Source of the DNA: Protonemura montana
Taxonomy: Eukaryota; Arthropoda; Insecta; Plecoptera; Nemouridae
DNA: 64,000 nt
Reading direction: 5' to 3'
NCBI GenBank assembly: GCA_947568835.1
Contig: OX387607.1
Span: 14,585,701-14,649,700 of the forward strand
In this document: positions 1-64,000 of the stretch, piece by piece
Position numbering within the stretch: position 1 is the stretch's first letter
How the letters are laid out: every line of letters begins with the position of its first letter
Made by a program: the position numbers and the translations under genes
Notes under the pieces: generated by a model
What the model saw: only the letters and a program-made list of their open reading frames with translations
The model's database searches: none
What the model was told of the DNA's origin: nothing

Positions 1-181
1 ACAGTTCAGTTGATTGCGAGTGATTTTCAAACTAAATGGGGAATGTTCGTCTTGGGTTTGGGTTTTAATTTCGAGCAAATATTAAAATGTTTTCTCTCGT
101 TAGGTTGATACAGAAAACCAATGATCCCTTTCCCATCTCTCACACTAAAATTCCCTACTGATCCGATAAAGTAAATGGTTA

Positions 182-210
182 TAATAATAATATAATAATA
201 ATAATATATT
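182..210. repeat. (ATA)n microsatellite
   Basis: A run of ataataataat-type trinucleotides between ggttataataat and tttttattcc. Confidence 0.8.
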
Positions 211-308
211 TTTATTCCATAAGCAACATGAGAATGTTATACCTGTATGACATTCTCATGTAGGAAAAACAGGTTTTGTTATTTTGAGAAGGTTTTTGCT
301 TTTTGGGA

Positions 309-677
309 CCTCAAATAACCTGGAAAGAGCATAGGATCCAGTCAACTGATCTCAAATAACCTGGATAGAGCATAGGATCCAGTCAGCTGATCTCAAATAA
401 CCTAGATAGAGCATAGGATCCAGTCAGCTAATCTCAAATAACCTGGATAGAGCATAGGATCCAGCCAGCTGATCTCGAATAACCTGGATAGAGCCTAGGG
501 TCCAGCCAGCTGATCTCAAATAACCTGGAAAGAGCATAGGATCCAGCCAGCTGATCTCAAATAACCTGGATAGAGCATAGGATCCAGCCAGCTGATCTCA
601 AATAACCTGGATAGAGCATAGGATCCAGTCAGCTGATCTCAAATAACCTGGATAGAGCATAGGATCCAGCCAGCTAA
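309..677 (+). repeat. 41-bp tandem repeat, nine units, inside a dispersed element
   Basis: Units start at about 309, 350, 391, 432, 473, 514, 555, 596 and 637, each beginning tctcaaataacctgg and containing catnggatccagycagct-type sequence. Units differ by a few substitutions. The flank to about 880 (for example gcaacaggtargrgtccc and gagaaaactcaaaa) recurs after the second array at 62517-62804. The array is therefore the variable core of an interspersed element and not a local expansion. No coding capacity. Confidence 0.92.
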
Positions 678-2216
678 ACAAAATTGAAGTCAAATAATCC
701 ATTCATGGCAACAGGTAAGAGTCCCTTAATCCAAGATTTTCCTAAATCCGAGGTGTTCCTATGATTTCGATTCTATTTTAGAGTTTCCAACAGAAGTTTT
801 TTTAACTAATTACAGTGGTAAATACTTTGGAAACACTTAAAAAAAGTTTTTGAGAAAACTCAAAAGCAGGGACTCTCAAGACGGCTGCAGTCGCTTTGAA
901 GTCTTTATTTAGCAATCCAGGTTTTTTGATATCAGTGGCCTGAAAAAAAAAAACGAAAATAAAAGTTCAGAAATTTATTAAACACCGAAATAGCATTACC
1001 TTGAATGGTCTCATGAATTTAGAACAAAAGTTCCTCGCCTTCAATCTAATTTGCATGTTGTTTACCATTCCAAGTCGAAAGACGTCAATCAAATGAGACA
1101 ATTCACAAATCCTGTAAGACACCGACGGGAAGCTAGAAGTGTCTGGATGACACCGCCTGGCAAATTTCATGTTTCCCATGAATTTCTTATCCACTTCTAA
1201 TCGCAGCCATGGTTGCTCGTCAGTGCCTAGTATCGTTCAGATGTGCACAAACTTTTCAGCCTCGAGAATTAGCAGCTCCGTTTGGGAGGCACCCTTAATG
1301 CCATCTGACGCAAGTTGAGCCAGGCTTAAACACTTTGAACCCCCTGCCACCCTGAAATCCTCCCGTCTCCCCCCCGTACACCCGAAATGATCCCCCCCTG
1401 CTACGCATAACAGAAATGTTTGGCATATTTACCCAGTTCTATACGCTTTTATTGCCGTTTTCATTAAGCCCTTATCATAAGGGATTTACGTTCTTTGATG
1501 TTGCTCGTGAACCATTTTTGGGTGTGAGTCTGAGAAGGGTACGAAAGTTGGATAAAATTCAGTCAGTGAATTAAGTGGATAATATTTAATGCATTCACAT
1601 TTCGTCACCTTGAATATGAAGATTTTCTTAAAGAAGGTCAAACTTTTTGACAATTCTCCTCCCTAAAAAAGTAAAATACCATCGATAATTGCCATACTTT
1701 TTATGAAATAAAAGCCTGCTTATTTCTCTATTGACAGCTGCACCACAGTAATATTAATAATGATTTAAAAGCAAATACACTGAAATCGATCAGCTTGTGC
1801 AGAACTGGGGGATGGGTTTCAACACCAAATTAAAATAGACACGGTAAGGATTTTTTGTTGTGATGATAATAAATTCACTAGAAAGGTCAAAGAAGCTATA
1901 GAAATGAAAAAACAGCCCAATAACTTCAATAGAGATGATAGCTTTCAACTAGATAGAGCATGGAGAAAAGTTTTACATCAGAAAAATTGAATAGAGGGTA
2001 TCAGTGAAGAGGTAGAAGAAGTCAGCGCGCAGGATCCAAAAGAAAATATTTCGATAGGTAGATTAAGAACTAAACTTAATGAATAAGGAAATTTGAATAA
2101 TGACCCATTGCGGAAGAACAACCTCGGAAAATTGGCGTTTTTTCCACAATTATAATTTGTTAATTAGTAAAAAAACGCCAACTTGTTCTGGGTCATATTT
2201 TCGAAAATGCAAAAAA
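678..2216. other. Non-coding stretch
   Basis: The first 200 bp belong to the flank of the 41-bp repeat element. Beyond that I see only AT-rich sequence and one short C-rich patch near 1340-1400 (cccccctgctacgc). No supported gene. Confidence 0.5.
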
Positions 2217-2497
2217 TGTTAGTTTTTAGGTTATCAACCCTGATTATTTTATTTAGATGCATATAGGAAGCTCAAACTAGGTAATTGTTTTAATTTTTTT
2301 GTGGTTCTTTTGATATCAGAAAATTGTCAGGACTGCTTTAAGCCTTGAAATCGTAACAAGTACAAGTTACGAAACGTCGACAAATTTAGTTGTTCTTCAC
2401 TTAGCATTCAAAAACCCAGTTTAAAAAGTGTTTGTCAAAACTAGTGCTAAAGTTAGATTAAGTAGACATGAGTCTAAAAACCAGTGTATGCTGAATT
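2217..2497 (+). mobile_element. Hammerhead-like retroelement family, copy 1
   Basis: This copy carries a 5' part shared with the copy at 45586 (ccctgattattt, ttagatgcat, gtggttctttt), then the ribozyme-like segment 2344-2378 with a damaged core (TTGAAATC). It continues with the conserved attcaaaa-cccagttt segment and the 3' end caagactagtgctaaggtta...gagtctaaaaacca. It is one of the two longest copies. It carries no protein-coding frame of its own. Confidence 0.75.
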
Positions 2498-2887
2498 ACA
2501 ATTTCAACGAGTCCCTCGGCATTTTCTCAGATACCCAATCAAGCAGAAATGCAAATTTCTCTAATAAACAACAACATTGTTTGATCCCTTGTTTTCCCAG
2601 CTCCCTTCCCTGTCATCTCATGTGTTTATCAGGCGGGTGCAACTTGACATTGTTGTTTCTTTTTTGCACAACCCGTGGCGAAGTTTCCATCATTCTATTT
2701 TGCACAAAACCAAGTGAAGCTATAAGCTCGGAGATGCAAGGGAATACTATCAAGTCAAATACAATGACAGAAGCTTTTAGTGGATTACTCCCCCATTCTT
2801 GGGCCATGCGGATAGGTTTATCGTCATTACGGGTGTAAACCAGACTTAATTGCTATTATTGTTATCATATAACAAACGTCGACTTTT

Positions 2888-3175
2888 TTATTTACATTTT
2901 CAGTGACATGGACCACTGTCATAGACCACTGTCATAAGATTAAGAAGAAAAGGCTTGGAAGAAGGATTAAAAATATGGACTCATTGGTGGACAGAGTTAC
3001 AGCTGAATAGAATGGGCTGACTCAGAATGCATTTGTGAATATGAAATCATGTAAAATATTTAGAAATAGAGTGTTAGAAATAAGTTAGTTTTAATTATTA
3101 TTAATCACTGTAGAATATGCCACCGAATTTGTAACAATTCTAAGCATGTAATAAAGTTTCATTTATTCATTCATT
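2888..3175 (+). mobile_element. Possible 3' end of a LINE-type insertion with ATTC tail
   Basis: The stretch ends in AATAAAG (3150-3156) followed by tttcatttattcattcatt, a short ATTC-like tail such as some non-LTR elements carry. A short frame upstream (KKRLGRRIKNMDSLVDRV) is not recognised. No second copy is in the window. Confidence 0.2.
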
Positions 3176-4829
3176 ATACGGAGAATGACAATAATTAAAA
3201 GAAAAAGAAAAAATATAATTCAAGGGTTTTGAATTTCCTGAGTAAAAATCAACATTATTTTCCCGACCTTTCGTAACTTACCTTTGACTTTTCTTCGATA
3301 CCAAAGAAACGATCAAACCAAACAATTATCTTGTCAAAGATATGCATTCCGAATCTATTCTAAATGCATTTCAATGCGACAAAGCAAATATATTTTTCAA
3401 TGGAGCGCTAAGAACCTAAAGGCCGTTAATTTGGTTTTTGGTTTGTAACAGTTAATACGAATATTATATATTTTTTTAACGGTATGTTAACTATAGTATA
3501 CTTAACGTCCCACTGAAGAACTGGCTCTAACCAATCCGACATTATCTCAACAAATTACCTTCTGTTGAACGCAGACAAAGAAACATTAATCCAAATACAA
3601 TAACAAATATGTTATGAAAAGAAAAAAAATACGTGTAATTCTAAATCGTGACAAGCTTTTACTCGTAAATATGTACGGCTTGTTAATTATTTACACGCGA
3701 ATTAATTACGCCCAGCGTGTCTGTGCGACATGAATTTATTTAAATCCATATTAATTTCAGCAATCCAACTCTACCATATAGTCGATTATTTAAACCACTT
3801 TGTAATTAATAATTTTAATTACAAAACGTGATTTATATTTGAGAATAGTAATTCGTACGCTCACTTGAATGTAGCCTGGATTATCGTACTAACTATGTGT
3901 CGCCGTGCACCTCTCATTTAGAATGCATTTTAATCTCGTCGTTACTCCGCTCTACAGTACCTACAGAGAGTAGGTACACAATGCATTTCCGTTGCCAATC
4001 TAATCAGTTAATCTTCTCGTTTCGTGACCCCGATCAGTCATCGCAAGTTTTCAGCAAGTAGTTTGTTTTGTAATGAATGTACTTACGATCTCTGCCCGTT
4101 TAATTGGTGTGATTACTCGCTTGGTAGTGCATTCCTCGACGGATGTTGGCGACAGATGTCGATCAAGTTAGACTGGTGACCCTGGATTTCAAGGGACCTA
4201 GAAATCAGGTCGTCATGTCTTTCCAGGGAAAAAAACGTCAAAATAGACCCTTTATGCGAATCGGAAACGTCGTATTCATTTAGGGACTTATTTAGAAATT
4301 GTGTATTTTTTTATTATTGGGAATTATGTTGGATTGCCGAAGTTGTTTCTACGCTCGCGGGAGCAACTTAAGTTAGACTGTGGATGAGCGTAGTTATTTA
4401 TTTGTTTTCAATTATAGGCGAAGTAAGGCATGTACAAGTATCTAGTTTTTTTACTAAAAGTTTAGAAATTATAAAATAATCCTGAAAAAAAAACCACTAC
4501 TCTTCAATGCAATGCAATACTTGCAAATGTACTGTACACTTTTTAAGAACTTGATGTTTAGTTCCAGACGGTTTGTATTTCTGTATCTGTTTGAAGAGGC
4601 TCCAATGGGACTGTCTTCCCATGCGGCAGGCTTTCCTTGGACTCAGACATGTTCCCGATAGAGATGTACTTGAAGAGAAAGGCATATTTCGGAGCAAAGA
4701 GACTTTCAATGGGCTTTCTTTGTGAACGTTATGAAAGATAACATTTGAATTTGTACCAAATTTGAGTAAACAACTCACAAGTTTCGTTCCTAGTAAGCAG
4801 GTAACGTCAAACAATTTTAACACTCCATT

Positions 4830-4886
4830 ATTATGGTTTTTAGACGTATGTCTACTTAATCTAACCTTAGCACAATAGTTTTTTTT
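4830..4886 (-). mobile_element. Hammerhead-like retroelement family, 3'-end fragment
   Basis: On the minus strand this reads gtgctaaggttagattaag, then tagacat and gtctaaaaaccat, which is the conserved 3' end of the family. The ribozyme-like and 5' parts are missing, as expected for a severely 5'-truncated insertion. Confidence 0.65.
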
Positions 4887-4889
4887 CAA

Positions 4890-7800
4890 TCCTAAACCAT
4901 TTATTTCTGACAAAGCTTAATTTAAAATGCCGTTTTTTTCCTCTCTAATTCCCACTTTCGCATTCAGTACCAGTTTCAGTGTACCTACAGTTGGTACATG
5001 TTAAGTACTCTGTCTGTCGACAAAAAGTCCCCTACCGAGCGTTGAACGTTGCCGCTAATTCCAGATAATGCGATCTTGGTTATCATTGGAGCCTGCCGTT
5101 GAATAATTGACACGATATTTGGTTTTTGGATACCCAAAGGAAAACGTTCACCGTTAATGTTCAACAGAATGGAATAATTTCATATTGTTGGTACGCGATA
5201 AAACGCTGTGACAAAGACAGGGGCTTCAGAGCTTAAAAAAACAGAAGTGAAAGGAGTACCAAAGGGAATTATTGTTTGTTCATTATTGTCAATTAGGAAC
5301 AGCCCTCTGGTAATTGAGTATGTAGCTCCATTCTCCTTAGAGGAAACGCTATCTTAAAATTCTCTCACAAGCTGCTTGATTTTATGCCAGACTGAAATCT
5401 TACAAGGAGCACAAGTTCAAAAGAAAAATTCAGATGACTAATGCATAATACATTTAGAAAATAGAGAAGCCAAAGTGCTGGGAAAAGAGGCAAGGTTTTA
5501 CTTTTCACTGTAAATTGCAGATGCCATGTAGGTACAGCACCTGCATTATTATTTCAAACAAAAATACAAACCCTCGCTGTCCGATACGAATATGTCAAAA
5601 AAAAAAAAACTCCACTCTATTCTATCGAGTGCTAACTAGTCATTCGTCCAAAACACCGATCTCTCAATAAATAATAAACAGTTTCGTGTTTTGAAACTCT
5701 CCGACCAGGCACTCTTTGGGCGAAAGAGACCCATGGCCGGGCAATGAATCAGCTTTACTGGCAGTCGCAACTGTATGCCCCACACCAATTTGCACCGGGT
5801 TTTGAGAGGGAGTGAATTGTTACCACCCATCCGTCACTCGGGTTCCGTTTCCCACGCCAGGGACCAATCAAATCTGGGTTGCCTACCGGATGTGCCATTA
5901 ATTTGGACGCAATTCTATCGGAACGAATCCGATGCGTTCGCATTCATTAGGTACCTGAGCGTTTATACCGTCGGACGGTGTCAGTGTGTAAGTCCTTGTG
6001 AATTTAACGTGTTGCCACTAAACATTGATAAATGGTTTGCTGCACGTAAATATTCAAAAATTATTGTTTGGAAATTTTAAAGTTGATGATATTTTCAGAT
6101 GTGGACCATTGAAATTGTTTCCGAGGGGTATATCACGACATTTTCTATCATTAATTTGTCTTTGTACTTAAAATACATTTGTCTTTATTCCCCTGGGCCT
6201 AGTGTGGTCATTTATAACATTGGTATTACTGTCAGCAGCACCGTGCTGACTAGCACCACCAAAGCACCAAGCAGTAACCCCGACGAAGAGCAGCAGTTAA
6301 AACCTCCCTTATTAGTTTTACCCAGTTTTAGATACTTACTAAAAATTTTCCAGAAGATCTTCAATGGAAAAGAGCTTTTTAATTGATTAAACAGTTTATA
6401 CCAATCCCAAATATTACAAAAACAATGTATTTTTGTCCCTTAATCCTCCGGGAAAAAATGTGAAGCCACTAAAACTCCCTTAATAAGGAAAATTTGCAAC
6501 GCTTCCTGCATTTGGTTGCTTTATGCTCACTGCATTAAGATGATCAACTCAAACGTAGCATTGGTTTTAAACAGCCGATCCCGATTGGAGGTAATATAAT
6601 ACCACCAGTCGTATTAAGAAGCACCACTAAAGCATCGCAAATCTCCAGGTAAAGCTTCTGGAATGATTGTTGATAGAAAGATGTCCCATTCATCGAAAGG
6701 CACGAAACGTGTTGTGTCACTTCAAGCCGAACGACTGCGATTGGCGGGGCCTGTCAGATCAATCTGTTGTCGGTAAAATTCACTTGAACGCTCCACAAAT
6801 CGAATAGAAGGCAACATGAAAATCAATACAACAAACAAGCGGAACAATTGCGCTACCGAATGCAACAAGCGAGTGTCGAAAATCATCTCTGAATATTAAT
6901 GAATACGCGATTATGTACATTGTGAGAACCTTTGAGCGTTTGCTGCTCATCCAAACGAAAGGTTAGTGCAAAATTCAAAATGGAAGACGAAGAAGAAGAA
7001 GAGTGTGCTGAATTAATATTAGAAGCAACGTCATTGTCATCGTTAAAATACCAGGAACTAACTCTTAGTACTTTTGTTGCGATATCAATGGGTAAATACA
7101 GACAGACATTTTCTCTGGAGGAGAAACGAGAATTCTTTAGTCTCTAGAAGCAATCATAAAACTACGAATACTTTTATTTTTATTAAATCTTGTGATTTTA
7201 TTGGAAGTTGAGAGTAAGGTTATTGTTTTATTCAACATTTTGGGCCACTCTGAGATTGCTGTGTACGTGATATACTCTTTTAATTGTGAGATGACCAAAT
7301 GTGAATGTCTAAATGGTTTTGCTTAAAAACACTTTGAAATAACAACTGAAAATAAAAAATCAGCCTCAAGCTTAATCAGAATTAACTAAATTGTTACATC
7401 AATTATATAAAGTATCAAAACAGATCTAAACTAAATCTTTTTACCAGTAATTAGACCGCTCATGTCAAACCTTGTGGCAAGATGAGTGTGTTCCTCGTCA
7501 GAGAACATCATTTAAAGCCAAAACGATTCTTCAGAAAAAAAAAACTAGCGAGTCTACGTTTACTTAAATAGAATGTACCTATACTACGTTTTGAAACTCA
7601 TCAATCTTGCTAGGTTGAGGCATGTGGCAGGATTTCATTGAACCCGCCTGTCGCAGTTTGGGATGTTATGAATACATTTGCATATCGGTGACAATGCGTT
7701 CGTCACCAGAGCTAGGTTAAAGACGGCTCATAGGAGTAAGCGGGCCACTCAAATGCAACGAGCTGCGAGCAGGAATAGCGTCCTTTGCATAAGCCCAAGA

Positions 7801-9110
7801 TATTCAATGCGCCTAAATGAGCGGAAAGTATTTTCCATTCTGTTTCTAGTTCATGGGTGGATTTATAACAGGGAATGTGAAGTCATTGAATGCATTTTCT
7901 TTTTTATTTCAGTGTGGATTTACCGAGTGTTTAATAGTAAAGTATGCGATTTTAAACGTGGGATTGGCATATCGGCATAAAAGAGTTGTAATAAGTCTGT
8001 TGGTTGGTGTATGTGAACGAATTCTAACCTCTCAGTCTCTAAACAAGTCATACAGGGAAAAAGTTTGCGCTGTATCGATAAAATATAGTTTTAGTTTATG
8101 CCCCGTAGCTATAAAAATGATAAGGAAATAACAGACGGTGTTTTCAGATTTTCAGGGTAAAACTCTACTTCACCAAATCCCAATTACGCGACTTTTGAGG
8201 ATGCCAAATAATTGAAACTTATCCGCGTTGCTCAATAGACCTATTATTTAAGAAAACACAACTTTTCAGAAAGTTTAATCTTACATTTTAGTAGAAGTTT
8301 TGGTCAGAAAGTATTTTAAAAATGAACCTTACTTCCGTGCACTTTGAAAGGATGGCGTCAAAAATTCTTAAGATGAACTTCTCCACGCTATCGGAAAACA
8401 TGTTGATGCTCACAACTTTTTGCCATCAAAGTTTGCAGCACAATGTTGACTTTCAAAAGGCAGAGAAAAAAAAAACTTGTCAAAGATGGAATTCATATGG
8501 AATAAAGTATGTGTAGGTAGGTATGTTTAATAACAGTCTGCGGTATACAGTCCCAGTGAATCAAATTTAAGTTTGAAAACTTTTGTGTCAACCTTCGGAT
8601 GTATACGGATTGTGTCCTCCTTTTAAATAAATTGTTAGAGCAGTGACAGACTCGATCCTTGCGTCACCATACGTGCACCATCTAGCTGTCTCTGAAAGTC
8701 TTTGTCATCGTCTTCATTTTCTAGCCGATGGACCAAATGTTACTTAAACTAAACGAAATTACAGCTGTGTTTTAAATTAATGTATGATTTTAGTTTGCTC
8801 TTTGTTCATTTATAAGTTAATTCTAATTATTTATTTACACGTCCAGCTCCCTGGATGTCTGAGACCCCTGGATAAACTTAGAGTTCTTTCAATTGCACTT
8901 TGGGCAGTTTTTTTTCTTTTTGGGTCTACGTCGTCCCAAGAAGGTACACCCATCAAGTTGTTCTTATAATGAGTTTTGATCACTAAAACTTCTTTCGTTT
9001 CGCTCTGTAAAGATTTTACCATAGGAAAAATTATAACCGAGTTCAACATAAGAATTCGTTTACAAAATATGTAGGTATTAAATAATTTGAAAGGAAGCTA
9101 GACTGGAAAA
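4890..9110. other. Non-coding stretch, no supported gene
   Basis: Open frames up to about 100 codons (5775-6080, 7678-7980) have no recognisable domain, and overlapping frames on both strands are equally long. An acceptor-like ttcttttttatttcag ends at 7913 but no donor pairs with it. Confidence 0.5.
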
Positions 9111-9114
9111 ATGT

Positions 9115-9190
9115 GCAACCGAACCGGAATACGAACCTGGGACCTCCCAATTGCCGGTCCGGACACACATTCCAGCTTTCGCGGGGCTAG
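9115..9190 (-). mobile_element. tRNA-like SINE fragment
   Basis: On the minus strand, gaggtcccaggttcgtattc contains a B-box-like GGTTCGTATTCC in a tRNA-like context. An upstream tagccccgcgaaagctgg could be a degraded A box. No tRNA cloverleaf can be completed, so I call it a tRNA-derived relic, not a tRNA gene. Confidence 0.4.
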
Positions 9191-12100
9191 GATAAGGGAT
9201 CCCCTTAATGGGGAAAAAGCCGAGGTGACTCATATGGACGAGTTCGTCAATGGCCACAGGACAGAATGGTCATTTGATTTTTTTTAAATCTTGAATGGTT
9301 GACCGACCTTTAGACCGATGTTTCCATGCAAAACATGGGGTTTAGGGGCAGCTATGCTAGAACTCAAAACTTAAGTAATAATGCACCGAAAAAGAGGTAG
9401 CCATGGCCGGTAAACTAAAAATAAAACACACGCTTAATTTTTGCGAGCAATGAAATCAAGCTCGCTCTATTTAGCACGTACATTTTTTATTAATTTTTGT
9501 TTGCCTAAATTTTATATTCTCTTTGATCCATTGCATGATATTGCAGGAAAGAATCTTGGTAAATAACTTTTATATAATTGGTATCGGCCAATTAATTAAA
9601 AAATTAAAATACATTTCAGTTATTGTGCCAGCAGAATATTTTAAGCAGCTCTCAATTGCTATAAATATTTTATATTACTAGTCATATACTTGTTTTCTTT
9701 TTATTTTCTTTTTTTACATCTCACGGCTTGAAAGAATATTTGTTTTAACACAACAACTACTGCAACAACAAAAAGCTTGAATTGAAATCCACTCTGAGCT
9801 TGCAATGGCAATATTTTGCTAAGCTCAAAGAATTCTAACAAAACAGGCATCATTTTAAACAGCCAAGAAGCAAAGAAACTGGACAGAAACGACTTCAAAG
9901 TAAAACAATAGGCGTGCAGAAAATAAGAGATGAATTCCTCAAGATTCAACTGAAGTGACAAGATAATATAAACTATCTTTGATCTTTCAATATCTTCAGG
10001 AATAAAAACTAGTTGATTGATTGATTGATTGATTGATTGATTTCTTGCTCATTTCATAAGTTAAACAATAAATTGTTGCTATTATGAGCTCACAATGACT
10101 TAAAAACACCATTAATACACATTCTTAGTCTATTTGCGAGATGGATCGCTAATATTTAGCATATTTTTCATATGAACCAAACCAAAACAAAGGTTTCTAT
10201 TCGTAGACAGCTTTGAACATCGAACTGACCTACATCTATCTCGTCAAAATGATATAAATGTTACCCGCTTGTTCGCTGTCGAGAGTGATTGGTGTGGCCC
10301 AGCCAAACGATGGATTGATTGCTCCCTACGCCGTGTACAGCTGTGGAAAGCTGACCAGTCCACGTTTGGTCCCGACAAGCCGCTGGAAACGAGCGAGATA
10401 ATAAGAATCCACATAACTCACTTCCAAGCTAGAAGACGGCTAAAAGGAAAGCAAACAGCACAGCTGATTTGAGATGATATTCGATATCGAGTTGCGGACC
10501 AATTTATCAAGTTGAAAAATGAAAATATGGGTTACCTTTTTAATAATGAAATAAGTAATAAAGTAATGAAGTGTGTAGGTACCTGTGATTTCAATTGTGT
10601 GTGTGTTCTTTTGTACAACCAAAGACAATACACCTGGTATTTTATAATAAGTAGCTGTTGTAAGTGTTGTAAGTAATAACTTGAAAGTTGAAGAAAAATA
10701 AGTGTAATAAGTTGTAAGTAAGTGTTTTATATACAGCGAGCAGTTCTAGTTAACTCAAATTTAGTTTCTGTCTTGTGGAACTTGGGACATATCTTACAAC
10801 GTGATAGAAGAGTTCAGAACTGCATACTGAAAAAGTCAGTTGCAGGTCAAAAAGCTGGGATTATTCAACTTAAATGGACGGAAAATAAATTTAAATTTAA
10901 ATCATTTAACACATTTTTTTGTCTAAAGTAATAAATTAAATCAGTAAACACCCTATTTGCAGGTACGTGGATAGGTGGTTAGGTGGGTAATTGGGTGGTT
11001 AAAGGGTGGGTGGGTAGGTAGGCGAGTAGGGGCATGTGGAAAATAACAATTTTGCGAAACGAGTTTTTGGTTTGCGGAAATCCTGTCCGATAGCTTGCGA
11101 CCAGTGGAAATAAACTAATGCATTGATTTTATTAGCATTACACGTACGCCGCTCTGTTTGCTCTGTTCGAGGAAGTAATTATATTTTATGTAGACTTGAT
11201 GATTGACAATTATAACATTATGCAGGATAGATCTGGGCGGTGGTCACTGGCACAGGTGGTACCGGAAAAGCCCGCGTATACTGAAAAATAAATAGCTTTT
11301 CCATAAAAAAGACACGAATCGGATATACAAATCTAGTTGAATTCTTAAATTTTGTAACGGATATGATTTATAAACAAAGTCTAGGATTGTTCAGTTTGTA
11401 ATTGGCCTAAACACAAAATGTGTTAGCTTAACAATTTTCCAACTGACATAAACAGGTATTGAAAAAATAAGTTTTGGATCTATTTAGATAGTTTTTTTTT
11501 CGAAAACGTTACCTGAGTAGTTTCAGCTGCTGTTTAAAATTACGTGATTTCTGTAACGAATGTGTAATTAGGAATATTTACAGAAATTGCATTTTTTTGG
11601 CAATAAATGTGTATACATTTTTTTTTCCAAAATGTCACTTCATTCGAAACTTAAACTTATCTTAGATATTGTATGGAATTTTGATTTGTTTACCATCATA
11701 GCCAAGATAACCGCGTCGTAGCATTTCAAGCGGACTGTTTTTAAAACTCTGCCCGGCGTTACATTATCTACCCGCTCAGCGACGCATTGTAATGGATTTT
11801 TTTAGTACAAAATTTACCGTTATACCAATGGTAATTTAACGACATACAGCACAAGTACAAATCATCTAAAGAATATTCAAATTTACAACAAAAACCTCAA
11901 AGCAAATCCGTTTTTTTTTTTTCTTATAAATGTAACTTTTAATGATTAATTTGATTTGCTTACAAGGAAAACTTAGGTCACAGGTCTGCTATGCTAAAAA
12001 AAATGTACCGCTATGTCGAAAATCGATGTCGACTGTCAGAACAACCCTCAAAGAGTATCCACTTATTACGTAGAAGAGAAAACAATAGACCAGCGCAGAC

Positions 12101-13212
12101 ATCTCAACCCAAACATACCCAAGAACAATAAGGGATCTGTATCCAGAAGGTTGAGTTAAGTTGGTATCAGCATGAATCCTTGACGCTCCCACTTGAGCGC
12201 CTTGTTGTCATCTCGGTAGTGAAGACACACAAGTACCAACCCCTCGGCGACAGAAGCAGCGAGGGGTGCACAACATCAAGGGCGTCCTTAGAGCTGCACA
12301 CAAAATAACCTATCATTTGCAGGTGGTATTTTACACCCGACGTTGCTCTCAATCAACAATCGTCTGGAGTTGTGTGATGTTTGTTATTTTAAGTAAACAG
12401 AAATCTGACAAAATTGAAGCAGCAGTTGAAGAAGTATTTTTCGGTTATGATTGATTGTTGTTGGCGTACTGTTGTTAGTCAGCATAAACAAAAAACGCTT
12501 CCAATCTTTAACGAAATGGTAAATACATTTAATTTTTAACGAAAAACTTAAAAATAAAATAAAGAGAATATATTTTTATTTAAAAAAATATTTTATATAC
12601 AAAAATATAATCTAAAATACTCGTCTTATAGATTAGAACTCTTTTGTTTGCTCCATGCGCTTTTCAAATCTTAAAAAGACGAACAAAACTAAAAAAAAAA
12701 AAACTAAAAATACTTGCTTTACATACTTTCAGAATTAAATTATTGCATGGTTATAAAAACGGATGACCTAGTTGCGAAAGAACTTTGGGAAAAGTTACTC
12801 TCCGTGCGCTAACCTGAGATATACCAGACACCCGATGATAAGTCGGTATTATTTCATATAGGTTGGCAAAGAAAAAAAATAGGAGAACGAGAGCCCCGTG
12901 GCGATAAACTGTGCCATTTATCAAATCGTGTTTTATGCTATTTAACAGTTTAATCTATAGTGTACGTCGTTTATCAATCAGTCGCGTTGAAAAACGCATG
13001 TACAAACCGTTATTTATTAACCCCCAGTGCAAATAACTTCACATTCCTGCGCTGACGCTTGAAGGTGTTCTGTTTCCAATTATCAAACATGCCCTATCAC
13101 ACTGTTAGGCTTAACTAGGCGTTAGCAAGGGTTTCATTAAAAAAGAACAGTTTTAGTTCAATTGACATTCAATGTATTTAATTAATGTTATAATGAATGC
13201 TTGGTAGGATTG
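9191..13212. other. Non-coding stretch
   Basis: Contains the TTGA microsatellite and a G-rich ggtgg/gggtgggtaggtagg patch near 10975-11035. No frame here looks like a real protein. Confidence 0.5.
10013..10042. repeat. (TTGA)n microsatellite
   Basis: Seven uninterrupted ttga units follow aaaactag. Confidence 0.9.
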
Positions 13213-13432
13213 CGTTTTGAATGCTAAGTGAAGAACAATTAAATTTCCTAGTGTTTTGTGACTGTTAATTTATCAAGGGTGAAAGCAGTTCTTGATAAAG
13301 TAACAGGTACAAGTTACAAAATGTTGGGAGATATTGTTGTTCTTCACTTAGCATTCAAAACCCAGTTTAAATAGTTTTTGTCAAAACTAGGGCTAAGTTT
13401 AAGTAAAGGAGACATGAGTTTAAAAACAGTTA
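13213..13432. mobile_element. Hammerhead-like retroelement family, fold-back copy
   Basis: The left arm (ttttgaatgctaagtgaaga) and the right arm (tcttcacttagcattcaaaa) are inverted, with the ribozyme-like sequence in both orientations between them. The plus-oriented part at about 13290-13326 reads cttgataaagtaac, then aagttacaaaatgtt, so its core is mutated. The 3' tail follows only the right arm and ends at gacatgagtttaaaaac. Confidence 0.75.
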
Positions 13433-14416
13433 TGCTAGATAGGTTACTTTTGTCAATATTTAACAACGATATTTTTGTGTTTACTGCGTCGCTCAGTCCC
13501 ACCAAACTGCAATTTTTTAGGACAATAATGAAATTGTAACTACAAGTGTAACTACAGTGTAACTAAAGTGTAACTACTACATGAAGACGGCAGTAAAATA
13601 TATTAATTGGAGAAAATCTACATTGAGCAAGTACTTATTCTCATTGCTGAGGTACAGTGAACATTATTGGACATTAGAATCTGAATTAATAATCAAAGAC
13701 TTAAATTAAAATAATTAAACTAAGTGTCGCTTTAATTTTTAACAACCGAATTACCTCTTACCTTTTATTTGATTTTTTGTGTGAACTTGAATGCACAACG
13801 AAAGTCTGAGCTCATTTAGAAATGCAATTGGAACTTCTGAAAGATTTTAGCCATCTGTGTGGAAATTGCATTAGGATTTGTTGAAAACCTGACAAGTTGC
13901 ATTAGTTAAAATGCTTCGCTTTCTGAACGTAACTTAAATTTGAAAAGGATATGATCGTTGTGCGATTTAGTTGAACGATTTAGTTCGAAAAGCATCATTG
14001 TTTTCAAGCAGTTTACTGTTTTTGTGTTTTTGTGCAAATCTTCTAGGCTAGGTGTTTTTCAAGCATAATAGCCAAAAAAACATGAATGTTTGTAATTTTT
14101 CTCTGTGAATGTGGAGACATTAAAATTTAAAACAATCTTAAAACAATCGTTATCTATAAGAAACATATCAAATGCTAACATTTAATTTTTAGATTTAACG
14201 ATAGCCTTCTTTAGTGTAATATAGCTAGAATAATGTTAGACATTGCATGTTGGTCTATTTAGCTGCAAGGAAGTGTGTATAAAAGTATTTATAACTAACG
14301 TGTATTCTTTTCCACACGCCTTATTTATAACCAAAAACTTTTATTCCAGCTATTGCTCGTGAAGGTGTATCATAAAAGTTCAGAATTCAATTACCTTCTC
14401 TCTTTCTCTCTTCCAG

Positions 14417-14494
14417 GCTTCGTCGCTTTGGTCAACTCCTTGTCTTCAAGATGCAAGCACACACTTGATGATCTTCCAGAGCAAAACAAATGGG
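14417..14494 (+). CDS. Candidate 78-bp internal exon of an unrecognised plus-strand gene
   Basis: A strong pyrimidine tract (tctctttctctcttccag) ends at 14416 and a donor GTATGT starts at 14495. The 78-bp interval is a multiple of three. Read with two leading bases (phase 1 in, phase 1 out) it is open and gives 25 residues containing SLSSRCKHTLDDLPEQNKW. A second frame (phase 0) is also open, so the frame is not proven. I recognise no domain. It could be a real exon of a gene with large introns, an untranslated exon, or chance splice-like sequence. RNA data would decide. Confidence 0.25.
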
Positions 14495-15260
14495 GTATGT
14501 GAAATTACAGGATAATCTCGAAGGAAATTCCTTCGCCACGTGAAATGCCTTTACCGTTCAATATCGACTGTTGAGAATTCTATCTTGAGCATTTCGCAAA
14601 ACTATAACCGTATTTTAAGCACATTTCCAACTATTTGTAACCTTAAAGCTTACCGCTACTGTACAACAAAAGCATGGAATTTGTAAAGCATGCTTTCGGT
14701 CGTGGTTACAGCTGTAAACAGTAAAATATCATCATAGTTTTCATTGTACATTTTCTATTGGAAGTTGACTGTGAGCTATTTATACTTTTTGTATACTTTT
14801 AACAAGGCTTTGGATGAGTCCTTAATGCTGACCAAGGAGGCTGGAACCTCGTCCTTCTGTTTCACCCTTGATAAACATAAGGGTGAAAATAAAAAATCAG
14901 GAGTTTACAGCCTCCATGATATTTACGGTAAAAATTTACTGATTTTCTTTAATAAAAAAGTGTTTTGAAATTGGTCATCACAAACGACACGCTAGCTTCC
15001 AGATTATTGCCAGCAAGAAAAGTCGATTATGCTTTTCAAAGATAATCCAGTTTTTTATCCAGCAAAGCAGAAAAAAATCCAAAACAAATGCATAAGTTTT
15101 CAGCGACGGTTTCTCTAGCTGACGATGCTGATAACAACGCCCTAGCCTAAAAGTGTCGCATGCATTTTGCGTTTCGTGGGTCGACGCGTTGGCTGAGAAG
15201 AAATCCCCAAGTGTGAGATCAGTTCTTGGACCCTGACACGTTACTAATGGCTTACACATG

Positions 15261-15315
15261 CCACCCCCAGGCCAACCACCCCCAGGCCGACCACCCCCAG
15301 GCCGGCCACCCCCGT
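15261..15315. repeat. 15-bp GC-rich minisatellite
   Basis: Units at 15261, 15276, 15291 and a partial one at 15306 read ccacccccaggccra. It stands out as C-rich in AT-rich surroundings. On the minus strand it would read GGGRPGGGWP-like residues, but that ORF has no other support. Confidence 0.85.
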
Positions 15316-16103
15316 TGTCGTTACATAAACGAGACAGCAAGAACAAAATAAAGCTTGTAAGAGGAAAAAACGCTGGGACACACTGTGATTTAACTTGAGA
15401 GACTTGAGCGCCTTGACGTTCAAAATCAATCATACTTGATCAATAGCTGGAGCAGAACAAAAAAAAAAGAAAATAATAATAACTTAAAACGGTTAACTTG
15501 GGGCAATGTGAAGAAAAAAAAAGAGGTCGACATTTTTCCGTGAGAGCATTTTGGTTTGTAAGAAGTATGTGCCAGTATTTTAAAGAGTGCCAAAGCAGGA
15601 CGACGACGAAGGAAGGAAAGGAAATCTATGTTCTTTGTAGTAAGAAAGTATGGGATCCATATTGGCATCCGAAACAGCAGGCAAGTGCTTTGGAGCATTA
15701 TTTTCCCATTTCGAAAAGCGACGGAGAACAATATAAAAAAGTAAATTCGTATGCTAATAAATGCTAATGCCACGTTCCTCTCACGTCTTTAGAGAAATCG
15801 CATCAGTCAATTTTTGCTGCAAAAAGTTTTGTAGATTTAAAGCTTTGAGCCTAGTTTATCAACCGCCCGTATCGTTTTAACAAAATAACAAATGTAATTG
15901 GTTTGGTTTCTGTTGAGTGAGACATAAATTCAGTTTTGTTTGGCACAAGAGAACAATTTTTGAATTAATGAACATTATCCCTAATTTGACTTGTAAAAAT
16001 GGGACAACAACATACACACATACAGTTTTGTATTTTTTTTGTGACCCACGTTTACTTTATCTTACCTTAGCAGTAGTTAAAAAAAAACTAAAAAAACTAA
16101 TAC

Positions 16104-16225
16104 GGGGTTTTAGAATGCTAAGTTTAGCAACTAATATTCTCGACTTTATTTCATCAAGGGTAAAAACTTTGCTGATACGATATGATGAAGTAACAGACAT
16201 TAGAAACGACACTTCGGGAAAATTT
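16104..16225. mobile_element. Possible degenerate fold-back copy of the hammerhead-like family
   Basis: ggggttttagaatgctaag resembles the family's gggttttgaatgctaag. It is followed by tttatttcatcaagggtaaa and later gatgaagtaacagacattag and aaacgacacttcggg, in the order seen in fold-back copies. Divergence is high, so this may be coincidence. Confidence 0.3.
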
Positions 16226-16424
16226 GCTGTTTTATTTTTAAGAGTCTTTTGCAATAAAATGTGTTGGTCGTAGAACGAAACCTTTTTGATTACAAACAAT
16301 ATTGTTATTATTAACATCTAGGTAACTTTTTTACATAAATTCATAAAAAAAAACGCATTACAAAAGGAAATGTCACACCCAAACCATTTCAACAAAAGTT
16401 CCTGAAAACAAGTCTAGAACATTG

Positions 16425-16635
16425 CTTTGCAAAGTCTGGTCGCGTCTGGCGTTGTCAGAACACAAAATCGCCGAGCTTCTATCAATATTTGGCGGCCGTC
16501 GCGGTCAAATATGGGGGTTTGGGACACTCTGCATTGCCGGGGCATATTGCGGCAGACAGGGAGCTAGTCTGTGCGGTCAACCCCAACCCACTAGCGGCCG
16601 GACTAGCGTATCAAGACACCAGTGTTTGATCTGCT
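16425..16635 (+). pseudogene. Possible decayed non-LTR retrotransposon RNase H fragment
   Basis: The plus frame through 16507-16632 reads GLGHSALPGHIAADRE, which resembles the GHSGIPGNEKAD-type motif near the end of RNase H domains in Jockey-like elements. An upstream piece in another frame (ALSEHKIAELLSI) sits at a fitting distance, so a frameshift would be needed. No reverse transcriptase is visible nearby. Call is tentative. Confidence 0.3.
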
Positions 16636-16835
16636 TAAAGCCTGCAAGCTTTACGCTGGTGAACTTTACCGACATGGCTTGCTGCTATGCTCTGGTTCTC
16701 ATGAAAAGAAATCTAGCTGCACAAAGTGCCTGGTCAAAGTCTTAGATGAAGGAGAATGCAAGTCGAGAATTTGCTTGATGGCAGCGCCAACATAGGATAT
16801 GTATATTTTGTTTGAGGGTTTAACCGTGCTACCAT

Positions 16836-17170
16836 AGCGCTAGAGTTAAACGCGAAGATGGCCGCCAAACAACAAAACTGAAGGATGCTACTAGGTGGAA
16901 TCAAAGTCGTGTTGAGTGTTAAGAAATTTCATTTCGTTATTCTTCGCAGTTTCCCCTCATTTGAGACGCTTAATTAATCTTCATTAATGCTCAACTCAAC
17001 GATTGATACGCGTTGCAAATATTTTAAGTTTTATTATTTTTTTTTTTACTTAGAGGTTTGTTAAAAATGGGTGCCGAAAACGCTATCGGTTGTCTTCTTT
17101 GGTAACCACGTGTTGCCGGCTCGTTTTCTCAGCAGAAAGTTTAACATTCACGTTGGCCATCTGATTGTAC
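16836..17170 (+). mobile_element. Dispersed AT-rich family (agcgcta...cagcagaaagttt), copy 1
   Basis: Shared landmarks in order: agcgcta at the 5' end, ggatgctactaggtggaatc, a tttgagac-like box, caacgattgatacg, ttagaggtttgttaaaa, and near the 3' end accacgtgttgccggctcg and ctcagcagaaagttt. The same order is found in the copies at 21830, 22662, 23641 (minus) and 49417. No conserved protein frame is visible, so it is probably non-autonomous. Confidence 0.7.
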
Positions 17171-20100
17171 CTCAATGGGTTTCAGCGTTGTTAGTAATTT
17201 GTTACCATGTTCATCCACCAGAATTTGTAGATAGCCAACCTTTTGTCTTTTTTACAAGATATCTGCAAAAATACTTTCGGGACTTTTGTTTAGTTTCATA
17301 TTAACGTTTATTTTTTAATTTGCCACAGTGACTTGCTCGTTTTTTCTAAAAGTATCTGTCATAATATTTTGTAACTCTTATGGCAATGGTAATCTTACAT
17401 TTTTAGATTCTTTCCTTTGGTTAATAATTTAGAGTTCATATTTGTTTAGCAAAAGACTGCCAATCACTAATTTCATCACAACGTTTTCCATCTTTTCCTG
17501 TCTTAACCAAAGACCGACATAATCCAACGCGTCTTGCACAGCCAATTTCAAAATACCATTAATCAATCTCATATAAAATCATTTCCGTTTACCCCGCTCA
17601 TTTCTAATCGCAAATAATGAATAATGGATTGACGTTATCCAATATTTCAAGCCTATCCGTGTACAATAAACGGAGATGGACGTCTTAAGATCTTCGATCT
17701 CCACCATGTTTTACCTCAGGTACACCACAATTTAATGCGCTGGGTTTTGATTTCGGACAACCTCGATTCATATTTCTTGTTCGCTTTGCACGCGTTTTGC
17801 ATATGAAAAGTCTGTCGAGCGATCGCAGACAACGCACCGAACCAATAATAAACGTAACGGCAATTTATTATGGGGCACAACGTGTGTACAGTGATTTGTA
17901 ACTGTGTTTGAAATTGACAATTATTACATACGATGAAGATTGATGGTCGAAGATAGCTGTGTGTCAGCGTTTAGTTTTATAAATTCTCCTTTTAAAATTG
18001 CTGTTGTGTATCAAGTCATGATTGAAAGTCTCTTCGCTGCGATTGATTTACCACCTTGCAAGGAAACGCGCGCTACTCTGTGTATCCATCTACCAGCTCG
18101 TAACTGCCGCCGCTATCGGATCTCTTCACGGTAGATTTACTCTAGTTTGATTCTACGAGGTTACCGAACACGGGCCATGTATCTTACGAGTGTTGCTTCG
18201 ATTCGCGGCGCTGAATCTCTGATGGCATTTCGATTTGTTCACGCTGTCACTGAGAATGTTGCATGGTCAACCAAATTATTTTTCACGACGGCTTTCTTGA
18301 ATGCTGAACGAAACAATATCCCATAAGAAAAAAATGTGTATGTTCAGCTTTTCTTCTAAAAAAAAACGATCTTCACGTTGTAAATCTTTGCTATGCCATT
18401 TTCATTCTCGTATATAGATAATGATAAAGTCGGATAAATCCCTTTGACCAATCCTTTTCTTTTCTTATTCGTGTAATTACCAATTAAATCCAACCTTTTG
18501 AGAAGACAGTCAAAATGTAATTATTTCATTATGATTCAAATGCAAAAAGATTGTCTCTCTTCATTAACCCACTTCCAAGTCGCTTAAGTTTTGATCACAT
18601 TTAAGCTCTTTTAAACGCTCTCCATTTAGACGGTAAGTGGCGAAAAAGTTACTCTTTTTCCGCTTCCAATTCACTGGTACCTGCAGGCGTTTCACTGAAT
18701 GGAATGCATCGAGGCGGCGTGCTGCAGGACGCTTCCTAAGGGCCTCGGCTGCAAGCCGGAATACTAAACAAGATGGAGACGATATAGGTTTCTTGGTGTA
18801 AACCTCTTATCTGGGGTTGAGATATATCATGCTTCCAACGATTCCCCAGTTTCCCACTAGATAGGGCGAGAGACGAGCGTAAGTCGTTCGAATTCACCTA
18901 CCGGTTCTATTATCTAAGAATCCGTGACAAATTATCCTCCATTAGCCTAAGATGGCGTCTTGCCGTTCCGTATAACCCCGGCCATGTTTTATATTTCCAG
19001 ATAGCCTATGCTAATTTTGACGAACGTTCTCTTGCGAGATAAAAAAAAATGTGTGTTAAAAATGTGCCACATAAATCTCTCTCTGTTGCTAATGCAATTT
19101 GGTTCTACACACATAACTAAACTGCTAATGTCACCTTGATTTTAGCTGAAAAAAACTAAACACTATCTTTGAAACATAGTTGCATTGCACCCATATACGT
19201 TACATGAAGATATTATATAGTGATGCAATGAATTTGATTGTTTAAATGCTAATAGAGAATGTTTTTATAGAGTTACGCCGATATTTCATCCCAAATTGAA
19301 AATTATCGGTAAAAGTATGAAATAACATCTCCAACTTCTGTTGAACTTTATGCTTGACATAGTATATACAGTTCGCACCGCTCCTCTAGTACATGATTAG
19401 ATTAAAAAACATGAAAAAAAAGAAGATTCTGTGAGTGTGTGTTTGTGTTTATACATAAAATTTATTGCCAACATTTGCCAAGTTTCCCGCTAGCCCATCT
19501 TGTGAAGTTCTTTTCAGAAAACTACAGATTCGTTTAAGCTGCAACCAGCAGCAGCAGCAGCAAGCGTTAGTCTCTAGCTCTGGTGTTTCCAGCTCAGCTG
19601 AAACTTTCCTAAGAGCATTTACGTCAATTACCTTGAAAGTAGCGAAAAGAAAAACTTTTGGTAGGGAGGTCGAAATTAATACTTGGTCTATGCTGACGAC
19701 ATCAACAAAATATTAAGAAACTTTCAAAAAACATTTCTCTAGAGGGCAGGCTACGATTGTTTGGCGGCAATAGACAAGAATGTCATCAATATTTAATATA
19801 ACTTGGTAGAATCAGTCTTGTCGTTATGACACACATGTTCATTTATGAGAAACCGTGCAGTTCATTTAATCTCATTTATGAAATTGGTACTGTTCAGTTA
19901 AATAAGCATTTATCAATAAAAGGAATAACACAGTGACAATTTCGAGCAATTATTTCTAACTAGCTCACGGTCATTAGACTAGCTTTTGCATAGTCAAAGC
20001 AAAACTAGTTCTAAATAGCTCATGTGCGCTCGGTCATATTTTAATGATATTATTTCAATCATCCATTCCGTTATTAGGGGTTGCAATTACCAAATCGACT

Positions 20101-21829
20101 TGTTTTATTATGTTTAAAGCTATACAATTTCATGTTTACATTTTTTCTTATTATTTACTTTTTTTCGTTACAATGGTGACATCTGTGGGATTGGTGGCAG
20201 CGGTTGGGATTACTATTTTATTTTGTTTGATTCCTATGCTTTTTTCAGTTTTTCGTCACCTTTTCAGTGAAGAAGATCGATTTTTAATTAAGATTACAGA
20301 TTTGATCACGTCACTCGCTTCCGCCTATGAAATATTCAAAGCGTACGACGCATTTCGTAGCCAAATCAAACCCATTAATTTTAAACTTGAGATTTGTGGA
20401 ACATCTCAAGACAACTGGTCTCTTACAGGCGGAAGCGAAGTGTAAAAATAGCCTCGTCTTGTTGCTCGAGGTTGGATCTCGTAACAGTTTCAACACTCTC
20501 TGCGAATGATTTAAGTGTTTATTATAACGAGATCTGATGGAAATGTGGTGCTCACGCTTTCGAAGCGAACGTTGTCCAACGTAGTATATACGTACAAGCG
20601 TAAACACTCTGTCAAAAACTTTAAGTTCCGCATCTATTATGCAAGGTTTGATGGTGGAAGAAAATAGTTGGGTAGCTAAGTTTCTGTTAAAACTTTAATG
20701 CACTTGGTTATTGTTACGGGAAAGTTTACCGAAAAACGCAGGAGTGCTGCGAGTGGGACTTGTTAACGATCGTTTTAAATTATAAACGTGTTTTATTTTC
20801 GAAATTAATTTTGAGTGCGAATAGTTATTAGTTCATCGGAGCTAAACCCTCTAAAGAACAAAAAAAGAGTAAAAAACATTTTACTAAATATCTGCTCTTG
20901 CCTTCATGTGACAAAATGCGGTTTGCCCCTGATCGAAAAAGCAATAAACCAGCAATCAAAATGGTTTTTCAAATCAGTTTTAACACGTTCTGTGCATTCT
21001 AGGTTACGCTTCGACAACGCACAGGCTCTGTGAATTCCAAGTTAATATTTTATACAGAAAATACCAGAAAATAGAAGTAATAATTTGAAACAATATTTCC
21101 AGGAATGGTGCACATTGCATATCGGTGACATTTGCATATCAAATAGAATTGCCAATAACGTAACACTATTATGCTCAGTTCTGTACCAAACTACCGTCAA
21201 AGCTCATATGACTCGAACATCAAAACATATCATATTTGCATAATGGCCAACGAAGCAGACAACCGCATATTACAAGTATACAACATACCATAAAATACGA
21301 CGCAGTACGAATGATGAAAAAGGGAGGAAAGTCTTGCCTTGCGTAAACTCAGTATACGTTAACTAGATAATTGTTTAAACATTTACATGAATTTTTTGTT
21401 ATACAAATTAAAATATGAAATAATTTGCTGAATTTGACCATAGGCATGTAAACAGATCCAGAGATATCTGTTTAAAATTGCAAATACTTGCAATGCGTAA
21501 AGTAATTTCTGATAAGGAACTGGATTAAACTCTCAAAAATTGGCGCACAAAAATGTTTAAAAAAAAAGTGGTGGTCGGTATTTTGGTGTTCCGTTAAGGA
21601 CCTCACAGTCTGTTATTTCATTCTTTGCTTTGCAACCGTATGTTAATTAACCGTCTGTTAAGTTTTAACCGAATATAACAAAAGGTAACTTAAAATTTAA
21701 TTTTACACAATTTGTTCTTCGATTTGATGTAATGAAATGGTGTTTAGATTTGCAAAGCATTAGAAATAGAACAATGTAAACGTGTGTGATTTACTGACGT
21801 TTTGGTAATGTACCACATATTTTTCTACC
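17171..21829. other. Non-coding stretch
   Basis: The longest plus frame (20044-20445) has hydrophobic runs but no homology, splice support or favourable codon use. A short CAG run lies at about 19545-19562. Otherwise nothing recognised. Confidence 0.5.
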
Positions 21830-22165
21830 AGCGCTATTTTAAGATTGTTTCCAGAAAAAATTACCACAAAATGAATTCTTTACCGACAAAAATAGAGAAT
21901 GCTTCTAGGTGTCGGTTCCATCTTTTCGAATTTTTTGTAGATTTCTCGCATTTGAGACACATTTATGCTAAACTAATCTTTATCAACATCATCTACCATT
22001 TATCATTTATCATCTGTATTGATCTTTATTATAACTTAACAATTTTTATTCATGTATCGATAATTCGAGTCATAATTATTTAATTGTCGAGGTTTGTTAA
22101 AAAGGACGGCCACAGGCGTCATTTGGTGGCACCTACCATACAAAAAGTTTACTATCACCGCTAGC
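21830..22165 (+). mobile_element. Dispersed AT-rich family, copy 2
   Basis: agcgctattttaag at the start, gagaatgcttctaggtgtcg, tttgagacacatttatgct, gtcgaggtttgttaaaaagg and gtggcacctaccat follow the landmark order. The terminal ttgccggctcg segment is lost or diverged. Confidence 0.65.
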
Positions 22166-22661
22166 CTTCTGTCTATATCGATAAACTTAATGGAACCGTC
22201 ATACAACCCCAAGGGAAAATAAATTTAAGTTCTACAGAACGAAATGCAGTTGATCTATCATCTGAAGTCTCAAAATGTCAGCTATCGAAACCAGTTCACA
22301 TACCCGACTGGTCGATCATCGCATTTCACTGGCAGTTGAAAAAACTTGTCGATTTTTCCGCTTAGTTAAAGAATAGTTCGCCCGAACTTTGCCAACGAGA
22401 GAAGAACGTCAATCAAACTGCACGACTGATCGTGCTATATGTGTCATGAAATTGCATTATTTCTCTGTCAAATCACTCAGCCACAAGTTATTAAGTGATG
22501 CGCTTCAATGATTTTAATCGTGTAACCGCAGAGTTCGTGCCTGATTTTTGTTAACCCCATTGGCTAATTCGGCGTAAGTAACGGTTAATGGCAGTAATAT
22601 CTTTTGCAGGTGCGTTGGTAAAATTTTAAACGTAAAGAGGCGTAGTTGAATCGTTTTACCA

Positions 22662-23030
22662 AGGCGCTAATATTAATACTGAACTGTCTTCCTGAAAAAT
22701 AACCGCAAAATGACTAATTTATTGAAAAAAATGGAAGATGCCATTAGGTAAAACCACCATCGCTTTGAGTGCTTAGAAATCATAGTTTTTTTTCGCTGAT
22801 TACTCGGATTTGAGACTGGTTTACGCTCAATTAATATTTTTTAAAGCTTCTTCATAGCTACCGGCATAGCTACCTCAAAGGTTGATGTACGTTTGTCAAT
22901 ATTTTGAGTCGTTATTATTTAATTGTAGAGGTTTATGAAAAAAAAGACGGTAGCGAGCGCCATGAGGTGACAGCTACCGTAACCACGTTTTGCCGGCCTC
23001 GTTTGCTCAGCAGAATGTTTAACAAGCACT
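22662..23030 (+). mobile_element. Dispersed AT-rich family, copy 3
   Basis: gcgctaatattaata, ggaagatgccattaggtaaa, atttgagactggtttacgct, tagaggtttatgaaaa, accacgttttgccggcctcg and ctcagcagaatgtttaac keep the landmark order. It lies about 500 bp after copy 2 in the same orientation. Confidence 0.7.
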
Positions 23031-23640
23031 GTAGGTGTGAGGCGATACTTGGAGTAAAAAAATTCTAAAGCTTCATAGAAAAAAGTCGCATGTGTGTCGT
23101 TATTTCCTCCGATGCGTTTCCATTCCTTATCAACCGTGACCTTTTCACAACTATCTGAAAAGCTCTTCGAAAATAATTGAGATGTTCTTTATTTATCTTT
23201 TCATCTTTTCGTCAAGTGGCATTCGTTTACATAATATGAGACGCAACATTTTTCTTCCTCTTAACATTTCTGTTTTCGTCTCGAACACGGTTTGGCAGCC
23301 GGCTTGCTCCCGAAGGGCAGAGGGCGCCCGTCCCTCGCCTGGCCAAACATCCCATCGACTTTAACGATGTCCACTCCCAAGGTTTTACGATACTAAAAGC
23401 TGAGATCCATGTTTCTTGAAAGTTTATTCGTCCTCTCAAGGCGTTTTCGAGTGCCAGTGTTTATCAGCGAGAGTCTCCTTGTAAACAAAAAAATCGATAA
23501 AATAGGATAGTAACTTTTGCACACCGATTGATAAAAACGAAGGTATTTTGAAAATTTGCTCAAGTATCGTGCTTTTAGATAGGGCCAATATAGTTGAATT
23601 GATAAGTAAAGTCAGAGGGCCATCGTGAATGATAAAACTG

Positions 23641-23955
23641 CTGTTGAGCCATCGAGCCGGCAACAAATGGTAACGGTAGGTGCCACACGATGGCGCTTGC
23701 GGCCGTTCATTTGTACAAACTTTCACAGTTACGTAGTTAGGTGTCGAAACATCGATGCATGTATTTCAGCCGTTGAGGTTAGCATTAATAAAGAATAATT
23801 GCACGTAAATCAGTTTGCCAGAAATAACGGAATGATTTTTTTTAAACTCGAAACGACGGTAATGCCACCTAGTAGCAAGCATCCTCCATTTTAGTCTTAG
23901 TAGCAGTCAATGGTTGTTTTTGTTTCGCAAAGACAGCTAACATTAGCGCTATGGT
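23641..23955 (-). mobile_element. Dispersed AT-rich family, copy 4
   Basis: Read on the minus strand it starts at agcgctaatgt, passes ggatgcttgctactaggtgg and ends with gtggcacctaccgttacc and ttgttgccggctcg. Together with copies 2 and 3 it makes a local cluster around 22-24 kb. Confidence 0.68.
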
Positions 23956-25919
23956 ATTACACCTATACCTTCCAATGTAAAAATAACGAATCTCTCTCTT
24001 AACAAAAAAGAAAGCTCGTGATTTGACATTATTTTACTAAAGTTTCAAAACTTTTTTTTTGTAGCGTCAAAAAATTACTACTTTTGAGCACCTTTTTTGA
24101 AGAAAAAAATTCCAATATTTTATAAAACTTTATATGTTCTTTAAAATTTCTCTAGTTGTTACTATTGACAATTCTAAAGGTACACTTCTTTGTTTACGGC
24201 TCTGTGATTCTTTTATGGGAGACAGTAGATTTCACACCGAACAATAAACTAACTATTTTCTTCAGCTGGAAGCTTCCGAAAAGATTTTCCTCTGTTGGCA
24301 AGAAACAAAAAATTCAATAATGGATGGCACAGGACGAGGTTTCTGATAAAATTCCTGTCTTCAAGTCCCTGCGAGAGCCAGCAAGCTACGATTCAATTAA
24401 CAGACAGAATACAACGCACTTTTTCCAAATCAAACCGAAACAAACAAAAAAAAAACACAAAAACAATACAGCAAAAAAAAAGTCCATGGGCATTCATTTC
24501 CTTTTCGCCAAACATTTCCGTTGCCTTTCCACAGACGTCTTCGCATTGTCCTTTCTCATTAATTTCCTTGTCTGTTCCTTCTGTCTTCGCGGTGAAGGTT
24601 AGAACCAATGTACCATGATCTGACCAGAGACCTTGTTCCAGACGGGATAATCTAACCCTAACATTCCGTGACACCGTCGCCGATATTTGGCAAACCGCCC
24701 AAGAAGTGTGTCAAACAAGATGCAATAGAAATAGAAGCCCCGTTCGCCGATGTGTGCGTGCTCGTGCTTGTTTACTAACTATGGGTGTGTATCCTCGCTT
24801 CTAGCGGTAATCAATTAACTTATTACTCTGGTGCTATCACGGGGTGTTAATTGAGATGTTCTTGGTTTGCTGAGGTGGTATACCGTGAACCGTAACGTTG
24901 TCAAACTCTAATGAAACACGCTTTGCTGCGTGGATGGCTGCTAAGGATGATTCAGTTCGTTTGGTATATGAATACTTCATGGGGTATTGATTTCGTAGCG
25001 AAAAGTCTCTGGTTGCTGTAGATTTTCCCGGGAACTCCCCCGGAGCATTTCTTGGTTTGGTCATCACGACCCTTATATCTGGATATTTGGGGAAATACAA
25101 ATCTAGATGAAGAAGGTGAATCATTGACTTGGTTTTTTTTCTTCGTGGTCTCAGCATCGTTTCAAATGCCGTACGCACAATTATTCGGGAAAATTTATAT
25201 GATCTGTATATGACCTGGCATCTTTCAAATAAGTTGACTACACCGAAAATCACAGCTTTTCACATACAATAGGCACTTTGAATCTCTCTGTGACCAAATT
25301 CTATCAATCACTGTATATTTTTTTAGCCTGGTATATACTTTAACAATATGGATTATACTTCAAACAGTGTCCAGAGCCATCCTTTTAAAATTTGACAGTA
25401 TAGAACATAAAAAATTCATGACCCAAGCTTACTTTTCACCAATGTTGAACTTTGCCCAATACTGCATGAATAATTTTAACATTCTAGCCAACCATTGGAC
25501 GGTACCAATTCTTCATATAAACGAAGTACCACTGTCGTCCACATTATTACACATACTATATACCTACAGCATAATAGGTACGGGAAAGGATGCATATTGT
25601 AGAGTGTATTATAGAGATGGGGGTAACTCCTGGTGCTGCCTATATAATATACATTGCCGTCGGGTTTCGGGCCGGTACGTGTTTCCCTCGCAGTGATTGC
25701 GAACAGGAGGCAAGCCCCTATAGGGGAGCTCATTTTCCATCAACCTGCGTCATGGAAACTGCGCGGGGAAAGCCGCGAAATGCCGGCTTGATTTTCATTT
25801 TACATTGTTGCTGGAAACGAACCCGGCAAATGTTCAAGTATTTCCATATAGTTGGTTAGTGAAAAGTGAAACAAACTTTTGAAAATCTCAGATGTGTAAT
25901 TCCAGTGAGTTTTTTGCTA

Positions 25920-26190
25920 AAAAGCGCCAGTTTTTTTAGTTATTTCTTTGCGAAAAATGACCGAAAAAGTTAAGGATGTTAGTGAATTAACCGTCGATTC
26001 GAGTTATTATTACTTTACTCAGTAAATTTTAATTTATTAATACTAGCCTCAACGATTGGTAAACATGCATTGCTATAAAGAGAGGTGATTATTGAATTGC
26101 AGAAGTTAAGCAGGAAAGCCGCAACTCCATCGGGTGGCATCTGCTCAGCAAAAAAGTTCCACACTAACGCTGGCTCTCTGACTATACATA
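25920..26190 (+). mobile_element. Dispersed AT-rich family, diverged copy 5
   Basis: aaaagcgccagttttttt, gaaaaagttaaggatgttag, ctcaacgattggtaaacatg, cgggtggcatctgctcagca and aaaaagttccac follow the landmark order with gaps. It is the least certain copy. Confidence 0.4.
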
Positions 26191-29100
26191 AAAACTCAGT
26201 GCTTATAGCTTGTTTGGAGAGTTTTTGGATTTTAAAAAAGCTTCTCGCATGGGCTTCTTTGCTAGTGGAATTTTTTGAAATGTTTTTCAAAATACCATGT
26301 TACATGACTCTCAATCGACTTTTAGAAACATTCATCGATTTTTTTTTTCTTAATTTACTTATTTAATAGTTATGATTATTACTATTTCATCTAGCTTTAT
26401 AGTATGAAGCTGTTCAAGTATGCTCTAGTAAAGCATATTGAATCAGAAAGCTTGTCCTGGTATAAGTTCTATATCAGGATATATAAGGTCAGCTTTATCA
26501 TTCAAGTTTCAAAGCCAATTCAACGGCGGCAGAATTGTTTGACAAGTTGAAATATGCATATCTGCCACTGGAAGGTATATACTAAAATTTCAATGAGCGC
26601 TAGTCAGTACCAGAAGAGAAACTCGAGGGAACGTTCGATACCAGAGTGTATTTGAACAAAAAAAAATTAAACCGTTCGCTCCCTATTGGGAACTGGTTCA
26701 TTGATACGGCTCGGTTCAGTGGACAGATTACAAGCTTGTTTATACAGGTCCAAATTAGATTTTATTATGAATAATGTAAGTTTGATTAGGGTAGCTAGAA
26801 GAAATATCGTTTTCTGGTTGACATATATTATTAACTATTTAATACACCAACCAGAAAACAGTAGTAAGTATATTTTATCTTGATTACTTTTTTAAATAAT
26901 TCACTTTACAGCATTACTTTTCTTGCATTGATCCAATTATTAGCATTTTTACAAGATTCCTAGTGTCTTCTTCGTAGATCACAAAGACAAAAATGTATTT
27001 TTTATCCTAAAACTACTGCCAAGCGAATTAGCATAGAACAGCAAGCAATGTCATTGCACTATCCGATGCCAACACTTTGACACAGTACCCAGTTATTTAC
27101 ATTGTTTCAGCAAAAGGTTCGCTCGCCAGTGGAAAGTTAATTCGATTTTGGAGCTAATCGTACACTTCCAGATAGCAAAGGGGAACATTGTGACACCACA
27201 TCTTATAAGAAACTATGCGTTTGATCCTAGGTTTAAATCTTTGCTATGCTTTGAACAAGGCTGTTAATATCAGGTACTAGAATCTGGTCTCTACATATTA
27301 GCACTAACTATCGGAGCCTGATAATTAGTGCTAAATTAGTGCTTCGTCCCCTCTTGGTATTTGCAGTATTGCTTAAATAGGTTTAGAAGATATTTTTGTA
27401 AATTTAATTTTAATTTTTTGAGGCTGAAATCTTTGCTAGTTTTTTAGCAAGGTTAAGCAAGGAACCTGGCTCTTTCATATTAGCACTGATAATAGGAGAA
27501 ATCCTTATAATTTAGTGTTATGTTTCCCTTTAAATGTTAGGATTAGTGCTAGGATTTTGTCCGACATAAATTCATTTTTCCAGGGGGTGGTGAGACTAGT
27601 TCACACTTACCCACCGGACCTTTAATTATTATTGGCTAGCTGTCATATAACTTACCCTTTCACTCTTGATTAAGAACTTATAGGTTCAGGCAAAATGTTG
27701 GGAGAAACCAAATCAATAGAGAAACCAATAGATTGATGCGTCTATTTCAATCGGTTTCAAACAAAATAACTATTTATAGAAACTATAGCTTTGATTTTGA
27801 AAAATTATACATGAGCTTATAAAAAGTAATTCGTTTTTGTTTCCCTTCGAAGCGTATTCAAATTCGTGTTCCACACACAAGAAACGCAAATGCGCGAAGC
27901 CAGCGCGACGAACATTTCGTGGTCCTGTCTCGATATTTCAGTCTATCTATGCTAATGTGCATTACACTTAGTTGGATACCCGAGGGGATAACAACCCGGA
28001 GGCGGTCCCGCTCACATACACAAAAGAGAAAAGAAAATGAAGAGAAAAGACGTCCGGAAAATGAAGAAACGACGGACGTGAGTATAAAAAAAAAACTCTC
28101 TGAAAGAAAGGCGAATCTCGTCAAGTGGAACGTTCATCAGTGATTTTCATGCGCACCCGTGCCCGCAAACAATGTTGGCAAATGCAGATAGGCTGTCGCG
28201 GGGTGAAAGGTAGAGACAAGCTGCTGCATAAAAGTTTAAAAACAATCAACTCCGTGTTGATAGGTTTTACGTTGATTCTGGAGGCCGTGGAACTGTGTGA
28301 CACGTGCTGCGAAGCTTTGCCGTGGGATTTTAGCGAACTAAACCACGTTTCGCTGTTGGAAAAAGTGGTACCCGAGCCATACGTTTTGTTACTATAAAAA
28401 CATTTTCTTCTCTTATATTTGGGGAATTATGCAAACTGCAGATCTTCTATGAAAGTAAAAGTAAACTCTCGGTATTTTTCAGGGGTGTGCAGTTATTTTA
28501 TCTCAAATAAGTTTTGGTAATTTTAGATTCAAGGTCGGCTCAAAATAAATTGCTTTTCTCTGCTAAATAGATCTCTAATATGATTCTGTGATTGTCGAAA
28601 CCCAAACAAATTGGCTACAATTGTTGTATTTCTATTTGACTAGCATCATGCTGGCATATTGTTAGCAACAATGAAATTAATTTAAGTTGACAACCAATTG
28701 AATAAAACAAAAAATAAAAACACTTGAATCAATTCAGTAACCTCGATACCAAACATAAATTGAACGCATTCTGAAACAAGCTACGCATGTTTGAAACGGA
28801 ACGAGTTGCATCTCTATAGGCCGTGAAATAGTGAAAAACAACCGTTATAAGTTCGTCATCTTCAGATATTTTATATAAGCTTCATGGGAACATTAAAACT
28901 GCAAGCTAAGCAAACTGTTATTTTTGGCATCCTATCTCCAAAGCCTTTTTGCGCCCAATAATAATATTATTAGTGCTTTGAGTGCTGCCGAATCCAGCCT
29001 CTTTCAGCTTTCTCAAGAGCTATTATCAAAGCCATCTAGGGTAGCAAATGTTCGTCGCAATGACAATAGAAAATGTTCAGTTCTAAATAATTATATATTT

Positions 29101-32100
29101 TTTTTTTGACAAAACTGCTACAAAACGCAATTCATCTGAAAAAAATGTCACATATTTCTTAGTTTCGCTGCATAATTGCTAGAAATTTCCATGATGAAAA
29201 TCTGACAGAATGTATCCATGTTACGATTGACTCAAACATTAAACATGGGACTTTTTTTAAAACATTGAACATTGTTCTATATTGCAGCTTGGTCGCGCAA
29301 ACGGTCTGGCGCATGATATCAGTCTTGCCAACCCCTTTAAACCGCTTACGCTCTAACGCCCTGACACAATTCCTCACACGACGTGGCTGCTGCCAGGTAT
29401 AATAAAGCAATAAGTAGCAGCCAGAGAGCAATATGCAATAAGCCAGAGATACAATAAGTAAAACAGCTGACACGCTCGCGAGAAGAAAAGTCGACCGGTT
29501 TATGGCAAGATCTGAAATTGAGATAGCAATTGTACAGCATCTGGTTGTCGAGAGAGATTTGCAAAAACCTCCAGTTTCTCTACAACAGCATTCTTTCGGC
29601 GTTCTAATATCGAAAACGGTGATATTGCTGAAATAACTTCACTCCAAAGCGTTCTGTGGCTTGCACGAAAATCCAATAACCGATTCTCGTGTAAATTTTC
29701 GGTTAATAATTTAAAAGCTGTAACGTGAGTAGGCAATTTTCGCATGAAAAATAACGTCTTGATAACCGATAATCCAATCACAAAACACGGAAAACCAATC
29801 AAGAGAAAGTTGTATTTTCTAACCGACATTAGCAGCACTAGTCAGGTATCATTAAGTCTCCGCTTTCTTTGATAGATGGCAGCGCAGTCTGGTTTTTGCC
29901 ACGTGCAACAAGTGCTGCGCAACAGATGGCAGATCGCGTCGTTTTGTCGGATGTTTCTTGCGCGTGCCGCTAGAGCGAGTTGGTAGGCGACGATGCAGCT
30001 GTTTTAGTTCCGATTGCTATCAACAGGTTGGGAAGGGTTGCTGGCTGGTGGGGTGAAACTGAGATTTTATATCATGACTATAGGTGGCGGATGCCGACTG
30101 GAAAGGTGTCTATTTCGGGATTCGTAATTCTACAGGTTGCTGCATTTTTGTATACAGCGTTAGTTTATTAAACGCCAAAGATGACCGAATTTACATAACC
30201 TCACAAGGTTTTCATAAATTATTATATATTTTTTAATTTAGTGGGCCTTTATTTTTGCATCAAAATTGTTCTTTTAATGATCTTTGGGTGATTTCTCATA
30301 ATTGTTTACTACGAACCGTTACATAATCATAATCATATATGTATGCCTTAAAAAAATTGTAACTTCGGTCTTTTTCATTGGACACTTTCCTCTGAGAGAA
30401 ATATCTTTAGAAAATTCACTGGCAGTTTAGCACATGGCAAATGTCAGCTCTGCTTGGGTACTCTTATCTTTGGTCATCCCACTTGAGTAATGTTTAACAT
30501 AATTTGTCAAAGGTATCTTTATAAATATGAGTTTCGCAATGTCCTTTTACCATCTTGTAGTTTTAGATTTTTTGCCCGTGCTGCGCTCTATCAACGTGAC
30601 GCATCGTTAACCGCAGGCAAGCCACGTTATTTAACGCGCTACAAATAGCATTGCATAACATTACAGGCAAACGTGTTTTTATATGGAGCGTGCTGTTGCG
30701 TGCGATAAAGTGTCAATAGAAATCTAGCGAACAAAACACAGTTTGTCCATCAAAAACAAGCAAACAAACAAACAAACTGGAACCGCGGGATTCATATTTT
30801 GAAACGTGTCCACACGCGCTAGCTGCTATCTTCTAAGCAGCACCCACACCAAATGGAATGGCCAGTGATTCGAAAATGTACACTCAAATACGCGTTTACA
30901 TGGAAATGGTTACTTTTAATCGGGTTTTATTTAAATTAACACTCTGTTAACTGGTCTGTTACCTTTAATTCTCCGTCAGGGAATAATAACGCGCTATAAA
31001 AGGATAAACCAAGAAATGTGAACAGAATTTTGTAAATCTAGGCTAAACCAAAATTGAATTTTTATGCTTAAAGGGTTTATAGAAGGATATTTTTATTTGT
31101 ATGTGTAATTTTTATTATAAGACGTGTTTCAAATAATATCTTATGTAAAATGGTAGAAATGAAACAAAATAAACAAACAAACAAACAAACAAACGATTTG
31201 TTGTGTTGAAACGAACGCCAATAGATACAACAGAGCCAGTTAGTACACAAAACGCATAAATCAATCAAGAAATCGATTCAATTTTTAGGTATAAGATTTA
31301 AGTTTTAGAATATTATTAGTATTATTAGTATTATTTAGAGTATAGATGATAAAATGTGAAGCCGATCCATTACACAGAGACAAAGCAAACGAGCCAAAAT
31401 TCACAAAATTAAGTCAAAAGTTTTCGAAAACTGCACAACTGCATAATTTTGACGGATTTAACATATTAGCAAAGTTTGGTAAAAAATTATCAAACGCTTT
31501 TGGCATTACAACTTCAAAATGGTTATACAAATCTAAAAATTTTCGTAAATTTAGAATAGTTTCAAAATAATTAAAACGATTTTGCTGAAAAGCGCAGGGA
31601 GTCAATGTTAAAAACACAAGCATATTCTGTGCAAATTTCGTTTAAATCCGAGTAAGCGTTTAGTCGCAAGAACGCAAAGAAAAATTTAAAAAAAGAAACG
31701 CACACAGGTGATTTTTTTTCCGGGGTAAGTGAGATTTAAGATTTTGCCACGCTCATAAATTATATTCCTCGCCTCTTAAAGTACGTTTGACTTGAAATTT
31801 AAGCAATAAGAAATATATAAAATAATAGATTAAAATAAAATAAACAGCTAATAATAATAATAATTACAATGATGATTTTTAACTAATCTACTTATGAGTT
31901 CAATCGGTCAAGTGCCTGAGCTGCAAAAGTATCAAACACCAATAAAGAGACAAACATACGTCCGCAACGCAAAGAAAATAAAGTAACCGCAGTTTCTCTC
32001 TTCTAGTTCCACAAAGATTTACGCACTTAAAAAGACTTCTTAATGGTGAATCCCGTACAACAACTCTGTGTCCATCGTATTTCATTCACGCAGCAGGCAG

Positions 32101-32287
32101 GGGAATAAAACGGGGAGTGCCGCGTTACTTTACACCAGGACTTAAGTTCTCCCCAAGGAGCGATCACAGAACTCATGGATACCCTAGTGGCAAGGTGCCG
32201 TTTCAAACGTGGAATACTGTTTGTTACTTTTGCCGCGTTCCAGGAGACTCCATGTAAAAGTGGAAAGAGTTTCATACTTGACAAAAA
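26191..32287. other. Non-coding stretch
   Basis: Many short frames on both strands (for example 28125-28397 and 29500-29838), none with recognisable motifs. AAAC microsatellites lie near 30.76 and 31.17 kb. Confidence 0.5.
31162..31194. repeat. (AAAC)n microsatellite
   Basis: About seven aaac units. A similar short run lies at 30755-30778. Confidence 0.85.
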
Positions 32288-32400
32288 CTTTTTAAACTGG
32301 GTTTTGAATGCTAGGTTACGAAAAAATAACTTTCCCAGCGTTTCGTTATTTGCATCTGTTACTATATCAAGATTGAAAGCAGTCCTTGATAAAGTCACAG

Positions 32401-32817
32401 GTGACAATCATACACATGTCCAGTTCTGTTTGGGAGAGAGATTGGAGAGAGAAAGTTAAGCAACACTGCGCTGTGTCAGGTATTGGATGGGTGACAATCA
32501 TACACATGACCAGTTCTGTTCGGGAGAGAGATTGGAGAGAGAAAGTTAAGCAACACTGCGCTGTGTCAGGTATTGGATGGGTGACAATCATACACATAAC
32601 CAGTTCTGTTCGGGAGAGAGATTGGAGAGAGAAAGTTAAGCAACACTGCGCTGTGTCAGGTATTGGATGGGTGACAATCATACACATAACCAGTTCTGTT
32701 CGGGAGAGAGATTGGAGAGAGAAAGTTAAGCAACACTGCGCTTTGTCAGGTATTGGATGGGTGACAATCATACACATAACCAGTTCTGTTCGGGAGAGAG
32801 GTTGGAGGGATGAAAGT
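32401..32817 (+). repeat. 90-bp tandem array of 5S-derived SINE heads
   Basis: About 4.5 units have an exact 90-bp period (caacactgcg at 32461, 32551, 32641 and 32731). Each contains gttaagcaacactgcg, then ggtattggatgggtgac, which match box A, the intermediate element and box C of the 5S rRNA internal promoter. The copies are nearly identical, so expansion or homogenisation is recent. Both strands are open over parts of the array because 90 is a multiple of three; no protein is implied. Confidence 0.9.
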
Positions 32818-33112
32818 TAATACAGCAACTTAATTTGTCTTGCTTATCAACCTCTCGACAGCATGGATTTGTGGAGGAATCCTGTTGTTCGAGTTGTACC
32901 GTCCTTCGGAAGGGACGTTAAGTAAGTGGTCCCCTTGCTCTTCGACAGGTGTAGGCTACCTGCCGGCACCGAGTTTCCTCTCCTCCTTTCTAGGCTATGT
33001 TAAGTTCATTATCATTCTTATCATCATCCACTCATTCACCGACGCCATTAGACCAGTGCTGCATGGCCAGATGTCAAAATAGTGCGTCGTTAAACACAAC
33101 AAACCAATCAAT
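32818..33112 (+). mobile_element. 5S-derived SINE body and 3' tail, downstream of the 90-bp array
   Basis: The body matches copies at 48342 and 63497: tacagcaactt, ctctcgacagcatggattt, gtaccgtccttcggaaggga and gacgccattagaccagtg, ending in tgcgtcgttaaacac and aaaccaatcaatc. It forms one element with the array before it. Confidence 0.85.
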
Positions 33113-33840
33113 CTTATTTGATATTCATTTAGCATTCAAACCCAGTTTAAATCGTTTTTGTCAAAACTAGTGCTAAGGTTAGATAAAGTATAAATGAGTC
33201 TTAAAACCATAATGTTCGATACTTATTTTTTTGTTTTTAATTATTATGCTTTTAAAAGTGGACTAGGATTTTCAAAACGATACATTTTACAAGATTCTAG
33301 CTCCACTGAGAAATAAAAGTTAGTCAATCAGCACATATTTTCACCTGTTAAATTTCAAAGAAGCGATTTTACCGTAACTTGTTTTTCTGCAAGGGCTTTT
33401 ACTATGTTTTGGTCACTAAACCCTCCATAACATTTTAAGTAACGCTGTTTACCCGCACATGCTCCTAATTGCTACCTATTAGAGTAAACATTTTCTTTAA
33501 TTAATTACTCGTTACCTTGCGCTGATATTACCTATCAACTACGCAGTTATGTGGTGGCTTGAAAACCAGATGGAACCCAGTGCAATCCAATTAAAACAAT
33601 AATAACCCGTGTATTGCCATATAGAACACATACCTACATGTGATTTTAACAATCAGTTTAAAAATATATAATTAAGAGCACACAATATTGTTCTGCCGAG
33701 TAAAAACAACTTTCAATGTGACATTCTTTTGAGCTTTTTTAATTAGTGTCAGTCCTTTTATTTTAATATATTTGGGCAAAGAATTAAAACATTTTTATAC
33801 CTGCATACTCAGTAATGCCCAGTGAAAACTAGTAAAAACC

Positions 33841-33904
33841 AGTTTAACTCCGTTCAACTCAGTTTAACTCAGTTTAACTCAGTTTAACTCAGTTTAACTC
33901 AGTG
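33841..33904. repeat. 10-bp tandem repeat agtttaactc
   Basis: Six units of agtttaactc (the second reads cgttcaactc), followed by a partial unit agtgaaac. Confidence 0.9.
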
Positions 33905-35183
33905 AAACGCATTGGGATTCCCAGTGATCTCGAGTTATAAATCAAACAACATGTTCTAGCGTGTGCAACTCGGCGCCTCCACCACTTGCACGGTTCGCAT
34001 CTTTGAATGAAATGTTTTATTAAAAAATGTAAATCAAATTAAAAAAGTTCTCTACGCATTTTTAATCTTCACATTGTATGATTCAAGAGAATTATTATAT
34101 TTTTCATCAGTTCGTGCAATTTAAACAAACTTAATAAACGCAGCAGAGTTTTATATTGGAACAATAAGCCGATACCGAAGTTTTAGTCCGAAATCGCGGA
34201 ATCTCAGCGAAAAATAATGAATTATATTTGCTCTTAGACTCTTTATTCTACGGATATAATGTTACATAAAAATAGGAACGATTTTATGCGGAGAAAAATA
34301 CGTTTTCTTAGAAGTATTCCATAGGAAACATAATTGACAATCTTGTGTTTGCCAATACGAAAAGAGTAACTGAAAAATACGGAATCCACTTTCTTCTCCA
34401 CTCGTCTTTGAGACAACCTTCATCGCTCGATAATCTTGACACGATCGTCTTCACCAAGAACGAAGGACGAACAAAAAAAAATAACAAACCTCCTTCAATT
34501 TTCACCCAATCAATTTCTAGTAGCGTCTATTATTGGCGGGCTTAATTTTGACAAATAGCCCCTCCAGGGAGTCCAGCCGGCAGAGAGAAGAGAGCAATCA
34601 TCCACAGCATCTCGACAAGGGTGCAGAAGGCGCCGCCGTGGCGCCTACCATTCACAGTGGCGAGATGGACACGCAGACAGCTCCGTTAAGGTGGTTCATC
34701 CGGAACTTGAAAATCGACATTAGATCAAATCTGTTTGCGTGGCTTTATTTTCACGTGTAGCTGAGTTACTAATCAAATGTTCAAAGCATAATTCTGCGGG
34801 AAATTTGTGGAAAACTCGGAAAAACAAACTGTTTTGCTGTCGCCTTCGGTTTCCCGAGAGGTAATAGAATTGAGAGATTCGCAATTTTTCCTTACATCAA
34901 TAATACTGATCTTGAGAGAGTTACAAGTTTTCAGACATCTTACTTATCTTATTCCAAATAAAATAATTGTTTTTCAAAGTGTTAAAATTGAGTAAAAAAA
35001 CTCCGCCCGTGTTTCAGCACCAAAATCTCATCAGTAAATACAATTTTGAAAGCAATATTTTTTAATCTACATCGTGAAGCACGACGATTTCATAAATATT
35101 AGTCTTATCTCGATCAGACAAATAGTTTCAATGAAACCTAAGTCCACGTAAGTCGGAGTGCAGCGCTATATTATGTATGGTAG

Positions 35184-36080
35184 CTACCGACAGCGAGTCC
35201 GGGCGAGTCGCTCAGACGCGCTGTCAGTAGATCCTCCTAACAGCTGAGTGGGGAGACCCATGAGTCGCTCTGACGCGCTGTCAGTAGATCCTCCTAACAG
35301 CGGAGTGGGGAGACCCATGAGTCGCTCAGACGCGCTGTCAGTAGATCCTCCTAACAGCGGAGTGGGGAGACCCATGAGTCGCTCAGACGCGCTGTCAGTA
35401 GATCCTCCTAACAGCGGAGTGGGGAGACACATGAATCGCTCAGACGCGCTGTCAGTAGATCCTCCTAACAGCTGAGTGGGGAGACCCATGAGTCGCTCTG
35501 ACGCGCTGTCAGTAGATCCTCCTAACAGCGGAGTGGGGAGACCCATGAGTCGCTCAGACGCGCTGTCAGTAGATCCTCCTAACAGCGGAGTGGGGAGACC
35601 CATGAATCGCTCAGACGCGCTGTCAGTAGATCCTCCTAACAGCGGAGTGGGGAGACACATGAATCGCTGAGACGCGCTGTCAGTAGATCCTCCTAACAGC
35701 GGAGTGGGGAGACCCATGAATCGCTCAGACGCGCTGTCAGTAGATCCTCCTAACAGCGGAGTGGGGAGACCCATGAGTCGCTCAGACGCGCGGTCAGTAG
35801 ATCCTCCTAACAGCGGAGTGGGGAGACCCATGAATCGCTCAGACGCGCTGTCAGTAGATCCTCCTAACAGCGGAGTGGGGAGACCCATGAATCGCTCAGA
35901 CGCGCTGTCAGTAGATCCTCCTAACAGCGGAGTGGGGAGATCCATGAATCGGCTTAAATTACGCCAAGTGGTTGATGTTTTGGTTGTGACACGAAGTGAA
36001 GGCTGCAGAAGTCGTATTTCCGTGGGAAGACAGCAATATAAAGTAATGCAAGAGATGGGGTAAGAACTCACAATCATCAT
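35184..36080 (-). CDS. Questionable 298-codon repeat ORF over the 57-bp satellite
   Basis: The minus strand from the ATG at 36080 reads about 50 unique residues and then 13 copies of a 19-residue unit (LPTPLLGGSTDSASERFMG) to a stop at 35184. No signal peptide, domain or homology is recognised. Variation among units is mostly conservative on this strand (F/L, G/C, P/Q), while the plus strand gains stops. That is weak support for a real secreted or structural repeat protein. The simpler view is a satellite whose unit length is divisible by three. Confidence 0.15.
   Translation of the reverse strand: MMIVSSYPISCITLYCCLPTEIRLLQPSLRVTTKTSTTWRNLSRFMDLPTPLLGGSTDSASERFMGLPTPLLGGSTDSASERFMGLPTPLLGGSTDRASERLMGLPTPLLGGSTDSASERFMGLPTPLLGGSTDSASQRFMCLPTPLLGGSTDSASERFMGLPTPLLGGSTDSASERLMGLPTPLLGGSTDSASERLMGLPTQLLGGSTDSASERFMCLPTPLLGGSTDSASERLMGLPTPLLGGSTDSASERLMGLPTPLLGGSTDSASERLMGLPTQLLGGSTDSASERLARTRCR
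35207..35952. repeat. 57-bp satellite, 13 units
   Basis: Units recur with exact 57-bp spacing from 35207 to 35948, each containing gctcagacgcgctgtcagta, gatcctcctaacagcgg and agtggggagacccatga. It is GC-rich compared with its surroundings and highly homogeneous. Because 57 is a multiple of three, frames stay open: the minus strand across the whole array (ORF 35184-36080), the plus strand in three pieces broken by TGA. Confidence 0.95.
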
Positions 36081-38222
36081 AAGGTGAAAGACAATTAGTA
36101 ATTTTAGATAAAATATTTGGTCTTGCCGTACTGAAGGAGTTTAAATTTTAGAGTTTAAATATTATGTAAAACATAAAGGATTTTACTTTTGATTTTTTTT
36201 TCCGAATTTTTTTCGCCGCTTGCCAAAATCATCAACTTGAACTTGAACTGAAAAAAATGACTGTTAACTAAAATTCAGTAAGTCGTTTATAAGAACATGA
36301 GGACACTTTTGAGAAAATACGTCTGGTGTGTCAAAACTAAATCTTTCATCTACACTCTAGAGACTTTCGAGGATTTGATACTTCCTAAGAAGGAGAGGAA
36401 CATAAAAAGTTCATTTAATTCACCAACTCTTGACCACTTGACGCTGTCTCCATGTCCATCATACGAACCGCCGCCACTGTATAACGGCAAAGAACGGCAT
36501 CCCGTGGGGTTCTAGGCAAATAACGAAACACGACTGCTTGAAAACGCACCCCACGATTTAGACATTAAGCCACATTGATTGGGTTTGATGGCCGGTCGAA
36601 GGTATTGCCCTCTAGCTTAAAGACTTGTTGGGAAGGCCAAAGTTTGATGCTCTTTTTAAGTGTTCCCTCGCGACCAGTTGACTTGCGTCGAACTGGCGTG
36701 TTCGCAATTAATAAAAAGAAAAGTCAATTTAATATCAAGCAACATTGAACGAACTGTCGCTTCCAGTTACTTCAAATGTCCGACATCGTGGGGTTCGATT
36801 CTGCAGTCATCAACTTTAATCAACTTTAGTGACCTTGACAATCAACCGGGAAAATCAAGGTTACCGATCGCGCTGCAATGAGGCACAGACAAAATAGAGA
36901 AAATAACTGTGTATTGGTAATTTTTTAAAACGAAAACCAAAAATTGTTTCACAGATTTGCTTTAAACAACTATTCTTTTGTGTCTTTGCTCGTATATCAC
37001 CAAAATTGTCTTTAAAAACAAATAATTGATAACTAATTATAGGGTACGTCATTATAGGGTATAGTGATATTAATATTAATTTGTCTAATTAATATCATGT
37101 TTTCTGACAATACCAGTAAGTTGTGATGGTATTTCAGCGTCTGACATTCACGTTCAACAAAGTTAAACCCAAACAGTTATTGGAAACTCTAATTGGACAC
37201 TTTTCTTACAGTAAACTTACCTGTTTCCATCTGTTTTCATTTCAAACCATTTTTGCGGTAAACATCACCAATTACAGAGTGCAAACGACATGTGATCACA
37301 CTCTAAATTCTAACTCCAATCACTTTAAATTCAACGTAAACGAAGATTATTGTGAAATAGCTTACAGTGTCAATCTAAAGCCTGATATATTTCAAAGTTT
37401 CATCGATCATTAGCAACTAAGTGTATCCTAGCACACCCTTTAACAAACTTCGCGCGTCTGGGTGGAACCATCACTATAATAGAACGTGCTGGTAATCTAA
37501 AGTTATGCCAGTACCAAAGGAAGGAAGCGGACTAACGCATAATAGGATTAGATATCGACTAGATATATTGTAAATAGGAACTTGCGTAGGTATATATTGC
37601 GATGCAACAGGAAAAGCTTAAGTCTGGATAAGTTCTAAGCAGCATTACACCTTCTTAATCCTTGGTAAACCGTCTCACAGGCATATCGACCCGTGAAACT
37701 GGAGCTAAGGTGCTAAGACCGCGAAATTGAATCCACGAGGATGTAAATTGAATGAGATGAGCACCAGCTTCTTTTTACGGAAACGAAAATTTTAAATTGA
37801 AATTTTCTTTTTAGCCACTTAAAATGTTTTAATTTGGCTCTTTCGGTGCGTGTTTTCACTAGAATGCTAACGCTGCTTGCTCATACAACCAAACAAATAT
37901 AAAATCTTGAACGTGTAACATTACTGTGAGATATTTTGATTGTTTGCGGAAACGTTTCCATCAAAATGTTCTTTTTCCATTCTCATTTCAGCGTTGGAGA
38001 TCTCTGAAATGTAAAATTCCAATGTGGTACTATTAGAACAATGAATTGACAATTGCAGGAACTCAACACCACATCGAAATCAGATAAAAAAAATCCCATA
38101 GTCCAGAGTCTAGAGTCAAACAAACTTTCAAGCACAACAGTGGTTTGTTCACAAAGTTTCTTTTATCATAATAAAGACAACTATAAAAAGTAGAAGTCAC
38201 TGTAGAAAACGACTATAAGCAA
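36081..38222. other. Region downstream of the DCLK-like gene
   Basis: It should hold the 3' untranslated region of the minus-strand gene in its upper part. On the minus strand no canonical AATAAA is seen just below 38223; GATAAA near 38164 is a variant candidate. The plus frame 37123-37413 is not recognised. Confidence 0.4.
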
Positions 38223-40616
38223 TTAACCCTGCCACTCCGAACAGCTGTCGCCGCCATCTTCGGTGTCAACCCCATCCACGCCGTCTAAATGCAGCTCAAA
38301 CTCAGAGCCGTCAAACGCCTCTGTCTCACACGCATCCTCCCAATCGTTATCATCTTCTCGGACCTTTCTGACATCGCCTTGCGCCTTTGAAAGCCTCCTT
38401 TGAAAACGAATTGGAATCTTGCTCTTAACTGGCATTTTCACTACGCTGTTAGCGTCGCTAGAGGAGCTGCTCGAATTTTCGGGGGACTTATTCTCATCGA
38501 AATTGCCGAACTCGTCGATGGAGGCGCCGGTGATCCACGAATGGGAAAGGATGGCGTCGACCGTGTCTCGTTTGTCGGCGTTCTTGTTCAGCATGCGGCC
38601 TGGAGTCGATCGGGCAAATTACGTGACATTATAAGGCATTCATTTACTGCGTGACCGAGTAATGTGTTTTATTTATAAGATCTATTTCGAAAGCTTTTCT
38701 TTTAAACTTAATTTTATTTCCTATCTTTGTGTTTTCTAGAATACCTATTTTATTTTTGCAAAATAGATTCTCCAATATTCCGATATATATTCCAAGAAAA
38801 TTGAATAGAATTTTTATATTTATATATGATCTTCTACCATCGCCTTGATCGTCAACCATAGTTTCCATAGATTCACCATTGATTCCACCGTAGAGTAGAA
38901 TGCTTGCTATTTGATTTTTGATCATTTACTTTATTTTTAAGTGCCACACCTTTCTTTCAAACTTTCCACACTCTTTTGATGGGTCTAATGTAAAAATCTG
39001 TCAAATTTAAGTACACAATGCCTTTGCACACAATACCTTTTGCATGCCTTTGCATTTAAGTAAAATGAACATGTAATGGACACCAAATTTATCATTTAAA
39101 CCACTGGTAAACTTTAAAAACTCACCAATAATATGTTTCGCGTTTCCGGAGATATTGGCCCAAGCCTCAGAGGACGTGTCGTATCTTGTCTCAACAATTA
39201 ACCTCTTGTCATCCTCTTCGTCGTGCCCGAGGAACGGTACCGACAGCGAGAGCATATAATAAAGTACGACTCCGGCAGCCCACACGTCCACCTTCTCACC
39301 GTACCCCTCCAGCTTCAACATTTCGGGGGCAACAAAAGCAGTCTCGCCGCAGATTTCAAACAACGGCTTGAACGACCGGCACGCAGAACCGAAATCGATA
39401 AGTTTAGCCGTCCGTCTGCCCGATGGCGTGGCTTTCACCATGATGTTAGTCGTTGAAACGCCTCTGTGGACGATCCTCAGGCAGTGCAAGTAGAACAGCG
39501 CTGACAAAATGTTACCCATTATCAGTTTAGCTTCGTCTTCTGAAATTTTGCCCTCGTCGTTCAGCAGTGCTTTTAAATCTTTGTCGAGTAGTTCAAAAAC
39601 TAGGTAGACCTCAGAAGAGGAGTCTGCATGGTGAAAGAGTCGAACGATGTTAGGGTGTCGAACGACTTTCATCATAGACAATTCCTGACTCAGTGATTCG
39701 AAAGTAACCTTGTTCTTGCGTGAGATTTTCATTGCATATCTCACGCCGTCGTCCTTCCGCATTTTCACCGAGCAACTGTAGATACTGGAGAACCGACCAG
39801 TACCAATCATCTTACCCAGATCGTATTTGACCCCAATCTGAGGCAACAATTTAGTGCTTTCAGGCTCTCTCTTCGGCGGCTCTTTAAGACTGATTTTATC
39901 TGAGTTTGGGGGCTTATTCAGTTGCATCACAGCCTGCACTTCATCTTCACTCAGCTGCAGATCTTTCGCCAAACAAATTGCCTCTTTACGGAACGCGAAG
40001 AAAATGAAATGGCGGCCAAAGATTTCGTCGAGACTGCACACTAGCTTCCCGTTGAGAGTATAAAGGCTGTGCATTGGCGCAGAATCAAAATTGATGACCT
40101 CGTTTATAACGGTCAAGACTGCTTCGAAGTCGTGAGCATTGCGACTGTTTAAAAGAACGCGTGCAATCTTCCTGGGTCGGTTTCCCATCCGCACAATAGT
40201 TATTTTCTTCGCGGCATACGATTCCCCTGCTTGCATGTAGTCTTTCGACAGTGATTTCAAAGAGCAAGACGAAAAAATCGACTCTCTTGAAATATATGAA
40301 GCTCTTTTCGGTGTTGATGGTGGTTGTGGTGGTGCCGTGCAATTGTAAGGTCCATCTCTGAACGTTTCTTGCAAGCAGGTTGCTACGTATGCCCCACTGT
40401 CTTGTATGCCAGCTAGTGAATTAACTTTGGTACCGTTTATATCGTACAAGGCTCGGACGCCTCCCATGTGAATAAACACGTTTTTCTTCAGTAAAGTGGT
40501 GACATCTTCCAAGAATGTCATAAAAGAGGTATATTTTTTGGTCTCGAACTTCATGACGACGCCTTTAAAATTGGCGTCTCCATTACGAAAAAGTTGTATT
40601 CTAATTACTCGGGGTC
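38223..40616 (-). CDS. DCLK-like: Doublecortin-like kinase (two DCX domains plus predicted pseudokinase domain), 3' two exons
   Basis: Coding exons are 40616-39126 and 38599-38223; together they give about 621 codons, and the first coding exon is missing. Residues below are numbered from the ATG at 40554; 20 in-frame residues precede it, including the RNGD of the first DCX domain, so that ATG is not the true start. DCX1 runs to about residue 68, DCX2 spans about 116-210, and the kinase domain starts near 243. DCX domains bind microtubules or tubulin, so a cytoskeletal role is expected from the family. The kinase keeps GTGRFS (251-256), the ATP lysine K276, the alpha-C glutamate E291, DFG (387-389) and APE (409-411). 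The catalytic loop reads HRGVSTTN (363-370): Asp becomes Gly at 365 and the catalytic-loop Lys is absent. Subdomain XI (MLNKNADKR, then LSHSW) is restored only by splicing, which supports the exon model. The C-terminal tail of about 100 residues is serine-rich, then acidic. No AATAAA is visible within about 180 bp of the stop. Family assignment is firm; orthology to a particular DCLK is not. Confidence 0.9.
38600..39125 (-). other. Intron of the DCLK-like gene (phase 1)
   Basis: On the minus strand the donor is ATTATTG|GTGAGT (last exon base 39126) and the acceptor is CTCCAG|GC (first exon base 38599). Splicing joins ATT ATT G to GC CGC ATG, giving IIGRMLNK, the expected kinase subdomain XI sequence. 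Reading through the intron instead gives an unrelated tail and a stop at 39007. The intron is AT-rich and contains no recognisable element. Confidence 0.85.
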
Positions 40617-40665
40617 CTGTGGGAAATTGGAAACGAAATTTGTTAGAAAATTATTCAAGAAGTGT
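40617..40665 (-). promoter_or_regulatory. 3' splice acceptor region upstream of the first visible DCLK-like exon
   Basis: On the minus strand this stretch contains TTCTAAC (a branch-point-like match), then a pyrimidine-biased run ending in CCCACAG just before the exon base at 40616. The reading frame enters with two bases of a split codon (phase 1), followed by PRVIRIQLFRNGD, the start of a DCX domain. This shows that an upstream coding exon must exist at a coordinate above 40665. I scanned for it and found no convincing ATG exon with a phase 1 donor. Confidence 0.6.
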
Positions 40666-43546
40666 TGACGTCGGTTCAATTTGACAGACGTCAGATTACA
40701 GAAGCAAGGCTAACAGAAAAAGTAAAAAAGTAGTGCACTAACTTGATTTTCCATGAATTTTTACACTCGAGTTCAACATGTTTAATGCTTTAAGTCATAC
40801 GCTTTTTCATCTTTTCAGGTAATTTTTATGAAATAACTGGATTTATCTTAATGTGGTGTAAAACCAATATTCTCCAGCACCCACGTATAAAATAAGACTG
40901 TCTAGTATCCTTGCAAAGCATGGTGGATACGACATCAAAATTGTACTCAATAAGGCCATGGTTCATCCAGAGCCGGATAGAATTTCCTCGTGAATGTAAA
41001 ACTAGGTAAATGCAAACGAGTTTCCGAACGATTCTGAACGAAGCAGAGAAAACCCCGAGCTGCCGAACGAGAAACAAAATGGACATACAATCAAATTACG
41101 GAGATCATAACGCCGTTATCCAGGGTTCGGAAGGGTCAACACGTCACGGATGCAAAGGCTACAGCCAATGGCTTCTTGTGGCAATAGAAGACGAATATTT
41201 CCTGCGTCCGGGATTTAAAGACGGCTTTGAGCAAAAAAAAAAAACCTTTGCTCATATTTTCGTTCGCCCCAGGGAAATTTCAGATCGTCTTACTCTGTGC
41301 TAGGTTTCAAATCCGTGTTTGGTTTGAAGAATAAGAATTTTATTTACAAGCCAAATACCAGAATCAGGATTTCTTGTCTTTAGAATGTGCCAATTTTGAT
41401 TTTCACTCAATTTTACTGACTGATTTCATCGTTTCCATTTTGAAAAAGCATGCAAATTTGCAAACACGCCCACGCCCATCATCTCCATTCCCTTGGCTAT
41501 ATGAGGTAAATTATAAAGCAATTAATTTCCAGCAGATTGCATTTTACGCTTTATAGTCCTGTAGCACCAACGGCGAGTCGCCGACCTATCACGCTAGACA
41601 CAAATTCGTTAAGCTAAACATGCGAAAATAATCCATTTATTCGCAAACTCTGAGATTGCCTTGATTTGATATTAACTACGTTGATTTTTTTTTATGTTTA
41701 AACTGAAATTGGCTTTGAAAATGGCGCTGTCGTGTACGTAGCTTTTAATCTATACGCATGCTTTGACAACAAATTACTCGTTTTTTTTTTTAATTAGAGA
41801 GGGCGTTTTTTTGAGTTTCAGCTAATCGATTCTATCAAAAACAGTATGTGCCCGATATGCTCATTATTTTACTTACCTACTCCTCTACATTTTTGTCCGC
41901 ATATACAAGAATTACTTAAAAAATGAAGGTAATATTAGATTTTTCAAAATGAAATATAAACTTTAAAAATATATAACCTTGGTGCAATAATAATTCCTGC
42001 ACTATCCTCGAAAAACAGCATGAATTCAAAATGCCAGATCCCTCGGAGTTGATAACCTAGCTATCCTGTCAATGCATATTTCACCGACAACGATTTCCCT
42101 CGGTGGTGACGCACCAACGGGACTGCCATTCACCGACAACGCTGCGCGAGACGCGTACAACCGAGCGGTGTTATTCGGGGAAAAGAAAGATTGGTTCGGA
42201 GCGCGGAGGGTTTAAACGATGCCATGAAATCTACATGCCAAAAGCCGAGTATGATTCGGTTACGCCAAAGAATCTTGTTGCTGATCTGTTATGTAAAATG
42301 CCACGAAATTAAGTTTCGTCCGCGCTTCGGGAATTATGAACACATTTTCAATTTGCTCCGTCGTGAAATAATGAGAACGCAGTCTTGTCGTGGCATGGCT
42401 GGCAAATTAATGAAGGAGAGCTTCGTTGATATTGAATTTCATTGCTGGATTTTTTTTTACGCTTCTCATTTTCGAGAGAAGCTGGGTAACTCGCTGTTTC
42501 ATTTTTTTTAATTTGTTATTTGTGGTTGAAATCTACTTCATCATTGAAATTCACTCCGATGAGTGTAGTAACTAGATTACAAAAAACACAAAAAAAAAAC
42601 ACAAAAAATCAACAAAAACGACACTAGACAATTTATGTTTTAAAATCGACTTCATTTGGGTAGAAAACTAAAGTTTTTTCATTAGAAACTTGTGCTTTCT
42701 TTGCAGCGATCTTAAGTGTAAGGTACTCAATCTATAAATATTACCTTAAATTAAATAGAATTACCTCATGTACGCAATTGCTAATCGTAAAGAAATTGAA
42801 CGAAAACTAACACAGTAAAAATATCTGGACATATTTAACCTAAAAAATAATGCGGTATATTGAATAACGCTAGCTTTTCTTGCCGTTTTATTGAACGGTT
42901 CTCGAGTCGCTCTGTAAAATCGAAATTCACTCAACTTTTAGCATAATTTCCCAGAATGAAGCCTTTTCGTCGAATTTCCTGCATTGAAAACGGGTCTCGG
43001 GAGGTTGGGGAGGTACACGACGACGACAAGGAGAAGTTCTAGCAATACTTCAATGCATCTAGGTTAATTGTATTCTTTGTCGTGCCGCGGGTTCCATGAC
43101 AATAAGCTCGGGCGTCGGGACGCTTTGATTAAAGAAATATCTCGACGCTGTCAAGTGTGAAAATATCGCCGCCATTTCAGATCGACGCTGCGTGCTGATT
43201 GGTGGATCGGGGGACAGTGCTGCTGGCAGTGTTGCTAAATTGTGTTTGATTTTGATTTCGGGTGAAAAATTGATGTTTTTTTTTTTTTTTAGGAAGAGCG
43301 TGGACATTTATGGTTATTGAAAAGTGAAGTTGAATAAAACAAGGAGCAAATAATAACTAAATTTTAAAACTAGAATGAAGCTTAAAACTTAAGACATTTA
43401 TAATTTTACTTTTCTATCAAACTTCTGCAAAGGTCGGCTTTGCGAATTTGTAAACATTCTAATTATTTTAGAAATTTTAACCGACCCTTTGTTGTTATTT
43501 TGAAAATCGCCTGTGGTCTTAGAAGGATTCACCAAAAGGGTAACCA
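40666..43546. other. Probable 5' intron or upstream region of the DCLK-like gene
   Basis: The missing first coding exon and promoter of the minus-strand gene must lie above 40665. I tested a minus-strand donor-like site near 43627 (CATTCCAG|GTAAGT) but its in-frame sequence is a low-complexity run without a usable ATG. A CpG-richer patch at 43075-43215 is a possible promoter, without direct support. Confidence 0.3.
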
Positions 43547-43760
43547 GAAAGGCCAAGTTTGCTTTGTGGTTTGCATCTAGGGGCGTTTTGATGAAAATGC
43601 AGTTTTTGTTTATTTGTTATAACTTACCTGGAATGAAAAAGAAGCAGAGATAAAAAAAAATTTGGCTCAAATCACTTTCCCGCAGCCATTTTGTTCTCGA
43701 ATTAATTAAGTAAGTGACAGCCGTGGAGGTGCCAAGTTTGCTCTGCGGGTTGCGTCTAGG
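43547..43760 (+). repeat. Paired dispersed repeat (tgccaagtttgctctgcggg), first pair
   Basis: Two copies about 176 bp apart (43547-43580 and 43723-43760) read gccaagtttgctttgtggtt / gccaagtttgctctgcgggt followed by tgc(a/g)tctagg. The same motif is paired again at 54818-55020, so this is a dispersed dimeric unit. Confidence 0.6.
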
Positions 43761-43966
43761 AGATTTTACTTGCTAGTTTATTTGGGACTTGTTAAAATTT
43801 GTTTTACATTGTCACAAAATATCTAAACAATTGGACATCATTAGCTCGACGTTTAAAATTTATTTTGCCTGATTGTGTTTGCAATCGTTGGGAAAAAAAA
43901 AGTGGTAGCATATTTTTTGTTTTAACTTACGAACTGTTAGCTAATTAATAGTTTATTAGGACAACC

Positions 43967-44036
43967 CCGACGCCATTAGACCAGTGCCGCAGGGCCAGTT
44001 GTCAAAACAGTGCGTCGTTAAACACCACAAATAATA
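43967..44036 (+). mobile_element. 5'-truncated 5S-SINE tail flanked by a 12-bp duplication
   Basis: Seventy bases of the SINE 3' end (gacgccattagaccagtgcc, then cagtgcgtcgttaaacacc) lie between attaggacaacc at 43955-43966 and again at 44037-44048. The perfect 12-bp direct repeat fixes both insertion borders and the true 3' end. Confidence 0.92.
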
Positions 44037-44504
44037 ATTAGGACAACCAATTATAATCCAATATATTTTGCAAATATCTCATACATTCTCAAGCATCGGA
44101 ATACTTTGTCTTTAGTAAAATATAAATAAAAATATATCCTTTCCAGTTTTTACATTTTTAATTTCAATTCGTTGTGAACAGAAAGATGAAAGACAACCCA
44201 GAAGAAAACATGTTTTTCACTCTCATGGGAAATGCATCATCAACACGAGCGTAAATAGAAAGAACTTGCAAATGTATATACGAGTTTATTTTGCCGTTCA
44301 AAAGTAAACAAAAACTATTTTCAACGGTGCTGATTACAAAATGCATCGCTGCACATTTCTTTTTGAGTAAGTACCGGCGTTGGCATGCAACAACAAAGCT
44401 AGCGCGAGTAATGTGCGATTTTCCTCGAGTGATTTCTACTCTCGCCACTTCGGCCTGGTTTTCTTGCTGACGGCGCTTCAACTCGACCACTCAATCAACT
44501 GAGA

Positions 44505-44506
44505 GA

Positions 44507-44545
<39 letters not shown>

Positions 44546-44546
44546 A
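44505..44546. repeat. (GTCGGC)n hexanucleotide repeat
   Basis: About seven gtcggc units. On the minus strand it lies in the 72-codon ORF 44478-44696 and reads as alternating Asp-Ala; that ORF is otherwise unsupported. Confidence 0.9.
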
Positions 44547-45364
44547 AACCTTTTCCCCCAAAACCGATCCACAAGACAATTCACGTAGTTTCCGTGGAGA
44601 GTCGTGGTTGGCTAGGAGTGGATGATGAGTGTCAAATAATGTCGCCCGTACCCTGAGCTTGGTCTTAGCGCCCAGCAAGAGTGGTTTTCTACACATTTGC
44701 AGCTGGAAATTAGAACATTACTTGAAGGCGAGGAACCGATTTTATTCATACTCAACATAGCGTTCAATGCCAATTCAATATCGTCATATTATTATTATTT
44801 TTGATTTTTTGTAATTGTAAAAAAAATTCTACTTACATAAGCTAAAAAAAATATAGTAAAATTGTTCTTAAAAAAATGTCAAAAACATAATTTTCAATTC
44901 ATAAGTAAGACTATTTTTAAAAATCATCTTAAAGGCAACTAAACTTAGCTTCGAAAATCTTTTTCCTATCGATTTATTTTTTTATGAAATTAATCTCTAG
45001 TAGTAGGAATACGACAAAATTGTTATAATTCCACAAATTTGCGATTTTGTTTTCATTCTTTAGTTTCTTCATCCGTTTCCTTTATTTTGTCAAAGAAATT
45101 ACAAAAACAAGCAGAAAATATGAACTAGAACATTATAGCTAGGAAACAGACAAAAACGAATCACGATCTCGTTAAAAGCACGGCCTTGTACGTTTTACAA
45201 GGTCATCCACCAATAAAACCAGATAATTCTGTCACAATATTTACTAACCAAAGTCACTAGAATCAGAGTGACTGTGAGTATTCACAGCCTCTTGGTTCTA
45301 CTTCTTGGAGATCCGTCATTCTCATCACCAAAATACACCAAAATCGTCTCAAAAAGCCAGTGTC

Positions 45365-45420
45365 TGTCTCCACCCACGATAGGTGGAGATTGGGGTTCGA
45401 GTTCCCGTTCGGACATCCAT
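45365..45420 (+). mobile_element. tRNA-like SINE fragment
   Basis: cacccacgataggtggagat followed by ggggttcgagttcccgttcg holds a good B box (GGTTCGAGTTCC). The same segment occurs in reverse orientation at about 51510-51560, which shows an interspersed family. Confidence 0.45.
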
Positions 45421-45585
45421 TTTTGAGACGGTTATAGTGTTCATAATAATGAAAAACTTCAAAAACCTTCTTACAAATCCAAAGCGACATCAAAACTAGT
45501 TTCCGTGCTTCAAACTATATAAGTGCCAAAACACAGTGCCGAAAGATCTCCCAGATTATTTTAGAAAATACATAATACATTTGTT

Positions 45586-45800
45586 TTTTAGTTATTGACC
45601 CTGATTATTTTGTTTAGATGCATTTAGGAAGCTTGAACTAGGTAATTGTTATAATTTTATGTGGTTCTTTTGTTATTGGAAAATTGTCAGGACTGCTCTA
45701 ACCCTTGAAGAAGTAACTAGTATATGTTGCGAAACGTCGGGCAATTTAGTAGCCCTTTACTTAGCATTCAAAACCCATTTCAAATAGTTTTTCTCATCTC
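45586..45800 (+). mobile_element. Hammerhead-like retroelement family, long copy lacking the 3' end
   Basis: It matches copy 1 from ccctgattatttt through ggaaaattgtcaggactgc. The ribozyme-like segment is 45704-45738: CTTGAAGA, GTAAC paired with GTTGC across an 8-base loop, then GAAAC and GTC. The copy ends after caaatagtttttctc, short of the family's 3' terminus. Confidence 0.75.
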
Positions 45801-46813
45801 TCAGATTCAATTCCATTTCTCTCTGCCTCCCAATTCACTATTAAGACTTTCTAAATGTGCCGTGTCTCGAGCTCACACGAAAGAGAGTTTTCCTTCTTCA
45901 ATTATGAACTGCTTTGAGAAAATAACTTGACTCGAAACGAGCGCTGGTGAAAATTCTCGACCAATGACAGCCGGCGACTTGTCGAGGGTGAATTGTGTGC
46001 GTTTGTGTACGAATTCAGATCACAGTCTGCGTCTGACAGGGGCTGAAAATTGAGAGCGAATCACCCAACTGGCAGTAAACGGAGGAAAGGGATTGTTTTT
46101 ATGCTAATTGATGCGTATAGCGTAGCTCATAGTAAATTTGTTCGCTTGTCAAACAATTTAAGTACACATATTCGAGAGGAAATCGGTTGGAAAAAAACTG
46201 CTCAAGTCAATGGTTTTTTTTTCAGTGGCGATAACATGTTTTAAAACGGTTTCATAAATTTATCACGAGTGAAAAAAAAAACAGTTTTTATCCTTCTTCT
46301 CTTTGCACCTTCACTGGAGTTCACTTTTTCACTAACATTTTCCTGGAATTTTCCTAGTATATTTTAAGATTTTCTCATAAAAATTAAAACATAACAACGA
46401 GTTCAGAATTGCGTTCAAAGAAAACGGCGAATGATTTTTTTTTAACTGAAAAATAAAGCATTCTTGTGAAGAGATTGTTTGTACTTTCAAGTAATTAGCT
46501 TCTAAAGACGAGCAAAATGATCGGGAGGAACTTTTGTTCTATTCAATGAGAAAGACAGCAAGAAAAAACGGATAAAAGTCATTTCAAAGCAGGAATTATT
46601 AATTGTATTCTGGCAGTTTTCTGCCCATTGCTCTTAGTTAATAGTTGATTTGATGACTTATTTATTTTTCTTTACAGATCGCATTTTCTACATGAAAAGA
46701 TGTAAATATTGTATTGTCTCAAGGAAACAATAAAATCCAATTCAGCAAAGAAGTAAAGTTAAATTGCTGTGCCATATAGTTGAGTCTTGTGACATTATCA
46801 CTAGTTTGAAACC

Positions 46814-46838
46814 AGAGAGTTCGAATTTCGAACTCTCT
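46814..46838. repeat. Perfect short inverted repeat
   Basis: agagagttcgaa and ttcgaactctct form 12-bp arms around one T. A related cgaactcgaagttcgag palindrome follows at about 46853-46870. Confidence 0.85.
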
Positions 46839-46989
46839 CGAATACTTCTTCGAACTCGAAGTTCGAGTTCAGGGCAGTTAAGCGTCAAAAAGAGATGACC
46901 TTTCAAATAACTACTTCAGAGAAATTATCTGGAAGAAATTAACAAAATAATTAGATTCTAAAGACGATCGTGAAAGTGATTTTGCTATC

Positions 46990-47156
46990 GGAAAATTGTC
47001 AGGACTGCTCTAACCCTTGAAGAAGTAACTAGTACATGTTACAAAACGTCGGTAAATTTACTTGTCCTTTACTTAGCATTCAAAACCCATTTCAAATAGT
47101 TTTTTTTTTAAACTAGTGCTAAGGATAAATCAAGTAGACATGAGTCTAAAAACCAT
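46990..47156 (+). mobile_element. Hammerhead-like retroelement family, 5'-truncated copy
   Basis: It begins at ggaaaattgtcaggactgct and runs to the family 3' end gagtctaaaaaccatcat. The ribozyme-like segment is 47016-47050 and has AAAAC instead of GAAAC. A minus-oriented 5S-SINE starts about 25 bp downstream. Confidence 0.78.
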
Positions 47157-47182
47157 CATAAATTAAAATAATCTTCATACTT

Positions 47183-47696
47183 GGTGTAACGGCGCTCTGT
47201 TTTGACAACGTGCTCAATGAAGCTGGTCTACTGGCATCGGTGAATGATTGGATGATGATGAGGACGATAATAAACGTAACCTAGTCTAGAAGAGAGAGGA
47301 AATCAGGTGCTACCACGAAGCTTACTCCTGTCAAAAAGAACATAGGGTTTACGTCCCTTCCGAAAGATGGTACAACTCGAGCAGCTAGATTTATTCACAA
47401 TTCATATCCTAACTTTCATCCATCCAACCTCTCTCCCTAACAGAACTGGTCATGTGTATGATGGTCACCCATCCAATACCTGACCCAGCGCAGTGTTGCT
47501 TAACTTTCATCCCTCCAACCTCTCTCCCGAACAGAACTGGTCATGTGTACGATGGTCATCAATCCAACACCTGACCCAGCGCAGTGTTGCTTAACTTTCA
47601 TCTCTCCAACCTCTCTCCCGAACAGAACTGGTCATGTGTACGATGGTCATCAATCCAACACCTGACCCAGCGCAGTGTTGCTTAACTCTGGTAAAC
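47183..47696 (-). mobile_element. 5S-derived SINE, minus strand, with about three head units
   Basis: The 3' tail is at 47183-47260 (reverse complement of the gccattagacc...gcgtcgttaaac tail), a diverged body follows, and three head units at about 91-bp spacing occupy 47415-47696. The body is shortened relative to the copy at 48342. It directly follows the 3' end of a hammerhead-like element at 47156. Confidence 0.8.
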
Positions 47697-47837
47697 TCAC
47701 AAGAACCGTTGTTTCTAGCACGATAAACCGATTGTTTTCTTTTTTTAACTAAGAACACTCTTTAAAAACGATAAAAACATGGTCTTGCTGATAAAAACAA
47801 GATAGAAGCATGTATCTTTAAAAACAAAAGACCGAAC

Positions 47838-48008
47838 GGTTTGGCGTGTTGGCTACACTGGTCCTCGTGAGATCACTGAAGTTAAGCAACACTGCGTTGG
47901 GTCAGTTATTGGATGGGTGACCATCATACACATGACCAGTTCTGTTCGGAAGAGAGGTTGGGATGAAAGTTAAGGAACACTACATTGAGTCAGGTATTGG
48001 ATGGGTGA
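47838..48008 (+). mobile_element. 5S-derived SINE head, truncated copy
   Basis: It starts with cgaacggtttggcgtgttgg as the copy at 63497 does, then ggtcctcgtgagatcactga and gttaagcaacactgcg, closely following 5S rRNA. One extra head unit follows, and the copy stops at ggatgggtgac without body or tail. Confidence 0.82.
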
Positions 48009-48164
48009 CGCGAATATTCATATACGATAAATTGATTTGGTTGACCTTTCATCAGCATGGGCACGGGGTTCTTGATGGTTAAAGTTAGTCCACCAACGAA
48101 GCGAGTGTTATTATTGTCATGGTGATTTTTATGCTAATTTATGTTTTTCTCTTATTTTTTGTAG

Positions 48165-48197
48165 GTGAAATGACTACCAGCCTGCGAGACACAGTGG
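48165..48197 (+). CDS. Candidate 33-bp microexon, phase 1-1
   Basis: A pyrimidine-rich acceptor (ttttctcttattttttgtag) ends at 48164 and a donor GTGAGC starts at 48198. The 33-bp interval read in phase 1 gives EMTTSLRDTV plus split codons at both ends. The phase matches the candidate exon at 14417-14494: joining TGG G to GT GAA keeps the frame (KWGEMTTSLRDTV). So short an open frame has little statistical weight; the support is the quality of both splice sites and the shared phase. No homology recognised. Confidence 0.22.
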
Positions 48198-48341
48198 GTG
48201 AGCATTAAAATAAATGTAAAAAGTTTAACATTGAAATGCGATTGAAAATATGAAGTTTTAAAGACAATTATATGTGAAATGCACAAATAGTTATTGGGAA
48301 ATCTCCTTGCGAAGCTTTACCAAACTTTGACCAAACTTTAT

Positions 48342-48785
48342 CCGAGAGGTTTGACGTTTTGAAACACCTGTTCTCGTGAGATCACCAAATTTAAGCAACA
48401 CCATGCGCTGGGTTAGATTTTGGATGGGTGACCACCATACACATGACCAGATGGACGGATGGACGGTTGGATGGATGAAAGTCAGTACAGCAACTTCACT
48501 CGCCTTGCATATCAACCTCTCGACAGCATGGATTTGTGGAGGAATCCTGTTGTTCGCGTTGTACCGTCCTTCGGAAGGGACGTTAAGCCGGTGGTCACCT
48601 TGGTGCTCTTCTACATGAGTAGGCTACGAGCCGCCACCGGGTCTCCCCTCCTCCCTTCTAGGCTAGGTTGGGTGCATCATCAATCTTATTCTTATTTACT
48701 CATTCACCGGCGCCATTAGACCCGTGCCGCAGGGCCCTTTGTCAAAACAGTGCGTCGTTAAACACCATAAACCAATCAATCTAAA
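48342..48785 (+). mobile_element. 5S-derived SINE, near full length
   Basis: Order: 5S-like head (tctcgtgagatcacc, aagcaacaccatgcgctgg, ggatgggtgacc), a short ggatggacgg microsatellite, the shared body (ctctcgacagcatggattt, gtaccgtccttcggaaggga), and the tail ending gtgcgtcgttaaacacc and aaaccaatcaatc before an A-rich stretch. The 5S head would provide an internal RNA polymerase III promoter. It encodes no protein; movement would need a partner LINE. Confidence 0.88.
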
Positions 48786-49416
48786 AGAAAAAAAAAACAA
48801 TATTGTTTTTTTTGTATCCACTTGACCTGAACTATGTAAAACAAAATGAAAACCCTATATCCTGTTGAAACTCAGTTCAATTTTCCTTCCTAACATTTAA
48901 TCATAACAACAAACTCCGACAACAACCCACATTTTAACGATGCCAACGTTCACATTCGACCGAACCCCATATTTTTCTTGTAACCATCTCACATAAAAAC
49001 ATATTTCTATGAATTGAGGCCAACGGATACGATATCCGACGTCGGTGTCGTCACAGATGATTGCCGACGTCACGGCGCGGCGTCTAACGGTCCGTTTGTT
49101 TGCTCGTGCTCAACGTGGGTGGTAGGGTGAGAGTGAGAGAAGACGATAGTCTCCACTCTGTCTTGCAGCAAGGTCGCAGAACTGAACTAAGTTAAGGGTA
49201 AAATGGCCAAAAGAGGACATTAAGTAGGGAAATGTAAACACGTGCACAAGTGGATGCTGTACAATTGTGTTGGTTGTTGCTTCTCGAGGACAGTTGGTTG
49301 TAAATTGGTGGACATTTATTGCATATTGTATTCGTTTTAAATTGATGTTTAGATAAATAACAGTTTTGGGATGAGTTTCCGAGGGTAGATAAGTAATTAC
49401 TAGAAGCGTTATGTCA

Positions 49417-49790
49417 TAGCGCTAATATTGAAGTGTCTTTTGGGATAAATGGCCGACAAATTACTAATTTATCAACGAAATGGAGTATGCAACTAGGTGG
49501 AGTCACCGTCTTTTTTGAGTTTTAAGAAATTGTATGGACTTATTTCTCGCAGATTACTTGTAATTGAGACTGGATTACGCTCACTTAAGCTTTATTTGTA
49601 CTCAACGATTGACATGTATCGATATTTTGAGCTGTATATATTTAGTTTTGTTAATTTTGTTGAGATGGAAATAACTGCCTCATAAGCCATCGAGTAGTAC
49701 CTACCATTAACACGTATTACCGGCTCGTTTGCTCAGTAGAAAGTTCTAGGTTAATGGAGGCCTTCTGTACCTAAAAACTCCGTGCTAGAA
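49417..49790 (+). mobile_element. Dispersed AT-rich family, copy 6
   Basis: agcgctaatattgaag, ggagtatgcaactaggtgga, aattgagactggattacgct, ctcaacgattgacatgtatc, cacgtattaccggctcgttt and gctcagtagaaagtt match copies 1 and 3 closely. Confidence 0.72.
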
Positions 49791-50897
49791 CTAATAAGGC
49801 TCTAAAGTACTAGAAAGAGACTAAAAGTGACAATTTCCTCAACTGTAATGGAAAATTCATTGTTTTTTAGAACTATTTTCAGAAGATCTAAAGAAGTTTA
49901 TATGAGTGCAATATCAATTGTAGATTTGTTTGTTTAACTAGTTCTTGAAACATATCCAATTAGCTCACTGACTAGAGTAGCATCTCATTATTTTTTAAAA
50001 AATCTCAGAATTACAGACTGGATTGAGATTTCTGTTAAAGTAACAGAAAAATTGCTACGCGTTTGATATCTGGCCAAAAGTAATTCACCTGTAATCGAAG
50101 AAAGTTGTATTTTCAGCCATGAAAATCACTTTGACACATGAAGAGAGTAGTCATCGTCATAGAGCTCGCAGTGCTTATCAGTAAGCTCTCCGAAAATATC
50201 GCGTATCGCATAATGCAGCATAGAAAACACAGCTCATCCGTCAACGTTACTCCTTCAACATACAAAAAACTATTCGAAAAGCTCCCGGCTTCACCAAAAA
50301 CACTAAAGAAAACTTCAAATATACAACGTTTTGAGCCGGCTGTCAAGAAAAAAACGCTTCGTATCTCGGCGCGTTTATAATCGAAGCATTTCTTAGAATC
50401 CGATCTTACATTTCTATCCTCGCATCGCCTTAAGCCGATACCCGATCGGATGCCGGCAATCGATTGATCCTGATCCTTTCTCGATAACCATGTGTGGAAT
50501 GGAAGGCCCAATCGTTCCGTCGTCGCGGCCTTCCATCTCCGGTTACACGGCGACCACTCTTGGCCTACAAATAAGAATGCTTCTCTCAGCTTTTCTCAGC
50601 TGGCGTTTCGTTGACGGGCCAAGGAGGAACTCAAGAACTGCTTATTGTTCTTGAGGATCTTTTTGTGTTAAACAAAGGAATGAGGCGAAGTAATATTTGT
50701 TGCTCGTTGAGATGATCATTTGCAAGGTATCACAAAACAGAGGTTGCGATTTTTTTCGTTATAATAATAATAATAAGATATATTTTATTCTGGGAACAAT
50801 ACATTACAGAATGAGCTTAAGGTTTGTTACAGAATACGTAATGAATAACATCAAGCGAGAGAAGCAACAGACAGAACGATAGCATAAAGTAATTATA

Positions 50898-51133
50898 TTT
50901 TTTTAGAAAAACTATTTGAACTGGGTTTTGAATGCTAAGTAAAGGGCTACTAAATTTCCCGACGTTTCATAACATATACTAGTTACTTCTTCAGAGGTTT
51001 GAGCAGTCCTGACATGTTACGAAACGTCGGGAAATTTAGTAGCCCTTTACTTAGCATTCAAAACCCAGTTCAAATGGTTTTTCTAAAAACTTGTGCCAAG
51101 GATAAATCAAGTAGACATGAGTCTAAAAACCAT
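50898..51133. mobile_element. Hammerhead-like fold-back copy with target-site duplication
   Basis: The inverted arms (actgggttttgaatgctaag at the left, cttagcattcaaaacccagt at the right) flank a short spacer. The element is bordered by cataaagtaattata at 50883-50897 and again at 51134-51148, a 15-bp direct repeat; the last few bases may belong to the element end, so the duplication is 11-15 bp. The 3' tail occurs once, on the right. Duplications of this size fit target-primed retrotransposition better than a cut-and-paste transposon with fixed-length duplications. Confidence 0.85.
50961..50994 (-). ncRNA. Hammerhead ribozyme-like motif with intact core
   Basis: Read on the minus strand: CTGAAGA (50994-50988), GTAAC as stem II strand, an 8-base loop, GTTAT as the other strand, GAAAC (50968-50964), GTC (50963-50961). 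This matches the hammerhead core CUGANGA - stem II - GAAA and a GUC cleavage triplet, with a five-pair stem II (one G-U). Stem III is only AC/GU with no loop, as in minimal hammerheads of Penelope-like elements, which are thought to act as dimers. Stem I can form about three pairs. Activity is not shown. Confidence 0.5.
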
Positions 51134-51507
51134 CATAAAGTAATTATACATTATTGATTCAGTATATAAATTCAAAGATAATTCAGAGTCTGTCTTCTAC
51201 ATGTCAGTGGTAATCATGTATTGAATAATGCCATATCTTGCAGAGAATTATTTTAAGTTCAGTCTTGAAGCGGGTTGTTTCTTGGGAGTGCTGCCAATGA
51301 TTGTGGGAGGTCATTAAAAGTACTCGTCCTTGATAGAGTGGGATTTTGCCATGGATTTGTTCGCCTGCTAGTGCTCGCTTTCGTTCCGAGCTGGAATGAC
51401 AAATGCCATTCAATTGATGTGAAATCGGATTTAAATTGCAAACGCTTGCAATGCGCGGGGTATTTTATTATTAAAAAAAACTACAATACCATATAGAAAA
51501 CTGAAAT

Positions 51508-51562
51508 CCTAACGGGGACACGAATCCAGGTCTCCACCTATCGTGGGTGTTGTATCAAGTTT
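51508..51562 (-). mobile_element. tRNA-like SINE fragment, same family as 45365-45420
   Basis: The minus strand reads cacccacgataggtggagac, then ctggattcgtgtccccgtta, with a mutated B box (GATTCGTGTCC). The colinear match with 45365-45420 covers about 45 bases. Confidence 0.45.
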
Positions 51563-53948
51563 TGAGTGGGAAGTAGCGTTGCTAATAATAAAATGCCATT
51601 CAATGGAGATTCGAATTTGACAATTCGAATTTATTATTTTAAATTATCCTTACAAACTTTCAGATTATTCATAAGGCTCTGGAATTTTAAACGTTGTTCA
51701 TACTGTAGGAATTTGACATTTAGAAACACATCCAAAATCTACAGCACCTTTACATTTTCACTCAACATCAAAAATTGTTTTTAGTCTCCTGTGTCTGCTC
51801 TTAATTGAATTAAATATCTCATAACACTTCTTGTTTATCTTGTGAGCGCTAGGACTGTTTTCTTTTACGCTCCTCACTTTCTCTAATCAGTCATCATCTA
51901 ATTTTTTTGTTTATGCGCAGCGTAAAGTCTTCCCGTACCCCAAGCCATGACGGCGTCACTAATTAACCACAAGAACAAACACAAAGTTTTACGCAAACCC
52001 ACGCACCATACGCACTTCTTACGTCGACAGCTATTCAAATCCAATCACAATTTACCTAATTAAAATGTTATACTGCCGCGTGCCTTTATGTTAGTATCCT
52101 CCGATAACAGTCGCAGAGAAGATGGCGGCTCTAATTGACTATGTAATAGACTGGGAACAAACATTGCCCGATGTCATTTATCAGCAATGTAGACGTCGTT
52201 GTCGTCTTGGTCTCAGCGCAGTGGCGTCGCTCTTTGTGCACCTGAAAAATGAAAAGGTGTTTAATATAAATTCCTTCGAAGACGTACTGAGGAATTAATT
52301 TGTCTGGTTTTTGTCACTCTTTCACCAGCGCCTCGTGTTCTCGGTATTTTAGTTGCAGTGTTCTTTATTATGTATTTCATCTTCTTTACGTTTATTTGAA
52401 AATGGGTAGAACCTCGCGGTTTTTTTTTTGTACTTTCGGTTGACAAAGACTCTTACAAATTGGTTTTGTATGAATTTCTCCCTGGAAATTGTATCTGTCA
52501 TTTGTCTGGATTATTTAATTAAAATTTGACTTATATTTTCGATAAAATAAAACCATTGAGGTTCTTTAGTTTAAAAAACGTAGCGTACCTATGTTTAGAG
52601 ATTTAAAATGTGTTCAGCAAATTTTTATTTAAATCGGTCTAACCGTTAGGCCGGTAAAATTGAAAATGTATTAAGAAAACCATTCAGTAATTTTTCCCCG
52701 GGTAGTCAAAATGATTCTGTGATCTGCTCGCTACGCTCACTGAGTAATGAATATAAATACCAAAGTTACTTGTGATCAGTTGCGATGGTCTCACATGCGT
52801 CTGTATAGCTACTAATAAGATGAACAAAACTAAAATCAATTGACAGAGTAATACGTTTTGAAACTTAATAAAAAGCACGCGTGAAACTTCATGTCTAGAG
52901 ATTCAGGTATTCTTTATACAAGTGTAAAATTCCTTTTCGCTTAATTGGTTTCTTTCAAAAAAAATATAATTTCAATTTAAGTATTTCAATTCATGAATAC
53001 AACATTTCACTTCTTCCATTCAGTCCTAGCCTAGACTCTTACACCCAAACGATGTAAAAAAAAAAAACTACCACACAAAAATTTCCCGAAAAAACCTTCC
53101 AATTATTTGCACCCATCTCCGTCGTCGGACTATAAAAACACCACACAATGGAATAGATTTTTCTTCAAAATGCGAACCGTACATCCTTCCTTCGTCAAAC
53201 ACCAATTAGCGTCAAGTCTGGACGCCCACGTACCTACTAACGCCACTGCCTTTCAGGTTGCGCGTCGGCTCCTTGGTCCACACTCAAAAGCAATATCCCC
53301 GACGTCGTCGTCTCATGTCTTAAGGAGGATATTTTTACCCACGGGTGTTGACCTGTTCGCCCCCATCTGCTACCAAGGACCTGATATTGGGAGCGTGGAG
53401 TTCCTCTCACTAATCATTCTAGTCTCTGAATACCCATCAGCCATCAAGCATCTCTACGCTCATCTGGGGAGGAAACAGGGTACCCTCTCATAAGCCACCC
53501 TATCTGATGACTAAAGAATCTGATGTATTTAAAAAATATTTCAGTTCTTTGGCCTGTTACATTGCAACGACATTTGAAAATTTCATCAAAATGTATTTAA
53601 ATTGTTAAAAAAAATTCAGTGTCAATATTTACCTTAAACCAAAACTTATCAATTTAAAAAAAATTCTAATGAATTATTTACACTTTTTGAAGAAAGTTTT
53701 GGTTCTTTTGCACGTAACATCGATAAGACATTAAAGAAAATTTCATCAAAATGTATTAAAGTATTAAAACCAGTGTGAAATTTACCTAAAACTATAACCT
53801 ATTAATTTAAAAAAGTTTATTTTTAATTATAATTATACAATTTTGAAGAGTAGCTAGAAAAAAACAATTTGGAAAGTTTAGTTTCTAAACACGTATCAAG
53901 ACAATAATGTATCCTTTCCTCGATTCTTAACCTAACTGAGTTGTGACC
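51563..53948. other. Non-coding stretch with one small ATG-initiated frame
   Basis: A 58-codon plus frame at 52122-52298 begins in a good initiation context (gaagATGGCGG) but is not recognised. The 128-codon frame at 53107-53493 has no domain or homology. Confidence 0.4.
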
Positions 53949-53955
53949 TACATGA

Positions 53956-54108
53956 CTGCTCTAACCCTTGAAGAAGTAACCAGTACATGTTACGAAACGT
54001 CGGGAAATTTAGTTGTTCTTTACTTAGCATTCAAAACCCAGTTCAAATAGTTTTTATTAAAACTAGTGCTAAGAATAAATCAAGCAGACATGAGTCTAAA
54101 AACCATCA
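53956..54108 (+). mobile_element. Hammerhead-like retroelement family, truncated copy with target-site duplication
   Basis: The copy starts at ctgctctaaccc and ends at aaaaaccatca, flanked by tacatga at 53949-53955 and 54109-54115. The ribozyme-like segment 53967-54001 has CTTGAAGA, GTAAC/GTTAC as a perfect five-pair stem II, GAAAC and GTC; only C3 of the core is changed to T. The 5' truncation with an intact 3' end is typical of reverse transcription from the 3' end. Confidence 0.8.
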
Positions 54109-54817
54109 TACATGAGATACATTTAACAAATACTGAGCCAGATGCCCAGAGAGAGTTGGCAGAACATTTCCCTACGCCTGTCAACCCCACCGGCGACACA
54201 CCCAGGAACAGGCAAGATGCATCAGTCCAAATGAGCCAACTCATCCATGCGAGCGATGAAATGCGATCTTTCAATTTCAATCAGCATTGATTAAAGCGAT
54301 GACACTAATGTATTAATTTCAAATTGATAATTGGAAATCGTTCGTTATTTCGACAGCCGATGAAATGAATCCAAAGTGGTGGCAGATTTCTGCTGATGCG
54401 TGTTTATAGCTAGAAATTAGAGTGATTGGAAAATGTTGCTGTGGGGCAGTGCGAATGGTTGCATTGACCGGTGCAAGTTAACCTACCTGCTGGTGGCACG
54501 TTGTTTGTAGATTCGAAAACAGGACAGAGGTGTGTCAGTAATGTGCCTGATCGGGTAAAGCTCTGGTTTAGGGTTGCTATTTTTTATGTTCAAGGCTTTA
54601 CGGTGAGAGAAGAAGGGAAAGAAAGATTAATATCTTAATTTTCTGTTCTTTAGTTGGGATATCTGCTGGGATATCTGCGGGTCGAAGTTTGTTATGCACA
54701 AGGTTATTTTAGGAGATGATTAGAGAGAGGGGATGAGATTAAGGTGGTTATTTAGATTAAATATCAATTAAATATAGTATTTTTATGAGTTATAAGTTTA
54801 TAACGTTAATCATAGAA

Positions 54818-55020
54818 GTGGAAGTGCCATGATTGCTCTGCGGGTTGCGTTTAGGAGCTTGGATTTAGAAAACAATCCAGTATAGCTTATGAAAGCGGTT
54901 AAAATGTTGTAAGCTGATTTTTTTCCAAGATGGCGTCCGAACTGACTTTTTAATTCACCATTGTGCACTAGAATCTTTTCTGTGGAAGTGCCATGATTGC
55001 TCTGGGGGCTGCGTCTAGGA
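54818..55020 (+). repeat. Paired dispersed repeat, second pair
   Basis: Copies at 54818-54856 and 54981-55020 read gtggaagtgccatgattgct, then ctgcgggttgcgtttagg / ctgggggctgcgtctagg, 163-166 bp apart. They match the pair at 43547-43760. Confidence 0.6.
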
Positions 55021-55290
55021 TTATTTCAGAAATATTTCAAGTTGTTATTTTATTATTTTCTCTGACCCGTTATAGGGTTCTAACTTTTTTCAAACGTTCT
55101 CAAATTAATGGAATGTGGCTTTGACACATCCTTCCGTCTGCGCAGTGAATTTGTTTTTTGCTTTATGGTAATTCATCGAGTTTTTTTAATCCTTTGAGGA
55201 AGCATTTAATCCCCCGTCCATGACTTTTGTATTTATTTCACTTTCGAGGTTTGCATAGTTTTTCTATTTACAAGATTTTTTGTCTTTCAG

Positions 55291-55334
55291 CCCAACAACT
55301 TCAACTCTCTCACACGCTTATGGCTACGACTTAA
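55291..55334 (+). CDS. Candidate terminal coding exon, phase 1 entry
   Basis: The acceptor ttttttgtctttcag ends at 55290. In phase 1, compatible with the candidate exon at 48165-48197 (GTG G plus CC gives VA), the frame reads AQQLQLSHTLMATT and stops at 55332-55334. The open run is only 13 full codons, so this is weak on its own. A competing terminal exon begins at 46678 behind tttctttacag, stays open in phase 1 for 17 codons, and overlaps an AATAAA at 46729-46734. Confidence 0.15.
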
Positions 55335-55814
55335 ACACGTTTTGATAAAAAGTCTTGGATAAATATTCTCCTGCCGTGACTGCACGGCCATTCTAAGTGT
55401 TCATTTGTTCTTGATCTTAAAAAATATCGTCACAATGGCTGACCAAAATGCAAAGAGACCGTGACCAAAATCTCGCGGCACCATGCGGGCTCTTGGCCTG
55501 CAGCATGATTCTGTAACTTGTTTTCAGTGGAATGAAATGGAATGAAATGAAATCTGGCAATTGTTTCGCATGTTAAAAATGGAACAAATGAAGGCTACTC
55601 ATATCATTCCATTCCATTCCACTGCACAAAAGTTATAGGATCACCCTCCTTGTAGAAAATTTGTGCTTACCGTAATTATGACAGGTATACAATTTCCACC
55701 CTGTAAAGCCCTTAATATCCAAAAGACAAAATGTGGAGACTATAAATTTGGTCACCCCTCTCATTTAGCTGTCATTTTTGTGCCCTTTTTTTAATTTTAG
55801 TAATTTGTTATTTT

Positions 55815-55985
55815 ACTTGCCAACGGCCAACCTTAGGACTGTTTTGACAAAAAAAAAAGTTTAAACTGGGTTTTGAATGCTAAGTGTAGAACAACTGAAT
55901 TGCCCAACGTTTCGGTGCTTGCACCTGTTACTTTATCAAGAGTAAAAGCAGTCCTGACAATTTTTCGATACCAAAAAAACACACT
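55815..55985 (-). mobile_element. Hammerhead-like retroelement family, minus-strand copy
   Basis: On the minus strand it runs from ggtatcgaaaaattgtcagg through cttgataaagtaac, GAAACGTT and gcattcaaaacccagttt to gtcctaaggtt. The ribozyme-like segment 55906-55940 has the stem and GAAAC but an altered CTGANGA box (TTGATAA). Confidence 0.72.
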
Positions 55986-56961
55986 TACAACAGTTAACAA
56001 GTTCAAAGACCCTGCTTCTAACTCAAATAATCAAGAGAAAGAATTCGAAAACTAAAATTTTTAGTATTTTCAAAAATATTACTCAATGATTTGCGTCTTT
56101 TACTAACTAACCAAACGTGTGTGTGGAAATTTCTTCGAGGAATGTTCCAGCAATTAGAAAATGTATGCATAAACAAAGATAAATATTTGAATTACAAATC
56201 GGAAGCTTATGATCTCTGCACCAACGCAAATATTAACTTGCGCAGTTTTATTCAACTTCCCTCTTTAAAATCACCTCTTGTCGGATGACCTTTCCTTAAC
56301 GAAACTCAATGTCTGCGTCATTCCATGCAATACAAAAACAAATATCTCACAACTTCTGCAAGTAATTTCTTTAGAACAAAACATTGTCTCATTGAATTGT
56401 GTGTCAAATACACGCACGTGAAAATGACAAGTGACTGCTACTACTTTACAAAATACTCTTTGCCAAAATATCAATTTGTTTCATCTTTGTTTTCACTTCT
56501 TCTAAAATGTGGTTTCACAAGATGTAGTTGACAGTTTATTTGTATCGCTGCAAAACTTGCAGGTATCTTATTTCATCTTTTAGCAAAACAATCTCCTCTA
56601 GAACCGTTGTCTAACTCAGTAACATCTTGCTGGGATTGCTTTTTTCTTGAGTCATGACACTCAAATGTTATTCAGTTGTAATTCAAGAAGCAGTACTAGT
56701 TTATGTTGCTTCGTAATAACATCAACAAAAATATCCGAGCAAAACTCTTCAGCAATTGAGACCTTGTTGCGAGTGTTAAACATCAACGTCTAAATGCATG
56801 GTCGAACGCGAACAAAAATCATACAGCTGCACATCCAATTGAACGAATAAAAGGAAAAATAGAAAATAGAAAATCATGAAAATAAAACATGTTATATTTT
56901 TGTTTACAGACAATACATGGTTTGATACATTTTTATATAACCGAGTGATTTTTTGTTTTTG

Positions 56962-58268
56962 AAACATCGGTTCTTTTGTGGTCTCAGAAGTTTAACAACA
57001 CTGCGCTGGTATTGGATGGGTGACCATCATACACATGACCAGTTCTGTTCGGGAGAGAGGTTGGAGGGATGAAAGTTAAGCAACACTGCGCTGGGTCAGG
57101 TATTGTATGGGTGACCATCATACACATGACCAGTTCTGTTCGGGAGAGAGGTTGGAGGGATGAAAGTTAAGCAACACTGCGCTGGGTCAGGTATTAGATG
57201 GGTGACCATCGTACACATGACCAGTTCTGTTCGGGAGAGAGGTTGGAGGGATGAAAGTTAAGCAACACTGCGCTGGGTCAGGTATTGTATGGGTGACCAT
57301 CATACACATGACCAGTTCTGTTCGGGAGAGAGGTTGGAGGGATGAAAGTTGAGCAACACTGCGCTGGGTCAGGTATTAGATGGGTGACCATCGTACACAT
57401 GACCAGTTCTGTTCGGGAGAGAGGTTGGAGGGATGAAAGTTAAGCAACAATGCGCTGGGTCAGGTATTGGATGGGTGACCATCATACCCATGACCAGTTC
57501 TGTTCGGGAGAGAGGTTGGAGGGATGAAAGTTAAGCAACGCTGCGCTGGGTCAGGTATTGGATGAGTGACCATCATACACATGACCAGTTCTGTTCGGGA
57601 GAGAGGTTGGAGGGATGAAAGTTGAGCAACACTGCGCTGGGTCAGGTATCGGATGGGTGACCATCGTACACATGACCAGTTCTGTTCGGGAGAGAGGTTG
57701 GAGGGATAAAAGTTAAGCAACACTGCGCTGGGTCAGGTATTAGATGGGTGACCATCGTACACATGACCAGTTCTGTTCGGGAGAGAGGTTGGAGGGATGA
57801 AAGTTGAGCAACACTGCGCTGGGTCAGGTATTAGATGGGTGACCATCATACACATGACCAGTTCTGTTCGGGAGAGAGGTTGGAGGGATGAAAGTTGAGC
57901 AACACTGCGCTGGGTCAGGTATCGGATGGGTGACCATCGTACACATGACCAGTTCTGTTCGGGAGAGAGGTTGGAGGGATGAAAGTTGAGCAACACTGCG
58001 CTGGGTCAGGTATTAGATGGGTGACCATCATACACATGACCAGTTCTGTTTGGGAGAGAGGTTGGAGGGATGAAAGTTGAGCAAGACTGCGCTGGGTCAG
58101 GTATTGGATGGGTGACCATCATACACATGATCAGTTCTGTTCGGGAGAGAGGTTGGAGGGATGAAAGTTAAGCAATACTGTGCTGGGTCAGGTATTGGAT
58201 GGGTGACTATCATACACATGATCAGTTTTGTTCTGGAGAGAGGTTGGAGGGATGAAAGTTGAGCAACA
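56962..58268 (+). repeat. 91-bp tandem array, 14 units of the 5S-SINE head
   Basis: It opens with catcggttct, as in 5S rRNA. The ggatgggtgacc box recurs at exactly 91-bp spacing from 57018 to 58201 (13 intervals). Each unit holds the 5S internal promoter-like part plus a linker (catacacatgaccagttctg, then ggttggagggatgaaag). Variants alternate (ttaagc/ttgagc, tattgg/tattag/tatcgg), which suggests higher-order duplication. No SINE body or tail follows the array. Minus-strand frames inside it are repeat artefacts. Confidence 0.93.
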
Positions 58269-58844
58269 CCGCACTTGTAATTCTATGCGTGCTGCGATAC
58301 ATAGAAAGTATTCCCTCTCATTAATTTGTAAGCTTAATAGGCTCCAGCTTAATCGATGGTCGATTATCATTAATTAGCCCGATACCTTTTATTTACTCTA
58401 TCTGAGTGTCGATTTATACTGAAAACGCACGCGAACGCCTCGTTTTGTAGGCAATAAAACAATCCAGTCTGCAACACGTGCTATTGCTGAGTGGGTTTTC
58501 CGATTCGATTTCAAATCACTCAAATTTTGGCCGTTAACGAGTGGTGATAAAATCGAAAATATTTTGCAGGTTTATTGTAGGTTCATTGTGCTCGATTGAT
58601 GTTTTAATTTTTGCTTTTTTTTCAAGTTGTTTGGGTCTAAAGATGATGTATGTTTTACGATGAAAGCTCTTTTGTGAAGGGTTTTTTTAGATTTAGTTTT
58701 AGATTCAAAACCAATTGATATTAATGGTATTATGGTTTATAATGATATTATAATATTGTTTATATATTGTAATATACATAATATTGTATATAATATTGTC
58801 GAAATTGGTCTTTCGACTAACTAAAAAATCGTCTCGACTTCCAA

Positions 58845-58862
58845 CCCCCCCCCCCCCCCCCC
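58845..58862. repeat. Poly-C tract
   Basis: Eighteen consecutive C between cttccaa and tttacc; length is prone to sequencing error. Confidence 0.85.
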
Positions 58863-59659
58863 TTTACCACCCCTTAACAATCTATTGTGTCGCAAGACAA
58901 TTAGAATGAAAGCGGAGTCGAAAATTCCCTCGGGAATAAATTGGAATCCTTTTTGTCCCCTAACATTGGTCAGTAAGCTTGGGAAAATGTTGACACCGAG
59001 CGTCCAATTCCAGTATTCTGCTTGCCGATATACTTGAGAACAAAATAGGTCTTTAAGTGCGGTGATTGAGAATTTTCTTCGGGACCGTACTATCGTTTCG
59101 TCTGTCCTCTCTTAAAATAATCATTCTTTTCTTCAAATCCGCCCTTTTTGTGATTGGGCGTGACACTTTTCCTGGTAGAGATTTTACTTTCCTCCGCCAG
59201 GAAGCTCTGAATCAGCAGCTAGAAGAGAGTACCTCCTCTACCAACGATTCTTTAGCGAGGAACTTATACTGACCCATTTGCTTTTCAAAGAAAGCATTTG
59301 TGCCTGGAGACAAAATTTCCCCCCAAAACTGTGCAGCACTTCTTCTCTTGCAATTTAATTTCTCAACAACGGTATTACGTCGAACCATTCTCTCATTCAG
59401 TTTTCATTTTTATATTTTTTTAACTCAATTGCAACTATTTCAAAGAATTATTGACAATCATTTAATTAATTTATCTTAATCAATCAGTTTTCAGTAGCGC
59501 CAATAGCTTTGAGAAACATACCAGTTTATTTTTCTTTTCACTCTGTCCTTGAGCTTTTGAAATTTGAGTTTCTCACTGCACGTAGGAAATTCCAGCAACC
59601 ATCTCCAGCAATCTCCCAAGCTTTGGTCAGGTCATAATCACTCACTTACAATCATTAGC

Positions 59660-59725
59660 ACCGTTAAACCAGTACCGCTGGGCCTATTGTCAAAACAGTG
59701 CGTCGTTAAACAACACAAATCATCT
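59660..59725 (+). mobile_element. 5'-truncated 5S-SINE tail
   Basis: aaaccagtaccgctgggcc followed by tgtcaaaacagtgcgtcgtt and aaacaacacaaa matches the 3' end of the SINE. Possible short flanking repeats (aatcat) are too short to define the insertion. Confidence 0.8.
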
Positions 59726-62516
59726 CGTAGCTAAACCTAGGACAAATTGGCAAGACATGTTTTGCTATATTTTGACATTCAATGAAGTACTTGTCAACTC
59801 AAGGTCACACTCTCTGTGGATTCGCCCACCTTTCAAAGTACCTATGGGTGCTGTCACGTAATGCCAAGCTATAAGTTTACTGGCCGTTTGGGAATATTGC
59901 GCTAGAATTGCCCAAAAAATGATAGCAAGTTAAAATTTGACCTAATTTAAGTCGTGTCACCAACCAACGAACTCGCACATAGAAGAGGTGGATGAAATTG
60001 TCTGTGTCAATTTTTTTTCTTTTCTGTCCTGTGAATTTAGAATTGCGTTATTATTGGAATTTGTTATTCGCGTCATGCCCCAACAGTGCAATCTCGTTTC
60101 ATACAGCTTTCGTCCGTGCTTTCTGATTGGTCACTGTTGCCAAAAACGCGTTGGTCAGTGGTCAATTTATGCAGATTTTATGCCCCATGTTATTATAGGA
60201 AATCGAATTGAAGCATGGAAAAAAAAAACAGGTAAAAAGGAGGTAACACGATCTGTGAATGGAAGTGGAGCAATGTGGAATGTGTATTTTACAAAGTAGA
60301 GGAAAGCTTTGAAAAATCTAGGTGAATTTTAATTTTGTGAATAAGTGTGAATAATGAAGAGGAAGCTCATTAACTCATTCTAAGCTTATTTATCAGCATG
60401 TAAAACGCATCCGAAGTAAATTTAAAGTTACTTGATATTGAATATGTTGAAGGAGCTGAAAGTGCTGAAGTTATTGAAGGTGCTAAAGGTGATGAAAGTT
60501 ACTATCCCAATGCGTTTGCTCTGTTAGGTTCCCCCATTAAAGCTTCAGGATTTAGGTCTTATTCTTGCTGGGACCTTTCAGAAAAGGAAACTACATTGTC
60601 ATAATTTGAAACTTGGGGCAGCGAATTGCTTGCAAATCGAAAGATGAAAGAAAATGATCTCGGTCAATACCGATTTTTATTACAACGAAGTCACGGTTAG
60701 TTACTGCAGTTTTCTTCTGATAAAGAGACATTTTCAAATTACTTATAAAGTGCATATAAAATTTATCGCTTGCACGTTTTTTCATGGCTACAGTTCATCT
60801 TAAAAGTGCCTCAAGGCGTCATCAGAATAAAAGAGAAGAGGATCGTTTTCACGAGTACTTGCAGAGTTGCAAACTTGGTTCCTGCTTAGGCGTCTTAACG
60901 ACTGCACCACGTTTGCCTCATTTGGTAATGTGCGAAATATTCTCTTTGAAGTTTAGGCCACCTAAAAGCTATGAGCTCATTTGCCAAACTCTAATTAGCG
61001 ATGTCAGGTATTTGTAGGTCTAGAACGTTGTTTCATCATTTTAAATTAGAATTCTGCTTGTTAAATAATGCTTTCTTTGGCGCAATGTTTCATTACTGTA
61101 AGCAGGACAATTATTGTGATCATTAAGATGCTAAGATCTTGTTAGCAGATTAATATTTTAAGTTGAATTAATTTAACGGTACCGTGTATTAGGTAAAAGA
61201 TAGCTCGTAAAAGATTGAGAAAGAGAAAGACAAAATTTGCTTTGCCGATCAGTTTTGCATTAAAAATTGGAATTAAATACAAGCCGAATATTGCTGAAAA
61301 TTGTCCTTAATGGCCATAGAAGGTATTACCTCAAAAATTATCTGAGATACTTCCTATAAAGCTGGTTCAAAACCTATTGTTTTTTTTTCAAAACATCTTA
61401 ACATCAAGAAAATTCTCGCTGTCTTCAGTAAATGTTTGGGTACAATGGACTAAATTAATCAGGGTTTTATCAAACAGCTCAGAATATTGATTACTTCTAT
61501 GACTTACTCTGAAGTTTTACGTTCACAAGTTAAAAAATTGATTATTCCTTATTAATTTTTCGGTTTCCCAAGCCAATGGTGTTATCGGAAAAGGTGTAGG
61601 GGCAGACGTTTACAAATTTTATGTTAGGACGTATTTTCTAATAATTTAAACCTTTTTAAAACGATTATTTTGTAATCCAGAAAATACGTTAAAGTTTGTA
61701 AACGAATAATTAATTCGTTTTTTCATGACTTAGCAATATACCTGCTCACTATGACCGCAGCTTTTTGTGCCAAAATATTAAGATAAAAAAAATGCAATTT
61801 TATATTCCTACTTATAACAAAACTGACTAGAACCAAAGGGTTCCACCGGTACCGGAATGCCTTACGGGCCCAAACCGGAACCGGAACCATTTAATATAAT
61901 TTTCATTGTAATTTTCATTGAACCAAATCGAACATCAAAATGCAGTTCAAATTAAAACTGCTGTCAGTTACGCTGAACAAAAGCATCACCATCACCACTT
62001 CGGTTGATGAACAGGCACAACATTCTGCACAATTTTCAAGCTTAGATCGTGAATAATGACTAACAAATATCAATAAATAAGCGACAAGGAATTTCCAATC
62101 ACGCTCGAAGTACGACTATAACCTGGCGTCTTCATCCGCAAATGAGGTCAATCCTGGATTAATTTCACATCGATTGAATGTGATAAAATTTAGCCGTGAA
62201 TGTCACGACCCTCGTTCAGTCGGCGCTATTATTGGACGCATTTGAATATTTATTGGGTAAAGGTGAACAGGGTCCAACTACTGTAATACATTCCGTTCTA
62301 GTTTCTTAGGACGCATATATCTTCCTTCATATTGCCTGTTTATTTAGTAGTGGCAACATGTTCTACACTTTTTAGCATCCAGGCTGGATTTATTTTTACA
62401 TACACTTAGATTTAACTACATTTCAAAGCTTTTTTGTCTCTCAATCTCTCAAACTCATTTCAGAATTGATCGGAAGGTTGATTGTGTTACGATATCGAAT
62501 GAGTTCACGCCATTAA
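59726..62516. other. Non-coding stretch
   Basis: No recognisable gene or repeat family. The 103-codon frame at 59988-60299 is unsupported. A short run of related gaaggtgctga-type words near 60450-60500 may be a decayed minisatellite. Confidence 0.45.
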
Positions 62517-62804
62517 TCTCAAATAACATGGAAATTGTAACGGATCGGGACCAGCTGATCTCAAATAACCTGGATAGAACATAGGATCCAGCCAGCTGAT
62601 CTCAAATAACCCGAATAGAGCACAGGAGACAGGCAGCTGATCTCAAATAACCCGGATAGAGCATAGGATCCAGCCAGTTGATCTCAAATAACCTGGATAG
62701 AGCATAGAATCCAGCCAGTTGATCTCAAATAACCGGGATAGAGCATAGGATCCAGCCGGCTGATCTAAAACAACCTGGGTAGAGCATAGAATTCAGCCAG
62801 CTCG
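62517..62804 (+). repeat. 41-bp tandem repeat, seven units, second copy of the element at 309-677
   Basis: Seven units, the first of 42 bp and the rest 41 bp, start at about 62517, 62559, 62600, 62641, 62682, 62723 and 62764. They share the unit sequence and orientation of the array at 309-677. The downstream flank to about 62990 also matches the flank of the first copy, including gcaacaggta and tgagaaaactcaaaa. Units are more diverged than in the first copy, which suggests an older or less homogenised insertion. Confidence 0.9.
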
Positions 62805-63496
62805 CTAAAAATGAAGCCAGGCAATCCATTTTTAGCAACAGGTAGGGGTCCCTAAATCTGAGGTTTCCCTATCCTTTTAAAAGTAATTTTGAAGCACGAT
62901 TTCAACCAATTGCTATGGATATTACATTTCACGGGCCATTTGAGAAAACTCAAAATCAATGACTCTCAGGAGGGTGGTCTTAGCTTCAAATGATCTCTAT
63001 GGCAGCAGCTATCTTCTTCTTGACAACTTTGTCGTGAAGTTGTACACAATTTCCCACCGTGGACCGAAAACTGAACCACCTTAATTTGTGGGTAAAGTTG
63101 TTAGTGTCGTTTACCCCTGAACATTTGGAAACAAGGTCTGTTATTGGATAATCACCTTTTAGCCTTACAGTTACAAATTAAACTATGCAACTATTACAAT
63201 ATACTTGCAGTCAGGTGATTCAGAGAATTTTAAATGATGCGCTGTGAAAATGACATGAGTGTTGGTAACAATATGTCCAATGCAATATAATGCAATCTCA
63301 TGGAACTACTCCATAATCACTTAATACGCACTCTATGTGCATATACATGGTCATTAATTTAAAGCTGTCATGATTAGCTGATTAGATTGATGAGCATGTG
63401 TACAGAATTAATTTACATTAATAATGATTATCTGTTTAGTGAGTGCTGCTTTACCATAGAAATGCATTTCAATTTTAAATCTTCTCAATCCGATTT

Positions 63497-63905
63497 ACCG
63501 AACGGTTTGGCGTGTTGGGAATATTGGTTCTCATGAGATCACCAAAGTTAAGCAACACTGCGCTGGGTCAGGTATTGGATGGATGACCATCATTCACATG
63601 ACCAGTACTGTTTGGGAGAGAGGTTGGAGGGATGAAAGTTAGTACAGCAACTTCATTCGCCTCGCTTATCAACCTCTCGACAGCATGGATTTGGAGGAAT
63701 CCTGCTGTTCGAGTTGTACCGTCCTTCGGAAGGGACGCTGAGTCGGTGGACCCCTTGGTGCTCTTCGACAGGAGTAGGCTACGTGCCGGCACCGGGTTTT
63801 CCCTCCTCCCTTCTAGGCTAGGTTAGGTTCATCATCATTTGCTTCTTCACCGACGCTATTTGACCATTGCCACATGGCCAGATGTCAAAACAGTGCGTCG
63901 TTCAA
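63497..63905 (+). mobile_element. 5S-derived SINE, near full length
   Basis: The head (cgaacggtttggcgtgttgg, ctcatgagatcaccaaag, ttaagcaacactgcgctggg) is followed by the linker ccagtactgtttgggagaga, the body (ctctcgacagcatggattt, gtaccgtccttcggaaggga) and a tail ending cagtgcgtcgtt. The terminal aaacacc is replaced by caatctc, so the last bases are diverged or truncated. Confidence 0.88.
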
Positions 63906-64000
63906 TCTCAATAGTCTTCATCATCATCAAAATCATCTTAAGAAGTTGATTATATTTTAGTTTAACAATTTATTTTCATTTTAATTAATTTTGACGTGAC

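Follow-up and report, generated by a model that had tools for sequence, protein, structure and literature searches.

Proteins of the DCLK family, among them DCLK1 and DCLK2, ZYG-8 of C. elegans and CG17528 of Drosophila, are built from DCX domains, of which DCLK1 and DCLK2 have two, followed by a CAMK-type kinase domain, and this is also the architecture of the gene described here. In DCLK1 the Asp of the HRD motif is D511 (PMC10602587, in its available portion), and D511N is an established kinase-dead mutant that is non-phosphorylated. According to the available portions of the report, D511N matches the wild type in microtubule binding at 25 nM and surpasses it at low concentration, hyperphosphorylated DCLK1 has largely lost its microtubule binding, and what DCLK1 kinase activity does physiologically is described as elusive (PMC8352597). 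A DCLK gene that was kept after a natural loss of this Asp would be a natural test of whether the DCX-plus-kinase architecture is useful without catalysis. In invertebrates two DCLK paralogues have been named, one of them an orthologue of DCLK3, which mostly has a single DCX domain; the part of that study available makes no mention of a lost HRD Asp in the protostome DCLK3 branch (PMC10602587). For the fly, CG10177 is given as a second doublecortin-like kinase homologue in the accessible text of PMC2667480.

What is already known of kinases that have lost this residue? By sequence, a pseudokinase is defined as a kinase domain from which at least one of the VAIK Lys, the HRD Asp and the DFG Asp is absent, and HER3, which is without Asp166, is described in the same partly available source as binding ATP tightly (PMC4718504). 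Both an HRG catalytic loop, in the human pseudokinase EphA10 (HRGLAARH), and a CAMK-like HRN pseudokinase, human PSKH2 (HRNLKPEN), are already on record in the accessible part of PMC7586955. EphA10, although like the present gene in its HRG, is a member of the receptor tyrosine kinase family and is without the VAIK Lys and the DFG Asp, whereas PSKH2 has kept the Gly loop, Lys, helix C Glu and DFG, as here, but unlike here has also kept Lys168 (PMC7586955). In the openly licensed papers searched, no DCLK pseudokinase was found described. PSKH2 is not known to have DCX domains.

The gene lies in a window of 64,000 nucleotides, the whole stretch of DNA that was analysed, where one spliced open frame on the minus strand holds two DCX domains and a DCLK-type kinase domain. 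The genome is that of an arthropod, probably an insect, its mitochondrial COX1 having the look of an arthropod, probably a hexapod, sequence. A preliminary description of this DNA had predicted a pseudokinase fused to two DCX domains, with an open frame and a correct splice junction, and this was borne out: the AG and GT ends and the phase fit, and in the main exon Pfam reports DCX in two stretches (E 1.4e-20) and a Pkinase match (E 1.1e-48), within which the HRD Asp is Gly. The features are listed below in the direction of transcription; residue numbers are counted from the main exon (for example Glu424), and PKA residue numbers are used for the corresponding kinase positions of the window protein.

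40743..40779, minus strand: candidate first coding exon MLNSSVKIHGKS with a weak donor, from a scan for donors and ATG codons; the nearest of three candidates in 14 kb
39126..40616, minus strand: main coding exon with DCX1, DCX2 and most of the kinase domain; open frame, preceded by AG and followed by GT, with Pfam DCX in two stretches and Pkinase
40357..40614, minus strand: DCX1 domain (Pfam, codon model, match to human doublecortin)
39988..40209, minus strand: DCX2 domain (DCX-family search of the genome, codon model, match to human doublecortin)
39126..39831, minus strand: kinase domain, main-exon part (Pfam, AlphaFold2 pLDDT mostly >90, Foldseek to DCLK1)
39727..39729, minus strand: beta-3 Lys (PKA Lys72), kept (residue alignment)
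39682..39684, minus strand: helix C Glu (PKA Glu91), kept (residue alignment)
39445..39468, minus strand: catalytic loop HRGVSTTN, with Gly for the catalytic Asp, GGC at 39462-39460
39388..39396, minus strand: DFG motif, kept (residue alignment)
39343..39345, minus strand: Glu424 (GAG), at the P+1-loop position of Thr201 (alignments)
38600..39125, minus strand: phase-1 intron of 526 bases with GT/AG ends, at a codon position common to a divergent copy and without an intron in the ordinary DCLK gene (gene models compared)
38223..38599, minus strand: last exon, with the end of the kinase domain and then the C-terminal tail to TAA; acceptor AG, phase matching the main exon, RMLNKNADKR aligning with kinase relatives
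38532..38599, minus strand: kinase domain, last-exon part (gene-model comparison, alignment)
38226..38360, minus strand: acidic C-terminal tail segment of 45 residues, of which 18 are D/E and 1 is K/R (sequence)

The main exon is without an ATG upstream of DCX1, and the product minus its first exon comes to 621 residues plus stop, in the order DCX1, linker, DCX2, linker, kinase domain and a 102-residue tail. The tail consists of a basic stretch with an RRLS site, followed by the acidic segment; it is a guess on our part that the RRLS site may be regulated by another kinase.

By descent the gene belongs to the DCLK family. Pfam places two DCX domains N-terminal to the kinase domain in one frame, and DCLK1 is the closest solved kinase by both sequence and fold: it comes first in a phmmer search at E 7.5e-42, with DAPK1 the next family at 3.7e-32, and DCLK1 kinase domains fill ranks 1-14 of a Foldseek search against the PDB (best E 4.1e-24, 35-37% identity), with DAPK and CaMKII coming next. 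The AlphaFold2 model behind this search, made from an input alignment of 17 rows that all come from the same genome and include five exon pieces of the ordinary DCLK gene, has pLDDT mostly >90 in the kinase domain, low confidence in the DCX domains and a whole-protein mean of 70.6. The DCX part matches human doublecortin across both domains (E 1.4e-28), and both are intact, with the RNGD, KG and PRK stretches, picked out by inspection of the alignment, in common with human DCX. When viral and prokaryote contigs were scanned with the main exon, no relative turned up, as one would expect of an animal gene.

The distinguishing feature of the locus is found in the catalytic centre. Human DCLK1 and the ordinary DCLK gene of the same genome read HRDIKPEN and have Thr at 201, whereas the window gene reads HRGVSTTN with Glu at 201 and is thereby without the HRDxKPEN loop and the P+1 Thr typical of active DCLK kinases. 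Relative to both of these proteins Asp166 is changed to Gly, Lys168 to Ser, Pro169 to Thr, Glu170 to Thr and Thr201 to Glu. These are among the 9 of 29 inspected kinase positions that differ from ordinary DCLK, the remaining four being Val57 to Ile, a Glu-to-Asp change ahead of the GGDL stretch, Pro202 to Thr and position 206, which is Ala in the window gene and human DCLK1 and Ser in the ordinary gene. The other 20 positions are kept (G50, G52, A70, K72, E91, H158, H164, R165, N171, D184, F185, G186, C199, G200, P207, E208, D220, W222, G225 and R280). As the residue table has it, the losses thus fall mainly in the catalytic loop and the P+1 loop and leave the nucleotide site and the scaffold intact, a grouping by loop that was drawn up post hoc, once the table was known. 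Elsewhere in the alignment the Asp166 column is D in all 12 other kinase rows, and at Thr201 each of the 11 rows besides the window gene (E) and the divergent copy (F) has T or S; the rows comprise ordinary DCLK, the divergent copy and kinases from 10 of 27 further loci (L010-L036), and both counts omit a pair of DCX fragments from the ordinary gene, which had been aligned within the kinase columns.

Much of this had been anticipated from the sequence, in that HRGVSTTN was said to have lost the catalytic Asp and the loop Lys with K276, E291, Asn370, DFG and APE all kept. The loop was indeed found at 39468-39445 on the minus strand with GGC as its third codon (39462-39460), the alignment has Gly at 166 and Ser at 168, and the residue alignment confirms the retained positions, the first three of which are 296, 311 and 390 in main-exon numbering. 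What goes beyond that account is the loss of Thr201 and the finding that a sister copy is also without Lys168 and Thr201. With Gly for the HRD Asp in a fold predicted with pLDDT mostly >90, the window kinase fits the sequence definition of a pseudokinase. It resembles the laboratory mutant D511N of DCLK1 in that the same catalytic Asp is lost and the tandem DCX domains are kept (PMC8352597, available portion), but here the change is natural and the rest of the catalytic loop is altered too.

Does the genome hold a conventional counterpart? The preliminary description had proposed a search for an HRD-containing paralogue, and in the 258 Mb and 34 contigs searched two were found (HRDIKPEN and HRDVCPTN). 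Exons were read singly, so that counts are lower bounds, and on this basis the DCX-family search gave at least 6 matches at 4 places. At three of these four the protein search yields DCX along with a kinase, namely at the window gene, for which the genome search gives one locus, at the ordinary DCLK and at the divergent copy; the fourth, on contig C14 (L002), has one DCX exon, and the protein search lists no match at this place. The ordinary DCLK gene, on contig C2, has a gene model assembled from 8 exons with HRDIKPEN, DFG and CGTPTYVSPE. The divergent copy (L039) lies on the same contig as the window gene, 4.8 Mb off, and has HRDVCPTN, DFN, GGFLLYMAPE and Phe at 201. In this copy (L039 5696-7582, minus strand) the HRD Asp is kept, but SGSGF stands for GxGxF, DFN for DFG and Phe for Thr201, and from these residues its own kinase activity is also doubtful.

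The window gene and the divergent copy have a number of characters in common. In both a single large exon holds DCX1, DCX2 and most of the kinase domain, unlike in the ordinary gene, and in both a phase-1 intron interrupts the same kinase codon (HII[G]RML in the window gene, ILA[D]LML in the copy), where the ordinary gene has no intron but seven others across its assembled stretch. Both also have one extra DCX1 residue (HMGG and HIGG, respectively) compared with the ordinary gene and human DCX, and both have Val at 167 and Thr at 170. An 11-row kinase tree groups the two with support of 93/96, which falls just short of the 95/80 mark of the tree tool, within a DCLK clade supported at 96/98; the branches are long, at 1.05 changes per column for the window gene and 1.63 for the divergent copy, which the tool flags as a long branch. 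When the DCX domains are added in a four-row tree, the ordinary gene joins the human row (96/97). Because long branches may attract each other, the common intron is firmer evidence than the tree. Taken with the common single exon, the extra residue and the tree grouping, it makes the pair look like an old intron-poor DCLK duplicate that later split in two. A 5' intron common to both copies was also considered and was dropped, because at that place the divergent copy offers an ATG in frame with no splicing involved. The two have since come to differ in their losses: Lys168 and Thr201 are changed in each, the loss of Asp166 is confined to the window gene, and that of the GxG loop and of the DFG Gly to the divergent copy, whose tail, moreover, is basic and not acidic. 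These different subsets hint at an order, in which the changes common to both stand apart from the loss of Asp166 seen here only. The pair may belong to the protostome DCLK3 branch, and Drosophila CG10177 may be its counterpart.

How might a protein of this kind work? The explanation we favour, and hold to be likely, is that the window gene encodes a DCLK-derived pseudokinase whose DCX tandem is microtubule-bound and whose kinase domain is a nucleotide-binding docking module, without the autophosphorylation switch. Judged from its residues, kinase activity appears to have been lost: Asp166, Lys168 and Thr201, which would place the substrate hydroxyl and transfer the phosphate, are gone, and the fold and the nucleotide site stay. 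As Lys72, Asn171 and Asp184 are kept, nucleotide binding is still suggested, as in HER3, and the protein is predicted to bind ATP. By analogy with its relatives the tandem DCX domains would anchor it to microtubules, with the kinase domain acting as the docking module. Since it would be unable to autophosphorylate, we propose that it would escape the switch that frees active DCLK1 from microtubules, and that it would behave as a constitutively bound DCLK. The product of the window gene is thus probably a microtubule-bound scaffold rather than an enzyme.

One difficulty for this explanation is HER3, in which the HRD Asp is absent and which is yet reported to be active in vitro (PMC4718504, in the portion available). 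Could the window kinase similarly have residual, slow phosphate transfer, sufficient for autophosphorylation when the protein is concentrated on microtubules? The retention of Lys72, Glu91, Asn171 and Asp184 would allow for it, and the same source reports not only the activity of HER3 but also a low activity of the JH2 domain of JAK2 (PMC4718504). We consider it unlikely here, given that DCLK1 D511N, from what is available of that report, is non-phosphorylated (PMC8352597), and that in the window gene Lys168 and Thr201 are lost as well.

A further question is whether the gene has any function at all or is a pseudogene or recently disabled copy. Several observations would be compatible with a dead gene, including the branch of 1.05 changes per column, which is consistent with relaxed constraint, and a 5' exon that is only a candidate. 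Set against these are the sound splice sites, the intron common to the divergent copy, the clustering of the losses in the catalytic and P+1 loops and the length of the frame, 621 codons that are still open although identity to ordinary DCLK is down to about 38-40%. When the ordinary DCLK coding sequence was allowed to drift neutrally to 39% identity, copies carried about 18 stops each and none of 1000 runs remained open; with the kinase part by itself, none of 200 runs was open at any level from 0.2 substitutions per site upwards, and 6.5% were at 0.1. GC3 is likewise raised, at 0.548 versus 0.31 in the intron and 0.36-0.37 in two flanks, in a window with a GC content of 37.6% overall. The open frame and the raised GC3 argue for constraint through most of the history of the gene, and long-term neutral drift is excluded. 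The statement in the preliminary description that this is not simple gene decay therefore holds for long-term decay, but not for a recent loss of function, after which the frame would stay open: of 1000 runs, 55 were still open at 0.05 substitutions per site and 2 at 0.1, so that a recent loss is invisible to the simulation. In a three-gene codon model, omega = 1 is rejected for the window branch in the kinase domain (2dlnL 9.4, 249 codons) and over all 487 codons (11.4), but not in DCX1 (2.3) or DCX2 (0.2) taken alone, which is a point on the side of a dead gene; these values come from three genes of one genome and from a saturated model, every fit of which has one or more branches at the upper bound, and they lend constraint weak support. 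On balance, a functionless copy strikes us as rather improbable.

In PKA, Thr201 contacts Asp166 and Lys168, and its replacement by Glu raises the possibility of an active but atypical kinase in which this Glu fills the gap left by the change of Asp166 to Gly as a relocated catalytic carboxylate, with a new layout of the active site. Such a relocation has a parallel of sorts in the WNK kinases, for which a catalytic lysine supplied from another position is reported in the available text of PMC4718504. Glu at 201 is found in the window gene alone, the 11 rows that do not belong to the divergent pair all having T or S; it coincides with Gly166 and Ser168, which would leave space for it, and the ATP and metal residues are kept. 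Nevertheless, Lys168 is lost as well, no precedent for a relocated carboxylate was found in the openly licensed papers searched, and in the sister copy Phe stands at 201 beside a kept Asp166, from which it follows that position 201 drifts in this lineage without compensation. An active enzyme of this design is accordingly very improbable. An assembly or base error at the Asp codon is scarcely credible, for although GGC is one transition away from GAC, the genome search gives just one locus for the gene and a single-base error is unable to explain the finding, because K168S, P169T, E170T and T201E, in the same functional set, are also changed.

The window and the genome have some other features, unconnected with the gene. 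Tandem arrays with a unit of 90-91 bases occur in the window at 57008-58269, 47410-47687 and 32400-32820, and a 301-base piece of the first has at least 144 matches in the genome, with 94-100% identity among the full-query matches. By eye the unit resembles a portion of 5S rRNA, but at E 0.1 the largest array has no hit in Rfam. Full-length 5S rRNA-like matches occur twice in the window, at 47831-47951 and 63498-63616 (52.5 and 54.6 bits versus a gathering score of 38), the former about 140 bases from a 91-base array. On a large contig designated C4, a COX1 stretch (L041, C4:5760925-5762262) scores the same as L042 on C34, which is apparently the mitochondrial genome, and L041 would seem to be either mitochondrial DNA recently copied into the nucleus or the product of an assembly join. 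Finally, a 57-base tandem repeat at 35208-35951 of the window (13 copies, 96%) has open frames on both strands, which is to be expected because its period is a multiple of three.
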